64,000 nucleotides of DNA. It comes from Saprospiraceae bacterium (lineage in GTDB: Bacteria > Bacteroidota > Bacteroidia > Chitinophagales > Saprospiraceae). This document shows positions 1-64,000 of the stretch, piece after piece. A program made the translations under genes and the position numbers. The notes below the pieces were generated by a model. It was not told the DNA's origin and did no database searches. It was given only the letters and a program-made list of their open reading frames with translations. The stretch's first letter is position 1. Each line of letters opens with the position of its first letter. Where the stretch lies: NCBI GenBank assembly GCA_020631235.1, contig JAHDHQ010000001.1, positions 237,858 through 301,857 on the forward strand, in the 5' to 3' direction.

Positions 1-1181
1 GAAGTTTTGCAAAAAAAGATGGAAGCATATTAGCCATTGATACTACAACGAGTGATTTAGTAGATCTTTCTTTCAGTTCTTTTTTCAATAGTGGTTACCA
101 TAGGACTGTATTAGATCTACAGAAAGAAGGCACCTTAGAAGAACTTAAATATGGTGGAGTTGCAAAATTTAAAACAAAGCATTTAAAGCTTGGTTTAAAT
201 TACCAACATCAATCCTACAACAGTGCGTTTACTCCGGCTGACCAACTTTATAATGCTTATCGATTTAGAGGTAGTGCTTTAAATAATGTGAGCTTCGATT
301 ACAGCTATAAACTAAAAAACTTTTTCTTCTTTGGAGAATCTGCTCATTCTCTTGGAAGTGGTTTTGCTAATGTACACGGAGTACTCATGGGACTAGATAG
401 GAAAACTTCTCTGGCTGTACTTTACAGAAAATATGATGTAAATTATCATGCCATCAACCCGAATGCCTTCGCTGAACAAACCAGTATTTCAAATGAAGAA
501 GGTCTATACATCGGCTTGGATCTTAAACTCAATAATCACTGGAGATTTAGAACCTATGCGGATTTATGGAAACATCCTTGGCTAAAGTTTAAAACAGATG
601 CTCCCACCACTGGAAAAGAATATCTCTTAAGATTAGATTACAGGATTAAACGTAAACTATCTGCATACACACTTTACTTTCACGAAAGAAAATTTGATAA
701 CGTAAACCTGGGCGAAACCATAAACCCTGTTACATCCCAAACAAGAAGAAAACTCAGGTTCCATATAAATTATAATTTATCTAAAGCCATTCTATTGCGA
801 TCTAGATTTGAATTAGCTTGGTTTGATCAATTTCCAGAAAACTCAAATGGGTATTTAGCTTTTCAAGATATTCTTTACAAGCCCGTAGATTTTCCAATAG
901 AATTTTCAACAAGGTTCGCCATCTTCAATACAGATGGGTATAATAGTAGGATCTATGCATACGAAAATGATTTGCTCTATGAATTCTATATTCCAGCCTA
1001 TTATTACAAAGGATCTAGATACTATATAAATCTTAGATATAGAGGATTTAGAAATATACTGGCTGAGTTTAGATATGGTTACGTTTACTTTATAAATCGT
1101 GACTCCGTAGGTTCTGGATTAAACGAAATCGATGGAAATCATAAAACTGAATTAAAAGCGCAGTTAAAGTTTAAATTCTAG
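1..1181 (+). CDS. Outer-membrane beta-barrel protein, C-terminal part (ComEA/HHH-associated family)
   Basis: The reading frame is open from base 3 to the TAG at 1179-1181, so this is the 3' part of a gene that starts before the window. The protein alternates hydrophobic and aromatic residues in short beta strands and ends in a phenylalanine (KFKF), as outer-membrane barrels do. Stretches such as FFFFGESA, a Y-R-K-Y-D-V-N-Y segment, and SNEEGLYIGL followed by a W-R-F-R-T-Y-A-D segment and PWLKF resemble the barrel region of Bacteroidota proteins often annotated as helix-hairpin-helix (ComEA-like) because of an N-terminal HhH domain. That N-terminus is outside the window, so the family call rests on memory of the barrel pattern only. 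It converges on the next gene with 2 bp between stop codons. Confidence 0.6.
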   Translation, partial: SFAKKDGSILAIDTTTSDLVDLSFSSFFNSGYHRTVLDLQKEGTLEELKYGGVAKFKTKHLKLGLNYQHQSYNSAFTPADQLYNAYRFRGSALNNVSFDYSYKLKNFFFFGESAHSLGSGFANVHGVLMGLDRKTSLAVLYRKYDVNYHAINPNAFAEQTSISNEEGLYIGLDLKLNNHWRFRTYADLWKHPWLKFKTDAPTTGKEYLLRLDYRIKRKLSAYTLYFHERKFDNVNLGETINPVTSQTRRKLRFHINYNLSKAILLRSRFELAWFDQFPENSNGYLAFQDILYKPVDFPIEFSTRFAIFNTDGYNSRIYAYENDLLYEFYIPAYYYKGSRYYINLRYRGFRNILAEFRYGYVYFINRDSVGSGLNEIDGNHKTELKAQLKFKF

Positions 1182-1183
1182 CC

Positions 1184-2395
1184 CTACTGATAAAAAAGAT
1201 ATTTTTTTCGGATTTCCATGTAACCTTCCAAGTCTCTCTTCCATCTTGACGCTATTTCAGATAAAGACTTCCCCTCTAAAACTTCTTGCTTCAAGCTTGA
1301 ACTTCCAGCTAATTTATCAAAGAAATTATTATCGATAAAAAATGGATTTCCGGTCGGTTGCATAGCTTCATAAAATGACAGCAAATACTTCAATGTAAAG
1401 CCTTCACTGGCAATAGTTTCTTTTGAAAGCCTACTTAGATCGATTCCAAAGCAATACGTATTATTATGTTTTGGTTTAGATGCTCCTTCTGTCGATTTTG
1501 GAGTAAAATAGTAATCGTAGTTATTTAAAGACGGGTGGCCTAGATGTTGAAATGGTTTTTCCGTCCCTCTTCCTACAGATATGTGGGTTCCTTCAAACAA
1601 ACATAAAGATGGGTACAAAAGAATAGATTGCAAATTCGGCAAATTAGGTGATGGCTTTATAGGCAGCTCAAAACTCATATTACGTAAATAATCACGACAA
1701 TAAACCACCGTCAAATCCAATGTTTCGGCTTGATTAATCCACTGTTCGCCTTTAACCATCTCTGCATACTCCCCTATACTTAATCCATACACTATGGGGA
1801 CATTATGTAATCCTACGAAACTCTTTAAAGGATCTTCCAACATTGGACCGCCCACATAAAAACCATTCGGATTAGGTCTATCTAATACTATGATCGGAAG
1901 CTTGTTTTCGGCACATGCTTCCATAGTGTAAGTCATCGTCGATATGTATGTATAAAATCGGCAACCGACGTCTTGGATGTCAAATACTATAATATCTAAA
2001 TCATCTAACATTTCTGCGCTGGGCTTTCTATGCTTCCCGTATAAAGAGACGAGTGGCAATCCGGTTGTTTCATCCACTTGATCATCAATTTTTGCGCCTG
2101 CATCTGCCTTCCCTCTAAAACCATGCTCAGGGGAAAAAACCTTTACAATATTAATTCCCTTAGCAAGTAAAACATCGACTAAATGGCCTTGATCAACCAC
2201 ACTTGTTTGATTGACCACCATGCCTACTCGCTTATTCTTTAGAACAGTGAGATATTCTTCAAACTGCTCAGCACCAGCTTTAGGATAACTAGATAAAACA
2301 AAGCTAGGAGGTGACGAAGACATCTTTTCTGTTTTTTGTGCCTGGCAAGCCACTAAGAATAAAAATGGAATGATTACTTTCAATGTTCGATACAT
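1184..2395 (-). CDS. namZ: DUF1343 lipoprotein, NamZ-type exo-beta-N-acetylmuramidase
   Basis: A 403-residue protein of the DUF1343/NamZ family (GH171), whose characterised members release N-acetylmuramic acid from the non-reducing end of peptidoglycan fragments. It begins with a lipoprotein signal ending LVAC, which places it in the periplasm or outer membrane. Family landmarks include KRVGMVVNQTS, FSPEHGFRG, the acidic D-D-L-D-I-I-V-F-D-I-Q-D-V-G stretch, VLDRPNPNG, and GRGTEKPF near the C-terminal third. The frame runs on upstream to 2593, but the ATG at 2395 gives the signal peptide and avoids overlap with the divergent gene at 2412, so I chose it. Only 16 bp separate the two divergent starts, so the promoters must overlap the neighbouring coding regions or be very compact. 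The family call is firm; muramidase activity is inferred from the family. Confidence 0.88.
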   Translation of the reverse strand: MYRTLKVIIPFLFLVACQAQKTEKMSSSPPSFVLSSYPKAGAEQFEEYLTVLKNKRVGMVVNQTSVVDQGHLVDVLLAKGINIVKVFSPEHGFRGKADAGAKIDDQVDETTGLPLVSLYGKHRKPSAEMLDDLDIIVFDIQDVGCRFYTYISTMTYTMEACAENKLPIIVLDRPNPNGFYVGGPMLEDPLKSFVGLHNVPIVYGLSIGEYAEMVKGEQWINQAETLDLTVVYCRDYLRNMSFELPIKPSPNLPNLQSILLYPSLCLFEGTHISVGRGTEKPFQHLGHPSLNNYDYYFTPKSTEGASKPKHNNTYCFGIDLSRLSKETIASEGFTLKYLLSFYEAMQPTGNPFFIDNNFFDKLAGSSSLKQEVLEGKSLSEIASRWKRDLEGYMEIRKKYLFYQ

Positions 2396-2411
2396 GTAAA
2401 TTACATTTAAT

Positions 2412-3806
2412 ATGTCACAAAGATATGCAGTTGTAGACATAGAAACCACTGGTGGAGATCCTAGACGTGACAAAATCACTGAAATTGGGATCGTAATACT
2501 TGAAAACAACGAAATTGTTAAGAAGTATAGTACACTCATTAACCCAGAAAGATCTATACCTGAATTTATTACTCGGCTAACGGGCATTACCAATGCAATG
2601 GTGGAAGAAGCCCCTAAGTTTTATGAAGTTGCAAAGGAAGTGGTAGAAATGACCGACTCAGCCATTTTTGTTGCTCATAATGTCAGGTTTGATTATCAAT
2701 TTTTACAACATGAGTTTAAACAGCTAGGCTACACCTTTAGCAAACGAAAACTCTGTACTGTAAGATTAAGCAGACAAACTTTTCCAGGATTAGATGGCTA
2801 TAGTCTGGGTAAATTAATTAAGTATTTTGATATACAGGTGGATTCGAGACACCGGGCTTTAGATGATGCATATGCAGCAGCCATCGTTTTATCTAAATCG
2901 TTAGAAAAAGGAAAAACTAAGAAGTCCATACAAAAAATGATTTCAGAAGGGATCAAATTAACTAGACTACCCAAACACATAGAACCTAAAGATATCTTAA
3001 CATTACCTGAAGATTGTGGAGTCTATTATTTTAAAGACACCACTGGACATATCGTTTATATCGGTAAATCAACCAACATCCAAAAGAGAGCCAAACAACA
3101 CTTTAGTAAAGAAAGTCGCAAAGCAAACCGAATGTTCAGAGAAGTAGCTGAAATTGACTATGTGCTCACAGGAAGTGAATTACATTCATTATTATTAGAA
3201 TCAAGTGAAATAAAAAAGCACCTTCCACCGATTAATGTAGCCCAAAAACAAAGTAAATATCCTTTTCAAATATTATCCTATCAAAACTCCAATGATTACC
3301 GGAGGTTCGAAATTTGCAAAAAAGGAATTTTATTGACAGATGAGCAGGTGGTTTTTGGGCAGTTTGCTAAAAAAGCACATGCAAAACATAGATTAAAGTC
3401 CCTGTGTGAACAATTTCAGTTATGTTATCAGTTTACTGACATTGAAAAACCTAAAGAAGGAGCTTGCTTTCTATTCGAAGTAGAAAAATGTTTTGGAGCT
3501 TGTGTGGAAACAGAACCCATAGAAAGTTATAACGAAAGGGCTGATCTGGCTTTGGAAGTGTTTAACCAATTTTTAGATCAACGATTCATCATTATTGAAG
3601 AAACCCACAATATAGATGAATTAATATGCTTTATCATTAAGGAAAACACCTATCAAGGTTATTGCTTAATCGATAATAATCATGCTTACAATTATGATCA
3701 AATAGAAGCTCAAATATCAAATATAGCCGAAGAAAATCCTGAACATCAAAGCATCATTCTTCAATATCTTTCGAGTAAGCCATCCACCAAAGTATTATAT
3801 CCCTGA
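2412..3806 (+). CDS. DnaQ-like 3'-5' exonuclease fused to a GIY-YIG (UvrC/Cho-like) nuclease domain
   Basis: The 464-residue protein carries two nuclease domains. Residues about 4-165 form a DEDDh exonuclease like DNA polymerase III epsilon: DIETTG (motif I), HNVRFDYQFL (motif II) and HRALDDA (motif III) are all intact. Residues about 198-275 form a GIY-YIG domain: GVYYFKD, then IVYIGKS, the conserved arginine in IQKRAKQHF, and a glutamate in LLLESSEIKKHLPP. About 190 further residues resemble the region after GIY-YIG in similar fusions. Such fusions are known from several bacterial phyla and are thought to act in DNA repair, cutting with one domain and trimming with the other. The gene is divergent from the muramidase gene, and its 3' end overlaps pyrF by 12 bp on the opposite strand. 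Confidence 0.9.
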   Translation: MSQRYAVVDIETTGGDPRRDKITEIGIVILENNEIVKKYSTLINPERSIPEFITRLTGITNAMVEEAPKFYEVAKEVVEMTDSAIFVAHNVRFDYQFLQHEFKQLGYTFSKRKLCTVRLSRQTFPGLDGYSLGKLIKYFDIQVDSRHRALDDAYAAAIVLSKSLEKGKTKKSIQKMISEGIKLTRLPKHIEPKDILTLPEDCGVYYFKDTTGHIVYIGKSTNIQKRAKQHFSKESRKANRMFREVAEIDYVLTGSELHSLLLESSEIKKHLPPINVAQKQSKYPFQILSYQNSNDYRRFEICKKGILLTDEQVVFGQFAKKAHAKHRLKSLCEQFQLCYQFTDIEKPKEGACFLFEVEKCFGACVETEPIESYNERADLALEVFNQFLDQRFIIIEETHNIDELICFIIKENTYQGYCLIDNNHAYNYDQIEAQISNIAEENPEHQSIILQYLSSKPSTKVLYP

Positions 3807-4634
3807 CGACTCTAAAATTTTCGCCATTTGCTGCTGGATTTTTAAAGCAGATTTCCGGGCCGCTTTGTCAAAGTCTCTATCTTCGGATGCGAAAATGATT
3901 CCTCTAGAAGAATTTACGATCAAGCCCACATCTTTGTTCATTCCAAACTGACAAACTTCTTCGAGACTTCCGCCTTGTGCACCTATTCCAGGAACTAATA
4001 AAAAATGATCTGGTATGATGTCTCGAATAGATTTAAAATAAGATGGTTTGGTAGCTCCCACAACATACATGAGCTGATCTGAACTACCCCATCTAGACGA
4101 AGTGTCTAGGATGTGCTTATACAATTCTTTACCATCTTCATCTTTAATTAATTGAAAATCAAAAGCACCTTTATTTGAAGTTAACGCTAATAAGATACTC
4201 CACTTGTTTTCATAATCTAGAAACGGTCCTATCGAATCACTACCCATATAAGGAGCTAAGGTAATTGCATCACATGGATAGGTTTTAAAAAAAGTCTCCG
4301 CATATTGCTTAGAAGTATTTCCTATGTCTCCTCTTTTTGCATCAGCAATGGTAAATAGCTCATTGGGTATGTATTTCAGTGTGTCTTCCAATGCTTGCCA
4401 ACCGGGCACTCCTTGGCTTTCGTAAAAAGCTATATTTAATTTATAACTGATGCATAAATCATGTGTTGCATCGATGATAGCCTTGTTAAAGTAACTGATA
4501 GGATTAGATTTGGTTTCCAAAATATGCTTAGGTATTCTGGTAATATCGCTATCCAGACCTATAGCTAAAAAACTTTGCTTCGATTGTATTTGTTTGGTAA
4601 GGAACGCCTTGTCCTTTGGGTCATTAAACTCCAT
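3795..4634 (-). CDS. pyrF: Orotidine 5'-phosphate decarboxylase
   Basis: It catalyses OMP to UMP, the last step of de novo pyrimidine synthesis, in the cytoplasm. At 279 residues it is the longer PyrF type found in Bacteroidota and actinobacteria rather than the 230-residue enterobacterial type. The catalytic DAKRGDIG motif is intact at residues 98-105 (K100), GLDSD is near the N-terminus, and VPGIGAQGG precedes the C-terminal phosphate-binding region. Its ATG overlaps the stop codon of the upstream Nfu-domain gene by 11 bp, consistent with translational coupling in one transcript with the two Fe-S genes. Its 3' end overlaps the convergent exonuclease gene by 12 bp. Confidence 0.95.
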   Translation of the reverse strand: MEFNDPKDKAFLTKQIQSKQSFLAIGLDSDITRIPKHILETKSNPISYFNKAIIDATHDLCISYKLNIAFYESQGVPGWQALEDTLKYIPNELFTIADAKRGDIGNTSKQYAETFFKTYPCDAITLAPYMGSDSIGPFLDYENKWSILLALTSNKGAFDFQLIKDEDGKELYKHILDTSSRWGSSDQLMYVVGATKPSYFKSIRDIIPDHFLLVPGIGAQGGSLEEVCQFGMNKDVGLIVNSSRGIIFASEDRDFDKAARKSALKIQQQMAKILESSGI

Positions 4635-4884
4635 TGATTGCTTCGACTGATTTAATTTGTGGCATCTTTTGCTTTAGTGTTTGTTCCACTCCGGCCTTCA
4701 TGGTCATGACTGACATAGAACATGTTTGGCAATTCCCTAGCCATTTAACTTTAACTTCCCAATCATCTGTGATTTCTACCAGCTCGATATTACCACCATC
4801 CACAGCAAGATGTGGCCTTAAATCGTCTAAAGCCTTATCCAATGTTTCAAGAATTTCTGCCTTTTCAGTATTTGACATATTCAA
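4624..4884 (-). CDS. NifU C-terminal (Nfu) domain Fe-S carrier protein
   Basis: This 86-residue protein is a single Nfu domain. It contains HLAVDGGNIELV and the CxxC motif C52-Q-T-C55, which in characterised Nfu proteins binds a bridging [4Fe-4S] cluster between two subunits for transfer to target apoproteins. Two ATGs are possible (residue 1 or 3); the first is reported. It lies 20 bp downstream of mrp and overlaps pyrF by 11 bp, so the order is mrp-nfu-pyrF on the minus strand. Sitting next to Mrp supports a role in Fe-S cluster assembly or delivery. Confidence 0.93.
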   Translation of the reverse strand: MNMSNTEKAEILETLDKALDDLRPHLAVDGGNIELVEITDDWEVKVKWLGNCQTCSMSVMTMKAGVEQTLKQKMPQIKSVEAINGV

Positions 4885-4904
4885 AAATACTAATTTATAT
4901 GTTC

Positions 4905-5987
4905 TTAAGAAACAGTAACAATATTCGTATCACCCTTTTCCTTGTTTCTTTTGTCCAATGATGCTTTTAGTTCGATGACCATTTGATCAAAATATGCTTT
5001 AGCGGGATGGACATCTGATTCCATAAATGGGAGACCTTTATCTCCTGCTTCTCTTACACTTTGTACGAGTGGCAACTGCCCTAGTAGTTTCGTATCTCCT
5101 AGATTTGCTAATTGTTCGCCACCTCCTTGACCAAACAAATAATATTTGTTATTTGGTAATTCTGCAGGTGTAAACCAACTCATATTTTCTACTACTCCAA
5201 GTATAGGAACATTGACATTCGGCAGTAGGAACATGTTCATGGCTTTTAAAGCATCTGCAACAGCTACATCTTGCGGCGTAGTAACCATCACTGCGGCAGT
5301 GAGTGGTATGGTTTGTACTAAAGTAAGCTGGATATCGCCTGTCCCTGGTGGGAGATCTATAATTAAGTAATCTAATGCCGGCCACACACAATCAAAAACA
5401 AATTGTTTAATAATTCCTCCCAGCCTTGGACCTCTCAAAACAACAGCTTGTTCAGGCTCTAACAAGTATCCTAATGAAATAGAATGGATTCCATATTTTT
5501 CGATAGGTATCATTTTAGGTTTACCTTGAACGGGCTGAATTTTAGGCTTTACATCTTTTAATCCTAACATGGTAGGCATAGATGGGCCGTACAAATCTGC
5601 GTCCATCAAGCCCACTTTTGCGCCTGCATTTTTTAAGGCTAATGCGAGATTTAAAGATACAGTAGACTTGCCTACTCCACCTTTGCCAGAGGCAACAGCG
5701 ATTATATTCTTTATTTGCGGTAAGGGATTCGCAAAATCATTGCTTGATTCCTTAATAAAATTGATAAGTACTTGGCTATCTGGGTACATTTGTTGTACAG
5801 CCTCAGTACAAGCTGTATTTAGAAACATTTTTAAATTATCCTCTTGTGGCCTCAATTTGATATCAAAAGTTAATTTATTATCGTCAATCCTTAAATTGTG
5901 AACCATTTTAGAATCGATGATATCCTTTCCGTGATTTGGGTGCTGAATAGTCCTAAGGGCTTGTAAAATCTTATTATTGTCCATCAT
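4905..5987 (-). CDS. Mrp/NBP35-family ATP-binding Fe-S carrier (ApbC-like)
   Basis: The 360-residue protein has an N-terminal DUF59/MIP18-like domain (about 5-80) and a ParA/MinD-type ATPase. The deviant P-loop GKGGVGKST is at about 101-109, followed by DADLYGPSMP (switch I) and IDLPPGTGD (Walker B). Mrp proteins are cytoplasmic Fe-S carriers or scaffolds. The segment after VENMSWFTPAEL, where many homologues have the CxxC that binds the cluster at the dimer interface, contains no cysteine here. I recall similar cysteine-free versions in other Bacteroidota, so this may be a lineage trait. The first of two adjacent ATGs is taken as the start. It is the first gene of a probable mrp-nfu-pyrF operon. 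Confidence 0.93.
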   Translation of the reverse strand: MMDNNKILQALRTIQHPNHGKDIIDSKMVHNLRIDDNKLTFDIKLRPQEDNLKMFLNTACTEAVQQMYPDSQVLINFIKESSNDFANPLPQIKNIIAVASGKGGVGKSTVSLNLALALKNAGAKVGLMDADLYGPSMPTMLGLKDVKPKIQPVQGKPKMIPIEKYGIHSISLGYLLEPEQAVVLRGPRLGGIIKQFVFDCVWPALDYLIIDLPPGTGDIQLTLVQTIPLTAAVMVTTPQDVAVADALKAMNMFLLPNVNVPILGVVENMSWFTPAELPNNKYYLFGQGGGEQLANLGDTKLLGQLPLVQSVREAGDKGLPFMESDVHPAKAYFDQMVIELKASLDKRNKEKGDTNIVTVS

Positions 5988-6048
5988 ATTCTCTTTCTAA
6001 CGCACATAAAATACTTAATGTTCAAAGTGCAAAGTATATTAAGTTTCT

Positions 6049-6056
6049 TAGTTTTG
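6049..6056 (+). promoter_or_regulatory. Candidate -7 box upstream of the ribF-glycosyltransferase fusion
   Basis: TAGTTTTG matches the Bacteroidota -7 consensus TAnnTTTG exactly and lies 34 bp before the ATG at 6091, which would give a short leader. No clean TTG -33 element sits at the usual spacing, so this is a weak call based on one motif and its position. Confidence 0.3.
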
Positions 6057-6090
6057 TGTTAATAATTAATAAAACATCCATGACGCTTTT

Positions 6091-8067
6091 ATGAATGTAT
6101 TTACATCCATAAATGAATTGCCAAAGTTAGGCAAACATGTGGTAAGCTTTGGATCCTTTGATGGATTGCATCTAGGTCACAAAAAATTACTTCGGCGAAT
6201 TAAACAAATCGCTAAAGAGTACAACTGTGAAACTACTGTGGTGAGTTATCATCCACACCCTCGAAATGTATTGGACGCAAAAAATAGCAATATAAAATTG
6301 CTGACCAGTTTGGAGGAAAAAACGAAACTCCTTGAGGATTTTGGAATCGACCATTTAGTTATAGTCCCTTTCACTCTTGAATTTTCTCAACAGCACCCAA
6401 GAGAATATATTGAAAAATTTGTATTAGACAAACTCAATCCATCAGCCATTGTAATTGGCTATGATCACAGATTTGGTTTAAATAGACAGGGCGATTTCAA
6501 TCTCATGAAAGAGTACGAATCATCTTTTGAATATGGGATTTTCCAAATACATAAGGAAGAGATAGATGATATAGCCATAAGCTCATCAAATATTCGGCAT
6601 TCGCTAAATACTGGAGACATCACCCGAGCTAATCATTTTTTGGGCTATAAATATCAAATGAATGGCAAAGTAGTAAAGGGAGATGGTATTGGCAAAACGC
6701 TGGGATATCCAACTGCTAACTTAAGCATAAAGGGTGAAGAGAAACTAATTCCGCGAGATGGCATCTATGCTTGTAAGGTCCATTTTGATGAAAGTGAATA
6801 TCAGGCTATGCTCTACATTGGCCACAGACCTAGTATAAAAAACAATGACTCGAAAAAGGTAGAGGTTAATATATTTGATTTTAATCAAAACATTTACGAA
6901 AAAGATATTAAAATTGAGTTTGTCAGTTATATCAGAGATGATCAAAAATTTGATTCTCTGGAAGATTTGAAAAACCAATTAGCTTTAGATAAAATAAACA
7001 CAAAGGCTTTTTTCGATAGGACCACAATCTATAAATCTAAGTTCAAAACGACAATTGCTATACTGAATTATAACGGAGAAGAATTTCTAGAAGCTTATCT
7101 TCCTTCTGTTGCGGAAAGCAGTAAAAATGACATCAAAACTGTACTTATAGACAACAAAAGTACAGACCACTCTATTTCTTTCGTCAGAGAATGGTTTCCA
7201 GAAGTGGAGATTGTGGAACTTAGTCAAAATTATGGTTTTGCTGAGGGGTACAACAAGGGCATGGAGTTTATCGACTCGACATTTACTGTACTATTAAACT
7301 CAGATGTATTAGTCTCCAAAAATTGGTTGGACCCCATTATAGATCTAATGGAAAAGGACCCAAGTATTGCGGCGGCCATGCCTAAGGTTTTATCTTTAGA
7401 AGAACAACAAATGTTCGAATACTCGGGAGCTTGTGGCGGATTGATGGATCCCTTAGGTTATCCAATTTGTCGAGGTAGAATGTTCCAAACCTGTGAAGAA
7501 GACACTGGGCAATATGATGATATTAAAGAAATATTTTGGGCTAGTGGAGCTGCTTTAGTGGTACGCACAGATGTATTTAAAAAGTTTGGAGGTTTCGACG
7601 GCGATTATTTTGCTCATCAGGAAGAGATCGATTTTTGTTGGCTGCTAAAAAATGCCGGTTACAAAATCATGGTTGTCCCCACTTCTAAAATTTATCATTT
7701 AGGTGGCGGCACTTTAAGTTATGAGAATCCACATAAAGTATTCTTAAATTTTCGTAATAATTTGACCACCATTATTAAAAATGAAAAAGGGATGAATCTT
7801 TTTTGGGTCATTCCAATACGATTAGTTTTAGACGGGGTTGCAGGTATATTTTTCCTTGCAAAAAGAGAGTGGAAAAGCACTATAAACATCATTTCAGCAC
7901 ATATAAACGTCTACATTTCACTTCCCAAACTTTGGGCAAAGCGTAAAAAGAATTTAGAGCTCATCGAGCAACATAAAATTTCATATCCAAATTATGAAGG
8001 CCGCATCAAGCAGTGGTCTATTTTCCAATATTTTGCTTTTGGCAAAAAGAAATTTAGTGATCTATAA
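6091..8067 (+). CDS. ribF: Fusion of bifunctional riboflavin kinase/FAD synthetase with a family 2 glycosyltransferase
   Basis: One uninterrupted 658-codon frame encodes two complete enzymes. Residues 1 to about 305 are RibF: the FAD synthetase half has GSFDGLHLGHKKLL with HLGH, and ISSSNIRHSL; the riboflavin kinase half has GKTLGYPTANL and the C-terminal IRDDQKFDSLEDLK segment. This makes FMN and FAD from riboflavin in the cytoplasm. From about residue 318 a GT2 domain starts (TIAILNYNGEEFLE), with IDNKSTD, NYGFAEGYNKG, LLNSD (the DxD-like site), EIFWASGAALVVR, HQEEIDFCW and HLGGGTLSYENP. The C-terminal part may contact the membrane (WVIPIRLVLDGVAGIFFLA). The linker is about a dozen residues with no ATG, GTG or TTG start at the junction, so separate translation of the second half looks unlikely. 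The RluA-family gene follows after 2 bp. Confidence 0.93.
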   Translation: MNVFTSINELPKLGKHVVSFGSFDGLHLGHKKLLRRIKQIAKEYNCETTVVSYHPHPRNVLDAKNSNIKLLTSLEEKTKLLEDFGIDHLVIVPFTLEFSQQHPREYIEKFVLDKLNPSAIVIGYDHRFGLNRQGDFNLMKEYESSFEYGIFQIHKEEIDDIAISSSNIRHSLNTGDITRANHFLGYKYQMNGKVVKGDGIGKTLGYPTANLSIKGEEKLIPRDGIYACKVHFDESEYQAMLYIGHRPSIKNNDSKKVEVNIFDFNQNIYEKDIKIEFVSYIRDDQKFDSLEDLKNQLALDKINTKAFFDRTTIYKSKFKTTIAILNYNGEEFLEAYLPSVAESSKNDIKTVLIDNKSTDHSISFVREWFPEVEIVELSQNYGFAEGYNKGMEFIDSTFTVLLNSDVLVSKNWLDPIIDLMEKDPSIAAAMPKVLSLEEQQMFEYSGACGGLMDPLGYPICRGRMFQTCEEDTGQYDDIKEIFWASGAALVVRTDVFKKFGGFDGDYFAHQEEIDFCWLLKNAGYKIMVVPTSKIYHLGGGTLSYENPHKVFLNFRNNLTTIIKNEKGMNLFWVIPIRLVLDGVAGIFFLAKREWKSTINIISAHINVYISLPKLWAKRKKNLELIEQHKISYPNYEGRIKQWSIFQYFAFGKKKFSDL

Positions 8068-8069
8068 TT

Positions 8070-8810
8070 ATGGCTAAAGAACGACTACCCATTGTTTTTG
8101 AAAATGATGCTCTAATAATTGTCAATAAGCCAGCAGGATTGCTCAGTATTCCAGACAGGTATTATGGACACCTTCCCAGTGCAAAGCAAATGCTCAAAGA
8201 TCGATTCGAGGAGATATTTGTGGTCCATCGATTAGACAAAGATACTTCAGGCTTAATCATATTTGCTAAAGATGCCGAAACGCATAAAGAATTGTCATTA
8301 CAATTTGAAGAACACAATGTTACGAAAGAATACTTAGCCGTTGTCGATGGACAAGTAAACAGTGAAGATGGTAGCATATTAGAACCCATAAGTTTTAATA
8401 AACAAAAGCAAGCTGTAGAGCTTAAAAAGTCAGGTAAAAACTCCATCACCCATTTTGAAGTACTCGAAAGATTTCAAGACTATAGTTATCTTAAGTTAAA
8501 TATAGAAACTGGCAGAATGCATCAAATCAGAGTCCATCTAAAATCGATCGGCCATCCATTAATGGTTGATGCTAAATATGGCTATCGTGATGCTTTCTTT
8601 TTATCTGAAATAAAACGTAAAAAGTATCATCTCCAGAAATACGAAGAAGAAAGACCCCTACTGCGAAGGCATCCGTTGCACTGCTTTAGACTAGTTTTCA
8701 CCCATAAAAAAGAAACCATCGATATTAACATTTTTGACCAATTGCCGAAAGATATCAAAGCGATACTCAATCAGCTCAGAAAACACAATCCAGTCAGAGA
8801 CACATTTTAA
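8070..8810 (+). CDS. RluA-family RNA pseudouridine synthase
   Basis: A 246-residue pseudouridine synthase that isomerises uridines in rRNA or tRNA. It has the RluA-family catalytic motif HRLDKDTSGL with the nucleophile D56, an opening NKPAGLLSIPD segment, and GRMHQIRVHLKSIGHPL near residue 150. It has no N-terminal S4 domain. The precise rRNA or tRNA target cannot be read from the sequence, so I give no gene symbol. It starts 2 bp after the RibF-glycosyltransferase fusion, so the two are almost certainly cotranscribed. Its stop codon shares a TTAA tetranucleotide with the stop of the convergent peroxidase gene. Confidence 0.92.
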   Translation: MAKERLPIVFENDALIIVNKPAGLLSIPDRYYGHLPSAKQMLKDRFEEIFVVHRLDKDTSGLIIFAKDAETHKELSLQFEEHNVTKEYLAVVDGQVNSEDGSILEPISFNKQKQAVELKKSGKNSITHFEVLERFQDYSYLKLNIETGRMHQIRVHLKSIGHPLMVDAKYGYRDAFFLSEIKRKKYHLQKYEEERPLLRRHPLHCFRLVFTHKKETIDINIFDQLPKDIKAILNQLRKHNPVRDTF

Positions 8811-10210
8811 TAAACCACTAGTTTTTGAGTTGATCTTTGGCGACCTATTTCTATCTGTACGACGTAAGTTCCAGGTAAATAATTGGAAATATCTACGCCA
8901 TAACTGTTTTCAAAATTGCTTGCTGATGTAATTCGTTTTCCATCCATAGTCGTCACATAAATATTTACTTGTTTATTTAGAGGATTACTAAATTCAATAC
9001 GCGCAAAATCACGACTTGGATTAGGTACAATCTTGATGCTACTCTGCAATGAGTTTTGATCCATCGATTTAATATCAAACGGATTTGACCATTTAGGGTT
9101 TTCCAACATACTTTCATCAGTGAAGCTCTGAAGAAAAGCAAGCAATGCTTCTTTTTCAGATGACTCAAACTGAAAACCATCGAAAGGTATAAAAAGCCCG
9201 CTCCATTCGTTTTCTACTACGCCATCAGAATAATGATCAATGACCTCCTCTAATGTTTCAAATCTTCCATCATGCATATAAGGTCCTGTCAAGGCAATGT
9301 TTCTCAAGGTAGGCACTTTAAATAAATGGCTTAAATGTTCATTCCACTCTCCGGAACCCAAATCTTCACCTTCTTCTAAACCATTACTAAAAAAGAAAGG
9401 AAATATTTCTATTGGGTTTTCGCCTTCTTCAAATGTAAATCCAAAATGATTACCTTGAACATGACATGATCCACATGCAGAAGCAAAAATGTCTCTTCCT
9501 TCTTTTTGCAGATCACTTAACTCTGCATCAGCTATTATCGTCTGATCAAGGGTTGAATTCAAACTATTAATAGAAAGAATAAACTGACTCAAGGCACTGA
9601 TAATGCGCTCTTCTGTCACCTCACTGTCACCAAACGCATTGGCGAAAAGAGATGGATAATAGTCAGTGATTGATAATTTTAATATGAGTGTTTCTAAATC
9701 CGCACCAATTTCGTTTTCATCCGTTAATGGTATGGAAATCATATCCACCAAGTCAGTATGTTCTAAGTCCCAAGTAAAACCATCATGATTCGTCCAAGCT
9801 AAATCGTTTAAATGCATCGAGTTTCTTTTTGTCAAAGCATTTACTCCTTCACTCAAATCTAATCCATCAGCAAACGAAAAAGATTGGATATGGCAAGTAC
9901 CGCAAGAAATATTTTCTAAAGCAGATAATTTTTTATCATAAAACAACACCCTTCCTAAGGTAGCCCCATCATCAGTTATAGTCGATAAATTAAGTGAGTC
10001 TATACCGCCAGGTGTATACCCCAAAGTATCTGCTTCGAGGTTAAACAAATAGTTAGGAAAATCAAAAGTATACTCAAATGGCTCTGGAGGTAAGACAGGT
10101 TCTTCATTGAATATAGTCAGCACCATCGCAGATGACTTTATGGTTGAAACATTTGATAATAAAAAGGCAGCTAGAGTAATGCTGAGAGCAGTAAATGTGA
10201 TTGTTTTCAT
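8807..10210 (-). CDS. Secreted di-haem cytochrome c peroxidase (MauG/CcpA-like) with T9SS sorting domain
   Basis: The 467-residue protein has a signal peptide, two c-type haem sites and a T9SS tail. The haem motifs are C103-GT-CH and C246-GS-CH, spaced as in di-haem peroxidases. MAALTG-type landmarks include LGRVLFYDKKLS before the first haem and a VPTLRNIALTGPYMHDGRF segment, whose methionine is a likely haem ligand. Residues from about 390 read IKIVPNPSRDFARIEF and end in TYVVQIEIG...STQKLVVY, a type A sorting domain that directs export through the outer membrane. The family normally reduces H2O2 or oxidises protein substrates in the periplasm; the sorting domain predicts release or surface attachment instead. 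It shares a 4-bp stop overlap with the gene at 8070 and lies 104 bp downstream of the ABC-F gene. Confidence 0.9.
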   Translation of the reverse strand: MKTITFTALSITLAAFLLSNVSTIKSSAMVLTIFNEEPVLPPEPFEYTFDFPNYLFNLEADTLGYTPGGIDSLNLSTITDDGATLGRVLFYDKKLSALENISCGTCHIQSFSFADGLDLSEGVNALTKRNSMHLNDLAWTNHDGFTWDLEHTDLVDMISIPLTDENEIGADLETLILKLSITDYYPSLFANAFGDSEVTEERIISALSQFILSINSLNSTLDQTIIADAELSDLQKEGRDIFASACGSCHVQGNHFGFTFEEGENPIEIFPFFFSNGLEEGEDLGSGEWNEHLSHLFKVPTLRNIALTGPYMHDGRFETLEEVIDHYSDGVVENEWSGLFIPFDGFQFESSEKEALLAFLQSFTDESMLENPKWSNPFDIKSMDQNSLQSSIKIVPNPSRDFARIEFSNPLNKQVNIYVTTMDGKRITSASNFENSYGVDISNYLPGTYVVQIEIGRQRSTQKLVVY

Positions 10211-10314
10211 AATGGAGTATTTGTATAATGATGTTAGAAATTAATAAATACCCTCGAAAAATCCAAGAAAACTTTTTTGTACACAGGCTAAATTGTCGCC
10301 TTTGAGGAACAAAA

Positions 10315-12216
10315 TTAGGCTAGAACATCACAAATGCGCTCCCATTCATTCGTTTTATCAACTAACAGTTTCTCCTTAGCTTTATGATCAGCCATTAATT
10401 GATTAGCATCTGCTTGTTGATAAAATGATGCTTCAGCCATAGTTGATTGAAAGGACTTTATTTCAGCCTCAAGCTTTTCGATATCTCTTTCTAAATAGGT
10501 AAGCTGCCTATTTAATTTTTTTCGCTCATCAAAACTCATTTTAGGCTTGTTATCTGTGGATAACTTATTCGTTTGCTTTTCTGTTTTTTGATGTGCGTAG
10601 TCTCTTAAATCATCGCTCGCCCGCTTATTCAGTACATATTCTAGATCGCCTAAATGTTCGATAATTTTACCATCAACAAACTCAAATGTTTTTGTACTTA
10701 ATCCTCTCAAAAATTCCCGATCGTGAGAAACTACAAGTAAATTTCCTTCAAAAGAAGCCAAAGCATTTTTCAGTACTTTTTTAGCATAGATGTCTAAATG
10801 GTTTGTAGGCTCATCCAAAATGATAAGATTAGCTGGATGCATAGTCATACAAGCTAGAGCTAAACGAGCTTTCTCTCCCCCACTTAAAACACCCACCTTT
10901 TTATCTACATCTTCTCCAGAAAACATAAAAGCACCTAAAGTAGATCTAATTTCTGCAGATGTTTTATGGTATCCTGACTGGGTCGCTGTTTCTAGTACAC
11001 TCAGCTTTCCATCTAGCGCTTCACTTTGATCTTGGTCATAATAAGCTGTTACAACATTATAACCTTGATTAGCTTCCCCTTGAGTAGGTTCTAAAATCTG
11101 CTGTATAATTTTGGTCAAGGTCGATTTTCCCATTCCATTTTGACCTATAAAAGCGACCTTATCCCCACGTAAAAATTTAATGGAAACATTTTTAAAAACC
11201 TGATTATCGCCATAACTTTTGGCTAAGTCTTTTGCTTCAAAAACAACCTCTCCACATCGACCTTCAAAAGGGAAACGCAATCTCATATTGGATTCAGTAG
11301 GTTCTTCATACTCTACACGTTCCATTTTGGCTAATTGTTTTTCCATGGATTGAGCCATGCTTGTTTTTGTAGCTTTCGCTTTAAATCGAGTAATAGTGCG
11401 CTCTTTCTCCTTTATAAGCTTTTGTTGATTTACAAATTGGGACTTTAGTATTTCTCGCCTGCTTTCTTTTTCTGTCAAAAACTTTCTGTACGGTAATCTA
11501 TAGTCTTCTATTTTCCCATTTTGTATTTCAATGATGCGATTCGTAGTATTCGCTAGAAAATCCTCATCATGAGAAACTAAAATGACTGCTCCCGGGTATT
11601 TTTTTATATAAGATTCAAACCAAATAATGGATTCTATATCTAGATGGTTTGTAGGCTCATCTAGTAGTAACAGAGCAGGTTGGCGCAACAATAGCTTGGC
11701 TAGTTCGATACGCATTTGCCAGCCCCCACTCAAGCTAGCAATAGGGTCATCCATTTGATCATCCTTGAAACCTAAACCTTTTAAAAGTTTGATGGCTTCT
11801 ATTTTAGGGTTTTTAAATGGAAATGATTGTTGCTGTATTTGTTTTTCTTCTAACTCTTCTAAGATTTTAGTTAATGCATCTGAAGAAAGGTCATTTGTCA
11901 TGCTACTTTCGAGCTCCACAATTTCTTTTTCCAATGTCATGTAATCTTCAAAAGCCTTACAAGTCTCATCGATAATGCTGATCTCTTTTTCAGTTGGAAG
12001 AAATTGACGTAAATAGCCTACTTCCGCATTTTTGGGTATATCAATGGCTCCTTTGTCACAAGCAATATCTCCTGCAATCACCTTGAGCAAGGTAGATTTA
12101 CCGGTTCCATTTCGACCAATTAAACCCACTACATCTTTATCAGAAAACATGGCAGTTACTTGGTCAAGAATTTTTCTATCTCCGAAGTTTAAGGATATAT
12201 TGTTGAGATAAAACAT
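10315..12216 (-). CDS. ABC-F family ATPase (Uup/YheS-like)
   Basis: The 633-residue protein has two ABC ATPase domains and no membrane segments, the mark of ABC-F proteins, which act on the ribosome rather than in transport. Domain 1 has GRNGTGKST near residue 40, then LSGGWQMR and LLLLDEPTNHLD. Domain 2 has GQNGMGKST, LSGGEKARLALA and LIILDEPTNHLD. A charged linker between the domains corresponds to the P-site tRNA-interaction motif. A C-terminal coiled coil (about 560-630) with RKKLNRQLTYLERDIEKLE is Uup/YheS-like. Nothing in the context suggests antibiotic resistance. It starts 2 bp after yqgE, in the fabD-yqgE-ABC-F run. Confidence 0.93.
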   Translation of the reverse strand: MFYLNNISLNFGDRKILDQVTAMFSDKDVVGLIGRNGTGKSTLLKVIAGDIACDKGAIDIPKNAEVGYLRQFLPTEKEISIIDETCKAFEDYMTLEKEIVELESSMTNDLSSDALTKILEELEEKQIQQQSFPFKNPKIEAIKLLKGLGFKDDQMDDPIASLSGGWQMRIELAKLLLRQPALLLLDEPTNHLDIESIIWFESYIKKYPGAVILVSHDEDFLANTTNRIIEIQNGKIEDYRLPYRKFLTEKESRREILKSQFVNQQKLIKEKERTITRFKAKATKTSMAQSMEKQLAKMERVEYEEPTESNMRLRFPFEGRCGEVVFEAKDLAKSYGDNQVFKNVSIKFLRGDKVAFIGQNGMGKSTLTKIIQQILEPTQGEANQGYNVVTAYYDQDQSEALDGKLSVLETATQSGYHKTSAEIRSTLGAFMFSGEDVDKKVGVLSGGEKARLALACMTMHPANLIILDEPTNHLDIYAKKVLKNALASFEGNLLVVSHDREFLRGLSTKTFEFVDGKIIEHLGDLEYVLNKRASDDLRDYAHQKTEKQTNKLSTDNKPKMSFDERKKLNRQLTYLERDIEKLEAEIKSFQSTMAEASFYQQADANQLMADHKAKEKLLVDKTNEWERICDVLA

Positions 12217-12218
12217 GA

Positions 12219-12767
12219 TTAATTTAGGCTTATAAAATCGGGCATTTGTGCAATCACCTTGTAGTTGTCTCCTTTATTTTCAAGAATTGTCTTCCACAAC
12301 TTTAATTTATCGGACTTAAAGGCATAATTAGCATCCATATCAGAAATAATCCAAGAACCATGTTTCAATTCTTCTTTTAATTGACCATCTACCCATCCCG
12401 AATACCCTAGAAAAAAGCGTATATCATTAGGCTTGATGAGTTGACTATCGATTAAAAATTTTAGTTTTTCAAAATCACCTCCCCAATAAACTCCGGGTGC
12501 AACTTCTAAACTATCTTCTAATAAATCTCCTGCGGTATGTATATACTGTAGAGAATTAGTAGCTACTGGGCCGCCATAAAATATATTAGCTTCAAAATCA
12601 GGAAATTCATCAAACAAGCTTTGAATTTCTATATCTACTGGTTTATTCAGAATAAAACCCAAACTTCCCTGATCATTGTGTTCGCATAGCAACACAGCTG
12701 ATCTAGAAAAATGTTGGTCCAACATAAACGGTTGGGCTAAGAGTACTATTCCTTTCTCAATAGTCAT
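12219..12767 (-). CDS. YqgE/AlgH family protein
   Basis: A 182-residue member of the YqgE/AlgH (DUF179) family. The opening KGIVLLAQPFMLDQHFSRSA followed by VLLCEHN and GSLGFILNKP is diagnostic, as is FYGGPVATNSLQYIHT and RFFLGYSGWVDGQL. The biochemical function is not established; AlgH was named for an alginate regulatory effect in Pseudomonas. It is a soluble cytoplasmic protein with no signal peptide. It starts 3 bp after the fabD stop and ends 2 bp before the ABC-F start, so it sits inside one transcription unit. Confidence 0.93.
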   Translation of the reverse strand: MTIEKGIVLLAQPFMLDQHFSRSAVLLCEHNDQGSLGFILNKPVDIEIQSLFDEFPDFEANIFYGGPVATNSLQYIHTAGDLLEDSLEVAPGVYWGGDFEKLKFLIDSQLIKPNDIRFFLGYSGWVDGQLKEELKHGSWIISDMDANYAFKSDKLKLWKTILENKGDNYKVIAQMPDFISLN

Positions 12768-12770
12768 TAT

Positions 12771-13640
12771 TTATAATATATTGGCTTCCAAAGAGCGATC
12801 AAATTTTCTGATAAATCCAGTCAACACTTTTGCACCTACTTCATTATGCGAACTCATCCCATCTTTAACGAATGATTCCATCGTTTTAGTCCATCTCACC
12901 GGAGAAGTTAACTGGTCTATCAAATTTTGTTTGATTTGCTCTGGATCATTGCAAGATTCCCCCGTCACATTCTGGTAAATGGGGCAAATAGGCGTTGAAA
13001 ATTGAGTAGCATTTATAGCCTGTTCTAATCGTTCCTTTGCTGGAGCCATGAGCGGAGAGTGGAAAGCACCTCCGACTGGCAAAACGATCGCACGTCTCGC
13101 TCCTGCTTCTGTGCATTGTTTCACCGCTTTTTCTATTCCTACTCTTGAACCTGAAATAACTAATTGGCCTGGGCAATTGTAATTAGCTGCAACAACTGTA
13201 TCCTGTATGTTTTGGCAGATATTTTCAACATCTTTATCATCCATCCCGAGGATTGCAGCCATCGTTCCGTCTTCTTGTTCTGTGGCATCTTGCATGGCTA
13301 GGGCTCGTTCTGAGACCAGCAAAAGAGCATCTTCGAACGTAAGCACCTTATTAGCCACTAATGCACTAAACTCACCTAAAGAATGACCTGCAACCCCTTC
13401 TTGATCATCGATGCCAGTAGTTAAAAACTTTATTATTGAATTTACAAAGACAGCTGGTTGCGTTACCTTTGTTTGTTTTAAATCTTCAGCCGTACCTTCA
13501 AACATAATATTGCTTAAATTAAATTTAAGAATATCATCTGCTTGTAAGAATAGGTCCTTAGCCTGATCTGAAGAATCAAATAAATCTTTACCCATACCAG
13601 GGCGTTGTGAACCTTGTCCAGGAAATACATATACCTTCAT
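12771..13640 (-). CDS. fabD: Malonyl-CoA:ACP transacylase
   Basis: It transfers malonyl groups from CoA to acyl carrier protein to supply fatty acid elongation in the cytoplasm. The 289-residue length is typical. The oxyanion-hole motif PGQGSQRPGMG is at about 7-17, the nucleophile elbow GHSLGE carries S87, and the catalytic histidine is in GGAFHSPLM near residue 200. It is the first gene of the fabD-yqgE-ABC-F run, 66 bp downstream of folE on the same strand. Confidence 0.96.
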   Translation of the reverse strand: MKVYVFPGQGSQRPGMGKDLFDSSDQAKDLFLQADDILKFNLSNIMFEGTAEDLKQTKVTQPAVFVNSIIKFLTTGIDDQEGVAGHSLGEFSALVANKVLTFEDALLLVSERALAMQDATEQEDGTMAAILGMDDKDVENICQNIQDTVVAANYNCPGQLVISGSRVGIEKAVKQCTEAGARRAIVLPVGGAFHSPLMAPAKERLEQAINATQFSTPICPIYQNVTGESCNDPEQIKQNLIDQLTSPVRWTKTMESFVKDGMSSHNEVGAKVLTGFIRKFDRSLEANIL

Positions 13641-13706
13641 AATTGTGTACTTACATTATGCTGCAAAAATAACTTGCTGTTTGAGAATAAGTTTGTTTTG
13701 TCTAAA

Positions 13707-14303
13707 TTATTTAAGGTCAGATGCAATCAAGCCCATAAATTCAGCTCTTGTTTGCGCCTTTTCAAATTCGCCAGTAAAAGCAGAGGTAGTGGTTACAGAG
13801 TTTTGTTTTTGTACACCGCGCATCATCATACACATGTGTGCTGCTTCTATTACTATTGCAACACCAAGCGGTTTTAATGATTCTTGAATACAATTGAGAA
13901 TTTCGTTAGTAAGTCTTTCCTGGACTTGAAGTCTTCTAGCAAAAACATCTACTACTCTGGGTATTTTACTTAAACCTACAACATAGCCATTAGGTATGTA
14001 TGCTATATGTGCTTTACCATAAAAAGGTAAAATATGATGTTCGCATAGTGAATAAAGCTCTATATTCTTTACTACGACCATATTTTGGTAATCTTCTTTA
14101 AATAATGCAGATTGAAGAATGGCTTTGGGATCTTCCTGATAGCCTTTGGTTAGAAACTGCATAGCCTTTGACGCTCTTTCTGGAGTCTTCAGTAAGCCTT
14201 CTCTTTGTGGGTCTTCACCTAAGGCATTCAGTATTGAGTGATACCTTTCTTTAATTTCTTCAGTAGTTTTTTCGTCGTATTCATGCTTCGCTTGAAAAGT
14301 CAT
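13707..14303 (-). CDS. folE: GTP cyclohydrolase I
   Basis: It converts GTP to 7,8-dihydroneopterin triphosphate, the first step of tetrahydrofolate (and possibly queuosine-type) synthesis. At 198 residues it is of usual length. [16 protein letters not shown] is the N-terminal signature. [10 protein letters not shown] carries zinc and catalytic residues, [20 protein letters not shown] forms the GTP-binding core, and HMCMMMRGV supplies the second zinc cysteine. It could be cotranscribed with fabD, which begins 66 bp downstream. The divergent LytS gene starts 130 bp away. Confidence 0.96.
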
Positions 14304-14419
14304 ATTTCTTTGATGTTATAGCTTGATAATGCTTATATAGTAGCAATTGTTCATTAATGAATCTGTAAAATAGAAAATTGTTTTGGTCTAATAATCAAGA
14401 AAGGCACAAATGTGATGCT

Positions 14420-14427
14420 TATTTTTG
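14420..14427 (+). promoter_or_regulatory. Candidate -7 box for the LytS/LytTR pair (near-leaderless)
   Basis: TATTTTTG fits TAnnTTTG exactly and ends 6 bp before the ATG at 14434. If it is used, transcription would begin at or within a few bases of the start codon. No TTG lies at standard -33 spacing; the nearest TTTG (14382-14385) is too far upstream. Confidence 0.25.
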
Positions 14428-14433
14428 TTTTAG

Positions 14434-15486
14434 ATGAAAATTAACCTTCGTTCCATAGTGAAAACGTATTTCGAAAAAACTTGGTTTAACCATTTAATTT
14501 TTTGGATATTTTTATTGGTTTTTCTATTGATCTTTGATCGTGCTGAGGAGCCTATAGGTTTTGTATTCTTAAAGGAATTGATCAATATTGGATTTTTTGC
14601 GCCTTTGATATATTTAAATTTATACTTCTTAGTGCCAAAGTATTTAGAGAAGGGTAAGTTTATCCAATATTTTATTTTTATCTCCGCACTAGTTTTATTG
14701 TTAACTCCTATTAAAGGGGTTGTTAGCTATCTAATACACTTTCCCTACCCAGACCAACAGTCTTACCTTTTAAATAATCAGTATCTGATATTAATCCAAC
14801 TTATTTTTGTATCGATTGCTTCCATGATTTTTGCCTTAATCAGCAATATCTTTAAACATCAATTAGAAAAAAAAGAACTCCAAGAAAAAAGTCTTACTTC
14901 AGAATTGAAGTTTTTGAAGTCCCAAATAGATCCACACTTCTTCTTCAATACTTTAAATAGTCTTTACGCATTAACATTAAAGAAATCAGATCACGCACCA
15001 ACAACAGTCTTAAAATTATCGGACATAATGCGATATATGCTTTATGAATGCAATGAAAAAACAGTATTGCTATCCAAGGAGGTTAAATACATTCAAAACT
15101 ACATTGATCTAGAAAAAATACGCCATGGTAATGATCTAACTATCCATTTAGAAATTAAAGGTGAATTAGACGAAAAAAGGATAATGCCCCTCGTTTTTTC
15201 GCCGTTTATCGAAAATTGCTTTAAGCATGGCGTAAAAAACAACATTGATGGTGGATATATATCTATCTTGTTATCTGTGGAGGAAGACCAATTATATTTT
15301 GAAGTGGAGAATAGTAAGCATGGATCTGATTTTGTTCCCAAAGAAGCAATGGGTGGTATAGGCTTAAGCAATGTTAAACGCCGACTTAAATTAGAATATC
15401 CTAAAGATCACGAACTCCGAATTATCGAAAATGACAATATTTATAAAATCGAATTGAATATAAAATTGAATACGAATGGCCTATAA
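14434..15486 (+). CDS. LytS/YehU-type sensor histidine kinase
   Basis: A 350-residue membrane kinase. Four hydrophobic segments between residues about 19 and 135 (for instance LIFWIFLLVFLLIF and YFIFISALVLLL) anchor the N-terminus, with no large periplasmic sensor. The His_kinase domain follows: SQIDPHFFFNTLNSL carries the phosphoacceptor histidine. The ATPase part has LVFSPFIENCFKHG (N box) and GGIGLSNVKRRL (G box). Its stop overlaps the response regulator start by 11 bp, so they form a two-component pair. The signal cannot be told from the sequence. Confidence 0.93.
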   Translation: MKINLRSIVKTYFEKTWFNHLIFWIFLLVFLLIFDRAEEPIGFVFLKELINIGFFAPLIYLNLYFLVPKYLEKGKFIQYFIFISALVLLLTPIKGVVSYLIHFPYPDQQSYLLNNQYLILIQLIFVSIASMIFALISNIFKHQLEKKELQEKSLTSELKFLKSQIDPHFFFNTLNSLYALTLKKSDHAPTTVLKLSDIMRYMLYECNEKTVLLSKEVKYIQNYIDLEKIRHGNDLTIHLEIKGELDEKRIMPLVFSPFIENCFKHGVKNNIDGGYISILLSVEEDQLYFEVENSKHGSDFVPKEAMGGIGLSNVKRRLKLEYPKDHELRIIENDNIYKIELNIKLNTNGL

Positions 15487-16180
15487 AACTTTAATTGTAG
15501 ATGATGAACCTTTGGCACGAGAAGTAATAGAAAGTTACTTGTCTCAAATGAACGATTTTGAAGTAGTAGCTTCATGCAAAAACGCTATAGAAGCAAACGA
15601 AATATTGAATCGTGAACAAATTGAGCTCATGTTTCTAGATATCAATATGCCCCAAATATCTGGTATCGAATTTTTAGAATCTTTAAAAAATCCACCGGCC
15701 ATTATTTTTACCACAGCTCATTCTGAGCACGCTGTAAAAGCCTATGAGTTAGATGTGATCGACTATTTAATGAAACCAGTTCCAATGGATCGTTTCATGA
15801 AAGCTACCAATAAATTTATTGAACGTCAAGGCCCAACTCAAGATGCAGAAGAAGATTTCTTCTTTGTGAAAGCAGACAAAAAACTAGTTAAGGTTCATTT
15901 CGATGAAATACTTTACATCGAAGGATTAAAAGATTATGTAATCATACGCAAGGATCTTAAACGTATCATTACCTTACAAACAATGAAAAGCTTGGAACAA
16001 AAATTACCTTCCAATATTTTCATGCGCATTCATCGGTCATACATTGTGAATATTAGTAAGATTAAAGCTGTTGTAGGTAATTCGGTAGAAATTATCGAAA
16101 AGGGGCAAACTAAGCATTTACCTGTAGGTAAAAATTACAAGGACGACTTACTTCAAATTATTAATGCCAGAAGACTTTAA
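15476..16180 (+). CDS. LytTR-type response regulator
   Basis: The 234-residue protein has an N-terminal receiver domain (about 3-120) with the acidic pair D9-D10, the phosphoacceptor D55 in MFLDINMP, a TTAHSEHAVKAYE segment and K in YLMKPV. It has a C-terminal LytTR DNA-binding domain (about 132-230) with KVHFDEILYIEGLKDYVII and FMRIHRSYIVN. It is the cognate regulator of the overlapping LytS-type kinase. LytTR proteins bind direct repeats upstream of targets, but no obvious repeat pair is seen at the pair's own promoter. Confidence 0.94.
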   Translation: MAYKTLIVDDEPLAREVIESYLSQMNDFEVVASCKNAIEANEILNREQIELMFLDINMPQISGIEFLESLKNPPAIIFTTAHSEHAVKAYELDVIDYLMKPVPMDRFMKATNKFIERQGPTQDAEEDFFFVKADKKLVKVHFDEILYIEGLKDYVIIRKDLKRIITLQTMKSLEQKLPSNIFMRIHRSYIVNISKIKAVVGNSVEIIEKGQTKHLPVGKNYKDDLLQIINARRL

Positions 16181-16283
16181 AATTCTACTTTCTAACAAAT
16201 AAGTGCTAGGCAAACTTTAGAAAATTCACCTTCGAAATGCCTAAGTATAAATTAATTGTACCGAAGGATCGCCGAGGTAAGAT

Positions 16284-16438
16284 CTTCGACAAAATCGTCG
16301 AGGTAATATCTTCGATACTTTCGTCGAGATAACTCCTTCGACACATTCGTCGAGGTAAGATCTTCGACAAAATCGTCGGGATAACATCTTCGATACATTC
16401 GTCGAGGAACATCTTTGACAAAATCGTCGGGATAACAT
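16284..16438. repeat. Six tandem copies of a 26-bp hairpin-forming repeat
   Basis: Units start at 16284, 16310, 16336, 16362, 16388 and 16413; all are 26 bp except the fifth, which is 25 bp. A degenerate unit lies before (about 16258) and a partial one begins at 16439. Each unit has the form CTTCGAC-N5-CGTCGAG-N7, so TCGAC/GTCGA arms can fold into a small hairpin with a loop of about 6 nt. Arms of adjacent units (CGAG/CTTCG) can also pair, giving alternative structures. Units alternate between two sub-types (GACAAAAT and GATACATT or similar), hinting at a 52-bp higher-order period. The array fills the 315-bp gap between the convergent LytTR gene and a T9SS protein gene. It has no spacers, so it is not CRISPR. 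Confidence 0.9.
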
Positions 16439-16495
16439 CTTCGACAGTTGGTGCTTATGAAAGAAAATTAATTAGAGCTTGTCTAAGGGGCAAGA

Positions 16496-18934
16496 TTAGA
16501 TTTTTACAAACTTTCTAGTAGTTTGCTTGCCATTCGATACTATTTTAATAATGTATGTTCCTGCTGGCAATGCTTTCAAATTACAATCAACGCTAAATTG
16601 ATTGTCGAAACTCATGGTTTGTACGTTAATGCCATCTACAGAATAAATGCTAATATTACTTATTTCGTATTTATCTGAGCTTACTGCAAGAAAATCGTTC
16701 GCAGGATTTGGCGCAATTTGGATGTAATCATCTATATCCTCTACTTGCGCTCCTAGATTTAAATCTACTGAAGTCTCAAAATAAGGGAGAGAAAATTTAC
16801 GACCTCTCTCATTCATCACAACCGCATTAGTCACGCTCATGTTCATTTTGAAAATTAAATCTTCCAATTTAAATCCTGCCACATCATCTTCAACTATAAA
16901 TTCAATAGCTGCAATAGGTCCTTGTCCTGAACTCCCGATACTACCAACTCTAGAAAAACCAACTTCAATATTTCCTGCGGAAGGTTGGCTAAAATGAGTT
17001 ATTTGAGGCGCTCCATAATTTAACCACGATTGATCAAGAAAATACACATTTACCGATGAAGAATCGATGACATCAGCAGCAATATTATAGCTAAAACTCA
17101 ATCCTTGAATATCAAACAAAGGATTGTCTTCAGAACCTAATAAAACATCAATAACTAATAATTCTCCTGAATCAACTTCGGTTTGCTGAGCTTCTAAAAT
17201 AATAGGTGCTTCGAGTAATTCGTAAGATATCTGAGGCAATAAATCATGACTTGCTCCATAGTATTCACCAATAGATATGGCATCATTTTGATCAACTAAA
17301 CCATTTCCATCCGCATCTGCGTAACTTAAGTCTTCATCAATATAGTCCTGTGTATAAATCCACGAATTGCCAGATTGTGGTACCCAAGCATCAACTTGAT
17401 CGCGACTTTCTCCCTTTTCACCTATACTGTTGCCTAAAGCTACAATATCACCTACATCTACTTTTCCATCATTATTTATATCTCCACTATAAATACAATC
17501 TTCTACACATAAACAATCTTCTCCAGCAACATTTATATTATTGAATGATAGTTTAACGATTTCACATACTCCTGATTCAGTACAATATTCAACTTCCACT
17601 AAATCAGATCCACTGCTCTCTGGTGTATACACAATTTTATTTGCCCCAGAAACAGTTTCACACTCAAATATTTCTTCTCCAGCTTCATCTAAAATAATGA
17701 CATCTCCTTCCTGTGGCGCTGAAACAAGTGTAAATGTATAAGCCTTCATCGGGGTATTATGCTCGATAACTAGTGGCTGATCTACATAGGCATTAAACAA
17801 ATAATCAACTGAAGCATTAGGAGCAAAATCATCCACGTGTATAACAATATCAGCTGTGGTGAAATTGATACCATTGAAAATAGTGTAGTAAAATATTTCG
17901 TCTCCGGTAAAATCAGTTTGTGGAGTGAACGAAAATTCACCGTTTCCTATATAATTCAATTCACTTGAATAATCCACTACAGGAAAATAGTTGATTAAAT
18001 CATTGTTTAGAACATTAAAATTAACCAAGCCGTTTGTAGCAACATATACCTCATCATCCTTAGCAAATTGAATACTATTTGGATTGTTGTGTACGACTAT
18101 ATTAAATTCAACCGATTCGTTATTATCATTTTCGAACACGATGTTATCCGTGCCACTGAAACCATTATCGGGCTTATATTCCCAGCAATAGTTATTTAAC
18201 GAATTGAGACTTCCATTAGCTGGTTCTTCTAATACATCATAAGTTGCATCGACTAGCAAGTTTATAGAAGATAAATTGTTAGTTTGTAAATCAAACTGTG
18301 TTCCTCCATAGCTTGAAGATTGTAGCATTATGGTCGCATGCGAACTCACATTGGCTTCGTCTTCACACACATAATGAACATATGCTGGTAATTGATCATT
18401 GATAATTTCTATGGACAAACCTTCATTATCCACTATTTCAGCTGTACAGTTTTGTACAAAAGAAATATCACTTAGATGAATGTCTGTGTCAGAAGAAAAG
18501 TCGTTATCAATTGGATAGACGGTAGCTTCACTACCTTCAATAACATAAGCATCCATTTCTCCATTCACCTCTGTAGGCTTTATGCTAAACTTAAACTCCG
18601 CATAAAATGGATAAGCTAAACCAGGAATGTCACCAAAATCCCAATATTCAACTACTAAGGTAGCATCACCGATAAAAGTTGCTTCAGGAGTAATCTCGAA
18701 AAGATACAGATTAGATCCTACCTCTTCAATACTTGCAGAGTTGTCATCTATACCTCCAAACTCAACAATTTCAGGGGTTTGGGCTATGTCTAAGGAATTT
18801 ATCTCAAATTCGTATGTTTGACCTGCTTTTAGGTTATGTTTTTGATAGGCGGGATTCCACTGAGCCGTAAGCACAAAAGACCAGCATAATGCCAGTACAA
18901 TTACAAAGGTTGATAGTATTTGTTGGTGTCTCAT
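16496..18934 (-). CDS. Secreted multidomain protein with dockerin, cohesin-like and T9SS sorting domains
   Basis: The 812-residue protein has a signal peptide (1-25, ending TAQ). Beta-rich Ig/cadherin-like segments follow (about 30-470), including tandem-95-type phrases such as VLNNDLINYFP and FTGDEIFYYTIFNG. Two dockerin-type calcium motifs sit near residues 484 (DINNDGKVDVGD) and 538 (DADGNGLVDQND). Residues about 575-705 (VDSGELLVIDVLLG, then FDIQGLSFSYN) resemble a cohesin fold. The C-terminus from about 738 (IQIAPNPANDF to TYIIKIV, then TTRKFVKI) is a T9SS type A sorting domain. It is probably displayed on or released from the cell surface; the binding target is unknown. It is transcribed alone, converging on the LytTR gene across the 26-bp repeat array. 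Confidence 0.85.
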   Translation of the reverse strand: MRHQQILSTFVIVLALCWSFVLTAQWNPAYQKHNLKAGQTYEFEINSLDIAQTPEIVEFGGIDDNSASIEEVGSNLYLFEITPEATFIGDATLVVEYWDFGDIPGLAYPFYAEFKFSIKPTEVNGEMDAYVIEGSEATVYPIDNDFSSDTDIHLSDISFVQNCTAEIVDNEGLSIEIINDQLPAYVHYVCEDEANVSSHATIMLQSSSYGGTQFDLQTNNLSSINLLVDATYDVLEEPANGSLNSLNNYCWEYKPDNGFSGTDNIVFENDNNESVEFNIVVHNNPNSIQFAKDDEVYVATNGLVNFNVLNNDLINYFPVVDYSSELNYIGNGEFSFTPQTDFTGDEIFYYTIFNGINFTTADIVIHVDDFAPNASVDYLFNAYVDQPLVIEHNTPMKAYTFTLVSAPQEGDVIILDEAGEEIFECETVSGANKIVYTPESSGSDLVEVEYCTESGVCEIVKLSFNNINVAGEDCLCVEDCIYSGDINNDGKVDVGDIVALGNSIGEKGESRDQVDAWVPQSGNSWIYTQDYIDEDLSYADADGNGLVDQNDAISIGEYYGASHDLLPQISYELLEAPIILEAQQTEVDSGELLVIDVLLGSEDNPLFDIQGLSFSYNIAADVIDSSSVNVYFLDQSWLNYGAPQITHFSQPSAGNIEVGFSRVGSIGSSGQGPIAAIEFIVEDDVAGFKLEDLIFKMNMSVTNAVVMNERGRKFSLPYFETSVDLNLGAQVEDIDDYIQIAPNPANDFLAVSSDKYEISNISIYSVDGINVQTMSFDNQFSVDCNLKALPAGTYIIKIVSNGKQTTRKFVKI

Positions 18935-19097
18935 AACTCAACTACAAAAATAGAACAAATAATCGACAAATTAAACATATTAATAAAATTTTAATATTTG
19001 CTTTTGCGATATATAATATATTGCCTTTTACACATTTAAGCTTAATTGACAATGAATAAGTTATATATTTATACAAAAATAATATAAGCATAAATCC

Positions 19098-20534
19098 ATG
19101 CAAGAAACTCGCTTATATAAGACATTAAAACAATTGGACATTCCTCAGCTTTCCAGATTTAACAAATTTATGGAATCACCTTATTTTAATGTCAATAACA
19201 ATCAAAAGCGGTTACTTATATTTTTAACAAAATACATTAAGTCAAAAGAAGCAGTTCCATCTAAAGAAACATGCTGGCATTCTTATAACGAAGAAAACGT
19301 GCCTTTTGATGACTTAAAGTTTAGAAAACTTTGCAGCGACATCATTTCCAAATTTGAAACCTTTCTCATTCACGAACATGTAAAGTCTGATGGATTGTTG
19401 GAAAAGAACATGTTGCTAGAGCAAATCCAGACCAATGGATTCGAACTAATTTTAAACAAAGCTGTGGACAACTCGGATAAATATTTTGATAGATATCCTG
19501 AGAAATCAGCAAATTACCATTTGAGGTTGTATAAAAAAGGTCAAATAAAATACGACATCAGTGACGCCTTTGATAAAGAGAAAAATAAAAAGACTCAAGA
19601 CAAACTGTTGATGCTTGACAACCTATCGCACAATCTAGATCAATACTACGTCATCGAAAAACTAAAATTGGCTTGCACTCTGGTAAGCTGGCAAAGAATA
19701 TACAAAGTCCAAAATAAGCCTTTCGAAGTAGAAGTTATTTTAAGACTTCTAAACAGAAACGAATTACTTAAAAATCCAGCCATTGCCGTTTACAGGAATA
19801 TGTATTTGATGTTGACTGAAAAAGAGTCCATCCAGTATTATAACCAGCTAAAAATCTTGGTCAACAACCATTTTGACATCTTTGACAAGGTGGAACAAAG
19901 GAGTATCTACGATGCCATGATCAGTTACTGTATTGGATGGGTAAACCAGGGCGATAAAGGCTTTATGGAAGAGTCCTTAGATGTATATGATGTAGGAATA
20001 GATAATGGAATTATATTGCAAAATGATGAATTATCTCCAACCACATTTCGTAATTATGTGCTCATCGGTTTGCGACTAAACAAATTTGATCAAATAGAAC
20101 AATTTATTAATGAAAAATCTGCACTCTTAAGTGATAAATTGCGCGAAAACGCGCTTAATTTTAATCTTGCCAGAGTAAGTTTTTACAAAAAAGATTTCGA
20201 ATCAGTTATTTCCTATTTAGCAAGAGTAGATTATGAGGATGTACTCTACAATTTAAACTCGAGAGCACTTTCTCTGGCAGTAAATTATGAATTGAAAGAG
20301 TGGGATGTATTAGAATCTCAACTCGACAGTTTTTCAACCTATTTAAATAGACAAGACAAACTTTCTGATGCAAGAAAAATGATTTATGTCACTTTTATCA
20401 AATTCCTCAAAAAGATAGTTAATTCCACCTTTGACAAAAAGGAAAAATTAGAAGAAGTAAAGAGTGAAATTGAAAAAGAAAAGCAAGTAATCAACAAGTC
20501 TTGGCTAATCGAAAAAATAGATGAGCTACTTTAG
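19098..20534 (+). CDS. Unrecognised alpha-helical protein, possibly TPR-like
   Basis: I do not recognise this 478-residue protein. It has no signal peptide or membrane segment and is rich in lysine, glutamate, leucine and asparagine, with predicted helix nearly throughout. Paired helices with tyrosine/leucine spacing (for example around residues 250-420) suggest helical-repeat (TPR/SEL1-like) architecture, and the C-terminus (KKEKLEEVKSEIEKEKQ) looks coiled-coil. Codon use and base composition look like those of its neighbours. It ends in a shared TTAG with the convergent photolyase gene. A scaffold or interaction role is only a guess. Confidence 0.8.
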   Translation: MQETRLYKTLKQLDIPQLSRFNKFMESPYFNVNNNQKRLLIFLTKYIKSKEAVPSKETCWHSYNEENVPFDDLKFRKLCSDIISKFETFLIHEHVKSDGLLEKNMLLEQIQTNGFELILNKAVDNSDKYFDRYPEKSANYHLRLYKKGQIKYDISDAFDKEKNKKTQDKLLMLDNLSHNLDQYYVIEKLKLACTLVSWQRIYKVQNKPFEVEVILRLLNRNELLKNPAIAVYRNMYLMLTEKESIQYYNQLKILVNNHFDIFDKVEQRSIYDAMISYCIGWVNQGDKGFMEESLDVYDVGIDNGIILQNDELSPTTFRNYVLIGLRLNKFDQIEQFINEKSALLSDKLRENALNFNLARVSFYKKDFESVISYLARVDYEDVLYNLNSRALSLAVNYELKEWDVLESQLDSFSTYLNRQDKLSDARKMIYVTFIKFLKKIVNSTFDKKEKLEEVKSEIEKEKQVINKSWLIEKIDELL

Positions 20535-21835
20535 TTTAGCCCTGCTTTATAGGTACTTAAACAACGTTCTCTAGCCATTTTATGATCTACCATTGGTTCC
20601 ACATAACGTGATGTCCCATATTCAGGAATCCACTTTTTTACATATTTTAACTCCTTGTCAAATTTAGTTAATTGAGACGTCGGATTAAATATTCTAAAAT
20701 ATGGAGCTGCATCCGTACCACTTCCACTTGCCCATTGCCAACCACCATTGTTTGAAGCCATATCAAAATCCAATAATTTCTCAGCAAAATACTGCTCGCC
20801 CCAGCGCCAATCAATCAGCAAGTGTTTCGTCAGAAAACTAGCAACAACCATCCTTACTCTATTGTGCATATGACCAGTATTATTAAGCTCTCGCATGCCA
20901 GCATCAACTAGTGGATAGCCTGTTTTCCCTTCGCACCACAATGCAAATTCACTTTCATTATTTCGCCATTCTATATTTTCATATTTTTTTCTAAATGCGG
21001 AGCGTTCGACGTGTGGAAAATGCTGTAAAATCTGACTGTAAAAGTCACGCCAAATTAATTCACTTAAATAAGTCTCATTTAACAAAGATGCTTTCCTGGC
21101 TTTTTCTCTTATACTGATGGTCCCAAATCTAAAGTGGATCCCTAACTTGGATGTTCCATTAATGGCCGGAAAGTTTCGCTGTTTATCATAAGCTCTAATC
21201 AGTGATTGCGGAGTTTCTCTACTGGGTAAATCGACTTCTGCTGGCTCAAAACCAAGATCAGCAAGCCTAGGAATGGTATGCGAATTGTTTTTAATGAAAT
21301 GTGAAGCATATTTCAATGTAGGATATGATTTAAAAAAATAAGAACCACTCAGTTCTTCATCTTCTAAAGCGGCTAACCATTTGCGCTTATAGGGTGTAAA
21401 AACGGTATAGGGTGTTCCATCTGCTTTTAAAACTTCGTCCTTACTAAAGATTACATGATCTTTGTACGACTTAAATTGCACATTATGTTTTGTACATAAA
21501 TCACTAATCTGCTGATCACGATCTATTGCATAACTTTCATAATCCTCATTAGTATAAATATGTCCTGGTTTTTTGGCCAATGTTGCAGCCCATACTTGTT
21601 CTGGAAAACCATATTCTACCTGAATCGAAGAATTAAACTGCTCAAGTTCTTTTTGCAAACGTATGATTTCCTGATGGATAAAATGAACACGAGGATCCTT
21701 AGGGCTTGACAATTTATCAAGAATATGTTTATCGAAAATAAAAAGACATTGGACCTCATCCCCTGATTTTAAAGCATGATACAATCCAGCATTATCGTTT
21801 AAACGGAGATCTCTTCTAAACCAGAAATAATTCAT
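20531..21835 (-). CDS. Deoxyribodipyrimidine photolyase / cryptochrome family flavoprotein
   Basis: A 434-residue FAD-dependent protein that repairs UV pyrimidine dimers with blue light, or a cryptochrome relative. The N-terminal alpha/beta photolyase domain begins YFWFRRDLRLNDNAGLYHAL. The FAD-binding domain has LGIHFRFGTISIRE, SELIWRDFYSQIL, GKTGYPLVDAGMREL, GHMHNRVRMVVASFL and the DFDMASNNGGWQWASGSG stretch, with the acidic and tryptophan residues around FAD. Length and motifs fit class I CPD photolyase; whether it is a CPD photolyase or a cryptochrome cannot be settled by eye. It stands alone on the minus strand. Confidence 0.93.
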   Translation of the reverse strand: MNYFWFRRDLRLNDNAGLYHALKSGDEVQCLFIFDKHILDKLSSPKDPRVHFIHQEIIRLQKELEQFNSSIQVEYGFPEQVWAATLAKKPGHIYTNEDYESYAIDRDQQISDLCTKHNVQFKSYKDHVIFSKDEVLKADGTPYTVFTPYKRKWLAALEDEELSGSYFFKSYPTLKYASHFIKNNSHTIPRLADLGFEPAEVDLPSRETPQSLIRAYDKQRNFPAINGTSKLGIHFRFGTISIREKARKASLLNETYLSELIWRDFYSQILQHFPHVERSAFRKKYENIEWRNNESEFALWCEGKTGYPLVDAGMRELNNTGHMHNRVRMVVASFLTKHLLIDWRWGEQYFAEKLLDFDMASNNGGWQWASGSGTDAAPYFRIFNPTSQLTKFDKELKYVKKWIPEYGTSRYVEPMVDHKMARERCLSTYKAGLN

Positions 21836-21893
21836 TTACTAAAACTTGTAATGTTAGCTAATTACATTTGAAAACACTAATCACACAAAAAGG

Positions 21894-21924
21894 TTGGATA
21901 AATGCTTTGTCAATCCTAATTTTA
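21894..21924 (+). promoter_or_regulatory. Candidate -33/-7 promoter for the TPR lipoprotein gene
   Basis: TTG at 21894-21896 and TAATTTTA at 21917-21924 are separated by 20 bp, the spacing expected for the Bacteroidota housekeeping promoter (TTG / TAnnTTTG). The -7 box differs from consensus only at the last base. Transcription would start near 21930, a leader of about a dozen bases before the ATG at 21943. Confidence 0.4.
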
Positions 21925-21942
21925 CGGTACAAGTAATATAAT

Positions 21943-22839
21943 ATGAGAAACATATCCATCTTATTTATGCTATTATCGACACTGGTTTTATTCCAATGTC
22001 AATCCTCCACAAATTCTGCGCCTGCGGATAATACCGCTGCCGAATACGAGGCAAACCCAAATAAACAAACAGCAGATAAGTATCTTTCTTCTTTAGGTCT
22101 TAGCATTTTCAATGAAAAAGACGAAACTAAAAAAGAAGCTTTATTAGAAAAAGGACTTAAGATTGCTAAAGATCAAAATATGCCTAACAGGCTCATCAGT
22201 TTTTTAGTGCCTCTCGTAAAGGATTTCCCTTCGGGTAAAAATTATGCTGATCATTTATTTTCTTTAGGAGATTTCATGCATAGTATAAAAAAACATGATG
22301 CTTCTAACATCTTGTTTAAATCTTTTATGTCTTCATTTCCTGATCACAAAAATGCCGCAGCGGCAAAATCTAAAATGACTTCCGAGATAGAGAACCTAGA
22401 TGTCTATGTTGATACTTTAGCTGCGAGAATATTCCAAAATCCTAACAAATTTGGTATAAATGAAGATAGTGCTCGATCATTTGTTGACGCTAGTGAGGCT
22501 TATGCCATGGGTAATCCATCAAGTCCAACCGCAGCAGCTAATTTGTTTAAAGCGGCAGAAATAGCTAAGAGTCTAAAGAGTTATGCAAAGTCCATGAATC
22601 TTTACGATTGGATCATTAATAAATATCCTAATTATGAGAAAGCACCAACTGCTTTATTTCTTAAAGGTTTTTTAATCGAAAACGAAATGGGACAGATCGA
22701 AGAATCAAGAGGTGTGTACAATGAGTTTTTGAAAAAGTACCCAAATCATGATTTAGCCGATGATGTTCAATTTCTAATTGAAAATTTAGGGAAAAGTGAT
22801 GAAGAGATTTTGAAAATGATTGAAGCCAAGAAAAAATAG
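21943..22839 (+). CDS. TPR lipoprotein
   Basis: The 298-residue protein starts with a lipoprotein signal (LVLFQC, cysteine at residue 19), so it is anchored in the periplasm or outer membrane. The rest is helical with tetratricopeptide-like repeats around 45-130 and 190-285 (for example AANLFKAAEIAKSLKSYAKSMNLYDWIINKYPNYEKAPTAL, in pieces). The final repeats with KYPNHDLADDVQF resemble YbgF/BamD-type TPR proteins of the envelope. The exact role is not evident. It is preceded by a good candidate promoter and ends 19 bp from the convergent gene at 22859. Confidence 0.8.
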   Translation: MRNISILFMLLSTLVLFQCQSSTNSAPADNTAAEYEANPNKQTADKYLSSLGLSIFNEKDETKKEALLEKGLKIAKDQNMPNRLISFLVPLVKDFPSGKNYADHLFSLGDFMHSIKKHDASNILFKSFMSSFPDHKNAAAAKSKMTSEIENLDVYVDTLAARIFQNPNKFGINEDSARSFVDASEAYAMGNPSSPTAAANLFKAAEIAKSLKSYAKSMNLYDWIINKYPNYEKAPTALFLKGFLIENEMGQIEESRGVYNEFLKKYPNHDLADDVQFLIENLGKSDEEILKMIEAKKK

Positions 22840-22858
22840 TTCGTAAAGCTTCATGCTG

Positions 22859-23347
22859 TTAATTGACAAATTTGTAGTGCCAAGAATCTTTAAGTGGCTT
22901 TATCCATTCAGTAAGAAAGCGCGTTTTAGTATTTACTAAATTGTCAAATACTAACGAATTTTCATTGATAAGTCCATCATCAAAAGACTGTTTAAAGTCG
23001 ATGTGATGTATAGTGGATATTTCTTCTTCAGGACTCATAATAGCATAGTTCATTCTGTCAAAGAAGTCTATATCTAACTCCTTCGCTGCCCATTTTACAA
23101 AGTGTACACTACCATCTATCGAACAGCCACTTACTTGCAACTCTGACTCATCAGCTACAAAAACTATAAATCGTTTATGAAAAACGTTTCCATATGCTTC
23201 TATGGATTTTCCATGCGATGCCCATTGATCTACATATTCATAGATTTTAGGTCTTAGAAAATCAATTTGGTCATAGCTTAGTTCTTTATTACCTTGATAA
23301 ACCCAAACCTTACTTGTATCAGGAAGTGCTATTAAATCTCTAATCAT
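22859..23347 (-). CDS. Conserved Bacteroidota protein often mislabelled ABC transporter ATPase
   Basis: A 162-residue cytoplasmic protein. I recognise the family from other Bacteroidota by KVWVYQGN near the start, WASHGK, the FIVFVADE segment, SGCSIDGSVHFV and the C-terminal VFDNLVNTKTRFL followed by a W-x-x-P-L-K-x-S-W-H ending. Databases often call it an ABC transporter ATPase, but it has no Walker A, signature or Walker B motif, so that label is unsupported. The SGCSID segment with a conserved cysteine could be functional. Its start overlaps the end of the upstream CCG-domain gene by 4 bp, which ties it to the Fe-S oxidoreductase pair. Confidence 0.85.
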   Translation of the reverse strand: MIRDLIALPDTSKVWVYQGNKELSYDQIDFLRPKIYEYVDQWASHGKSIEAYGNVFHKRFIVFVADESELQVSGCSIDGSVHFVKWAAKELDIDFFDRMNYAIMSPEEEISTIHHIDFKQSFDDGLINENSLVFDNLVNTKTRFLTEWIKPLKDSWHYKFVN

Positions 23348-24135
23348 TGAATGGATTGTAAAATGAGTTCTGAAATATCGTAAACATTTAATTTTTCTTG
23401 CTGCTCTTTTTCCTTTAATCCATCACCTAACATGGTCAAACAAAATGGACAATTAGCCGCGATAGATTGTGCCCCTGTTTCTAAAGCTTCTTCTACCCTT
23501 TCGATATTTATACGTTTATCTCCTGGCTCATCTTCTTTAAACATTTGAGCACCACCGGCTCCACAGCATAAGCCATTCGTCTTACATCTTTTCATCTCTA
23601 CAAGTTCGACATCTAGTTGCTCTAACAACTTTCTTGGAATTTCGTAGACACCATTCACTCTGCCCAGATAACACGAATCATGATAGGTGATTTTCTTCCC
23701 TTTAAAGTTTCCACCTTCGACACTCAACTTTCCTTCTTCGAATAGCTGATGCAGTAAGGTAGTGTGATGAATCACTTCATAATTTCCACCTAAGGCAGGA
23801 TATTCATTTTTTAATGTATTAAAACAATGAGGACATGCCGTGACTATCTTTTGCACTTCATAACCATTTAAGACTTCAATGTTTTGTAGGGCTGACATTT
23901 GAAATAAAAACTCATTGCCTGCTCTTCTTGCGGGGTCACCTGTGCAAGCTTCTTCATCTCCTAAAATGGCAAAATCAACACCTGCATGGTTTAATAATTT
24001 TGCAAAAGCTTTAGACACTTTTTGTGCACGTGCGTCAAAACTTCCAGCACAACCTACCCAAAATAAAATTTCAGGTCTTTTGCCAGCTGCAATGACATCT
24101 GCATACAAGGGTACATTTATTAATTGATCTTCCAT
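23344..24135 (-). CDS. CCG-domain (Fe-S) oxidoreductase subunit, HdrB/GlcF-like
   Basis: The 263-residue protein has two cysteine-rich CCG domains like those of heterodisulfide reductase subunit B, LutA and GlcF. The first is seen in FWVGCAGSFDAR and IVTACPHCFNTLKNEYP; the second in YHDSCYLGR, RCKTNGLCCGAGGAQMF and AANCPFC. Such domains bind unusual Fe-S clusters and pass electrons to or from an organic substrate or quinone. It starts 2 bp after the membrane Fe-S partner at 24138 and overlaps the following 162-residue gene by 4 bp. Together they form a three-gene redox unit. The electron donor is not encoded nearby. Confidence 0.92.
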   Translation of the reverse strand: MEDQLINVPLYADVIAAGKRPEILFWVGCAGSFDARAQKVSKAFAKLLNHAGVDFAILGDEEACTGDPARRAGNEFLFQMSALQNIEVLNGYEVQKIVTACPHCFNTLKNEYPALGGNYEVIHHTTLLHQLFEEGKLSVEGGNFKGKKITYHDSCYLGRVNGVYEIPRKLLEQLDVELVEMKRCKTNGLCCGAGGAQMFKEDEPGDKRINIERVEEALETGAQSIAANCPFCLTMLGDGLKEKEQQEKLNVYDISELILQSIQ

Positions 24136-24137
24136 AG

Positions 24138-25484
24138 TTAACTATCTTTCCATTCAGCTCGAGAATTAGGCAATTGCCAAACTGCGCCATTATTTTCAAT
24201 ACTATTAAACATCGGCATCCAATCAGTAGGTCCTGCAGATTCAGTTAAGATTTCGTAGCGTCGTAAATCTAAAATTATTTCTAGCGGGTCTATCATGACA
24301 GGACAAGCTTCTACACATGCGTTGCAAGTTGTACAAGCATGGATTTCTTCTTTGCTTATATAATCAAACAAACTTTTGCTATCATCAAAGTTATCTTTTG
24401 CCAATGTCTTTTCCTTATCAATTTTACATCCCTCTTCTTGAAGATCGATTTTTGTGGCAACTTCTTCAACTCTATCTCTTACGTCCATCATAATCTTTCT
24501 CGGAGATAATTTTTTTCCTGTTTGGTTTGCAGGACAAACAGAGGTACATCTACCACATTCTGTGCAGGTGTAAGCATCCATTAAACTTTTCCAAGATAGA
24601 TCGAAAACATCTTTAGCTCCAAAAGAAGGCAATTCAGACATATCATCATCCACAGGGGTATCTTCCACAAGCCCCATCATAGATTTAACCTCATTCATGA
24701 TAGACTCCATGTTTTCCATTTCACCTCTAGGTTTAAGTGAAGCATAGAACACATTCGGAAAAGCTAGGAAGATATGCAAATGCTTAGAAAAAGGCAGGTA
24801 AAGCATAAATCCATAAACCATTAATAGGTGCATCCACCAACCTATGCGCTCGATAATAATAACAGTATTAGTACTCAAACCATCAAACAACATTGGACCT
24901 AACCATGAACTAACCAATAGATTTCCGATGTCAGGATAGTGAGCAACATCTCTATTTTGTAATACCGTATCGGCGCCATTCATCGTAAAAATGGCCACCA
25001 GTAGAATAATTTCAAAAATCAGAATCAAGTTACCATCCTTAGTCGGCCAGCCCAGCATTTCAGCTTTAGTAAATCTAGGCAGTTTAAGCAAATTTCTTCT
25101 AGACAAAAATATTACTGTAGCAATGAAAGCCAAGACTGATAAGCCTTCGACAAAGCTGATCAAAAAAGTATAAAAACCACCTAGAATAGTAGCAAAAAAA
25201 CGGTGATGACCTGTAAAGCCATCAATGAGAATTTCCACTAACTCAAGCGTGGTAAACAGAAAGGCCACGTAAATAAATAAATGAAACAAGGCTGGTATAA
25301 AGCGCTTGAACATCTTTTTTTGTCCAAATGCCACAAGAGTCATGTTTTTTAGGCGCTGACCTACATCCCCAGAAACATCTTTTGCTTGACCTAAAAGAAT
25401 ATTTCTACGGATTCTCCAAAATTTCTTTCCGGCTATAAAGAAAACTATAGCTGTTATGAGGCTAAATATTAGGATTTGAATCAT
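24138..25484 (-). CDS. Membrane-bound 4Fe-4S dicluster oxidoreductase subunit
   Basis: The 448-residue protein joins a membrane domain to a ferredoxin-like domain. About five or six hydrophobic segments occupy residues 1-245 (for example ILIFSLITAIVFFIAG at the N-terminus and FIPALFHLFIYVAFLF). The histidines in FHLF and MHLLMVYGFMLY could hold haem b as in NarI-like subunits. The C-terminal part has two 4Fe-4S motifs: CTECGRCTSVCP and CTTCNACVEACP. With the CCG protein this resembles HdrDE-like modules in which electrons cross between a quinone and cytoplasmic Fe-S centres. It is the first gene of the three-gene run. Confidence 0.92.
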   Translation of the reverse strand: MIQILIFSLITAIVFFIAGKKFWRIRRNILLGQAKDVSGDVGQRLKNMTLVAFGQKKMFKRFIPALFHLFIYVAFLFTTLELVEILIDGFTGHHRFFATILGGFYTFLISFVEGLSVLAFIATVIFLSRRNLLKLPRFTKAEMLGWPTKDGNLILIFEIILLVAIFTMNGADTVLQNRDVAHYPDIGNLLVSSWLGPMLFDGLSTNTVIIIERIGWWMHLLMVYGFMLYLPFSKHLHIFLAFPNVFYASLKPRGEMENMESIMNEVKSMMGLVEDTPVDDDMSELPSFGAKDVFDLSWKSLMDAYTCTECGRCTSVCPANQTGKKLSPRKIMMDVRDRVEEVATKIDLQEEGCKIDKEKTLAKDNFDDSKSLFDYISKEEIHACTTCNACVEACPVMIDPLEIILDLRRYEILTESAGPTDWMPMFNSIENNGAVWQLPNSRAEWKDS

Positions 25485-25622
25485 AAATTAATGTGCTCCG
25501 TTTATGATGATAAAAATACTAGAATATATTAATTCCGTGTTAAGCTTATGGTTTTAAAGGCTTAAAATTGATTAAAGTATCAAATTATCAATTAGTATTA
25601 TCTTTAGCAAGAATTTAGTTAT

Positions 25623-26120
25623 ATGACGGTTAAGGTATTAAATAACAAGCAGGTCGATCATAAAATACTTCGTTTAGCGTATGAGATTTATGAAAACAAC
25701 GCTTACGAAGCAGAAATTTATGTTTTGGGCATTAATACAAACGGATATAATTTAGCGAAGCTTATCGTGAAGGAGTTAAAAAAGATTTGCGACATTGAAC
25801 CTCATCTTTCCAGACTTAAAATCGACCCATCTTCTCCGGTGGATAACGAAATTAGTTTGTCTATCGACATTGAACAACTTAAGGATAAAACCATCATTAT
25901 TGTAGATGATGTAGCTAATACAGGCCGAACCATCTATTACAGTTTCCGTCCTTTGCTAGATATTCTCACTAAGAAAATAGAAATAGCTGTTTTAGTAGAC
26001 CGACAGCACAAAAACTTCCCAGTTAAAGTAGATTATGTAGGGCTTTCTTTAGCCACAACGCATCAAGAAAACATAGATGTAATCTTAAAATCTAAGCAAA
26101 AAACAGTCATTTTAAATTAA
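25623..26120 (+). CDS. PyrR-like phosphoribosyltransferase family protein
   Basis: A 165-residue type I phosphoribosyltransferase. The PRPP-binding loop VDDVANTGRT lies at residues 94-103, preceded by TIII as in the family. VLGINTNGYNLA provides the first PRPP loop region. The overall length and the VLVDRQHKNFPVKVDYVGL ending, with its R-x-H-x-x-x-P-V, are like PyrR/uracil phosphoribosyltransferase proteins. PyrR regulates pyrimidine genes in Firmicutes, but no attenuator is visible here, and pyrF lies far away, so a regulatory role is not supported by context. It ends 4 bp from the convergent LptF/LptG gene. Confidence 0.87.
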   Translation: MTVKVLNNKQVDHKILRLAYEIYENNAYEAEIYVLGINTNGYNLAKLIVKELKKICDIEPHLSRLKIDPSSPVDNEISLSIDIEQLKDKTIIIVDDVANTGRTIYYSFRPLLDILTKKIEIAVLVDRQHKNFPVKVDYVGLSLATTHQENIDVILKSKQKTVILN

Positions 26121-26124
26121 GTCA

Positions 26125-27663
26125 TCATTGCTTTGATAAGCGCAGATTAAACCATCTAAAAACAGGATTTTGACGAATATTAAAGCTAACGGACAACGGT
26201 TCGTCTTTCACCGCCTTAATGGTTAAATAGATCGCAAAAGGCAGTAAGAATATACATGGTAACCAAGCGGCTAATATAGGATCTATAGTATTGCTTTTAC
26301 TCAGTTTTTCGCCCATGATATTTAATACCACAAAGAGCATAAAAAAGATGATCGCAAATAAAAGTGGATAACCATAACCACCTTTTCTGATAATGCTACC
26401 GAGAGGTGCACCTATGAACAAGAATATAATGCAAACAAAAGCCCAACTAAACATTTGATGCAATCTGATAGTATGTTTCTTTTCCTTTACTATCAGGGAT
26501 TCATTTTTTCCCTTTATGTTAAAAACATAATCGGCATGCTTAGATAAAACTCCTATCGATGAAGACAAAATGTTTTTGTGATTCCTGCTTGGAAATAAAT
26601 CAATTAGACTTAGAGTGGAATCATTAACGATTGTGTCTTGCATATAGCCTTTCACATTGAGCGTTTTGGGTTTCTTATTTCGTTTAATATCAGGGATTAC
26701 GGGTTCCGTTTTCTTTCCTTTTTTGCCTTTCAACTGTGTTTTTGAAGATGCTTTTTGTTTGTTTTCATTAGCCCCATTCCAGTGATTTTGAATCAAGGTT
26801 AAATTAGTATCTCTTTGAGCAGCTAGTGAATCTATGGCATCAGCTAGTTGGAAGCAATTCATCAGATCATAGGATTTTCTGGCCATGTTTAAACGACTCG
26901 CTTCCATTTCAAACTGACTCATGTCAAAGATCTTGGTATACTCTTTAAAATGAGTACGCATAAAGGGTCGGTATGAGCCTTTAGATTTTTTGCTTTTATT
27001 TTCTTTTAGGTCCATGTATTGGACGCCATCCTCCAGTTGCATGACAAAATACTTTCCGTTGTCGGAGGCATACATTTCACCTTCAGCCGCTTTAATAAAA
27101 TTGACATCTTCCTTATTAATGGATGTATGATCATAAATTAAAACATCTTTTACTTCTGGTCCATCATTATTTTTTTCTTCGACGCGCATGATGATGTTTT
27201 TAAAATCATCATTAAATATTTTCTCTTCGATGGCGAGTGAGGCTTTTTGTTTTTGTACAGCGTGCAATCGCTGATAGAATTTAAGGTTTGCCTTGGGTTT
27301 TAAATAATTTGCAGATACTAAAGAGAATAATGCTGTTAAACTGGCTATCCAAAGGGCTGGTCTCATAATTCTGAACAAAGAAATTCCAGCTGATTTTATA
27401 CTTGATAACTCATATCTTTCCCCCATATTTCCATAAACCATGACGGCAGAAATCAAAACAGTGAGTGGAATAGCCATAGGTATGATCGTCACTGCAAAAT
27501 AAAATATCAGTTCGAACAATACCCAAATAGAAATCCCTTTACCTATAATTTCGTCAATGTACTTCCATAAAAATTGCATCACTAAGACAAACTCTGCTAC
27601 GAAAAAGGCCAGGACATATGGCGGCAGCATAGCTTTAATAACAAATTTGTCTAACTTTTTCAT
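26125..27663 (-). CDS. LptF/LptG-family lipopolysaccharide export permease
   Basis: The 512-residue inner-membrane protein fits the LptF/LptG (YjgP/YjgQ) family, which with LptB extracts LPS from the inner membrane. It has three N-terminal membrane segments (about 13-120), with ERYELSSIKSAGISLFRI as the cytoplasmic coupling region, a long periplasmic middle, and three C-terminal membrane segments (about 405-490). The middle carries a lysine-rich stretch (KGKKGKKTEP and following, about 300-335), absent from E. coli LptF/G as I remember them. A TTG at 27681 could extend the frame by six residues, but the ATG at 27663 leads straight into the conserved MKKLDKFVIKAMLPPY and is preferred. Confidence 0.92.
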   Translation of the reverse strand: MKKLDKFVIKAMLPPYVLAFFVAEFVLVMQFLWKYIDEIIGKGISIWVLFELIFYFAVTIIPMAIPLTVLISAVMVYGNMGERYELSSIKSAGISLFRIMRPALWIASLTALFSLVSANYLKPKANLKFYQRLHAVQKQKASLAIEEKIFNDDFKNIIMRVEEKNNDGPEVKDVLIYDHTSINKEDVNFIKAAEGEMYASDNGKYFVMQLEDGVQYMDLKENKSKKSKGSYRPFMRTHFKEYTKIFDMSQFEMEASRLNMARKSYDLMNCFQLADAIDSLAAQRDTNLTLIQNHWNGANENKQKASSKTQLKGKKGKKTEPVIPDIKRNKKPKTLNVKGYMQDTIVNDSTLSLIDLFPSRNHKNILSSSIGVLSKHADYVFNIKGKNESLIVKEKKHTIRLHQMFSWAFVCIIFLFIGAPLGSIIRKGGYGYPLLFAIIFFMLFVVLNIMGEKLSKSNTIDPILAAWLPCIFLLPFAIYLTIKAVKDEPLSVSFNIRQNPVFRWFNLRLSKQ

Positions 27664-27834
27664 GTTTAGTATTCGGCACAAAGATAATGAGGCATTTAAA
27701 CTCGCCTTTAATCTGTGATAAAAACGATGGAAGTTATATCATAAATATATTTTTCATCCGAGAAATGTGAATGTTTATCCTTTTAAATTTGAAATGACTT
27801 AACTTATCTGCATTTTTATACAAACGAGACGAAC

Positions 27835-28722
27835 ATGAAAGTATTGGAGACCAAGAATCTCTCTAAGCATTACGGTCATATAAAGGCCTTAAACAAACTG
27901 AATTTGGTTATTGAAGAGGGAGAAATATTTGGTATTTTAGGGCCAAATGGAAGTGGTAAAACAACTACATTAGGTATCATTCTGAATATTCTCAAACAAA
28001 CGGATGGCAGTTTTACTTGGTTTGAAAATAAATATAAAAATCCGAGACTGAGAATAGGAGCTATCTTAGAAACACCTAATTTCTTACCATATCTAAATGC
28101 CAGTGATAATTTAAAGATCGTGGCCAGTATTAAAGGTGCCAAAGACGATAATTTTGACAAATATTTAGATATCGTCAACTTATCTCACCGCAAAGATTCA
28201 AAGTTTGCTACTTATTCGCTCGGAATGAAGCAACGACTAGCCATTGCTGCGACAATGATTGGAGAACCAGATGTGTTGATTTTCGACGAACCGACGAATG
28301 GATTAGACCCAGAAGGGATCGCTGAAGTACGTAATATTTTAGCTAACATAGCTTCGATGAATAAGACAGTGATTATGGCATCTCATATCCTAGCTGAGGT
28401 CGAAAAAATATGTACTCATGTAGGTATCATAAAAAATGGAAATTTGCTTACCAAAGGAAATGTAGGCTCTATCCTATCGGAAGAACAAATAATCGAAATT
28501 CAAGCTACTGCTCCATCCGATCTTAAGGCATTTGTAAGCAGCCAAAATTTCAATCTCAAATTTATCGAGAAAACAGCTTACTCAGAAATGCATGTGCCTA
28601 AAAATTTCGATGCCACAAGCTTAAGTAAACTATGTGCTGATCAAGGAATTTACCTTTCTCACCTTGTCATTAGAAAGCAAAATTTAGAAGAAGAATTTTT
28701 AGCCATCACCAAAAACGCTTAA
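27835..28722 (+). CDS. ABC transporter ATP-binding protein
   Basis: The 295-residue protein is one ABC ATPase domain of the CcmA/NatA type plus a short C-terminal domain. GPNGSGKTTT (Walker A, about 38-47), YSLGMKQRLAIA (signature, near 126) and LIFDEPTNGLDPEG (Walker B) are intact, with H in MASHILAE. The permease gene follows after 3 bp, so the two form an exporter of the ABC-2 (bacitracin/NatAB-like) class. The substrate is unknown. It is preceded by a divergent 171-bp gap to the LptF/LptG gene. Confidence 0.93.
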   Translation: MKVLETKNLSKHYGHIKALNKLNLVIEEGEIFGILGPNGSGKTTTLGIILNILKQTDGSFTWFENKYKNPRLRIGAILETPNFLPYLNASDNLKIVASIKGAKDDNFDKYLDIVNLSHRKDSKFATYSLGMKQRLAIAATMIGEPDVLIFDEPTNGLDPEGIAEVRNILANIASMNKTVIMASHILAEVEKICTHVGIIKNGNLLTKGNVGSILSEEQIIEIQATAPSDLKAFVSSQNFNLKFIEKTAYSEMHVPKNFDATSLSKLCADQGIYLSHLVIRKQNLEEEFLAITKNA

Positions 28723-28725
28723 GCC

Positions 28726-29553
28726 ATGAATATCAGCAAATTATTAAAAATAGAGTATCAGAAATTCAGTCAAAACTCCATTATACGTTTATTGGTGATT
28801 TTGTATTTTATATTTTTACCTATCGCCATTTTCATGGCTAAAGAGTTTGATAATCTCCCTGAATTCTTGATCAGTCAAGATAACATCTTCACCTTCCTTG
28901 AAGACGGAATCAATATTTGGGACTTTATGGGTTACATAGGGAATTGGATGGTATTTTTCTTTCTCGGTGTGGTTGCTGTATATTTAGTGGCTATCGAAGT
29001 GACCAATAAGACCATGCGTCAATCCATCATTAATGGGCTTACTCGGCAAGAATATTTCTTATCTAAGTTGGCTAGCATAACACTTATTTCCATTATAGCT
29101 AGTTTGTATTATGCTTTTTGTACGCTTGTTATAGGTTTCATTCATACAGAAGGAGCTAGTCTAAGCTTGGCTTTTGACAATGATTGGGCTATTCCGAGAT
29201 ACTTTTTAATGTCTATGGGTTATTTATCATTTGCTTTGCTTATAGCAGTTTTGGTGAGGAAGCCAGCTTTGGCAGTTTTTCTATATTTAACCTACGTCTT
29301 ATTAATCGAGGTTGTGCTTAGGTATATGCTTCAATACTTGAAAGTCCCTGTGGATTATACAAGATTATTCCCTATGAATATGGTAGAAGATATGCATCCA
29401 TTTCCAATGTTTAAGATTCCAGCTGCCAATATGGGTCCAGGAAATATTGATGAAATGCTATTAAGTTATACCACTGCTACAGGCGGCACTTTAATTTATA
29501 CGGTCTTATTTATTTTCTTAGCCTATCGCTTATTTATAAAAACGGATATTTAG
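28726..29553 (+). CDS. ABC-2-type transporter permease
   Basis: A 275-residue membrane protein with about six hydrophobic segments, beginning RLLVILYFIFLPIAIFMA and ending with LIYTVLFIFLAYRLF. A GWMVFFFLGVVAVYLVAIE segment and the loop TNKTMRQSIINGLTRQEYFLSK match ABC-2 permeases. It is the partner of the ATPase ending 3 bp upstream. Likely roles are lipid, drug or peptide export; none can be chosen from sequence. pssA follows after 30 bp on the same strand and may be cotranscribed. Confidence 0.88.
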   Translation: MNISKLLKIEYQKFSQNSIIRLLVILYFIFLPIAIFMAKEFDNLPEFLISQDNIFTFLEDGINIWDFMGYIGNWMVFFFLGVVAVYLVAIEVTNKTMRQSIINGLTRQEYFLSKLASITLISIIASLYYAFCTLVIGFIHTEGASLSLAFDNDWAIPRYFLMSMGYLSFALLIAVLVRKPALAVFLYLTYVLLIEVVLRYMLQYLKVPVDYTRLFPMNMVEDMHPFPMFKIPAANMGPGNIDEMLLSYTTATGGTLIYTVLFIFLAYRLFIKTDI

Positions 29554-29583
29554 AATTTAGCATATAGCTTTATCTTTATCGAC

Positions 29584-30255
29584 ATGTTTAAACAGATTCC
29601 CAATGCACTAACCTTGCTCAATCTGAGCTGTGGGGTTTTAGCCATTATGACTGATCATTTGATGATTGGTTTAGGCTTAATTGCCGCTTCATTGTTTTTT
29701 GATGTATTTGATGGATTGGCGGCTAGAGCTTTAAATGCTACATCACCCATAGGTAAGGATTTAGATTCTTTATCCGATTTAGTCAGTTTTGGGGTAGCTC
29801 CGGCTATTTTATTTAGCAAGGTAAGTTCAGAACCTACAAATATTGTTTATGCAGGTATTTGCTTTTATGTGCTGTGTGGAGCTATCCGATTAGCTCGTTT
29901 TAATAATATGGAATCTTCAGCTGACTTTATAGGTTTAGCGATACCTGGAGCAGCTAGTTTTTTATGTGGTTTTATATTAATTTTTCTTGAGTCTCCGTAT
30001 GAGATGAGTCCTGTCCATCAATTTTTAGTATATGTTTTAGGAGGTGGATTGATGATTTCTCCTTTGAGGATGTTCTCTTTAAAAGCTTTGGCATACAGTG
30101 ATTACAGGAGGTGGTTATTACTTATTTTGGTTTTAGTGATTCTCTTTAGTTTATTGATTAAACCCTATTGGGCGGTGAGTGTAGGTGTGGCTTTCTATTT
30201 GTTATTATCGATAGTTTATCACATTCTGAGTTCTAATGTAAAAAATAGGGTGTAA
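29584..30255 (+). CDS. pssA: CDP-diacylglycerol--serine O-phosphatidyltransferase
   Basis: It joins CDP-diacylglycerol and serine to form phosphatidylserine, the precursor of phosphatidylethanolamine, at the inner membrane. The CDP-alcohol phosphotransferase motif is complete: DGLAAR, then G eight residues on, and two aspartates in KDLDSLSD. The opening FKQIPNALTLLNLSCG and the following RLARFNN segment are typical of the type II PssA of Gram-positive and Bacteroidota lineages. About six membrane segments fill the 223 residues. It lies between the ABC exporter pair and the ferredoxin gene. Confidence 0.94.
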   Translation: MFKQIPNALTLLNLSCGVLAIMTDHLMIGLGLIAASLFFDVFDGLAARALNATSPIGKDLDSLSDLVSFGVAPAILFSKVSSEPTNIVYAGICFYVLCGAIRLARFNNMESSADFIGLAIPGAASFLCGFILIFLESPYEMSPVHQFLVYVLGGGLMISPLRMFSLKALAYSDYRRWLLLILVLVILFSLLIKPYWAVSVGVAFYLLLSIVYHILSSNVKNRV

Positions 30256-30278
30256 CTTTGTGCAAATAAATGGTTTAA

Positions 30279-30626
30279 ATGGCGATATATATCACAGATG
30301 AATGTATAAATTGCGGGGCTTGCGAACCGGAATGTCCAAATAATGCAATTTATGAAGGTGGATTTGAATGGGCAGTAGTTGATGGTACTAGCCTTACGGG
30401 CGAATTTACTTTAGAGGATGGAAAGACGGTACCAGTCGAAGCAAAGCAAATACCTATAGAAGATGATTACTACTATATAGTACCAGATAAATGTACAGAG
30501 TGTAAAGGTTTTCATGAGGAACCACAATGCGCTGCGGTATGTCCAGTAGATTGTTGTTTGCCTGATCCTGAAAGAGTCGAGTCTGAAGAGAAACTTTTAG
30601 AACGAAAAAGTAATTTGCACTTGTAA
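30279..30626 (+). CDS. 4Fe-4S dicluster ferredoxin
   Basis: A 115-residue cytoplasmic ferredoxin with two cluster motifs: [12 protein letters not shown] near residue 9, and CTECKGF followed by [14 protein letters not shown] near residue 70. The loop between the cysteines of the second cluster is longer than in clostridial ferredoxins, like Alvin/YfhL-type ferredoxins. The [13 protein letters not shown] insertion between clusters is the form common in Bacteroidota. The gene starts 23 bp after pssA. The electron partner is not evident. Confidence 0.94.
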
Positions 30627-30673
30627 TACTTAGTTACAACATATTCAAGGCTAAAAAATAAAACGAAAGTGGA

Positions 30674-30787
30674 TTAGATGCCTAACCAACCTTCGTATTC
30701 TTCTGTAGATTTTCTTCGCTCTACATCAAACGATTTGCCGAAGCTTTTTCGAAAGAATAGAGAGATCTTTTTAATAAATGTGTTCAT
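30674..30787 (-). CDS. Candidate 37-residue basic protein
   Basis: A short frame opens with ATG at 30787 and stops with TAA at 30674. The product begins MNTFIKKISLFFRKSF and ends EEYEGWLGI, with nine lysine/arginine-rich positions between, and has no hydrophobic stretch long enough for a membrane span. Supporting points are a TATACTTG box ending 16 bp upstream of the start and placement in a gap (30627-31012) that is too long for this compact region. Against it, short frames arise by chance and I cannot test conservation. The rest of that gap (30788-31012) shows nothing else I can support. Confidence 0.4.
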   Translation of the reverse strand: MNTFIKKISLFFRKSFGKSFDVERRKSTEEYEGWLGI

Positions 30788-30802
30788 AGGATAAATTAAT
30801 TT

Positions 30803-30810
30803 CAAGTATA
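30803..30810 (-). promoter_or_regulatory. Candidate -7 box for the 37-residue ORF
   Basis: Read on the minus strand the bases are TATACTTG, one mismatch from TAnnTTTG. Transcription would begin close to 30796, nine bases before the ATG. No TTG -33 element is seen at standard spacing. Confidence 0.25.
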
Positions 30811-31012
30811 ACGTTAGGAAAATCACTTTGTAACTTTCTTAACAAATATTTAACACTCAAGCGCAACATTCGTAGAATATTACATATGAGATTAAATTTT
30901 AATGTGACTCATTTCGGATACTATAAAATTAAGACAATTTTTGATAACTGTACTTGGAGTAAAGTCTTTTTTAACACTTTTACCACAATATTTAACTAAA
31001 AACTGCGAGTAT

Positions 31013-33532
31013 TTAGAATTCTACATACCATTTGAGGTTGATTCTACGAGAGGTTAGGAAATTAGAAATGGCATACTGATTTCCATAAATGGTTTTGATC
31101 CACGTGTTTGAGGCTACATTAGCGACCCCCATTAAGTTAAATACTTCTAAGCTGATCCACGAATTTTTAGACCAACTGAATAGGCCCTTAGACTGTTTTG
31201 CTCTGACTTTATCATCCCAAAGTGCATAGGAAAAGCCCATGTCTACACGATGATATAGTTTAAACCTGTAAGTATTCCTGTAGATGATATTATTCCCTTT
31301 TAAGCCAAAAGGTAGTCCTGAGCCAACACTCAAATTCATGTTGATTTTAAGCCGATCATTTTGAGGTAAATGGTCTTGGAAAAAAATAGATAAGTTAAAT
31401 AATCTATCAGATGGTCGAGGGACGGTATTAACAACTTGAGCGATGGAGTCTCCCAATTCTCTTTTTAAATGTTCTATACCGTATAAACTTTCCCTTGTAT
31501 TTAACAAGGACAAGTTTATCCAAGATTCTGCTCCTTGAATAAATTGGCCATTGACTCTGACATCCATACCTAGGGCATATCCTTGTGCATCATTCTCTCC
31601 AGAATATCGGATTCTTACATTATCTACATCGTATGAGATTAAATTATCCAGTTTCTTGTAATAAAGCTCTGTAATCAATCTAAATTTTGTCTCACTTACT
31701 CTAGGCCAATCAAAATCATAACTAAATCCAGAAACTACATGTATACTTTTTTGTGATTTAATGTTCTCTGCATTAAGCGTTCCATCACGGTTCCTAAATT
31801 CCCTATAAAAAGGAGATTGGTAATATAGTCCACCAGCCAGTTTAAAAGATATGTCTTTTTCAAAATCAGGTTTCCATAAAATTTGACCTCTTGGTGAAAC
31901 TAACAGCTCTTCATTAAGGTCCCAGTAGGCTGCTCTAAGCCCTGCATTAATTCGGAGTTCGCCTAATCCAGCAGGCTGCCATGTATAAGTATCCTGGATA
32001 TAACTACTTATCCTGTTTGACTTAAGCGAGTTGGCGCTTTTAAATACTTCATTAAGAACCACTTCTTCTTCATTGTATGGTAAAGAATATCCGGCAGAAT
32101 CGATGCGTTCCCATTCATTCAACTCATCATCAATTTGCTCTTGCTGGTATTTAATGTTCCACTGAAAAAAATGACTTTCTCCTTTGTCTTCATTGGTTTG
32201 CCATTCGAAACCACCGCGGTGTTCGATATTATTTATTTGAGTTTCAAGAAAGTTTCTGGCATAATTATGCTGGGTTCCCGTACCAAGCACAAATATTTCT
32301 TCTCCTGCGTTTTCACTACCTAAACTCGTTTCAATTTGACTAAGACGATAAAAGCCTAGAATATCGAAGGTTTCTATTTCTTGGCCCCTGTACGATGAAG
32401 CCATAAATTTTAGGAACATCGGATTTTTATCTCTTTCTGGCAAGTAGGTGATGGCTGCTCCAGTCATACCATGTATAAATTCGTCTTCCTCTGCTCCTTC
32501 AAAAACAGAAGTTAATCGCAAGGCAAAATCTATCAGACCTAATGCTGTAGATCGTTCTTGTGGTATAAAGTTGTATTGACTATAGTTATAATTGCCAATC
32601 CATGAGGCTTGCCATTCGTCAGATATATCATAGGTAATGTAGGACTGGGCATCTACAAACTGGGGTGTGTACTCACCTTTTACATCCAGACTTCCAAGCA
32701 AATATTGTGTTGTTTTGTACCGCAATCCTGCCAGGTATCGTAATTTTCTCTTCTTTTTTCCCAATGCCGCCATGCCTTCGATGTGCGTGCTTGCCCCCAA
32801 CAGACTCGCTGAAGCAGAACCACCAAATTTCTCAGGTCGTTTGTACCTAACATCAAGTACTGAGGACATTTTGTCTCCATACTTGGCTTCAAAGCCACCT
32901 GATGAAAAGGAAAGGTCTCTTACTAAATCAATATTAGGAAAGGTAAGACCTTCTTGTTGTCCACTTCTGATAAGCTGCGGCCTAAAGATTTCAAAATCAT
33001 TTACATAGATTAGGTTTTCGTCATAATTACCACCTCTCACATTATATTGAGAAGATAATTCTCCACCGGTTCCTCCCGTCGCTCCCAAAGCTATGTGTGG
33101 TAAAACAGATTCTAAATTCCCAGTGGTACTCGGGAGTTTTATCAACTCCTCTACGGATTCCACCACCATGTTTGCGTCTTCAATTTTCGAACCTTTGATA
33201 GTGACATCTACGTCCATTGTAGAAGGATCCAGACGTACATTTATGTATTTGACTCTATTTACATTTAAACCTACTAATGGGACCGTTTTTGATTCGTATC
33301 CGATTCGATTAAAGATTAATTCTTTTGATAGGGCAAGATCCACTATGATCTCGAATTTACCATTTTCATTGGTTTCCGTGGCATTGCTTGTATTCTTTTG
33401 ATGAATCGTCACAAAATCCACAAATTCATTGGTTAACTGGTCCAAGACCTTACCTTTTACAGTGACTTGTTGTGCCACAACATTGGACAAAAACAGGGAA
33501 AGAAAGGTACTTACTAATATGAGTCTGAGCAT
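31013..33532 (-). CDS. TonB-dependent receptor with carboxypeptidase-regulatory-like N-terminus
   Basis: An 839-residue outer-membrane receptor. A signal peptide (1-20, ending VVAQ) is followed by a carboxypeptidase-D-regulatory-like beta domain (about 21-108, VTVKGKVLDQLTNEF to LDPST). The plug (about 125-230) includes LPSTTGNLESVLP, QYNVRGGNYDENLIYVND and a SGGFEAKYGDKMSSVLD segment. The rest is barrel, ending in WYVEF with the terminal aromatic. It imports an unknown ligand using TonB-ExbBD energy. It starts 1 bp after rpe, so they share a transcript with rpe upstream. It lacks an adjacent SusD-like partner. Confidence 0.93.
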   Translation of the reverse strand: MLRLILVSTFLSLFLSNVVAQQVTVKGKVLDQLTNEFVDFVTIHQKNTSNATETNENGKFEIIVDLALSKELIFNRIGYESKTVPLVGLNVNRVKYINVRLDPSTMDVDVTIKGSKIEDANMVVESVEELIKLPSTTGNLESVLPHIALGATGGTGGELSSQYNVRGGNYDENLIYVNDFEIFRPQLIRSGQQEGLTFPNIDLVRDLSFSSGGFEAKYGDKMSSVLDVRYKRPEKFGGSASASLLGASTHIEGMAALGKKKRKLRYLAGLRYKTTQYLLGSLDVKGEYTPQFVDAQSYITYDISDEWQASWIGNYNYSQYNFIPQERSTALGLIDFALRLTSVFEGAEEDEFIHGMTGAAITYLPERDKNPMFLKFMASSYRGQEIETFDILGFYRLSQIETSLGSENAGEEIFVLGTGTQHNYARNFLETQINNIEHRGGFEWQTNEDKGESHFFQWNIKYQQEQIDDELNEWERIDSAGYSLPYNEEEVVLNEVFKSANSLKSNRISSYIQDTYTWQPAGLGELRINAGLRAAYWDLNEELLVSPRGQILWKPDFEKDISFKLAGGLYYQSPFYREFRNRDGTLNAENIKSQKSIHVVSGFSYDFDWPRVSETKFRLITELYYKKLDNLISYDVDNVRIRYSGENDAQGYALGMDVRVNGQFIQGAESWINLSLLNTRESLYGIEHLKRELGDSIAQVVNTVPRPSDRLFNLSIFFQDHLPQNDRLKINMNLSVGSGLPFGLKGNNIIYRNTYRFKLYHRVDMGFSYALWDDKVRAKQSKGLFSWSKNSWISLEVFNLMGVANVASNTWIKTIYGNQYAISNFLTSRRINLKWYVEF

Positions 33533-33533
33533 C

Positions 33534-34205
33534 CTAAAAGTGAAGATTTTTTAATCCAACGTTTTTTAACCGTTTTATGGTGTCTGTCGGGTTTTCTGAT
33601 TTAAAAACACTGCTTCCTGCCACGAGTACATTAGCTCCTGCCTGTAATAGTTTCTCAGCATTTTGCAAACCTACTCCCCCATCAATTTCAATGTATGGAT
33701 TTAAATTTCGTTCGGTTAATATGGCTTTAAGCTGTTTTACTTTATTGATGGTATTGTAAATAAACTTTTGCCCACCAAAGCCTGGATTTACGGACATCAA
33801 CAATACCATATCTACATCTTCGAGAATGTTTTCAATGGCCGATATGGGAGTGTGAGGATTTAAGGCAATCCCAGCTTTAGCACCAGATTCTTTAATCTGC
33901 TGTATGGCTCTATGAGCATGACGAGTCGCCTCTACATGAATACTTATTACATCAGCACCCGCTTCTCTAAATGAAGCAATATATTTCTCTGGCTCTTCGA
34001 TCATTAGATGCACATCTAAGACCTTATCTGTCAATGATCTAAAGCACTTGATGAGCATTTGTCCATAAGAAATATTGGGAACAAATCGTCCATCCATAAC
34101 ATCTAAATGGTACCAATCAGCAAGACTCTTGTTTAACATATCGGACTCAAGTGCCAGCTTACTAAAATCTGCAGCCAACAAAGAAGGGGCAATCAAATGA
34201 CTCAT
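33534..34205 (-). CDS. rpe: Ribulose-phosphate 3-epimerase
   Basis: It interconverts ribulose 5-phosphate and xylulose 5-phosphate in the pentose phosphate pathway. The 223-residue TIM barrel shows IAPSLLAADFSKLA at the start, the metal-binding HLDVMDGRFVPNISYG, SIHVEATRH, LLMSVNPGFGGQKF and EIDGGV followed by AGANVLVAGSSVFK. All metal and phosphate ligand motifs are present. It lies between the PolB-like exonuclease gene (23 bp) and the TonB receptor (1 bp) in one minus-strand run. Confidence 0.96.
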   Translation of the reverse strand: MSHLIAPSLLAADFSKLALESDMLNKSLADWYHLDVMDGRFVPNISYGQMLIKCFRSLTDKVLDVHLMIEEPEKYIASFREAGADVISIHVEATRHAHRAIQQIKESGAKAGIALNPHTPISAIENILEDVDMVLLMSVNPGFGGQKFIYNTINKVKQLKAILTERNLNPYIEIDGGVGLQNAEKLLQAGANVLVAGSSVFKSENPTDTIKRLKNVGLKNLHF

Positions 34206-34228
34206 GCATCAAAAATACGGAATGACAA

Positions 34229-34957
34229 TCAAAAGGAACTATTAAAAAGCACTTGTTTTGAGCGATCTTTTGTTTTGTGACCGACTATAATTGGATAAAT
34301 TTTAGCAGCACCCAACACAAAATCTTCAGATAACTTAACGATTGTTTTCAAATCTCTCTTACCGTGGTATAAATGATGAAAATCCAGGTCTGAGCTACTC
34401 ACAATTTTGTGGGTTCCTAAAAGGCAAGATTCTAAAAGTGCCAAGGAGGCAGATGCATATCTTTTACCCGAGTTCCACAGTTCCATGGTATCCAGTAAAT
34501 GCTTGAGCTCCCAAGGCTTAGCTTTTTGCGTATTGAGTACTTCTGGAATATCCAATCTAAGAATTCTTGCTCTTTTACATACAAAAGGAATATCAAAACC
34601 TTTGATATTATGTCCTGACAGTGCCGTAAACTTTTTAGCCTTAAATTGTTGCAAAAGTCCAAAGAAAGCTTTCAAGAGTTTAGATTCATCAGAATGATAA
34701 AAAGAAGAAACCATCAAATCTGACTCATCCAAAGTATAATAAGCGTAGCTAATACAAACTATTTTACCAAACTCTGCATACAGCGCTCCCTTTTGCGTAT
34801 ATAATTCTTCTAGCTTTTCACAGTTTCCATCTAGTGATGAAGATGTCATCTTCTGTTTCCAATGTTTTTTAAACATTGGGTCTAATGCATTAAAAGAAGA
34901 TGCTTGTGTAATGGTTTTTACTTTAATGAATAAGATTTGCTCTAGTGATTGTTTCAT
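34229..34957 (-). CDS. PolB-like 3'-5' exonuclease family protein with degenerate first catalytic motif
   Basis: The 242-residue protein aligns by eye with the predicted 3'-5' exonucleases related to DNA polymerase B (DNA_pol_B_exo2) of Bacteroidota. The second motif, SGHNIKGFDIPFV (N and D), is intact, and the family lead-in LEQILFI is present. At motif I the expected D-I-E-T reads K12-V-K14-T, so both acidic metal ligands are lysine. In motif III the region LSEDFVLGAAKIY retains an aspartate. The frame is otherwise complete, with no stop or frameshift, so it is not an obvious pseudogene. The change predicts loss of nuclease activity or a binding role. It heads the exonuclease-rpe-receptor run. 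Confidence 0.82.
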   Translation of the reverse strand: MKQSLEQILFIKVKTITQASSFNALDPMFKKHWKQKMTSSSLDGNCEKLEELYTQKGALYAEFGKIVCISYAYYTLDESDLMVSSFYHSDESKLLKAFFGLLQQFKAKKFTALSGHNIKGFDIPFVCKRARILRLDIPEVLNTQKAKPWELKHLLDTMELWNSGKRYASASLALLESCLLGTHKIVSSSDLDFHHLYHGKRDLKTIVKLSEDFVLGAAKIYPIIVGHKTKDRSKQVLFNSSF

Positions 34958-35104
34958 TATAAAAAACGAATTTTCGGTGAATACCCTGACTAGAGCTGGT
35001 GGTATTTATCAAGGGTTTTACTTAATTAGCTAATCAAATGTAAAATAATTAAGGGTTTAATTAATATTTCTGCTATTTTTCCGAAATAATTAACAAGTAA
35101 TACA

Positions 35105-36079
35105 ATGGCTCGATCAAATAATAATTTAGTTGCTTTTCTTTTAATAGCAATTATAGGACTTCTAGGCTTAAGCGGATACTTATGGTATCAAAGTAGCAAG
35201 ATGTCCCAAGATTTAGAAACACAGAAAAAAGAAATTCACGATATAGAAAAAATTAATGCTGAATTAGAACAGGATTATGAAACTGCACTAAATAGTCTAG
35301 AAGAACTGCGCGGTGACAACGATGACTTAAACAATCTAATAGATAAGCAAAAGACAGAACTAGGTCAGCAAAAGAAAAAAATAAGTTCCTTACTGTACGC
35401 TCAGAAAAATTTAAATGAAGCAAAATTAGAATTAGAAAACTTAAAAACTCAAGCTTCGATTTATGTTTCTGAAGTCAAGAAACTCAGGGAAGAAAACAAT
35501 CAATTAGTTTTAGCGAATTCTACTTTAATCCAATCTAACAAAACTTTAGAAACGGCTAATGACTCTGCAAAACAGGCAATACAATTATTAGACGAAAACA
35601 ATGAACAACTCACTCAGGTAAAAGAAAAAATAACTAAAGAGAATACGATTTTGGCTCAAAAAGTAGATATTGCTGAAGCCATAAAAGTGAGTTCTATTGA
35701 TTTAAAAGGGTTTAAACTGACAAAAGATGGTAAAGAACGCAGTAAATCAAGAGCCAAAAGAATCGATAAACTAAAAACTTGTTTTGTTGCAGAATCAAAC
35801 CTCATAGCTGAAAATTCAAAAGAAACTTTTCAAGTTAGAATCATCGACCCTGCGGGAGAAACTCTGTATCTCGAAAATGCTGGCTCTGGAGAATTAACAA
35901 AAAAAATGGACGGATCGACAGTACGATACTCTGTAGAAAAAGCTATTCCTTATGATCAAGGAGATACTGAAGCATGCATCGAATTTATTCCTAATTTCGA
36001 ATTGAGCAAAGGTCTTTACAAAGTGGAAATGTACAATAAAGGATACCTTGTAGGCAAAGGGGAATACCAAATCAAATAA
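35105..36079 (+). CDS. Membrane-anchored coiled-coil protein
   Basis: The 324-residue protein has one N-terminal membrane helix (about 9-28, LVAFLLIAIIGLLGLSGYLW). A long coiled coil follows (about 32-195), rich in E, K, Q and L with heptad spacing. A beta-rich C-terminal domain (about 205-324) contains FKLTKDGKERSKSRAKRIDKLKTCFV and ends FELSKGLYKVEMYNKGYLVGKGEYQIK. No function is recognised. The VWA gene follows after 45 bp on the same strand and may be cotranscribed. Similar proteins in databases are sometimes labelled SMC-like because of the coiled coil only. Confidence 0.8.
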   Translation: MARSNNNLVAFLLIAIIGLLGLSGYLWYQSSKMSQDLETQKKEIHDIEKINAELEQDYETALNSLEELRGDNDDLNNLIDKQKTELGQQKKKISSLLYAQKNLNEAKLELENLKTQASIYVSEVKKLREENNQLVLANSTLIQSNKTLETANDSAKQAIQLLDENNEQLTQVKEKITKENTILAQKVDIAEAIKVSSIDLKGFKLTKDGKERSKSRAKRIDKLKTCFVAESNLIAENSKETFQVRIIDPAGETLYLENAGSGELTKKMDGSTVRYSVEKAIPYDQGDTEACIEFIPNFELSKGLYKVEMYNKGYLVGKGEYQIK

Positions 36080-36124
36080 AACAAAAAGAAGTAAATAGCT
36101 GTTCTATATACTTCAATTGGATAC

Positions 36125-37216
36125 ATGATTACATGGCAGTTTACTAAGTTCGAACAAACGAGTGACGAACAAAATCTTTTCGAACGTCTTTTAAAGACAT
36201 TCAAAGAGCTTTTGCTTCACAGTTCTGGCAATGTTTCAGAAGCTTTGTCTTGGATGACGCAATTAGATAAACAGTACAATATCAGTTCTGAGAACTATGG
36301 AATCGCCGATTTTATTAATGAACTCATAGATAAAGGATTTATAAAAACGGATGAAGTAGATCGAAAAGTAGACTTTATACCTACATCAAAATTGGAAATA
36401 TCGTTAAGAAAGCATGCATTAAATGACATTTTTGATCAATTAAAAAAGTCCAAGAGAGGACAACACACGACAAAACACTCAGGTAAAGGTGATGAGCACA
36501 CTTCCGATTTAAAACCATATGAATTTGGTGATCCATTGAGTAAAATATCAATGTCCGAATCACTGAAAAATGCTCAAATAAATCATGGTGTTCATCAGTT
36601 TAACCTTACTCAGGAAGACCTAGTAGTTAAAGAAACCAATTATCAAAGTCAAACCAGCACAGTATTGATGATTGACATTTCCCATTCCATGATTCTTTAT
36701 GGGGAAGACCGTATAACACCTGCTAAAAAAGTAGCCATGGCTTTATCGGAAATGATCACTACACAGTACAAAAAAGATACACTAGATATTATAGTTTTTG
36801 GAAACGATGCATGGCAGATCGAAGTCAAAGATTTGCCCTATTTGACGGTAGGTCCTTATCATACCAATACGGTAGCAGGATTGCAATTAGCCATGGATAT
36901 CCTTCGCAAAAAGCGAAATCCAAACAAACAGATCATGATGATTACTGATGGCAAACCTACCTGTATAAAAAGAGGAAAAAAATATTATAAAAACAGTTTT
37001 GGACTAGATCGGAAAATACTTTCAAGGACCTTAGCCTTAGCCGTTAAGTGTCGTAAAATGCAAATACCGATCACAACTTTCATGATAGCTAAAGATCCTT
37101 ACCTTGTTAAATTCGTAGATGACTTTACCAAAGCGAATGGAGGAAAAGCATTCTACAGTTCACTTAATGGTCTAGGTGAATTTATTTTTAAAGATTATAA
37201 GCGGGGAAAGTCATAA
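36125..37216 (+). CDS. VWA-domain protein
   Basis: The 363-residue protein has a helical N-terminal region (about 1-150) and a von Willebrand A domain (about 175-350). The metal-ion-dependent adhesion site is seen in VLMIDISHSM (DxSxS), a threonine in the TVGPYHTNTVAG stretch and MITDGKPT. No signal peptide is present, so it is probably cytoplasmic, unlike surface VWA proteins. Such proteins usually work with MoxR-type AAA+ ATPases, but none is encoded here. The upstream neighbour is the membrane coiled-coil protein, 45 bp away. Confidence 0.88.
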   Translation: MITWQFTKFEQTSDEQNLFERLLKTFKELLLHSSGNVSEALSWMTQLDKQYNISSENYGIADFINELIDKGFIKTDEVDRKVDFIPTSKLEISLRKHALNDIFDQLKKSKRGQHTTKHSGKGDEHTSDLKPYEFGDPLSKISMSESLKNAQINHGVHQFNLTQEDLVVKETNYQSQTSTVLMIDISHSMILYGEDRITPAKKVAMALSEMITTQYKKDTLDIIVFGNDAWQIEVKDLPYLTVGPYHTNTVAGLQLAMDILRKKRNPNKQIMMITDGKPTCIKRGKKYYKNSFGLDRKILSRTLALAVKCRKMQIPITTFMIAKDPYLVKFVDDFTKANGGKAFYSSLNGLGEFIFKDYKRGKS

Positions 37217-37265
37217 CTTATTTAAACTTTTTCGACATATAGTATGTTTTAAAAGTTAAAATTGA

Positions 37266-37273
37266 TATTTTTG
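37266..37273 (+). promoter_or_regulatory. Candidate -7 box for the intergenic transcript
   Basis: TATTTTTG matches TAnnTTTG exactly, downstream of the VWA stop and 71 bp before the terminator hairpin. The -33 region has no TTG; it reads TGTTTT. It would start a short transcript near 37280. Confidence 0.3.
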
Positions 37274-37279
37274 TCCCGA

Positions 37280-37372
37280 GAGACAACAAAACACAGGTTA
37301 AAGACCTAACGATATATAAAATTTTTCAATACCCTTTTTTTTAGGTAGACTCTTTAGGAGTCTGCCTTTTTT
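37280..37372 (+). ncRNA. Candidate small RNA ending in a strong terminator
   Basis: The 225-bp gap between the VWA gene and the hydrolase gene contains a promoter-like box followed about 90 bases later by an intrinsic terminator, with no frame of note between. This fits a short non-coding transcript. The alternative is that the hairpin simply ends the coiled-coil/VWA message about 130 bases after its stop. The sequence alone cannot separate these two. Confidence 0.3.
37344..37372 (+). terminator. Intrinsic terminator
   Basis: A 9-bp stem (GGTAGACTC at 37344-37352 with GAGTCTGCC at 37358-37366, one G-T pair) and a 5-base loop are followed by a run of six T. It is the strongest intrinsic terminator in this part of the window. 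Confidence 0.85.
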
Positions 37373-37441
37373 ATTTTATATAAGTCTTATCCACAACCTT
37401 TTTATGTGATACGAAGTCTTACTTTTATAAAAAATTAGCAC

Positions 37442-38410
37442 ATGGTATTGCCGAAATGTCTCCTTTATATCTTCATCTTCTCCCTAAGTTCAACGCTTTT
37501 TGCGCAGGAAAGTGTTGATGGAAATTTTGAGTTTCAATCTGATCCTGAAAAGAAATATTCCATATATGTTCCTTCGAGTTATGATGCTTCATCACCTAGT
37601 GCCATGATGCTAGGATTACACCCATTTAATACCAATAGATGGGATGCAAAATCGTGGAGAGACACGCTTATTGTATTTGCCGAAACAAATGATTTACTAT
37701 TGGTCTGTCCAGATGGAGGAGAAGATGGCAAAGTGGATGATGCCATTGATACTGCATTTACCACTGTGCTTTTAGATTCTATGAAACACTGGTATAATGT
37801 AGACGAGAATGCTATTTATGCTATGGGCTTTTCTTGGGGTGGCAAAACATGTTACACCTATGGCTTAAACCATATAAATACTTTTGCAGGTATTATGCCT
37901 ATAGGTGCAGCCATTAACGGAACAAATGAAATTGAGAATATACAGTCTGCAGCAACGAACAATCTATTTTATATAATCCATGGGTCTAATGATATTCCGA
38001 ATACAAGGTTTTATCCACTTGTAGAGCTCTTACAAAACAATGATGCTTGTGTCCAATCAACTTTGCTAGAAGGCGTTAACCATACCATCGACTTCCCCAA
38101 TCGAAATGAAATATTAAGCGATGCATATTTGTGGCTTAAAAACACCATTTGCTTGAGCCAAACTGAAAGTATTTTTTCTGAAAAATCGATTACTATTTCT
38201 CCCAACCCTGCTATAAAAGGGCAGTCTGTTAAAATAGAAAAAGGTATTTGGAAGCACTTGTATGATCAACAAGGTAAAATCATTTTAACCAATGAAAATC
38301 CTGAAGGCCAACATTTGATTATTCCAAGTTCTGTACCGGCTGGTCATTATTTACTTAGCATAACATTGGACCATCAAGAAATGGTAAAAAAGCTGATCAT
38401 CAGTCATTAA
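37442..38410 (+). CDS. Secreted alpha/beta hydrolase (esterase/PHB-depolymerase-like) with T9SS sorting domain
   Basis: The 322-residue protein has a signal peptide ending LFAQ (about 1-21). The alpha/beta hydrolase domain (about 28-240) has the nucleophile elbow GFSWGG, an aspartate in IHGSNDIPN and the histidine in EGVNHTIDFPN, a complete catalytic triad by position. The layout resembles LpqC-type esterases and polyhydroxybutyrate or feruloyl esterases. Residues from about 247 (ITISPNPAIKGQSVKI to GHYLLSITLDHQEMVKKLIISH, in pieces) form a T9SS type A sorting domain, so it is exported to the surface or medium. Substrate unknown. Its stop shares a TTAA with the convergent DUF4249 gene. Confidence 0.85.
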   Translation: MVLPKCLLYIFIFSLSSTLFAQESVDGNFEFQSDPEKKYSIYVPSSYDASSPSAMMLGLHPFNTNRWDAKSWRDTLIVFAETNDLLLVCPDGGEDGKVDDAIDTAFTTVLLDSMKHWYNVDENAIYAMGFSWGGKTCYTYGLNHINTFAGIMPIGAAINGTNEIENIQSAATNNLFYIIHGSNDIPNTRFYPLVELLQNNDACVQSTLLEGVNHTIDFPNRNEILSDAYLWLKNTICLSQTESIFSEKSITISPNPAIKGQSVKIEKGIWKHLYDQQGKIILTNENPEGQHLIIPSSVPAGHYLLSITLDHQEMVKKLIISH

Positions 38411-39291
38411 AAGATTCTAATGGAATCTTTAGCTACATTCGAAGCTGTAAATATGCCATAACCATTTTCTATGTTTTCATGCACATCGGCTGGCTCAGCA
38501 AACGGACCTTGCGAATTGTAATAGGCGTTAAGGCTTTTTTGGAACAGGAATTTATCTTTAGTTACATTTTGCAATTCTACAACAAGATTTACACTATCAA
38601 AGCTGCTATCGGTATAGTTGTAAATACTAGAAGAAATAGTTACCTCACCATCGATAAATGCTTGATCTGTGAACCCTAAAGAACCATTGATTTGGTCCAC
38701 TGTAAAATCTGGAGTTTCTAAATAATTTTTATAAGAGTAGATACCAAATGAAGTATATTCCGTGCGATATACTGAAAGTAAATAATAATTTTCTTCGTTC
38801 GGATTATCCGGAATGGTTACCGCTAATAAATCTACTTTTTCTCCATATAAATCGACCGTTCCATCAACCGTATATTCTATTTTTCCGAGATCGGGGACAC
38901 TGGGTATCGTTTGTTTAGCACTTACCGTAGCTAAGCCATCTGCACTAACTAAAAGCTCTATTTCTTCACCTGGTGCAGGATGTGTCGAAATAGTACCGTA
39001 GTATAAGCCAAAATCCTCGACGGTTTCAGCTAATATATCTGTACCATTCGACGTCAGCTGGATGGAAGCATTCGTTATAAAAGATGATTCTTCTTGCGAT
39101 AAGATGCTTTGACTTTCGTATACACCTATGATAAAATCATTAGAAGAAGGATCATAATCTGCTGATACAGCGATTCTCGGTTCATGCTCAGGAATCTCCA
39201 CATCTACCACTTGGCTAAATCTATTCTCATCACAAGAAGATAGGCTTAAGCAAATACAAGTTAATAGTGGTATATATTTTCTAATACTCAT
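38407..39291 (-). CDS. DUF4249 lipoprotein
   Basis: The 294-residue protein has a lipoprotein signal with lipobox LSSC (cysteine 20), followed by a beta-rich domain. The phrase VVDVEIPEHEPRIAVSADYD near residue 33 is the DUF4249 signature. DUF4249 lipoproteins are usually encoded next to a TonB-dependent receptor in Bacteroidota, as here with a 10-bp gap, and are presumed to sit on the outer membrane and assist the receptor. No ligand is known. It shares a 4-bp stop overlap with the hydrolase gene. Confidence 0.88.
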   Translation of the reverse strand: MSIRKYIPLLTCICLSLSSCDENRFSQVVDVEIPEHEPRIAVSADYDPSSNDFIIGVYESQSILSQEESSFITNASIQLTSNGTDILAETVEDFGLYYGTISTHPAPGEEIELLVSADGLATVSAKQTIPSVPDLGKIEYTVDGTVDLYGEKVDLLAVTIPDNPNEENYYLLSVYRTEYTSFGIYSYKNYLETPDFTVDQINGSLGFTDQAFIDGEVTISSSIYNYTDSSFDSVNLVVELQNVTKDKFLFQKSLNAYYNSQGPFAEPADVHENIENGYGIFTASNVAKDSIRIF

Positions 39292-39301
39292 AGTCTTAGC
39301 T

Positions 39302-41656
39302 TTAAAATTTTACTCCAAAAGAAATCGAAGGAATGATTGGCAAAATACTGATCTCTCTGAATACTGGCTCTGAGCCTATATAGTTTCCGTTATCATCATA
39401 AACTGCTTGAGAATCAGCAAAGGTATAATAGGGATTTCTGTGCCAGTAGGCATTATAAACGCCTAACACCCAAGAAAACTGCATGCCATTAGGTCTTGGT
39501 TTGCCTTTCCACTCAGCTCCAAGATCTAAACGATGATAATCAGACATGCGGAATCCATTCTTCTCACCAAGGGATTCTATTTGTGGTATATTAATAAACT
39601 CATCATTCAGCTGAACTATGGAATATTGGTATATAGGCAAGGAGATAGCGTTACCAGTGCCATATATCCAAGCTGCTGACAAATTCCACTTCTTTGTTAG
39701 CTGATGCGATAAAACTACCGAAACATCATGTCGGCGATCATATCTAAATGGAAATGTCTCTCCCCCATTAATCTCGTCAAAAGTCCTATTATTCCATGCG
39801 AGTGTATACCCTATCCAACCTGTCGTATTTCCTTGCTTCTTCTGCAGGAAAAATTCCAATCCATAAGACTCTCCTGAACCTTGTGTCACTTTATCTTGCC
39901 AGTCGCTATTAAAATCAAATAAGAAGGATGCACCTGGCTTAAACGAAATGACATCTTCCATTGATTTATAATAAACTTCTGTACTAACTTCGAACCCTTT
40001 TCCAAAAGATTTAGCAAATCCGGCTGCTACTTGCCATGCTCTTTGCGGTTTTATCCTTGCTGTACTCGGCACCCATAAATCGGTAGGTAGTGATAAAGCT
40101 TCACTGGTAAGTAGATTAATGTTTTGGGTCATGGTACTAAAAGATGCCTTCACTGAAGTTTTATTACTGAGTAAATACCGAATTCCCAATCTTGGCTGTA
40201 CCGAAAAATAAGTTTTGTCATCTGTGTCAAATATGGATCCGTGGACTCCAATATTTGCTTTAAAAGCCCCAAACTGCAAATCGTCTTCTATGTACAAATC
40301 ATGCTCCAAGGAGTAAAAAGGATCATCACCAAATGTAAAGGTTGTATCTAACACACTTAAATTAAAGGCAATAGCTCCAGGATCATATCTATGTCGAGTT
40401 GTCCCCGCGCCGAATCGGATGTAATGTTTCGGATTAGGTATAAAATCAAAATCTACCTTGGCGCCAAAATCTCTGATTCCTGACTGGTAGATGGCCGCAA
40501 AAGATTCGGTTTCTCCTTCAAAAGAATCTTCCTGAAAAACGTCAAAGGTGATATCATAATTTGAATAGGTTAAGGTTGTATTTGCAAAAAGTCTTGGGTT
40601 TATTTGATAATTCCAACGTAATGAGGAAATTAGATTTCCCCATTTTATTCCACCGCCAACCTTAAATTCTTCTTCACTCACTTCATTACTAAAAACATCT
40701 GAACCATTGTACAAACTCAGGTACAATCTGTGTTTATCATTAAATTTATGGTTGACTTTAGCATTTAAATCATAAAAATGTAAGCCCAACTTAAAATCCT
40801 GATCATTATTTCTATTAGCTAAGGCTATAAAGGGTTTCGCTAATAAATCAGCATAGGTTCTTCGTCCAGAAACTAAAAAAGATGTTTTCCCTTTTACTAT
40901 AGGACCTTCTAAGGTTAATTTGGAACTAATAGCTCCTATCGAGCCCTCTCCATGGAATTCTTGCATGTTTCCATCTTTCATATTAATTTCTAGAACTGAG
41001 GATAATCGACCTCCAAATCTGGCAGGGAAACCACCCTTGGTAAGGGTGACATTTTTTATGGCATCTGCATTAAACACCGAAAATATTCCCAAAACATGCG
41101 AAGCGTTATAAATAGGAACACCGTCTAATAATACTAAATTTTGATCTGGACTTCCTCCACGAACATAAAGGCCAGTTTGTCCTTCGCCACCTGACTGAAC
41201 ACCCGGTAACAATTGTAAAGCTTTCATAACATCAACCTCTCCTAACAAAGCTGGTATGCGCTTGATCTGCTCGACTGGCACTTCGATCTTACTCATTTGA
41301 GATTCTTCTTCGATGCGTTCGTATTTTTCTGCAACGATCTCTATCTCCTCCATGACACTACCTTGATTAAGCTTAAAGTTGAGCTGGGTATCTTCAGATA
41401 AACGCAGATCAAAAGACTCTGAAATATAGCCTAAATAAGAAGCAGTAATCTTAGCTTCATTTTCTTTTAAGGTAATGCTGAAAAAACCATATGTATTGCT
41501 AATTGTTCCGGCACCTGATAGTTCATCTATAACCGTAGCACCTATTAGTTTTTCTCCAGTTGCTCCATCTTCCACATAACCACTTATGGTGTTTTGTCCA
41601 ATGCCGTTTATGGTACAAAATAGTATGAAGAGGAAAGAAAATAAAAAGTTATTCAT
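39302..41656 (-). CDS. TonB-dependent receptor paired with DUF4249
   Basis: A 784-residue outer-membrane receptor. The signal peptide (1-21, ending GIGQ) is followed by a carboxypeptidase-regulatory-like domain (about 22-110, ISGYVEDGATGEKLIGATV). The plug (about 135-240) has LPGVQSGGEGQTGLYVRGG, QNLVLLDGVPIYN and GGFPARFGGRLSSVLEI. The barrel ends IPSISFGVKF with a terminal aromatic. The frame could extend to 41692, but the ATG at 41656 starts a proper signal peptide. It is followed after 10 bp by the DUF4249 lipoprotein gene and lies 62 bp downstream of purM. Confidence 0.93.
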   Translation of the reverse strand: MNNFLFSFLFILFCTINGIGQNTISGYVEDGATGEKLIGATVIDELSGAGTISNTYGFFSITLKENEAKITASYLGYISESFDLRLSEDTQLNFKLNQGSVMEEIEIVAEKYERIEEESQMSKIEVPVEQIKRIPALLGEVDVMKALQLLPGVQSGGEGQTGLYVRGGSPDQNLVLLDGVPIYNASHVLGIFSVFNADAIKNVTLTKGGFPARFGGRLSSVLEINMKDGNMQEFHGEGSIGAISSKLTLEGPIVKGKTSFLVSGRRTYADLLAKPFIALANRNNDQDFKLGLHFYDLNAKVNHKFNDKHRLYLSLYNGSDVFSNEVSEEEFKVGGGIKWGNLISSLRWNYQINPRLFANTTLTYSNYDITFDVFQEDSFEGETESFAAIYQSGIRDFGAKVDFDFIPNPKHYIRFGAGTTRHRYDPGAIAFNLSVLDTTFTFGDDPFYSLEHDLYIEDDLQFGAFKANIGVHGSIFDTDDKTYFSVQPRLGIRYLLSNKTSVKASFSTMTQNINLLTSEALSLPTDLWVPSTARIKPQRAWQVAAGFAKSFGKGFEVSTEVYYKSMEDVISFKPGASFLFDFNSDWQDKVTQGSGESYGLEFFLQKKQGNTTGWIGYTLAWNNRTFDEINGGETFPFRYDRRHDVSVVLSHQLTKKWNLSAAWIYGTGNAISLPIYQYSIVQLNDEFINIPQIESLGEKNGFRMSDYHRLDLGAEWKGKPRPNGMQFSWVLGVYNAYWHRNPYYTFADSQAVYDDNGNYIGSEPVFREISILPIIPSISFGVKF

Positions 41657-41718
41657 TGATTGACGGTTTTGCAAAGCAATATAGGAACGCAATTATCTGT
41701 GTTTTATTTCTGGATAAA

Positions 41719-42891
41719 TTAGGAATAGGAAAAAGAAGATTGATCGTGCTGAATAAGTACTTCATTAGTGACAGATTGTTCCACATGTCCAATTATTTGA
41801 GCATCTATATTAAACGATGATGCGATATCAATTAGGCTTTGTGCGGTTTCAGCATTGGTATAGATTTCTAGTCGAGTGCCCATATTAAACACTTTAAACA
41901 TTTCTTCGATGGAAGTATTTGATTCTTTCTGGATTAAATCGAATAAAGGAGGAATCGGGAGTAGGTTATTTTTAACCACCTTTTTTTGATCTAAAAAACG
42001 CAACACTTTACTATGAGCTCCTCCAGTATTATGGATGATTCCTGTGATTTCAGATTTGTGTTCTTTCATTATGGCTGCTAATAATGGCAAATAGGTCCTT
42101 GTGGGACTGAGTACTAGTTTGCCTAAATCGATGGATTCTTCGCCAATATTGATTTTCTCTGTTAATTGTTTAGAACCGCTGTATACTAGGTCCTTAGGTA
42201 CACCTGGATCATAGCTTTCTGGATATTTGTGACGATAAGAATGATGGAATACATCGTGTCTTGCGGAAGTTAATCCATTACTTCCCATACCACCGTTGTA
42301 AGCATCTTCATAGCTGGCTTTTCCCGCCGAACTAAATCCTACGACTACATTTCCGTCTTGTATATTATTAACTATTAATGCATCTTTTCTCATCCTGCCA
42401 TAAATGGTAAAACCGACATCTATGGTACGTACTATATCACCAACATCTGCTGTTTCTCCACCACCATGATGGATCTTTACACCATACTTAGCCATTAACT
42501 CAATAAAAGCTTGAGTACCATCTATCAGTTCTTTTATCACTGAAGAAGGTATTAATTGCTTATTCCGGCCGATGGTAGATGATAAAACAAAATGGTCAAG
42601 CATGCCTACACAAGCCATATCATCAAAATTCATGACTAATGCATCTTGAGCGATACCACGCCAAACGGATAAATCTCCAGTTTCCTTCCAATAAATGTAA
42701 GCTAAGCTTGGTTTTGTTCCAGCTGTATCGGCATGGATTATATTGCAATAATCAGGGTCTTGGCCTGTAAAATCAGGTAAAATTTTACAAAATGCCAAAG
42801 GGAATAAGCCTTTATCCAAATGCTTAACCGCTTCATGGACTTCGTCTTTTGATGCCGAAACACCTCTTTGAGCGTATCTATCTGTTTGCAT
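41719..42891 (-). CDS. purM: Phosphoribosylformylglycinamidine cyclo-ligase (AIR synthase)
   Basis: It converts FGAM to AIR with ATP in purine synthesis. The 390-residue length matches the Bacteroidota PurM form, longer than the 345-residue E. coli enzyme. RYAQRGVSASKDEVH opens the protein. HADTAGTKPSLAYIYW, the DDMACVG segment and the HHGGGETADVGD motif fit the AIR synthase family, with HNTGGAHSKVLRFL in the C-terminal domain. It is first in a possible purM-receptor-DUF4249 run. No purine riboswitch or operator is recognisable upstream. Confidence 0.92.
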   Translation of the reverse strand: MQTDRYAQRGVSASKDEVHEAVKHLDKGLFPLAFCKILPDFTGQDPDYCNIIHADTAGTKPSLAYIYWKETGDLSVWRGIAQDALVMNFDDMACVGMLDHFVLSSTIGRNKQLIPSSVIKELIDGTQAFIELMAKYGVKIHHGGGETADVGDIVRTIDVGFTIYGRMRKDALIVNNIQDGNVVVGFSSAGKASYEDAYNGGMGSNGLTSARHDVFHHSYRHKYPESYDPGVPKDLVYSGSKQLTEKINIGEESIDLGKLVLSPTRTYLPLLAAIMKEHKSEITGIIHNTGGAHSKVLRFLDQKKVVKNNLLPIPPLFDLIQKESNTSIEEMFKVFNMGTRLEIYTNAETAQSLIDIASSFNIDAQIIGHVEQSVTNEVLIQHDQSSFSYS

Positions 42892-43087
42892 GAAATTAAT
42901 TGTATCGCAAAAATACGTATATATATTATTCGGTTACTTGTTTATAGAAATATGATGCCTTTTATCAGACAAATTACATTGGTCAAAAAAATATAATCTA
43001 CCAAAACTGGTTAGAAGAACCAACCATAATCTTAAATCTTACGATAAACTATATATCAAGTAATTCATTAAAATTTAAAATTATATC

Positions 43088-43912
43088 ATGAAGAAATGTT
43101 TGTTTTTATTTTGTTCAATGTTGCTTAGTATTTCCATTTACGCTCAATCAGAGGTGATTCCGAAGGCCCTAAAACTAAAGAAAGTAAGTTTTGCTACCGG
43201 TGTAGACCTCGACATGGTCAATGGTCTAGACTACAACTATTTACGAAGTTCTGGCATCGGTGCTGAAGCTTCCACCATTGGTGATATTGAATTTGGAAAT
43301 TCTAGTGTTTACGGAGGAGTTTGTGAAAATCCACACATGAGGTTAGGCCTCGTCTTTGATCTTCCGAGGCAAAGTAATATGGAGTTAAATATGAATGCTG
43401 TAGGTGTTTTTAATCGAGTGGACGGAATCTATTTATTTACAGATGGTGTAAACAACGACTACTTTAATAATGACTACAACTTTGCAAGTCTAAATAGTAC
43501 CACCAACGAGGTTGCCTTTGAAACGTCCATAAAAAAGCGTGCTAATATTGGTAGATTTATGAAACTATATGCAGGTTTGGGTACAAATATTGGCTATTCT
43601 TTTGGAGGTAATTTAAGCATCAGTGGCAATACAGACCAAGCATCTGTCGATCAAAACTTCAACAGACCGATAACAGATATCGTTGCAGGCAACTCTTATG
43701 AAGAATATACCTATGATAACTTTAAGGTAAAAAATGGATTTCACCAAAGGGCTTTTGCTGAAGTAGGTGTAGGTTTTGTGTTATTTAAACGAGTCGAATT
43801 AGGTTTCGACTACCGATATGGAGTTGGTTACAGAGCATTGGTTGATGGACCTACTCGCATGACTCGATTAAGTTCCTATGGTGTAAAAGCGAGCTTTATT
43901 ATTCCCAATTGA
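43088..43912 (+). CDS. Predicted outer-membrane beta-barrel protein, unrecognised
   Basis: The 274-residue protein has a clear signal peptide (1-20, ending IYAQ). It is rich in alternating aromatic and small residues with tyrosine/phenylalanine-rich strands, such as RVELGFDYRYGVGYRALV, typical of small outer-membrane barrels. I do not recognise the family; no enzymatic motif is seen. It stands alone between divergent purM (196 bp upstream) and a convergent permease gene. A good terminator follows at 43927. Confidence 0.75.
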   Translation: MKKCLFLFCSMLLSISIYAQSEVIPKALKLKKVSFATGVDLDMVNGLDYNYLRSSGIGAEASTIGDIEFGNSSVYGGVCENPHMRLGLVFDLPRQSNMELNMNAVGVFNRVDGIYLFTDGVNNDYFNNDYNFASLNSTTNEVAFETSIKKRANIGRFMKLYAGLGTNIGYSFGGNLSISGNTDQASVDQNFNRPITDIVAGNSYEEYTYDNFKVKNGFHQRAFAEVGVGFVLFKRVELGFDYRYGVGYRALVDGPTRMTRLSSYGVKASFIIPN

Positions 43913-43926
43913 TAAAACAAAACAGC

Positions 43927-43960
43927 AGAGCCTCGAAAAATATTTGGGGCTCTTCTTTTA
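43927..43960. terminator. Bidirectional-looking terminator
   Basis: AGAGCCTC (43927-43934) pairs with GGGGCTCT (43946-43953, one G-T pair) around an AT-rich loop, followed by TCTTTTAT. Read on the minus strand the same hairpin is followed by a T-rich tract, so it can serve both the barrel gene at 43088 and the convergent permease gene, whose stop codon lies just inside it. Confidence 0.7.
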
Positions 43961-45013
43961 TAGGCTCACCTTAGGATCAAGGTAGGCGTAGATAAAATCT
44001 AAAACGACATTGATCAAAATAAAAAAACTGCATACCATTAAAATACACCCAAGCAAAAGAGGGATATCGTAGTTTAGCAATGCATTTACAGTCAACAAAC
44101 CAATCCCTTTAAAACGAAATACACTTTCTACAAAAAAGGCACCAGATAGCAGTGAAGCAAACCATCCAGAAACAGATGTAACGATTGGATTGAGCGAATT
44201 TTTTAGGACATGCTTTTTAATAATTTGTCGCGTACTTAGCCCTTTAGCCTTAGCGGTAAGTACGTAGGGTTTTTGCATCGTATCTAAGAATGCAGATCTA
44301 CTGATTTGCAAGATAACAGAAACAGGTCTTATCCCAAGGGCAACCGCAGGTAGCAATAAATTTTTCAGCACTAATATTTCATCTCCATAATCATTTAATT
44401 CCCATAAGCCTCCTTGCATATTTAGACCAGTTATATCTTTTAATATATAACCAAAAAGAATGGCAAAAAAAATGGCGCTAACATAACTGGGCACTGAATA
44501 ACCTAAAGTAGAAAGAGTCAATAAAAAACGATCTACAAAGAGGTCTTTGTTCAATGCCGCAATCAAACCAAACAAAACACCTAATATCGTGGCTATAAGA
44601 ATCGCACTCAAAGCAAGCACCAAAGTATTAGGTAAGGCTGCCCGTATCATATTCCAGACTTTGTCACCTGTTTGGAAACTCTGCCTAAAATGAGGCTTTT
44701 TAAAAATAAATGATCTATGTGCTGTACTAAACACTGGAATGACACCCTCATATTTTAATCCACTTAAAACGTTTTTATTTATATAATTAACTGGCGAAAT
44801 ATCACGAAAATAATAGGCCATTTGAGTAGTTAGTGGTTTATCCAATCCCAAAGCCTCCTTCTTTAATGCCAAGCTGCTTTGATCCAGTCGCTGACCAAAG
44901 GTAAGTCGCGCGGGGTCTACTGGTGACAAATATATGATGCTGCTGATGAGTACAACAACCATAAGCAATGACGCAACTCCAAAAGCCAACCTTTTAAACA
45001 CCAAACTTAACAT
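43958..45013 (-). CDS. Oligopeptide/dipeptide-type ABC transporter permease (DppB/OppB family)
   Basis: The 351-residue inner-membrane protein has an N-terminal membrane segment (FGVASLLMVVVLISSIIYLS). A periplasmic stretch follows, then a five-segment core. The cytoplasmic EAA loop is recognised in AKAKGLSTRQIIKKHVLKNSL, followed by the SGAFFVESVFRFKGIGLLTVNALLNYDIPLL part typical of DppB. No OppC/DppC permease, ATPase or binding protein lies nearby, so it is an orphan here. In Bacteroidota the components of these transporters are often scattered. It is transcribed alone. Confidence 0.9.
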   Translation of the reverse strand: MLSLVFKRLAFGVASLLMVVVLISSIIYLSPVDPARLTFGQRLDQSSLALKKEALGLDKPLTTQMAYYFRDISPVNYINKNVLSGLKYEGVIPVFSTAHRSFIFKKPHFRQSFQTGDKVWNMIRAALPNTLVLALSAILIATILGVLFGLIAALNKDLFVDRFLLTLSTLGYSVPSYVSAIFFAILFGYILKDITGLNMQGGLWELNDYGDEILVLKNLLLPAVALGIRPVSVILQISRSAFLDTMQKPYVLTAKAKGLSTRQIIKKHVLKNSLNPIVTSVSGWFASLLSGAFFVESVFRFKGIGLLTVNALLNYDIPLLLGCILMVCSFFILINVVLDFIYAYLDPKVSL

Positions 45014-45142
45014 CTATGTGATTAAATGATATTACAATATTCTATAATATTTGATTAAAATAAGACAATTTGTAAAACAATTTTCAATTAATTTCTATTC
45101 ATAGGCAGGTATAAGATAACTTAGCAAAAAAGATCGCCAGCT

Positions 45143-46762
45143 ATGCTGATTCATTCGTTTTCATTTGATGATATTCCACAATTATCCAAAAAAGACAAGG
45201 CTTATGCTCTAGAAAAAGAATATCTCCTACCCTTTATTCAGGCCTTTCCTAGTGCCGAATCGATTGTACAACAAGCAAGGTTAAAGTCATCCACATTTAG
45301 TGATTCAAAACGTCGATTATTAACAGAGGTTTTAGAACATCAATACTCTAGTTTGCAAAATTTTCAGCCTGTTATTGAAAATATAAAACAGCTAAATAAG
45401 CCAACTACTTTCACTATAATTACCGCCCATCAACCTTCATTGCTGACAGGGCCATTATACTATATTTTTAAAATATTATCGGCCGTCAATATTGCTGAAA
45501 AGCTCAATAAAGATTCTGATGAATTTCATTTTGTTCCTTTGTTTATTTCAGGTGGTGAGGACCATGATTTAGACGAGGTCAAATACTGCAATCTCTTTGG
45601 AAAACAAATTAATTGGGACAGGACACAAGAAGGCTCAGTTGGCCGCATGAGCATTGAAGGTTTAGATAAAGTCCTAGCGGAAGTATCAGGCATTTTGGGT
45701 GAGCATTCCAAAGCAAAAGACTTAATCGAAGAAATAAAAGGTTTCCTTAGCACTTCCAAAAACTATGCAGCATTCCAAGCAAACATGGTTAATCGTCTCT
45801 TTGGGAAATATGGTTTAATCTGTCTAAATATGGATGAGCCAAAGCTCAAAAACGCGTTCGTTTCTATCATGGAAGAGGAGTTAATCCATACCCCTAGCAA
45901 ATCTTTAGTAGAAACCACACAAAACCAATTAGAAGCTTTAAATCACAGTGCCCAAGCACATGCTAGAGAAGTCAATTTATTTTTACATCATAGATCTGAA
46001 AGAAGACGGATCCAGAAGACATCAGAAAAGAGCTTTGGGTTAGTAGGCACAGACAAAAAGTACGACCACAATGAAATATTGGCAAAACTAAAAGATGAGC
46101 CAGAATCTTTTAGCCCTAATGTGGTTATGCGCCCCTTATATCAAGAATATTGTCTACCTAATGTGGCCTATGTTGGCGGAGGAGGTGAAATAGCCTATTG
46201 GCTTGAGAGAAAAAGTCAGTTTGATCATTTTAATATCTTGTTTCCAATACTGATCCGCAGAAACTCAGCCCTTATTTTTGAAGAAAAAGATGCCAAAATT
46301 TGGGACAGCTTGCAACTAGACCATGCGAGCCTTTTTAATGATTTTGATTCAGTGGTAAACCAGCTCATTAAACAAGAGTCTTCAACTTCACTAAGTTTAC
46401 AAAAACAACGAGAAATTTCTAATGAACTTTTTGCCGAAATTGCAAAAATTGCAGAAACCATAGATCCTACATTATCTAGTTCCATTCTAGCAACATCATC
46501 AAAGCAAATAAAGCTCATTGACCAATTCGAATCTAGATTAAAAAGAGCTGTCAAGGCTAAATCAGAAACCAAGGTAAATAAAATCAGAAAAATTAAAAAT
46601 CGCTTATTTCCGAATAATGGACTACAGGAAAGAAGCGATAATATCTTTCAGTATATTTCTAAATATGGTGAAGGCTTTATAGATGATCTAAAAACTTCAC
46701 TCGAGCCACTCTCTAAGCAGTTTGTTGTGCTTCAGTTGGAGTCGTCTGATTATCCTTCTTAA
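45143..46762 (+). CDS. bshC: Bacillithiol biosynthesis cysteine-adding enzyme BshC
   Basis: BshC adds cysteine to GlcN-malate as the last step of bacillithiol synthesis, giving the cell its low-molecular-weight thiol buffer. The 539-residue length is normal. Recognised parts include ITAHQPSLLTGPLYYIFKILSAVNIAEKLN, FVPLFISGGEDHDLDEV, NVVMRPLYQEYCLPNVAYVGGGGEIAYW and the C-terminal coiled region LFPNNGLQERSDNIFQYISKYG, all read in pieces. BshA and BshB are not in this window. Its last 50 bp overlap the 3' end of accD on the other strand. Confidence 0.93.
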   Translation: MLIHSFSFDDIPQLSKKDKAYALEKEYLLPFIQAFPSAESIVQQARLKSSTFSDSKRRLLTEVLEHQYSSLQNFQPVIENIKQLNKPTTFTIITAHQPSLLTGPLYYIFKILSAVNIAEKLNKDSDEFHFVPLFISGGEDHDLDEVKYCNLFGKQINWDRTQEGSVGRMSIEGLDKVLAEVSGILGEHSKAKDLIEEIKGFLSTSKNYAAFQANMVNRLFGKYGLICLNMDEPKLKNAFVSIMEEELIHTPSKSLVETTQNQLEALNHSAQAHAREVNLFLHHRSERRRIQKTSEKSFGLVGTDKKYDHNEILAKLKDEPESFSPNVVMRPLYQEYCLPNVAYVGGGGEIAYWLERKSQFDHFNILFPILIRRNSALIFEEKDAKIWDSLQLDHASLFNDFDSVVNQLIKQESSTSLSLQKQREISNELFAEIAKIAETIDPTLSSSILATSSKQIKLIDQFESRLKRAVKAKSETKVNKIRKIKNRLFPNNGLQERSDNIFQYISKYGEGFIDDLKTSLEPLSKQFVVLQLESSDYPS

Positions 46763-47594
46763 AAATAAGCATCAATTCTTTCATTCGCTTTTGCAATTCG
46801 CTTCGGTGAACAATAAAGTCTAAGAAACCATGTTCGAGTAAAAATTCTGATCTTTGAAACCCTTCGGGCAAATCTTTCTTGATTGTTTCTTTAATAACAC
46901 GAGGACCTGCAAAACCTATCAGGGCTTTCGGTTCAGAAAAATTTACATCTCCTAACATAGCAAAAGACGCTGTCACACCACCGGTTGTCGGATCTGTCAT
47001 AAATGAAAAATAAGGTAAACCTGCTTTAGCCAACAAGGTTAATTTAGCTGAAGTTTTAGCCATTTGCATTAAAGAAAAAGCCGACTCCATCATTCGCGCA
47101 CCTCCTGATTTCGAGATAATCATAAATGGACATTTCAACGACAAAGCTAAATCTATACCTCTCGAAATTTTTTCTCCGACTACCGAACCCATCGAGCCTC
47201 CGATAAACGTAAAATCCATGGCGGCAACCACTAAGGTTTTTTTGGCAACTTTACCTTCAGCCACAGTAATAGCATCTCCTAAACCCGTCTTTTCCTTAGC
47301 TGCTGTCAAGCGCTCATCATATGGCTTAAGATCTGTAAATGAGAGAAAATCTTTAGACTTCAACTCTTCAAAATGTAAATGGAACTTGCCATCAAAAATT
47401 AGATCAAAATAATCATGAGAACCTATTCGATTATGATAATCACATTTCGGACAGATAAAAAAGTTATCCTTTAACTCTTTAAATGTAAAGGTTTCATTGC
47501 AGCTTTTACACTTATGCCATAAGCCATCAGGTGCTTCTTTTTTATTCTTTGTAGCTGTTTGTATCCCATCAGTAAATCGCTTAAACCAACCCAT
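46713..47594 (-). CDS. accD: Acetyl-CoA carboxylase carboxyltransferase subunit beta
   Basis: It forms malonyl-CoA with AccA by transferring the carboxyl group from biotin to acetyl-CoA. The N-terminal zinc ribbon has C29, C32, C48 and C51 (CKSCNETF and CPKCDYH). The crotonase-fold body contains GGSMGSVVGEKISRG, SKSGGARMMESAFSLMQMAKTSA, TDPTTGGVTASFAMLGDV and IGFAGPRVIKETI. Length (293) is typical. Upstream lies a 22-bp palindrome 37 bp from the start. Its 3' end overlaps bshC by 50 bp, so the last 16 or so codons are read on both strands. Confidence 0.95.
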   Translation of the reverse strand: MGWFKRFTDGIQTATKNKKEAPDGLWHKCKSCNETFTFKELKDNFFICPKCDYHNRIGSHDYFDLIFDGKFHLHFEELKSKDFLSFTDLKPYDERLTAAKEKTGLGDAITVAEGKVAKKTLVVAAMDFTFIGGSMGSVVGEKISRGIDLALSLKCPFMIISKSGGARMMESAFSLMQMAKTSAKLTLLAKAGLPYFSFMTDPTTGGVTASFAMLGDVNFSEPKALIGFAGPRVIKETIKKDLPEGFQRSEFLLEHGFLDFIVHRSELQKRMKELMLIFKKDNQTTPTEAQQTA

Positions 47595-47630
47595 ATGAAA
47601 AATTAAGTCTGTGTTTTGATTTTGAAATTG

Positions 47631-47652
47631 TATAAAGATATTAATCTTTATA
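47631..47652. promoter_or_regulatory. Perfect 22-bp inverted repeat between accD and dapB
   Basis: TATAAAGAT and ATCTTTATA, nine bases each, flank a 4-base ATTA spacer. The site lies 37 bp upstream of the accD start, in the divergent accD/dapB gap. Length and symmetry suit a dimeric regulator operator. It does not match the FapR site I know of. It could also be chance in AT-rich DNA. Confidence 0.4.
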
Positions 47653-47827
47653 TTTCGGATGTTTGAAGAAAGTTTGTTCGTGAATAGCTCATCTAATATA
47701 CATCTTCGATAAATAAAAGTAATAATGAAAAGGAATAATAATTTTACATGCTTTTATAACAATTTGCTAAGTCTTTGATAATCTTAAACTTAGTGCAACT
47801 TAACTTGATGTACAGAAAATAAAAAAT

Positions 47828-48547
47828 ATGAAAATTGCCATCATTGGAATGGGTCGACTTGGAAAATCAATTGCCACGGCTGCTACGGAAGCCGGTCACC
47901 AAGTTTCTTTAGCTATCCACAGTCAAAACAGTGAAGAATTAACCATTAAAGCGCTTTCTGGGTGTGACGTTGCTATAGAGTGTTCGGTCCCATCAAAAGC
48001 AGTAGAACATTTACTGCTCTGTGCTGAAGCTCAGATACCAACTATTGCAGGCACTACAGCTTGGATCGATCAAAAACCGATGGTGGAAGATGCCTTTAAG
48101 GCTAAAAATGGAGCTTTTCTTTATGCGTCCAATTTTAGTATCGGTATGAACATCACTTTTATGCTCAATGAAAAATTAGCCAAAGTTATGTCGGAACATC
48201 TTGGCTATACGGCTGCCATTAAAGAAGTACATCATATACACAAATTAGATGCTCCGAGTGGCACTGCCATTAGTTTAGCGAAAGGTATATTTAGTAAACA
48301 TGCTACATACGACACATGGAGTTTAGAGAAAAATAATGTGAGTAGCAATCTACATATTGATGCCCAAAGAGAATCCGAAGTATCTGGAATCCATGAAGTC
48401 AGTTATACTTCCGACATTGACCAAATAAGCATAAAACACCATGCTTTTAATCGCAAAGGTTTTGCAGAAGGAGCTTTGTTGGCTGCTTCATGGATCATCG
48501 GCAAGAAAGGAATATTTAGTATGAAGGATGTGTTGGCACTAGATTAA
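47828..48547 (+). CDS. dapB: 4-hydroxy-tetrahydrodipicolinate reductase
   Basis: It catalyses NAD(P)H-dependent reduction in the lysine/diaminopimelate pathway. At 239 residues it is on the short side but complete. The nucleotide-binding GMGRLGKSIA motif is at residues 7-16. The HHIHKLDAPSGTA segment (HHxxKxDxPSGTA) carries the catalytic lysine. NFSIGMNITF and KGFAEGALLAASWIIGKKGIFSM close the sequence. It is divergent from accD and precedes the CHAT gene by 93 bp, on the same strand. Confidence 0.96.
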   Translation: MKIAIIGMGRLGKSIATAATEAGHQVSLAIHSQNSEELTIKALSGCDVAIECSVPSKAVEHLLLCAEAQIPTIAGTTAWIDQKPMVEDAFKAKNGAFLYASNFSIGMNITFMLNEKLAKVMSEHLGYTAAIKEVHHIHKLDAPSGTAISLAKGIFSKHATYDTWSLEKNNVSSNLHIDAQRESEVSGIHEVSYTSDIDQISIKHHAFNRKGFAEGALLAASWIIGKKGIFSMKDVLALD

Positions 48548-48640
48548 CAGTACATAGACATTATTGAGCTACCTACTTTTTGGTTTAATACATGGTTTCC
48601 TTGTTAATAAGTATTCAAAATATACCTACCTTAGGTAATC

Positions 48641-51277
48641 ATGCAGGTTCCTCCTATCATTTCACTTATCTGCTTGCTATTTGTTTTGAATGTTTATTCA
48701 TCCACAGTAGTTGCCCAATCTGAAGCACCATATGAGGCTTACGAGGATTCCCTTGCTCATTATCAAGAAAAGCATGCTTGGGAACAGTATGAGGATTACC
48801 TTAAGAGACTACACAAACACTTTATCAAAGAAGATTCTATCGAAAAATTTAATCTTTTAGATAAGTACTATTTTATTCCAGTTGACACCTTATCGTCCGC
48901 TTTATTTCGAGAATTGTTTCTCATCAAAGGATATTATACTTGGCGTTATTTAGGCGACTATGAGAAATCACTCAACTTCTATTTAACAGCCCATGACCAA
49001 CTCGAGAATAAAAAAGAAGGCGATAAAAGAAGTTGGTTTGTAGAAAACACAATAGGCACTATTTATACACGGCTGGGCGATTATGAAAAAGCCCATTATT
49101 TTCTCAAGCTGACAGAGCAGCACTTTAAACACCAGAATTCCGAAAAAAACCTAGCAAGACTCTACACTAACATGGCCAGAAACCACAGGTGCCGAAAGGA
49201 TTATACTTCTGCCATAGAGATACTGAAAAAAGGCATCCAAATATCGGATAATGATCAACTGTCTATGATGGCTAACTGGATCAACTTAGCGGACATATAC
49301 ATTGAAGTTGGCAATATTGAGGATGGAAAAAAAAGCATAGCAGAAACTAAACAAATAGATCCCACGCTGTTAGATGACCGGTTGTATTATTTATATGAAC
49401 TTGAAGGCGATATCGCTACTCTAGAAAAAGATGGCTTGAAAGCCAAGGATTATTACTATGCTTCTTACCAAGAGTTAAAAAAAATTCATCCACATTTATA
49501 TCGGAGAGAAGTTTCCAAACTACTTAATAAAATGGCTAACAGCTACCGAGCTCATGATTCATTAAAACAAGCGGAGCAATTTGCCTTTTTAGGACTCCAC
49601 TATCTAAATAGAGACATTGATTCTACTGGCATAAACAACATTGAAAAACATCATCTATATCCTGAAAACACTTTCATAGAACTACTCACAACATTGAGTA
49701 AAATAGAATCGGACAAATACTCAATATCTGAAGATACTGTGTCACTAAACAGGGCTATAAAATATACTCATTTTGCACGGAATGTTAATCGAAGATTGCG
49801 CAACACCTACCTGCAAGAACCGTCAAAATTATTGAGTGTCGAATTAAATAAATCTCTTTTAAACCAAGCCATAGACCTTAACTTTTTGGCTTATCAAAAG
49901 CATGGTGATACATCATTCATTTTAGAAGCGCAACAATTGTTTTCTGACTCAAAAGCCATTCTTTACAATGAGAAAATACAATTAGCAGCTAAAGAAATAC
50001 CCAATAAACATTTAAAAGATACGGAAGAAGAACTCATCCAATTAATCGAGAAAAAACATGATATTAAAGATCAGGAAAAGATGGATAGTATTAACCAATT
50101 GATCTTTAAAGTAGAAACTAAACTACAACATGATTATACACAATTAAACAGTGTCAATGACAAAGAAAAAAAACGAATAAATCAAAACTATATTGAATAT
50201 GTAATTACAAATCAAGAAGTTTATTCTATTTGTCAAATTGACCAAACCATTCACTACACACATCATGGAAAATCTGATGCTTTAATTTCCCTAATTAACG
50301 AATATCGATCACTTGTTTCACAGCATTCAAATCTGACCAGCTTTATTAAGGTTTCTCATCAATTATACCTGTTTCTTTTTAAAGATTTACCTGAAATAAA
50401 AAACAAGATTACCATCATTCCAGACGAATCTTTGCAATTAGTAAGTTTTGATGGTCTGTGTAAGGATATTGCTGAAAAAACCTATTTAGGAAAAGAAATA
50501 ACTATTAGCTATTTGTTTTCGGCACTTTCTGTGGACTCCAATCCAAGAGAAGCACAAAAAGTAAGCGTATTTACACACATCCCGAGCTATCCCGATCATG
50601 GAACTTTAAATAATACTCCTTTTAAACCATTAAAACACTTAGCCAAAGAAGCAGATCTAGTCGCTAAATATTTTGATCACATTCCAGTAAGCAAGGTAAA
50701 CCTTACAAGTTCAGAGTACTTAGACAGCATAAGCAAAGCGAGTATTTTTCATTTCGCTGGGCATGCACAAGTCCAAGACCAGTTAGCTTACCTCGTACTT
50801 GCTATTAATGATACCCTTCGACCCATTTATGCGGATCAGATTCAATATTCCAATTGTCAGAATAAACTAGTTGCTTTGAGTGCTTGCGAAACTGCTTTGG
50901 GTGAAATAAAACTTGGAGAAGGAATACAAAGTCTTGGGCGAAGTTTTATGATTGCTGGTGCAGAATCTGTGCTACAAAGCTTATGGAAAGTAGATGATCA
51001 AAGTACAGCTATTATCATGGGTGATTTTTATAAATATTTGGCTCAAGGGAAGGAAAAGCATGTGGCACTCAGAGAAGCAAAAAAAGAGTTTATTTCTACT
51101 AGTCCTCCCGAAAATAGGCACCCATACTATTGGAGTGGATTTATTTTAACAGGAAATACGCAAGCAATGGTAAAAACCAAGCAATGGAAATTTGTGTACC
51201 CAATAGTAGTTCTTGGGGTCATTTTTTTATGCTTCAAGTTACTTATTAGTAACCGGCAAAAAAATCAAACAATATGA
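48641..51277 (+). CDS. Periplasmic, membrane-anchored TPR-CHAT protease
   Basis: The 878-residue protein starts with a signal peptide (about 1-26, ending VVAQ), then helical TPR-type repeats (about 75-340, for example YLGDYEKSLNFYLTAHDQL and GDYEKAHYFLKL). A helical spacer follows, then a C-terminal CHAT domain (about 560-840), a caspase-fold peptidase. The catalytic pair is intact: H708 in FHFAGHA and C749 in LSACETALG. A final hydrophobic helix (about 850-868, YPIVVLGVIFLCFKLL) with a basic end suggests anchoring in the inner membrane, CHAT domain outward. Cytoplasmic CHAT proteases act in defence systems; this topology is different. Its stop overlaps the next start by 4 bp (ATGA). Confidence 0.9.
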   Translation: MQVPPIISLICLLFVLNVYSSTVVAQSEAPYEAYEDSLAHYQEKHAWEQYEDYLKRLHKHFIKEDSIEKFNLLDKYYFIPVDTLSSALFRELFLIKGYYTWRYLGDYEKSLNFYLTAHDQLENKKEGDKRSWFVENTIGTIYTRLGDYEKAHYFLKLTEQHFKHQNSEKNLARLYTNMARNHRCRKDYTSAIEILKKGIQISDNDQLSMMANWINLADIYIEVGNIEDGKKSIAETKQIDPTLLDDRLYYLYELEGDIATLEKDGLKAKDYYYASYQELKKIHPHLYRREVSKLLNKMANSYRAHDSLKQAEQFAFLGLHYLNRDIDSTGINNIEKHHLYPENTFIELLTTLSKIESDKYSISEDTVSLNRAIKYTHFARNVNRRLRNTYLQEPSKLLSVELNKSLLNQAIDLNFLAYQKHGDTSFILEAQQLFSDSKAILYNEKIQLAAKEIPNKHLKDTEEELIQLIEKKHDIKDQEKMDSINQLIFKVETKLQHDYTQLNSVNDKEKKRINQNYIEYVITNQEVYSICQIDQTIHYTHHGKSDALISLINEYRSLVSQHSNLTSFIKVSHQLYLFLFKDLPEIKNKITIIPDESLQLVSFDGLCKDIAEKTYLGKEITISYLFSALSVDSNPREAQKVSVFTHIPSYPDHGTLNNTPFKPLKHLAKEADLVAKYFDHIPVSKVNLTSSEYLDSISKASIFHFAGHAQVQDQLAYLVLAINDTLRPIYADQIQYSNCQNKLVALSACETALGEIKLGEGIQSLGRSFMIAGAESVLQSLWKVDDQSTAIIMGDFYKYLAQGKEKHVALREAKKEFISTSPPENRHPYYWSGFILTGNTQAMVKTKQWKFVYPIVVLGVIFLCFKLLISNRQKNQTI

Positions 51278-52791
51278 AACATACATTTATTCTTTTATTC
51301 TTCAGTCTTCTTTTCCAATCAGCTAACTGCCAATTAGATATGCAATGGTACATTAAAAATGGTTATGGCTTAAATGGGACAACCAGCAATTACTCTAATC
51401 CCATCGACCCGACGCTGGATGTAGATATTAAGCAAGTGACCCACCCGTCTTCCAACATCCCAAATGCAGAAAATGCCCTCTTCATAATAAAAGAATCTGG
51501 CAATATGTTTAGCACAGATATAAATGGCTCTATTAATCATACAACATCAAATGGCTCCAATTACACCATAGATTTTACTGATCCGCCCTTGTACATGTAT
51601 TTTACCAATAAATACGAAAATGATGACCCTACTCAAGGTATACTCATCAACAATGGTTCAAACTACATGCAAGTAGCCATCACAAACTCAGTCTTTCCTG
51701 AAGTGTTATGGGCGCATCAAGATGTTATTCCTTCAACAGATATTGTGCTTGCCATCAACAAAAGAAATATCAAGGACGAGGCTTGTACAAATCTAACAAG
51801 TGTTGACGTTTGCTTTGACATTACTAGCCCAACAAGTACAATAAATAACTTTATTCAGCCTTGGCCTGTTTTTTTCAATGGTGGCACAGCAGAGTCCATC
51901 TTACCTGGAGATAACGCAAAAACACCTTTTTCGAAATCTATATTTACCAATGCAGCGTCAGAACGATGTATCAAATTACTCCTTTCGGATTTTGGGACAC
52001 ATCAAATGATGTATATAAATTTTAGATCAGCAGGTGATTTATCCAATTTGATCGCAGGGGATTACGACAACTTATTTAAAATCTATTGCGGAGGGACTAC
52101 TCAGCTCATTGATGACCTTGCAAAAGATGTTAGAGCAGCGCACGATCCTAACTATTGTGAAGTAACAAGTATTTGTGAAATTAACAATGAATTATACGTC
52201 AATTATCATATTGAGTTTTACAATGAAGATCCTACCCCACTAGACGCAAATTCTCTGGGCACAAGCATCCAATTACCAACTTGTCTAGACCCTAACTCTT
52301 TGTGCATTAAAGATTTTAGAGTAGGTGAAATGTCATACGCTGGTAATAACCCTCTCAATTGGACTACAAGCAGCATGGCTACTTCATTTAATGGTCAAGA
52401 GGTCAGTTTTGATTTCCCGCTGGCGCAATTAGCAGGTACACTAGATCCTGATAAAGTGCCTCCAGGCGCCATAGGTCGTGTAGACTTTTGTGTGAAATTT
52501 AATCCTACTTGTGATATTCATGAAGCAGATCTAAGTCCTGCCGCTACACCGACAACTAATTTTGGGGGTACTACATTTGAGATACACGATTTTATAGACA
52601 ACCTTGAATGTACATCGAGCGGAATTGACGGAACTCAATCATTTACTTGTGAAAGACCAATCACAACATCAGATTGTTCTTGTGCTTGTGATGGTGATAT
52701 TGATGATACAAATTGGTGGGTTTATGCTGGAATTGCAGTCATTGCCTTATTGCTCATGGGTATACTTTTAAGAATCAGAAGACGGCCTTAA
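51274..52791 (+). CDS. Secreted, C-terminally membrane-anchored protein coupled to CHAT gene
   Basis: I do not recognise this 505-residue protein. It has a signal peptide (about 1-20, ending NCQ), a beta-rich body with scattered cysteines, a cysteine cluster before the end (CSCACDGD), and a C-terminal hydrophobic helix (about 482-500, YAGIAVIALLLMGILLRI) closed by RRRP. This is a type I topology with the body in the periplasm. The ATGA overlap with the CHAT gene indicates translational coupling and near-equal expression, making it a likely partner or substrate. Its 3' end overlaps the convergent anti-sigma gene by 24 bp. Confidence 0.8.
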   Translation: MKHTFILLFFSLLFQSANCQLDMQWYIKNGYGLNGTTSNYSNPIDPTLDVDIKQVTHPSSNIPNAENALFIIKESGNMFSTDINGSINHTTSNGSNYTIDFTDPPLYMYFTNKYENDDPTQGILINNGSNYMQVAITNSVFPEVLWAHQDVIPSTDIVLAINKRNIKDEACTNLTSVDVCFDITSPTSTINNFIQPWPVFFNGGTAESILPGDNAKTPFSKSIFTNAASERCIKLLLSDFGTHQMMYINFRSAGDLSNLIAGDYDNLFKIYCGGTTQLIDDLAKDVRAAHDPNYCEVTSICEINNELYVNYHIEFYNEDPTPLDANSLGTSIQLPTCLDPNSLCIKDFRVGEMSYAGNNPLNWTTSSMATSFNGQEVSFDFPLAQLAGTLDPDKVPPGAIGRVDFCVKFNPTCDIHEADLSPAATPTTNFGGTTFEIHDFIDNLECTSSGIDGTQSFTCERPITTSDCSCACDGDIDDTNWWVYAGIAVIALLLMGILLRIRRRP

Positions 52792-53478
52792 CTCCTTGAT
52801 TTTTCCTAAATAATATGGATCAAGATCCTTAGGCAACGTTTCTTTTATTTTATTTAAAGAAACGTTGTCCCTTTTTAGCCAGTAGCATAAAGCTTCCATA
52901 TATAGTTTTCGATCACGAAGATTGTCTGGTACATTCACTTGCTTTAAATACAACAAACAGCTATCTGGTTTTTGCTCATGCAAATACATCTCAGCTAACC
53001 ATAAGTTTTTATCATATTGGCCAATGTTAGGATCCTTCCTTAGTTGATTGATTCCCAATTGTGCATGTTCATTAATAAAGCGATGTATAGCCAGCTCCAG
53101 GGGCTTAGCATCTGACCTTGTGCTCGGCCAGGTAGGTTCCTCATAGTAAGCAAAAAACTGTTCCTCCTGACTTTTGACATTTGGTTTAAACACCCAATAG
53201 AGAATGGTCAATCCTAGCAGAACAAGCAGTAAAACCCACCACAAATAGTGCGTGCTCTTTTTAGCTTTGGTTTCACTCAAATGAATGTTTTTGAGTGTGT
53301 GCAAAGCAGATTCATGTGTATTAGTATCATCTAAGTAGTCATTCATAGATTGATACAAATTAAAAGATTCCTTCAGCTGCTTATCTTCAGCGAGCCTTTT
53401 ATTAAAGCTTTCCATTGCTTGTGTATCCAGCTCGCCAGCCAAATATTGATCAAATAATATGATTATTTCTTCATTCAT
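52768..53478 (-). CDS. Anti-sigma-factor-like membrane protein
   Basis: The 236-residue protein has a cytosolic N-terminal helical region (about 5-65, FDQYLAGELDTQAMESFNKRL), similar to the small anti-sigma domain found in Bacteroidota. One membrane helix follows (about 78-97, LWWVLLLVLLGLTILYWVF), then a periplasmic helical part with two TPR-like helices. The gene starts 8 bp inside the end of the sigma-factor gene, the usual coupled arrangement. No zinc-binding HxxxCxxC is present. Its anti-sigma role is inferred from this pairing and topology. Confidence 0.72.
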   Translation of the reverse strand: MNEEIIILFDQYLAGELDTQAMESFNKRLAEDKQLKESFNLYQSMNDYLDDTNTHESALHTLKNIHLSETKAKKSTHYLWWVLLLVLLGLTILYWVFKPNVKSQEEQFFAYYEEPTWPSTRSDAKPLELAIHRFINEHAQLGINQLRKDPNIGQYDKNLWLAEMYLHEQKPDSCLLYLKQVNVPDNLRDRKLYMEALCYWLKRDNVSLNKIKETLPKDLDPYYLGKIKELRPSSDS

Positions 53479-54031
53479 CCCGCCATTGTTTATATGCTGG
53501 ATCTTCTTTTAATAATGTACTCCATCGCTTGATGCAAGCCGCTTTTCTTCGATAAAGGGTATTCTTTGTATTAAACGCTAAGGTTTCTTGAATCTCTTCC
53601 GCTTTTTTTCCCTTTCTTATTAATCCAAGTAGTTCTTGACATAAAGAGGATAATTGCAAAAAACTTTTTTCAAATAATTTATGCTTTTGATAAGCTACTT
53701 CTTTTTCTATGTATGATGCTTCAAAACCCTTTTCAATAATAAGTAATTCTTGATCATCGTTTCTTACCTCTCTTTTACTTTTTCTTTTATAATTATACCA
53801 TTTAAACTTGGCTATTTGCAGAACTAAACCATCAAAAGTACTATCCAGTTTATCGATTTTTAATAAGATGGTTTCAAGGACTTCTTGGAAAATATCTTCG
53901 GCTTGTTCTTTACGTCCACCATTTTTTACAATCCAGGCTATTACCCTTGGCAAGATTGTTTTATAAATCTCACGAATTTTTTCAGGTTGCCCCTGCTTTA
54001 ATCCATCAAAAAGTTGTTGACCTTGAACCAT
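53471..54031 (-). CDS. ECF-like sigma-70 family RNA polymerase sigma factor
   Basis: The 186-residue protein has sigma region 2 (about 20-85; NGGRKEQAEDIFQEVLETIL, and LVLQIAKFKWYNYKRKSKRE for the -10-binding helix) and region 4 (about 105-170; LSSLCQELLGLIRKGKKAEEIQETL, with an unusual NTKNTLYRRKAACIKRW recognition helix), with no region 1.1 or 3, as in extracytoplasmic-function sigma factors. The overlapping next gene is a membrane protein that fits an anti-sigma factor. The target promoter is unknown. Orientation places it convergent to the CHAT operon and divergent from the LytTR gene. Confidence 0.87.
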   Translation of the reverse strand: MVQGQQLFDGLKQGQPEKIREIYKTILPRVIAWIVKNGGRKEQAEDIFQEVLETILLKIDKLDSTFDGLVLQIAKFKWYNYKRKSKREVRNDDQELLIIEKGFEASYIEKEVAYQKHKLFEKSFLQLSSLCQELLGLIRKGKKAEEIQETLAFNTKNTLYRRKAACIKRWSTLLKEDPAYKQWRDE

Positions 54032-54116
54032 ACTTTAAAATCACTACTAAGATAATTTTTTATTTCAGAGGGTAAGATTTTCCAATATCAATTGACTTGT
54101 AATAAATGCTTGATAG

Positions 54117-54449
54117 ATGTTGGATAAAACCAAAATTATGATCCCTTGTACCGCGACCATTGAATTTGTCATGATCAGACAAATTGTTCGAGTGGAGGCC
54201 ATGCAAAACTATTCAAAGGTTTTCCTTAAGGATGGACAATGCCTCATCAGCAATTTGGGCATAACAAAGATTGGTGAAACACTTGTTAATCATTCTTTTT
54301 TTATGAGCCACAAGTCTCATTTAATTAACCAAACCGAAGTCTTAAGGTACTATAAAGAAGGTCAGCTCATGATGTCAGATGGGTCGAGAGTTCCGCTAGC
54401 ACGGCGAAGGAAAGAGTCCTTTTTTAACAGCTATAAACCGCTCGATTAG
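54117..54449 (+). CDS. Stand-alone LytTR DNA-binding protein
   Basis: The 110-residue protein consists of a LytTR domain only (about 12-105), with IRQIVRVEAMQNYSKVFLKDG and FFMSHKSHLINQTEV as the DNA-binding strands, and no receiver. It therefore probably lacks phosphorylation control, unless it dimerises with another LytTR protein. It lies between the sigma gene (divergent, 85 bp) and the giant T9SS protein (128 bp downstream, same strand), so it may regulate one or both. Confidence 0.88.
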   Translation: MLDKTKIMIPCTATIEFVMIRQIVRVEAMQNYSKVFLKDGQCLISNLGITKIGETLVNHSFFMSHKSHLINQTEVLRYYKEGQLMMSDGSRVPLARRRKESFFNSYKPLD

Positions 54450-54577
54450 CATTTAGCTCCGATGGTAAGAAATAATCGGTAGCGATCGAAGATTTTCTCA
54501 CCATTTATCAAACAATTATGGAACAGCATTTAATGACTAATATTTTTAAATCAAGTATAAAAACAAAAAGATCAATT

Positions 54578-57500
54578 ATGAAAACAAGACTTACCTTTTT
54601 TCTAGGGCTATTGCTATGCTCTACTCAATTACTAATTGCACAAGATTTAGCCAATTGCAATACTCAAGTAATCACTTTAGTCGAACAAAACGAATGGAGT
54701 GCTGGGGCTTTCTCTCAAAATATAGTTTTTGAGAACGATTGTGGTTGTAACACAGTCGGAGATTGCCAGATAGTAAGCATAGAATTTCCTTCCAATTATA
54801 CGTGCTTCGGCTTGGTAATAGCACTAGAAAATAGCCTTGAATGGTACGATGATCATTTTGATTTATATTATATCCCAGATTGTACTTATGACGGATTAGA
54901 CAACATTCAAGATTTTCAAAAGTCTAATTATATTGCCTCTGTAGATCCACCACAAATGGGAGGTTCTTTTGACTTTCTCATTTGTGCCGGTGAGGATTTA
55001 CCTGTTGGACAAAACGCTGTATCTCTTGATTTTAACACGAGTGATCTATGCGACATAGAAGACTGTAGCAATGACAACACACCTCCTACTTGCTCAGCTC
55101 CTGATGTTACTATTAATGGTTCCAATGGAAGCACAGAAGTCAGCATACAATTTACCGAGTGGGCAACAGATAATTGCGGACAAGTTTCTACTTCGCAAAT
55201 CATTGACCTATCCACTAATGATATCATAACGGATGGATCTGCTTTTCCTTGCGGATCGCAGCAGTCTTTCGAAGTAGGTTTTATAGATGAAAACAATAAT
55301 AGTATTTTTTGCGCCTTTAATGTAAGTATAGAATGTCCAACTATAAATGGTTCAGATGAGTTTTTAAAAGTATATGGAAATGCGGATAGCAATTTCCCCA
55401 TCAAGGTAAAGTATGCAAATGACCATGTTTTCTTAATCACAAGAGAACAGGTGGGAGACATCTTCCAAGGAGTACTATACAAAATAGATAATAATGGAGA
55501 TATCGTATGGTCTTTTGCCAGTGACCAAAACGCCTACTTTATCGATGTTATCATCGACGGATCGGATATTTTACTCACAGGTAGCACTCTGCCTTTTGAA
55601 AATCAAAATAACTCCTTAATCGTCAAATTAACAGATAGTGGTAGTACTTACACCATTAATAAAGCGGATAATATAGACAACTCCTTGCAAAGAGAAAGAA
55701 TGACTGGCATCGTGCAAATCAATGATGGATTAAATAAATACGCTGCATTATCTCACAATGGTTGGATCTCTATAGATGATGCGGGAATAACCCTATTAGA
55801 CGCTGAAGGCAACATAAACTTGCAATCAAATTATGATTTCAGTGATGATCAATTATGGTCTGGACCTAGTCTCGACATTGGACAAACCCTTAGTATTTAT
55901 GGTACAGAAGCGAATGATAGTGATGAAGGATTTATAGTCAATGCTAGCTATAATTTATCGGATTATTCAGGATATTCCTTCTTCGGACTAGCTTACATAC
56001 GAGATCTAATAATGACAACAGATGAGCAATTTAGAATCATCATGTCAAATGCAAGAATTTCAATAGCTGATGAAGATTTCTTTGTCACTAATAGCTATCT
56101 CTTAGAAGGCATATCATTAAATAGAGATATAGAAGGACCTATTAGTGATGGCTCAGGTAATGAATATTATTATTGCTTCTCAGACATGGAAATGGGCGAC
56201 CAAATAGTACCATTGATTAGTAAATTTTCTGTGAGCGGAAATGATTTGGTTTTTCATTGGTTTAAATATTTAAATACAGAACATCAAATCGATAATGGTG
56301 GAAGTTTTAAAGTTTTAGCACACGACCATTTTTTAATCACTACTCCAGTAGAAGACGCTGAAAGAGGATATGGACAAACGGATGTATGGCTGGGTATCAT
56401 CGATGCTTCTTCTTGTTTATTTAATGATGTTGATATAGCCTTAGTGCCATCTGAAGTCAACGTGGTAGAACAAGATGTTGCTTACAACAATAAAGTGGCT
56501 TCCTCGATTGTAGAAGCTAATCTGGCTGAAGCTCCGGCTTACACTTGTTATTCCCTTGAGCCTTGTGAACCGATTGATTCTACTTGTGTATTTGATTGTA
56601 GTGAAGAATGCAGTACCGAAACTGTTAGTTTGAGCACAGGCATAGATCCTATTTCGGGAGATGCTATTCCAGTATTAGGCAATGATCCAGGCTGGCTATT
56701 AATCGAGTCACCAGATCCTGGTATTCAGGTACCGAAGCCTGCCGTTTTAGTGGAACCCAATGACGTATGGGATCAACTTCCAGGATCAAGCTACATTTCG
56801 GCTTACCCAGACCCCAATAATAATGATAATAATATCAGCAATGGTACTGCTTATGTGTTTGAAAGATGTTTTTGTGTTTGTGATGAATCAAGTGACGTCC
56901 TATTCGAAATAGAGGCTTTAGTCGATAACAATTTAAAAATAGATTTATTGGATGAAAATGAAAATGTACTAAGCACCCTAGTCGATATAGTGGATCAAAC
57001 AACAGGTGCTTTTACTTTTCCTCCTGCTACACATAATGAAACATACACATTGAGTAATGGAGTGTATTGCTTACGTGCTTATTTAAAAAATGATGGTTCA
57101 GTTACCATGGGTATGTCTGCCGATATCTCGATTACTGGCGCTGGTCTGATCGAGCATCAATGTTGTAAAACATACAATGCGATAACGGGTCAGGTATTTA
57201 ATGATACTTCTTGTGATGGAGCTTATAATAATGGTCAAGATAGCGGACTTGCTGATTATGAGCTTAACTTGTGCAGTCCAGATGGAACAATCTTACATAC
57301 CTTATTTTCGGATAGTTTTGGGTATTTTACTTTTTCCAATGTCGTCCCAGGAGAATACATAATTAAAATAATAAATGCTGGATCTTTGAGCCTCACAACG
57401 CCCGAAGATTATCAAGCTATTGTCAGTGACAATCAAGTTATCGGAAGCATTGATTTTGGATTGTGTAATCCCGAATGTATATCGGATAATGTAGCTATCC

Positions 57501-60500
57501 ACCTTGATGGAGTCGATGATTTTATACAACTGGATGATATTGGAGCTTATAATGATTTAAGCATTGGTACTTGGTTTAAAGCTGATGTGGTCAACTATTC
57601 AGGTGCAGAAAACAGGATTATGAGTTTTGGTGGAATAAATAGGCTTGAGATTGGGCATTTAAATAATGGAACTTTATGGTTATTTGACCAATCACAAAAT
57701 CAAACCTTTACCATGAGTGAGAATGTTTTAGATGGAGAGTGGCATCATATCGCTTATGTGGCTAAATCTGAAAACAGATATGTATATTTTGATTTTGAAG
57801 AAGTATTAAACTATGTGTCTCCTACATCTGATATTAATTATGGTCCTCACCTTCAGATCGGGACGTGGATTAATGGAGGTGCGGATGGTTCGTTGTATCA
57901 AGGGTTGTTAGACGAATTTAAGGGCTTTGACTTAGCTATAGCGGAGAATCTTCTTTGTGAGGCCTTTAACAATACGCCACCTAACTTGATGGACAATTTA
58001 AGAATCTACTTTGATTTTGAAGATGGACAAGCAGATGAGAATAACAGTACACTTACACAAATCGCCAACCAAGGAGATTTGATTCGTGGAGATTTATACC
58101 ACTTTGGTTTAATAGAAACTGCTTATTCAAATTTTACCTGTGGCACTTTTAATCAAGATTGCAGTATGCCTTGCGATCCGGATATTACGCCACCTATTTG
58201 CTTAGCCAATGATATTCAATACGAAATGGATCAAAGTGGTTTTGTGGCCATAACTATTGATGCGATCAATGCGGGTTCTTTTGACGATTGTTCCGATGTA
58301 GAACTGAATATTGAGGCAAATGGTTTCTCTTGTTTTGATATCGATCAAGCAAACACAGTCACTTTAGTAGTCACTGACGCCGCAGGTAATGAAAGTACAT
58401 GTACTTCTACTGTAACTATTTTAGACCCGAATAACTATTGTAATGACATCATAGATCCTACTTGTGATTTTGAATGTAGTGATGAATGTAATACGGATAA
58501 CATTGCTTTAGGTACTGCTTTTGATCCTCTCACAAATATGGCTATCCCAATCGGGCAATTTGACCCTGCTTGGATTTTAATCGACAGCCCTGATCCGAAC
58601 ATACAAACACCAAGGCCAGCTTATGTTTTAAATCCTAATGATGTGTGGGATCAGCTACCAGGATCAAATTATATTTCAGCCTATCCTAATGCCAACAATA
58701 ATGACAATAACATTGCTAATGGAACAGAATATGTATTCCAACGGTGTTTTTGTGTTTGTGAGGACCAATCTAACGTAGAAATAAGTGTAGATGCATATGT
58801 AGATAACAACCTACAAATCGACTTGTACGATGAGAATAATCTCCTTGTAGAACCAATCATTAATATTACTGATCAAACTCAAAATGCGTTTGTCTTCCCT
58901 CCTGCTTCTTATCAAGAAACTTTAACCTTAGGGACTGGTATTTATTGTTTTAATGCAGCTCTAAAAAATGACGGAGCGGTCACTATGGGAATGAGCATAG
59001 ATATAATGATTAGTGGTGCAGGCTTGATCGAAAACCAATGCTGTAAATCCTTTAATTCTATAACTGGGCAAGTGTTTAATGACACCAATTGTGATGGTTT
59101 AAATGATTTTTCAACGGATCTTGGTATAGAGAATTTTCAAATTGATTTGTGCGAAAGCGATGGTTCGTTTATTACGAGTCTTGTAAGTGATGCCTTTGGT
59201 TACTTTAGTTTCAATAATATTCCTGGCGGAAACTATCAAGTAAAAGTGATTAACAACAGTACCTTAATAAATACCACAGCGGATATTTATGAAGTGAGTA
59301 TTAACAACAACCAAGTGGTCGGTGGAATAGAATTTGGTTTTTGTGAAGACCCGTGCGCAAATGATGACCAAGCACCAGAATGCATTGAACTTGAAGTTAC
59401 AATCGAAATCGAAGCTAACGGGCAGACGGGTATTCCACCAGATTTATTTGACGGAGGAGCCTTGGATGATTGTACTGAAGTGGAAGTGAATTTTGATCAA
59501 ATTATTTTTGATTGTAACGATCTTGGACCATATAATTATAGCTATACAGCCTCAGATCAAGCGGGAAATACAACTATTTGCGAAGTTGTTATGGAAATAA
59601 CAGACCCTAATAATTATTGTGATCCTTGCAACATGGACACCAGCCCTCCTACTTGTATCGCACTAAGTGCAATATTGCAGATGGGAGTTGACGGTTTTAT
59701 AAATATTTCAGTTGATGAGATAGACGGTGGTTCTTTTGATAATTGCACAGATGTAACTAGTAGCATCAGTCAAACAGTGCTCACTTGCGATAATCTTGGC
59801 AATAATACCATACTATTAACCGTGTCAGATCTGAATGGAAATAGCTCTACTTGTGAGTCATTTATTTCATTATCTGACCCTAATGATTATTGTAATCCGT
59901 GCAATATGGATACGACTCCTCCTACCTGTGTCCCTTTGAGTGCAGTCATTCAAATAAATCCAAACGGTAGTGCTTCTGTCGAACATTCTGCATTGGATGA
60001 TGGTTCGACAGATGATTGTTCCGATGTAAGTATAGTGGAAGGTACATACATCTTTAATTGTGATCAATTAGGTATTAATATAGTGGAATATGTGATCTAC
60101 GACCAGTCCAATAATGAAAGGGTTTGCGAGACACAAGTGCTTGTCGAAGACCCAAGTTTCTATTGCAATCCTTGCATACCAGACACTATACCTCCGATCT
60201 GTGTTAATCAATCCATCAGCCTAACTATGGATAATCCGGACCTCATTGAAATAGCATTGTCATCAATAGAAAATCAATCTTATGATGAATGTGGAAGCAT
60301 CGAATTCAGTGACGATATTTATTATTTTACTTGCGATGACTTAGGCTCTAGCACAGCTCTTTATACCATCTTCGACGAAGCTGGTAATACTGCTCAATGT
60401 GAAGTTTCATTCATTTTAGAAGATCCTGCAAACAATTGCGAATGTTTTGAAGATAATATACCACCAAATTGTATATCTCAAGATATAGTCATTCAACTTG

Positions 60501-61519
60501 ATGAAAGCGGCAATGTCACTGTAACTATGGAGATGCTCGATAATGGATCCTTTGATAATTGCACTGAAGTTGCTTTTAGTGGACTTACTTATGATTACAA
60601 TTGTGATCAATTGGGTATTTATGAAGTAGTATTAGTAGTTTGGGATGGTAACGGTAATTTTTCTGAGTGCCCTACCACCATCACTGTGGAAGATAAGCTA
60701 GAGGTATGCCCCTGTTTGATGGATACCATCCCACCTATTTGCTTAACGCAAAGTCTAAATATCAACGTAGGTGACGCTGGAACAGCGAGTGTTTCAACCG
60801 GAGAAATCAATAATGGATCATTTGATGATTGTACTGAGGTTTCTTATGATGACATTATCATCGAATATAATTGTGATCAGTTGGGCGAGCAGAGTGTCGA
60901 ATTAACAATCTATGATGAAGCTGGGAATAGCAGTGTTTGTTCATCTACCATTACCGTGACAGATAGCATGGATTACTGCTTGTGCATAAATGACATAGAA
61001 CCACCCATATGTATTCTTGGCAATGTGGTCGTTTTTATGGAACCGGACTCCACAGTTTCAATTGACTTTGAAGATCTGGATCTTGGTTCATACGATGAAT
61101 GTTCGGACTTTGATTATGCTATTAGCCAGAGCGTTTTTGGCTGTGACCAAGTGTGCACTAATTTTATCACGGTGGTTTTAACCGATACATTTGGCAATGT
61201 CGTGGAATGTGAAACTGCAGTTTCTGTTGTGGATACTTTAGGAATATGTACCATTTCCAACACAAGTAATCATGTACCCTCCGATAATGTACTTGTCAAA
61301 CCAAATCCTAGCAATGGGTTTTTCCACGTCGAACTTAGCCAGGCAAATATGCAGGTCATAGAAGTGTTTGATATTTCTGGTCACTTAATGCTTAAAAAGA
61401 GCGAATTAAATAGAAAATCAGCCAACCTAAACTTAGAGCATTTGGCGACTGGAACATATATTTTAAGAATCATGAGCACAGAAGGACATTTTGTAGTAAA
61501 AAGGATAGTGAAAATGTAA
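54578..61519 (+). CDS. Giant modular T9SS surface protein
   Basis: The 2313-residue protein is secreted. From the chosen start at 54578, a good signal peptide (1-22, ending LIAQ) is read; the frame extends to 54518, but that ATG adds a charged 20-residue lead that spoils the signal. Domains in order: an N-terminal beta domain (to about 165); a HYR-like repeat (PPTCSAPD); a long region like a delivery-stretch propeller; a 298-residue module; a LamG-like lectin fold (VAIHLDGVDDFIQL to about DEFKGF); one HYR-like repeat; a second copy of the 298-residue module; seven tandem HYR-like repeats; and a T9SS type A sorting domain (VLVKPNPSNGFFHVEL to HFVVKRIVKM). It is probably displayed on the cell surface for adhesion or sugar binding, by inference from domains. 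Confidence 0.9.
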   Translation: MKTRLTFFLGLLLCSTQLLIAQDLANCNTQVITLVEQNEWSAGAFSQNIVFENDCGCNTVGDCQIVSIEFPSNYTCFGLVIALENSLEWYDDHFDLYYIPDCTYDGLDNIQDFQKSNYIASVDPPQMGGSFDFLICAGEDLPVGQNAVSLDFNTSDLCDIEDCSNDNTPPTCSAPDVTINGSNGSTEVSIQFTEWATDNCGQVSTSQIIDLSTNDIITDGSAFPCGSQQSFEVGFIDENNNSIFCAFNVSIECPTINGSDEFLKVYGNADSNFPIKVKYANDHVFLITREQVGDIFQGVLYKIDNNGDIVWSFASDQNAYFIDVIIDGSDILLTGSTLPFENQNNSLIVKLTDSGSTYTINKADNIDNSLQRERMTGIVQINDGLNKYAALSHNGWISIDDAGITLLDAEGNINLQSNYDFSDDQLWSGPSLDIGQTLSIYGTEANDSDEGFIVNASYNLSDYSGYSFFGLAYIRDLIMTTDEQFRIIMSNARISIADEDFFVTNSYLLEGISLNRDIEGPISDGSGNEYYYCFSDMEMGDQIVPLISKFSVSGNDLVFHWFKYLNTEHQIDNGGSFKVLAHDHFLITTPVEDAERGYGQTDVWLGIIDASSCLFNDVDIALVPSEVNVVEQDVAYNNKVASSIVEANLAEAPAYTCYSLEPCEPIDSTCVFDCSEECSTETVSLSTGIDPISGDAIPVLGNDPGWLLIESPDPGIQVPKPAVLVEPNDVWDQLPGSSYISAYPDPNNNDNNISNGTAYVFERCFCVCDESSDVLFEIEALVDNNLKIDLLDENENVLSTLVDIVDQTTGAFTFPPATHNETYTLSNGVYCLRAYLKNDGSVTMGMSADISITGAGLIEHQCCKTYNAITGQVFNDTSCDGAYNNGQDSGLADYELNLCSPDGTILHTLFSDSFGYFTFSNVVPGEYIIKIINAGSLSLTTPEDYQAIVSDNQVIGSIDFGLCNPECISDNVAIHLDGVDDFIQLDDIGAYNDLSIGTWFKADVVNYSGAENRIMSFGGINRLEIGHLNNGTLWLFDQSQNQTFTMSENVLDGEWHHIAYVAKSENRYVYFDFEEVLNYVSPTSDINYGPHLQIGTWINGGADGSLYQGLLDEFKGFDLAIAENLLCEAFNNTPPNLMDNLRIYFDFEDGQADENNSTLTQIANQGDLIRGDLYHFGLIETAYSNFTCGTFNQDCSMPCDPDITPPICLANDIQYEMDQSGFVAITIDAINAGSFDDCSDVELNIEANGFSCFDIDQANTVTLVVTDAAGNESTCTSTVTILDPNNYCNDIIDPTCDFECSDECNTDNIALGTAFDPLTNMAIPIGQFDPAWILIDSPDPNIQTPRPAYVLNPNDVWDQLPGSNYISAYPNANNNDNNIANGTEYVFQRCFCVCEDQSNVEISVDAYVDNNLQIDLYDENNLLVEPIINITDQTQNAFVFPPASYQETLTLGTGIYCFNAALKNDGAVTMGMSIDIMISGAGLIENQCCKSFNSITGQVFNDTNCDGLNDFSTDLGIENFQIDLCESDGSFITSLVSDAFGYFSFNNIPGGNYQVKVINNSTLINTTADIYEVSINNNQVVGGIEFGFCEDPCANDDQAPECIELEVTIEIEANGQTGIPPDLFDGGALDDCTEVEVNFDQIIFDCNDLGPYNYSYTASDQAGNTTICEVVMEITDPNNYCDPCNMDTSPPTCIALSAILQMGVDGFINISVDEIDGGSFDNCTDVTSSISQTVLTCDNLGNNTILLTVSDLNGNSSTCESFISLSDPNDYCNPCNMDTTPPTCVPLSAVIQINPNGSASVEHSALDDGSTDDCSDVSIVEGTYIFNCDQLGINIVEYVIYDQSNNERVCETQVLVEDPSFYCNPCIPDTIPPICVNQSISLTMDNPDLIEIALSSIENQSYDECGSIEFSDDIYYFTCDDLGSSTALYTIFDEAGNTAQCEVSFILEDPANNCECFEDNIPPNCISQDIVIQLDESGNVTVTMEMLDNGSFDNCTEVAFSGLTYDYNCDQLGIYEVVLVVWDGNGNFSECPTTITVEDKLEVCPCLMDTIPPICLTQSLNINVGDAGTASVSTGEINNGSFDDCTEVSYDDIIIEYNCDQLGEQSVELTIYDEAGNSSVCSSTITVTDSMDYCLCINDIEPPICILGNVVVFMEPDSTVSIDFEDLDLGSYDECSDFDYAISQSVFGCDQVCTNFITVVLTDTFGNVVECETAVSVVDTLGICTISNTSNHVPSDNVLVKPNPSNGFFHVELSQANMQVIEVFDISGHLMLKKSELNRKSANLNLEHLATGTYILRIMSTEGHFVVKRIVKM
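56585..57478 (+). repeat. First copy of a duplicated 298-residue module
   Basis: 894 bp encoding residues from CVFDCSEEC to GLCNPEC. It contains a jelly-roll-like domain (DPGWLLIESPDP, NDVWDQLPGSSYISAYP, CFCVC) followed by an SdrD-B-like domain (ITGQVFNDTSCDG to VPGEYIIKI). It aligns in frame without net length change to the copy at 58463-59356. Confidence 0.9.
58463..59356 (+). repeat. Second copy of the duplicated 298-residue module
   Basis: Exactly 894 bp, from CDFECSDEC to GFCEDPC. Shared landmarks with the first copy are NDVWDQLPGS, YISAYP, NNNDNNI, RCFCVC, VDNNL, LKNDG, VTMGMS, ITGQVFNDT and DAFGYFSF/DSFGYFTF. Enough residues differ that the duplication is old. Confidence 0.9.
59357..61249 (+). 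repeat. Seven tandem HYR-like cysteine repeats
   Basis: About 84-90 residues each. Units begin APEC, PPTC, PPTC, PPIC, PPNC, PPIC and PPIC, then carry a DDCTEV/DNCTDV or similar DxC site, a NCDQLG or TCDDLG site, a DxxGN turn and a closing ExP/DPNNYC. An eighth related copy lies apart at about 58190. The unit resembles the hyalin repeat (HYR), a beta-sandwich module of adhesive proteins. Confidence 0.88.
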
Positions 61520-61525
61520 TGATAA

Positions 61526-61566
61526 AGGAGGAGTACGAGTAGTTATTACTGGCTCCTCCTATTTTA
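61526..61566 (+). terminator. Intrinsic terminator after the giant protein gene
   Basis: AGGAGGAG (61526-61533) pairs perfectly with CTCCTCCT (61553-61560) around a 19-base loop, followed by ATTTTATTT. It lies 6 bp after the stop codon. The GGAGGAG could resemble a ribosome-binding site by chance, but no frame starts after it. Confidence 0.75.
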
Positions 61567-61637
61567 TTTGCATAAACTATCCGAATTGCCAAACATTTTT
61601 AATAACTTCTTTCATTTATAACCAAAAAATCAAAACA

Positions 61638-62012
61638 ATGAATGCAAAAGTATCAATGGGCATCCGAATCTTACTCGGAGTCTTCCTATTCGTTTTTGGA
61701 CTTAACAAATTTATGGGGTTTATGGAATTTCCTGCCATTCCTGGTGACGGCGGAACGCTTATGGGAATATATATAAGTTCCGGATTTATGAAGATTATTG
61801 GTGTTTTAGAAATAATCGTAGGGCTTTTATTGCTTGTAGGAAAACTGGTGCCCTTAGCAACCACCATCGCAGCAGCTATCATGTTTAACGCCTTGGTTTT
61901 CCATCTACTGCATGATCCAGCTAATTCTGCTGGAGCTGCTTTGGGCGTAATATTATGTTTATTGACAGTTTGGGGACATAAACATCAATTTAAAGGATTA
62001 TTCACTGTATAA
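61638..62012 (+). CDS. DoxX family membrane protein
   Basis: The 124-residue protein has four hydrophobic segments. It starts KVSMGIRILLGVFLFVFGLNKFMGF, continues with GGTLMGIYISSGFMKIIGVLEIIVGLLLLVG, and ends KLVPLATTIAAAIMFNALVFHLLHDP and a further segment. These are DoxX/SURF4-like features; related proteins act in thiol or quinone redox or oxidative stress, but the role here is unknown. It has its own terminator and lies alone. Confidence 0.88.
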   Translation: MNAKVSMGIRILLGVFLFVFGLNKFMGFMEFPAIPGDGGTLMGIYISSGFMKIIGVLEIIVGLLLLVGKLVPLATTIAAAIMFNALVFHLLHDPANSAGAALGVILCLLTVWGHKHQFKGLFTV

Positions 62013-62033
62013 AACAACAATTAACAAAATAAA

Positions 62034-62065
62034 AGCTCAACATTTAAACTGTTGGGCTTTTTTTA
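62034..62065 (+). terminator. Intrinsic terminator after the DoxX gene
   Basis: AGCTCAACA (62034-62042) pairs with TGTTGGGCT (62050-62058, one G-T pair) around a 7-base loop, followed by seven T. A textbook hairpin plus T-run, 22 bp after the DoxX stop codon. Confidence 0.9.
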
Positions 62066-62172
62066 TGTTTATAATTTGCATATTTGCACCAGAAAACCAA
62101 ATTATATTTTTAACACTATGATAAGTGACATTGTATATAATGGGTAGTCTAAATAATATATCCGAAACACAC

Positions 62173-62550
62173 ATGAAATTATTAACAACCATTCTTTTAG
62201 GCGCTTTTGCTTATTTTCCAGTATCGAGTCAGATGGCTAGCCTTGTTGATGAATCTTTTGACTACATAGTAAGTCACGACACACATGACCCTGTGAGAGA
62301 ACAAGTACTCAATCCCTATTCATTCGAAATTTTCCAAAACACTGCGCATACAAAAATCACGTTAGTGCTAAATGAAAGTCAGTCGCAAGGATTTACTAAA
62401 GCAACTGTACGTAATACCAATGGTTTCCCTTTAATTGTTACGCATAAAGCGGGTGCCATAGATGTGAGTGAGTTAGAAAAAGGATTTTATTATGTATTCG
62501 TTGAATACGGTGATAATCAAGTGTCCGTACAAAAACTCATCAAAGAATAA
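62173..62550 (+). CDS. Small secreted protein resembling a lone T9SS-type sorting domain
   Basis: The 125-residue protein starts at the ATG at 62173, where MKLLTTILLGAFAYFPVSSQ forms a signal peptide; the frame could open at 62125, but the lead is polar. The remaining 105 residues are beta-rich. The end (GFYYVFVEYG, then QVSVQKLIKE) has the G-x-Y-x-V pattern and closing KLIK of T9SS sorting domains. No catalytic domain precedes it. It may be a short T9SS substrate or a secreted beta-sandwich protein. It ends 10 bp from the convergent DUF547 gene. Confidence 0.72.
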   Translation: MKLLTTILLGAFAYFPVSSQMASLVDESFDYIVSHDTHDPVREQVLNPYSFEIFQNTAHTKITLVLNESQSQGFTKATVRNTNGFPLIVTHKAGAIDVSELEKGFYYVFVEYGDNQVSVQKLIKE

Positions 62551-62560
62551 AAAACATTAA

Positions 62561-63742
62561 TTACCGACCATTTAAACTCCAATCGTATTCATTAAAGTCT
62601 ACATTGGACTTGGCTGTTATTTGAACTTTTGAGTATTTATTGAGGAAGGTTTTCAAGTCCCCAAAATCTTCACCATACCAATCAAATATTTTAGATACAA
62701 TTGCTTTTGATGGTGTTATTTGATTATACGCAGTATTATTAATAAACGCTATGGTTTGCTTCTCTAATAAGCCTTCTAGATTAGCACTGGTAAACGCTTG
62801 ATTAGCAATAGGCGGACAAGACTTGGCCGCACAATTAACCGCAAAGTGAATACGTGGCTCTTTATATTTAGGTCGGATAATATCATTTTCTATATTGTTT
62901 AGAGAATATGTTTTTCCTTGGAGTTTTATCCATTTTGTATCCCAAGGTTTTCCTCCATCAATATCCATAATGCTTCCTACCCCATAATTATTTAAAATTA
63001 ATTTTATGGTGTATGCATTATAAGCATTAATCCAATACACCAATTTTTCACTCCTTGACCAACTCTGATCAAAACGACTATCTTCTAATTGTTTGAGATA
63101 CGCATTGAGTTGATCTTCAGATTTTTTTATAGAAGCATAATCTACCCTTCCTTTAACGACATTGGACTGAAGTATGCCGTTAAATAATCCGTGATCAGGT
63201 TTATTAGATATTATTTCTTTCTCTGGTTTAGTATCTTTCGCTACATTGTTTTGTATGTTTTCTTTAGTTTCTTGTACTTCTGTTTTAGCAGGCGCCTCTT
63301 TGGTTTGCTTATCCATTTCTTTCTTTAAAACATCTTTATTCTTTTCGATAAATTCTTTCATTTTTGTTTTCGAAAGCTCTGTATTGGTACTACTGCTTTT
63401 TACATCTTTTGCTGGAATAGAAGATTCTATGCTTGAAGAATTAACAGGCTTCGATACTTCTACCTTTGTTTCTTTTTGTGGCTTTGGCTTTTCGTTTACT
63501 TGTATATCCGCTTCAGTATTTGATTCCATTATTATGGTTGCTTCTGATTGCTGTGCAGCTTTCTTGAGCTGGTTCTCTAAGGCTTTTTTTGCTTCTTCTG
63601 CTTGGAGATCAGCTTCTGCAATCAAACTAGCTTGATCTTGCTCCATGGGTGCTCCCACCGCTTTTTCGACTGGTTTAACTTCAGTTTTGCAACTCAAAAA
63701 TATAAGTGCTATAATAGGAAGGAGTATATACGCTCTTTTCAT
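62561..63742 (-). CDS. DUF547 lipoprotein with long charged linker
   Basis: The 393-residue protein has a lipoprotein signal (lipobox FLSC, cysteine 18). A low-complexity linker rich in K, E, S, Q, T and A runs to about residue 185. The C-terminal DUF547 domain (about 188-390) has SNVVKGRVDYASIKK, KLVYWINAYNAYTIKLIL, GKPWDTKWI and HFAVNCAAKSCPPIANQAF, with the conserved cysteines. The function of DUF547 is not established. The linker probably lets the domain reach across the periplasm from the membrane. It is transcribed towards the small secreted protein gene. Confidence 0.88.
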   Translation of the reverse strand: MKRAYILLPIIALIFLSCKTEVKPVEKAVGAPMEQDQASLIAEADLQAEEAKKALENQLKKAAQQSEATIIMESNTEADIQVNEKPKPQKETKVEVSKPVNSSSIESSIPAKDVKSSSTNTELSKTKMKEFIEKNKDVLKKEMDKQTKEAPAKTEVQETKENIQNNVAKDTKPEKEIISNKPDHGLFNGILQSNVVKGRVDYASIKKSEDQLNAYLKQLEDSRFDQSWSRSEKLVYWINAYNAYTIKLILNNYGVGSIMDIDGGKPWDTKWIKLQGKTYSLNNIENDIIRPKYKEPRIHFAVNCAAKSCPPIANQAFTSANLEGLLEKQTIAFINNTAYNQITPSKAIVSKIFDWYGEDFGDLKTFLNKYSKVQITAKSNVDFNEYDWSLNGR

Positions 63743-63803
63743 TGTATTTTATGTTAAGTATAAATGTAATATGTATTTGTTGGCTTTTGTTTATTTCAGC
63801 ACA

Positions 63804-64000
63804 TTAAAATTTCGCAGAAAGTCGGATTCCAACATTTCGTGGAGCCTCAAATAAAGCAGGGCGCTTTGTGTACTCCACATTAAACAAATTATTTATCAAG
63901 AAGCCAAGGGTATATTGTTTAAAAGTAGCAGACAGCCTTATGTCTGTAATCGTATAGTCAGTGTCATTATTATCTAAATAGGCTTTAACAAAAACAAAAT
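63804..64000 (-). CDS. TonB-dependent receptor, C-terminal end (partial)
   Basis: The frame is open from the window edge to the TAA at 63804-63806. The last 64 residues include DIRLSATFKQYTLGFLINNLFN and EAPRNVGIRLSAKF, ending in the terminal aromatic residue of outer-membrane barrels. The pattern LxNLFNxEY...PRxxGxRLSxKF is typical of TonB-dependent receptor C-termini. The rest lies beyond the window. The DUF547 gene begins 61 bp downstream on the same strand. Confidence 0.8.
   Translation of the reverse strand, partial: FVFVKAYLDNNDTDYTITDIRLSATFKQYTLGFLINNLFNVEYTKRPALFEAPRNVGIRLSAKF

Follow-up and report, generated by a model that had tools for sequence, protein, structure and literature searches.

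The bifunctional RibF of Corynebacterium ammoniagenes (riboflavin kinase/FAD synthetase, PDB 2x0k) is the nearest described relative of the flavin enzyme treated here, with a likeness that extends over the full length and both domains at about 31% identity in the Foldseek alignment. Unlike that enzyme, the RibF of the present locus runs on, with no stop, into a linker and a family 2 glycosyltransferase (GT2, hereafter GT). Riboflavin genes were found to be fusion-prone in a survey of B-vitamin gene fusions, whose passages, supplementary tables aside, name only RibFa and RibFk (PMC4921024). A second point of reference is dnaX, the classic case of a slippage gene: according to passages of the GeneTack study, nine of 17 two-ORF dnaX genes carry ten As and were taken as cases of transcriptional realignment, and cassettes with 11, 9 and 7 As gave 63, 40 and 10%, respectively (PMC3711429). 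The word "riboflavin" occurs neither in the text of that study nor in the available part of PMC5009743, and a title and abstract search of the open-licence literature turned up nothing about a fusion of RibF with a GT or about slippage in ribF.

The window, that is, the whole stretch of 64,000 nucleotides from a Saprospiraceae bacterium that was analysed, contains the fusion gene between a divergent neighbour and a closely following downstream gene (table below).

Table. Features of the fusion locus (positions in the window); the names of the two neighbours are presumed from family resemblance rather than based on HMMs.
Feature	Position	Strand	Remarks
Mrp-like ATPase (presumed)	4905..5987	-	divergent upstream neighbour of the fusion
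RibF-GT2 fusion gene	6091..8067	+	658 codons and stop; ATG start
FMN adenylyltransferase (FAD_syn) domain	6130..6588	+	codons 14-166; Pfam FAD_syn, 3e-45
Riboflavin kinase domain	6640..7014	+	codons 184-308; Pfam Flavokinase, 1.5e-42
Linker	7015..7047	+	codons 309-319; low model confidence at 311-316; no start codon
GT2 glycosyltransferase	7048..8064	+	codons 320-658; GT-A fold and C-terminal helices
RluA-like pseudouridine synthase (presumed)	8070..8810	+	begins 2 bases past the fusion stop

A preliminary description of this DNA had read a complete RibF and a complete GT2 in one 658-codon frame with no internal start at the junction, and both points were confirmed. Pfam places FAD_syn, Flavokinase and Glycos_transf_2 (PF00535) in this order, the last at residues 321-428 (1.6e-17; 64.4 bits against a gathering score of 23.3), and the RibF half matches TIGR00083 (ribF) with 259.6 bits against a cut-off of 184.35, covering model positions 3-289 of 290; no NCBIfam equivalog scored above its cut-off for the GT half. 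There is no in-frame ATG, GTG or TTG between codons 294 and 371, so the GT lacks a start of its own at the junction and an independent GT start within the window fusion is ruled out. In an alignment of 42 fused proteins, the catalytic residues of both halves are retained: G21, F23, D24, G25, H27 and H30 of FDGxHxGH are invariant, as are T208, A209 and N210 (TAN) and E258 of the riboflavin kinase domain, and N403-S404-D405 and H509-x-E511-E512-I513-D514 of the GT half are invariant or nearly so, N403 and D405 strictly. We take FDGxHxGH and TAN to be the nucleotide-binding residues of RibF and the GT motifs to be metal and acceptor motifs.

The AlphaFold2 model of the fusion (pTM 0.55) consists of two confident halves (mean pLDDT 87) connected through a helix and a disordered segment, with pLDDT below 50 at residues 311-316, and therefore supports no fixed arrangement of the halves. 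Foldseek searches recovered solved RibF structures for the RibF half and, for the GT half, GT-A enzymes including GlfT2 and GalNAc-transferases, and a sequence search of the PDB with the GT half returned one weak match, 6p61. Elsewhere in the window, a 464-aa frame at 2412-3806 (+) appears to encode a DnaQ-type exonuclease that continues into a part of GIY-YIG (UvrC-like) type.

The suspicion that a stop or frameshift had gone missing at the junction was refuted, as the same uninterrupted frame from 1 to 658 is present in two further genomes of the genus, 86% and 67% identical. A scan of 84,980 species genomes, which reaches close relatives only, yielded seven full-length relatives, six from Saprospiraceae and one from Aureispira, although these records overlap in part with the family genomes that include the same-genus copies. 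Sequencing or assembly error in the window fusion is excluded by the same-genus copies and the seven relatives together.

The preliminary description had also called for a taxonomic mapping of proteins holding both domains, which places the fusion in Saprospiraceae. Some match was found in 297 of the 298 Saprospiraceae genomes searched. Loci were read as DNA after selection by rank, genus and weak match, before the runs described below had been noticed; both halves were present at 204 of 213 loci, which correspond to about two thirds of the 298 genomes, and the nine loci lacking one half on the stretch were dropped. RibF and GT form one frame at 156 of the 204 loci and neighbouring same-strand ORFs at the other 48; by genus, 76 are fused only, 17 split only and four mixed, so that the fusion occurs in 80 genera. 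The split pairs are usually coupled, either by an ATGA or TGATG overlap or by a short gap followed by ATG, and a few have gaps of 180-480 bases. In one split pair (L285, genome G004), the GT has no ATG, GTG or TTG, and its one candidate start is a CTG sharing bases with the ribF stop (CTGA). Among 86 Saprospiraceae loci of about 8 kb, rluA lies on the same strand downstream of the pair in 67 and a divergent mrp lies beside it on the opposite strand in 56.

Outside the family, no match spanning RibF and GT was found in 203 genomes (68 from the order, 73 from the class and a further 62 from the phylum), among which the closest RibF/GT pair seen on one contig was about 9.6 kb apart (G309). The closely related core GT2 orthologue is present in nearly every one of these Bacteroidota genomes, but as a lone gene not linked to ribF. 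There, the neighbours of ribF are presumably truB, uppP and ftsX-like genes and those of the GT presumably GWxTD-like, aroQ and xerD-like genes, names assigned from the sequences rather than by HMMs. The GT2 half is thus near-universal in the Bacteroidota genomes searched, and its role appears undescribed in the literature searched. The Flavobacterium gene fpgA, whose operon partner is another glycosyltransferase-like gene, is not claimed as a described orthologue of the GT (PMC4293000).

The origin of the fusion was traced on a FastTree phylogeny of the concatenated halves with 200 family rows and 20 outgroups, four of the 204 loci being too short for inclusion. The Saprospiraceae rows form one clade (support 0.98), in which early-branching members have ribF and GT adjacent as separate ORFs and most others have them joined. 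The fused or split state requires 13 parsimony changes against a mean of 42 with shuffled labels (18 and 17 on the single-half trees). A two-rate model (lnL -53.7, against -64.2 for gains only and -65.2 for losses only) gives a probability of 0.014 for a fused family root and reconstructs one gain for a clade of 174 rows, ten losses and two further gains; these counts are approximate, the deep branches being poorly supported and the 174-row clade having a support of 0.0. The tree model thus favours adjacency first and then one main fusion, after which the genes separated again about ten times and fused twice more. The RibF-GT fusion is real and old, and in the window gene it is of the plain, zero-frame kind that is shared across the lineage.

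The junction of the relatives carries a further feature. Runs of A9-A11 are found there at 32 of the 204 loci, 27 fused and five split, in all three codon phases, and some of these loci have 51-59% GC; the other 172 loci, the window included, have no run of at least 9. The window as a whole contains no A or T run of at least 9, and its junction region has only a T6 just upstream of the linker, so the window gene does not carry the A-run expected for programmed transcriptional realignment. Runs of at least ten As number 22 in the junctions (16.9 kb) and none in RibF (179 kb) or GT (207 kb), and for at least nine As the figures are 33 in the junctions and one in RibF and GT together.

Runs of nine to ten As in the coding frame of the relatives exceed chance. 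For the null, each amino acid sequence was recoded 2000 times according to the codon usage of its gene; this null and the comparison with avoidance elsewhere were modelled on the approach described in passages of Baranov et al. 2005 (PMC1088944). Fused linkers contain 28 runs of at least 9 against 12.4 ± 2.6 expected, and 17 exact A10 runs against 5.4, a number that none of the 2000 replicates reached, but no run of A11 or longer against 1.9, an absence shared by 188 replicates. The two domains show the opposite, with one run of at least 9 against 14.9 ± 3.1, while A7 and A8 there fit the null. The linker is rich in Lys (13.7% vs 6.9%), which explains part of the runs, the null already accounting for 12.4 of the 28; in a narrower test on KKK tripeptides, 13 of 22 were coded by A9 against 8.2 ± 2.2 expected. 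When each of the 80 genera was represented by one locus, the excess held for A9+ (17.2 vs 7.3) and A10 (11.2 vs 3.3), and the null never reached the observed value in 300 draws. In five GC-rich genomes, chosen mostly because they bear a run, 6-27 exact A10 runs occur on both strands of 3.8-8.1 Mb, one at the ribF-GT junction; by arithmetic from such run-bearing GC-rich genomes, a chance A10 in a junction of about 80 bases would be expected at an order of 1e-4 or less per genome. Among outgroup genes, none of 20 RibF ends had a run of at least eight As and none of 60 GT starts was preceded by one of at least nine.

The runs are not all independent, as the 31 run-bearing rows of the tree need 20 changes and do not represent 31 events. 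An A9 or A10 is present in four species of genus g17, whose linkers have otherwise diverged; its place and phase differ among them, and one of the four has the -1 layout. Genus g64 combines two A10 loci in the -1 frame with two run-free fused loci. The runs of the relatives suggest that the junction is under selection.

The five split loci with A10 or A11 give a further indication of slippage. In all five, the reading frame of the GT, -1 relative to RibF, stays open through the run, and RibF ends 1 to 10 codons after it; an ATG for the GT is present in none of them but in 35 of the remaining 43 split loci (Fisher p 0.0008), and three have no ATG, GTG or TTG at all. The -1 position of the GT is also shared by 26 of these 43, and frame direction alone is therefore weak evidence. 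Among the run-bearing loci, the GT is in the zero frame relative to RibF in 27, in -1 in five and in +1 in none, occurrence in either frame direction among orthologues being given in a passage of the GeneTack study as a criterion for realignment (PMC3711429). In the fused loci, a stop in the alternative frame follows the run within 11 codons in 27 of 27 cases, compared with 83% at control positions, and within three codons in 15 of 27, compared with 42%; as these stops are barely nearer than at the controls, their placement is weak proof of slippage. The even phase of the runs is likewise a weak argument against ribosomal frameshifting, every A9 holding a slippery heptamer in any phase. Programmed slippage probably occurs in some relatives, yielding both RibF and RibF-GT, and transcriptional slippage is the more likely form, because the excess of As begins at 9-10 and not at 7-8.

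As a control, dnaX was read in 16 family genomes. Of the 15 readable genes (one locus was unread), 13 have A9 or A10 in the same region, 12 of these in the same phase, and the -1 stop usually lies two codons past the run. In most relatives, the run lies inside one long frame; in the window genome's own dnaX (L350, G000:C13, about 133839-134903 and beyond), an A10 is followed by a C-terminal part in -1, and making the long subunit would require slippage. Another possible slippage fusion was noticed at L340 (G107:C20 around 17488), where an A10 lies inside an 846-aa frame that presumably encodes a Mu-type phage portal and, after it, a head morphogenesis protein.

These observations are consistent with the following course of events. 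At the base of Saprospiraceae, a core Bacteroidota GT2 gene would have landed directly downstream of ribF, giving the new row ribF-GT-rluA, and the two frames would then have fused, once for most of the family, into RibF-linker-GT. In the window organism, all GT would be produced attached to RibF through a short flexible linker, and GT output is expected to be tied to ribF expression. In part of the family, RNA polymerase, or less likely the ribosome, would slip at the A9-A11 run and produce RibF alone, ended by an alternative-frame stop a few codons on, together with RibF-GT from one gene; at loci with a -1 GT, the joined protein would arise by slippage. The account as a whole, from the new gene row and the main fusion to the plain fusion in the window and slippage in part of the family, appears reasonably likely to us.

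It has to be weighed against the possibility, raised in the preliminary description, of a bystander fusion of adjacent genes. On this reading, the GT came to lie behind ribF, the stop was lost and the joined protein was tolerated, and the A-runs arose by drift because the Lys-rich linker is unconstrained. We know of no biochemical reason for joining RibF and GT2, whose reactions are unrelated, and the flexible linker with its low pTM, the repeated returns to split genes and the lack of a run in the window and at 172 of the 204 loci all fit such a view. As an origin it holds, the genes being unlinked outside the family, adjacent in early branches and then joined; as a full account, "bystander" is too weak, because the poly-A runs of the relatives point to selection on the junction. 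Exact A10 runs at three times the synonymous expectation with a sharp stop at A10 (no A11 in fused linkers), avoidance of A9+ in the adjoining coding DNA and the persistence of runs at 51-59% GC make pure tolerance rather unlikely. The preliminary description had also suggested a coupling of flavin supply to envelope glycan synthesis. Such a functional coupling, in which the GT tethers RibF, for example near the membrane via the C-terminal helices, so that the supply or sensing of flavin influences the making of the glycan or is influenced by it, would agree with a fusion found in 80 genera among the loci read and with two intact active sites. It is nevertheless improbable, and the least favoured of these readings, considering that RibF and GT are unlinked outside the family, that split orthologues are common (48 of 204 loci) and that AlphaFold2 predicts no confident interface between the halves.

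Two other readings concern the runs themselves. At a contingency locus, the length of A10 would shift by replication slippage and switch the GT on and off from cell to cell by phase variation, the -1 loci being RibF-only phases; the mixture of in-frame and -1 A10 loci within genus g17 and the layout of genus g64 are what such switching would leave, but the same run lengths occur in dnaX of the same genomes, which is not a contingency gene, and the runs end at A10-A11, and we consider it unlikely. Somewhat more plausible, though still doubtful, is that assembly errors account for the five A10/A11 split loci, where the gene would in truth be fused, since most of the genomes are drafts or MAGs and homopolymers are error-prone. 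That all five point to -1 and that the window genome's dnaX has the same A10 and -1 layout argue otherwise, and the A10 excess in the fused in-frame loci is independent of these five.

The permanent joining of a core cofactor enzyme to a phylum-wide sugar transferase offers a handle on that transferase. If slippage is true, a housekeeping gene would join the short list of cellular genes using poly-A slippage, with a signal seen evolving and turning over within one family, and the split, slippage and fused loci would form a natural series for asking what purpose gene fusion serves. Annotation pipelines may label some ribF-GT loci as frameshifted or broken.

The nearest known parallel is dnaX with A9/A10 programmed transcriptional realignment, as described for Thermus and the GeneTack dnaX cluster in passages of PMC3711429: the run lengths are the same, a short and a long product would be expected, and the second ORF is in -1 as in the five split loci. 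Unlike dnaX, ribF-GT joins two unrelated enzymes, the position and phase of its run turn over freely, and most of the family, like the window gene, lacks the run. For the stronger proposal that the junction is a second dnaX-like gene, we see the balance as even: a selected A9-A10 slippage site, re-created repeatedly in a fast-changing linker, would set the ratio of RibF to RibF-GT, and lineages would shift among in-frame fusion, slippage fusion and coupled split genes for the same two outputs.

Follow-up and report, generated by a model that had tools for sequence, protein, structure and literature searches.

A TPR-CHAT protease as the putative site-1 protease of a membrane anti-sigma factor in a recurrent Bacteroidota module

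What would be the substrate of an exported caspase-like protease whose gene lies beside those of a sigma factor and a membrane-bound anti-sigma-like protein? The question is raised by a six-gene block in the window analyzed here (a 64-kb stretch of DNA from a 4.19-Mb genome), whose protease-sigma module has its closest named relatives in Saprospiraceae MAGs. All six genes described in a first-pass annotation were confirmed at their positions (Table 1), together with the coupling of the protease (CHAT) and partner genes, the overlap between the sigma factor gene (SIG) and the anti-sigma gene (ASIG), the lone LytTR regulator, and the giant protein, which is 2333 aa long from the first ATG and 2313 aa from a better start. 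The CHAT and partner genes overlap at ATGA, the partner start lying inside the CHAT stop. SIG and ASIG are on the minus strand, convergent with the partner gene, and ASIG shares 8 bases with SIG and 24 with the 3′ end of the partner gene; beyond SIG, the LytTR gene and then the giant gene are transcribed divergently. A horizontal origin was rejected, as GC content gave no signal (36.5% for the block versus 35.6% for the window), and a defence role was dropped when PADLOC returned no match for the block worth following. At 62158-62547, after a DoxX-like gene (61638-62012), lies a gene for a 130-aa protein whose T9SS-type tail is weak (22.9 bits, under the cutoff).

Table 1. Features of the six-gene block, with positions numbered along the window
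Feature	Position	Strand	Basis or remarks
TPR-CHAT caspase-like protease (CHAT)	48641..51277	+	878 aa; Pfam CHAT and TPR, signal-like segment, C-terminal TM, His-Cys dyad
CHAT domain, residues 574-839	50360..51157	+	Pfam match
Catalytic-type dyad residues of CHAT	H708 codon 50762-50764; C749 codon 50885-50887	+	
E670 of CHAT, putative S1-pocket acid, helix alpha-1	50648..50650	+	Covaries with the ASIG site; clan CD precedent (PMC4357240)
Coupled partner	51274..52791	+	ATGA overlap, signal peptide, C-terminal TM, probably beta-rich
Predicted membrane anti-sigma factor ASIG	52768..53478	-	236 aa; helical part inside, then a TM segment, a linker, and a TPR part in the periplasm
ASIG transmembrane helix, residues 77-96	53191..53250	-	AlphaFold2 model
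Predicted ASIG cleavage site R121-S122	53113..53118	-	Lowest-entropy juxtamembrane column (124 sequences); coil 112-125 of the model
ECF-type sigma factor SIG	53471..54031	-	186 aa; Sigma70 region 2; profile matches SigH, SigW, and RpoE structures
Stand-alone LytTR regulator, looser associate	54117..54449	+	LytTR 37.2 bits; divergent from SIG
Giant T9SS-sorted surface protein, likely output gene	54518..61519	+	T9SS type A tail 39.2 bits; T9SS cargo enriched beside CHAT

The CHAT domain was recognized by Pfam with 166.8 bits (E 9e-49; cutoff 24), and an N-terminal TPR region lies at residues 136-202 (TPR_12, 47.3 bits). H708 is kept in 138 of 139 CHAT relatives and C749 in 137 of 139, the dyad being absent from two paralogues (L128_7 and L108_5). 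The protein has an N-terminal signal-like segment and a C-terminal hydrophobic segment that starts at residue 849. Among the CHAT proteins of paired modules, 61/76 have a C-terminal TM segment, and several of those without one start like lipoproteins. Since it carries both a signal peptide and a TM segment, CHAT is expected to reside outside the cytoplasm; by its domains and dyad it fits the TPR-CHAT caspase-like proteases, and we regard it as a putative protease that is predicted to be exported, membrane anchored, and periplasmic. The caspase-like CHAT protein with a signal peptide and a C-terminal anchor had been called from the sequence before, and the domain, the dyad, and the hydropathy segments were all found. 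Such proteins can be numerous, with up to 18 TPR-CHAT matches in one genome.

SIG matched Sigma70 region 2 with 29.3 bits (cutoff 24). Region 4 gave no Pfam match, and nearly the entire SIG profile could be aligned to SigH (E 9e-12). Across the family, ASIG is the gene immediately after SIG in 92 of 104 cases, and a TM segment is present in 71 of the 76 ASIG proteins of paired modules. The AlphaFold2 model of the window ASIG (pLDDT 89.5) has three helices (H3-13, H19-31, and H33-69) ahead of the TM helix and, past it, a short helix (104-111), a coil, and TPR-like helices; a fold search against the PDB returned TPR folds only, as weak matches (E 0.14 or worse). These features fit a single-pass membrane anti-sigma factor, predicted to have its helical part inside and its TPR part in the periplasm. 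From this predicted topology, the CHAT protease domain and the ASIG TPR domain are expected on the same periplasmic side, a placement based on hydropathy and the cytoplasmic location of the sigma factor. A homologue of the site-2 protease RseP (M50) is encoded in the same genome (E 5e-55).

Relatives of CHAT were sought in 60 genomes, and the gene neighbourhoods of 140 loci were inspected. Counts were made with a domain-only model; the full-length model also caught TPR proteins. SIG was found within 5 kb of 86/141 CHAT ORFs, in 26 genomes, against a chance expectation from sigma density of about 0.05 SIG per CHAT (about 5%). The two genes are in opposite orientation in 70 of these 86 pairs, and the divergent <SIG CHAT> layout occurs in 37/86. 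When named genomes were scanned with SIG only, CHAT lay within 5 kb at 26/80 loci, including those of Aquimarina, Dokdonia, Algoriphagus, Pleomorphovibrio, Hyunsoonleella, Xanthomarina, Flavihumibacter, and Mucilaginibacter. An ASIG-only search took in 395 genomes of the phylum; at the 60 strong matches that were inspected, CHAT lay within 4.5 kb of 45/61 ASIG. These data indicated that TPR-CHAT, SIG, and ASIG form a recurrent module across Bacteroidota.

The association has its limits, as 55/141 CHAT genes have no SIG-family sigma nearby, including all sampled loci of one genome (G023, L178-L184). That genome holds 16 TPR-CHAT matches, none of the sampled ones near a SIG-family sigma, and its CHAT proteins may serve another system. 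Conserved co-occurrence and gene order had been proposed as a check on the block. The CHAT-SIG-ASIG association held widely, and one Saprospiraceae MAG (L040/L200) repeats the full order CHAT-partner-<ASIG-<SIG-LytTR, while the window's own module is missing from the two other sampled genomes of the genus (best sigma E about 1e-11) and the partner occurs in few relatives. Because it is absent from these two congeners, the window's copy is accessory, though its kind is common. In L040/L200, two different SIG-ASIG pairs flank one CHAT gene, one upstream on the same strand and one convergent. In four genomes (L205, L210, L213, and L214), the gene after a SIG-ASIG pair encodes about 730 aa and was considered as a CHAT gene and rejected since inspection of its sequence points to a C39-peptidase ABC transporter; the CHAT matches in L210 and L213 were dropped as TPR proteins without a dyad.

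If CHAT acts on ASIG, which part of ASIG does it follow in evolution? Trees of CHAT, TPR, SIG, and the two ASIG halves were compared by the mirror-tree approach for 70 modules, with modules permuted inside each genome. CHAT tracked the periplasmic half of ASIG with a rho of 0.52 within genomes (0/1000 permutations) and the cytoplasmic half with a rho of 0.26, and SIG tracked the cytoplasmic half with a rho of 0.46; the two ASIG halves showed a rho of 0.14 with each other, which is not significant. In a bootstrap over genomes, the periplasmic-minus-cytoplasmic contrast of CHAT had P values of 0.001 for all pairs and 0.027 within genomes, and the cytoplasmic-versus-periplasmic contrast of SIG was weaker (P 0.027 and 0.30, respectively). 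Hence, the evolution of CHAT is tied to the periplasmic half of ASIG and that of SIG to the cytoplasmic half, the SIG contrast being weak within genomes.

The periplasmic side of ASIG also carries a conserved site close to the membrane. Its dominant form is [R/K/M]-[G/S], at a median of 26 residues past the TM segment. In the lowest-entropy juxtamembrane column of 124 ASIG sequences, R was counted 78 times, K 19, M 16, and Q 5 among 121 residues, and the following residue is G or S in 94/120. An alignment-free count found [RKM][GS] in 94/124 linkers, compared with 50.6 ± 5.3 after shuffling of the linkers and with 42 in a control segment taken farther along the protein. The window's R121-S122 falls in the predicted coil, and the remaining two CHAT-linked ASIG in its genome have R-G and K-S. 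A few ASIG have atypical linkers. Three ASIG of one family (L296, L314, and L335) lack both the site and a neighbouring CHAT gene; CHAT is absent from the genomes of L314 and L335, and the L296 genome has one partial match. An ASIG with R-G is kept in G341 (L290), a genome without CHAT, at a locus without SIG but with an otherwise similar gene order, which looks like recent loss or decay of the module. The ASIG proteins of L205 and L214 carry R-G with no CHAT nearby and, like that of G341, count against the reading that CHAT cleaves at this site.

Does CHAT change when the site changes? In paired modules, using CHAT proteins with an intact dyad only and a written site rule, the CHAT column that best separates Met from basic ASIG sites is the one occupied by E670 in the window. 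A basic site goes with E in 73/75 modules and a Met site with E in 0/15 (Fisher 3e-15), position 670 being L, V, M, F, or S in 15/15 of the latter. This column shares 0.652 bits of mutual information with the site, of a maximum of 0.668, and the next-best column of the domain 0.447. On a tree made without column 670, the Met site arose about four times and E was lost each time; the independent Met switches thus number only about four, and 15 of 22 Met cases belong to one clade. A separate set of 60 phylum-wide loci, drawn after the idea had been formed and placed on fixed alignments, gave E in 28/29 basic cases and 0/7 Met cases (P 1e-6). The site rule, written after a first look, permits a shift of one residue if a Met adjoins the aligned column; with strict first-pass calls made without this shift, the separate loci gave 34/36 and 0/4 (P 1.6e-4). 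The exceptions to the rule are L098 (R with N), L315 (R with R), and L124. Two Aquimarina modules (L207 and L218) combine a Q-G site with Lys at position 670, possibly a third specificity.

The position of E670, 38 residues ahead of the catalytic His, invites comparison with clan CD peptidases, in which alpha-1, L4, and L5 set S1 specificity (PMC4357240). An acid on alpha-1 binds the P1 Arg in gingipain R (RgpB D163) and MALT1 (D365), and D95 has been proposed for this role in TbMCA2 (PMC4357240). Judging by its place in the sequence, E670 would be the equivalent alpha-1 residue. In a profile alignment, Csx29 chains have Tyr or a gap in this column. Csx29 is reported to cut Csx30 after Leu407 in one system and to require Met427 in another (PMC9729208, PMC10028731); the lack of E at the column in Csx29 fits these reports.

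Because the site covaries with E670 and alpha-1 acids of clan CD read a P1 Arg, we consider it likely, judging from these comparisons, that CHAT is the site-1 protease that cuts ASIG after R121 to free SIG; the cleavage, the site-2 step, the signal, and the regulon are parts that we infer. The cytoplasmic part of ASIG would keep SIG inactive, and TPR-CHAT would be held in the periplasm by its C-terminal membrane anchor. An envelope signal would activate CHAT, which would then cut ASIG after R121, in the linker between the membrane and the TPR domain. The stump would be taken by general proteases, presumably the site-2 protease RseP, and the freed SIG would transcribe its targets, probably including neighbouring T9SS surface proteins. 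The proposal of the first-pass annotation that CHAT may act on the anti-sigma protein is thereby strongly supported at the level of sequence, through the two-way association, the co-evolution with the periplasmic half, the conserved site, and the covariation in two data sets.

Three other explanations have to be weighed. SIG and ASIG might merely regulate the CHAT gene, CHAT being the output (e.g., an envelope or cell-death effector), with ASIG cut by another site-1 protease or SIG released by ligand binding. Genes next to a sigma factor are often its targets, and the divergent <SIG CHAT> layout is common; however, such an arrangement predicts neither the covariation between the ASIG site and CHAT position 670 nor the tracking of the periplasmic ASIG half by CHAT, and the site-less ASIG come from genomes with no CHAT or, for L296, a single partial match. 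We therefore hold this explanation to be unlikely. Still less probable, in our judgment, is a docking element, by which the R/M site would be recognized by CHAT without being cut, CHAT acting as a pseudo-protease or scaffold. Covariation is evidence of recognition rather than of catalysis, and two CHAT paralogues lack the dyad, but the dyad is retained in 137/139, the covarying residue seems to be situated on the helix that shapes the S1 pocket of clan CD peptidases, and the site is in a predicted coil.

The remaining explanation concerns the coupled partner, which the earlier reading had offered as a CHAT substrate and which CHAT might process while the sigma pair is a separate affair. The ATGA coupling favours it, as do partner-like genes adjoining CHAT in about ten loci and the Csx29-Csx30 precedent that neighbours can be substrates. 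Yet relatives of the partner were found in only 3 of the sampled relatives beyond its own genome, so it is apparently lineage specific, whereas SIG/ASIG accompany most CHAT genes, and an alignment of the partner showed no conserved site resembling a cleavage site. The protein matched no Pfam or NCBIfam family, has a C-terminal TM segment from residue 479, and gave a poor AlphaFold2 model (pLDDT 35, from four sequences). With so narrow a distribution, the partner fared badly as a candidate substrate, and we consider its processing as the role of CHAT highly improbable.

What would the freed SIG transcribe? The giant combines SdrD_B, HYR, and laminin-G-like domains with its T9SS tail. T9SS-sorted proteins are enriched directly beside CHAT (36/197 versus 43/609, P 1.4e-5), and close relatives of the window SIG (L201-L204) have T9SS cargo as their divergent neighbour; for these two reasons, the giant is a reasonable candidate target of SIG. 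The earlier suggestion that the sigma factor controls surface proteins is partly supported by these neighbourhoods, and the giant as its target is what we infer from them. Upstream regions of SIG, CHAT, and the giant, compared by eye, gave no convincing shared promoter motif. LytTR genes also occur beside SIG at L040/L200 and L176, in only some modules, and the LytTR regulator and the T9SS giant are looser associates of the module. In many modules (L130, L131, L136, L140, L141, L143, L153, and others), CHAT is directly preceded, in the same orientation, by the gene for a T9SS-tailed protein of 250 to 350 aa, which might serve the switch as sensor or ligand.

The preferred reading, cleavage of ASIG by CHAT, would give the exported TPR-CHAT proteins of Bacteroidota a testable job as site-1 proteases of ECF anti-sigma factors, and it names the scissile bond, its pocket residue, and a swap that should change specificity. 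It also points to caspase-like proteolysis as a means of transcriptional control in free-living bacteria outside CRISPR, possibly with a link to type IX surface proteins. In the literature searched, which did not extend to subscription papers or the main ECF classification paper, only the Craspase work brought a CHAT domain and an ECF sigma together, and a caspase-like protease cutting a membrane anti-sigma factor appears, provisionally, to be a bacterial signalling route not described before. More tentatively, and with less than even confidence, we suggest that parallel caspase-anti-sigma circuits make up a large family in Bacteroidota, with several in one genome, and that they would be kept apart by matched pocket, site, and periplasmic TPR, many of them wired to T9SS cargo, with the Craspase set as a cytoplasmic relative.

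Among known systems, Craspase is similar in its parts: the TPR-CHAT protease Csx29 cleaves the anti-sigma-like Csx30 and thereby regulates an ECF-type sigma (PMC10028731, PMC9729208). The Csx29-Csx30-CASP-sigma set of type III-E CRISPR shares with the window a TPR-CHAT protease, an anti-sigma-like protein, and an ECF-type sigma, and the CHAT domains align. Csx29, however, works in an RNA-guided complex, and a cytoplasmic RNA-guided placement of this kind was not found for the window CHAT, which has a signal peptide and a TM segment and is predicted to be exported and membrane anchored, with no PADLOC match. Csx30 has been described as having two domains and being purified together with its sigma, whereas ASIG is predicted to span the membrane; the ASIG site is basic in most modules, and the window-type module is widespread and multicopy. 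CHAT proteases that activate bacterial gasdermins (mentioned in PMC9729208) likewise have their substrate genes as neighbours, but the block has no gasdermin match, and the likely substrate here is an anti-sigma factor. With the Arg-specific peptidases of clan CD (gingipain R, MALT1, metacaspase, and separase), the window enzyme shares the His-Cys dyad and, on alpha-1, an acid predicted to recognize a P1 Arg (PMC4357240); it differs in belonging to the CHAT family and in a specificity that appears to shift to Met once the acid is lost. The RseA-DegS-RseP pathway of sigma-E resembles the predicted circuit in its single-pass anti-sigma factor, an expected first cut in the periplasm near the membrane, the release of an ECF sigma, and the presence of a site-2 protease homologue. 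Here, the first protease would be a caspase-like enzyme bearing TPR, where the sigma-E pathway uses a PDZ serine protease, and the periplasmic part of ASIG is predicted to be a TPR domain. On our best reading, the module would operate in the manner of RseA/DegS and also, as an envelope counterpart, in that of the protease-sigma arm of Craspase, fully matching the definition of neither.
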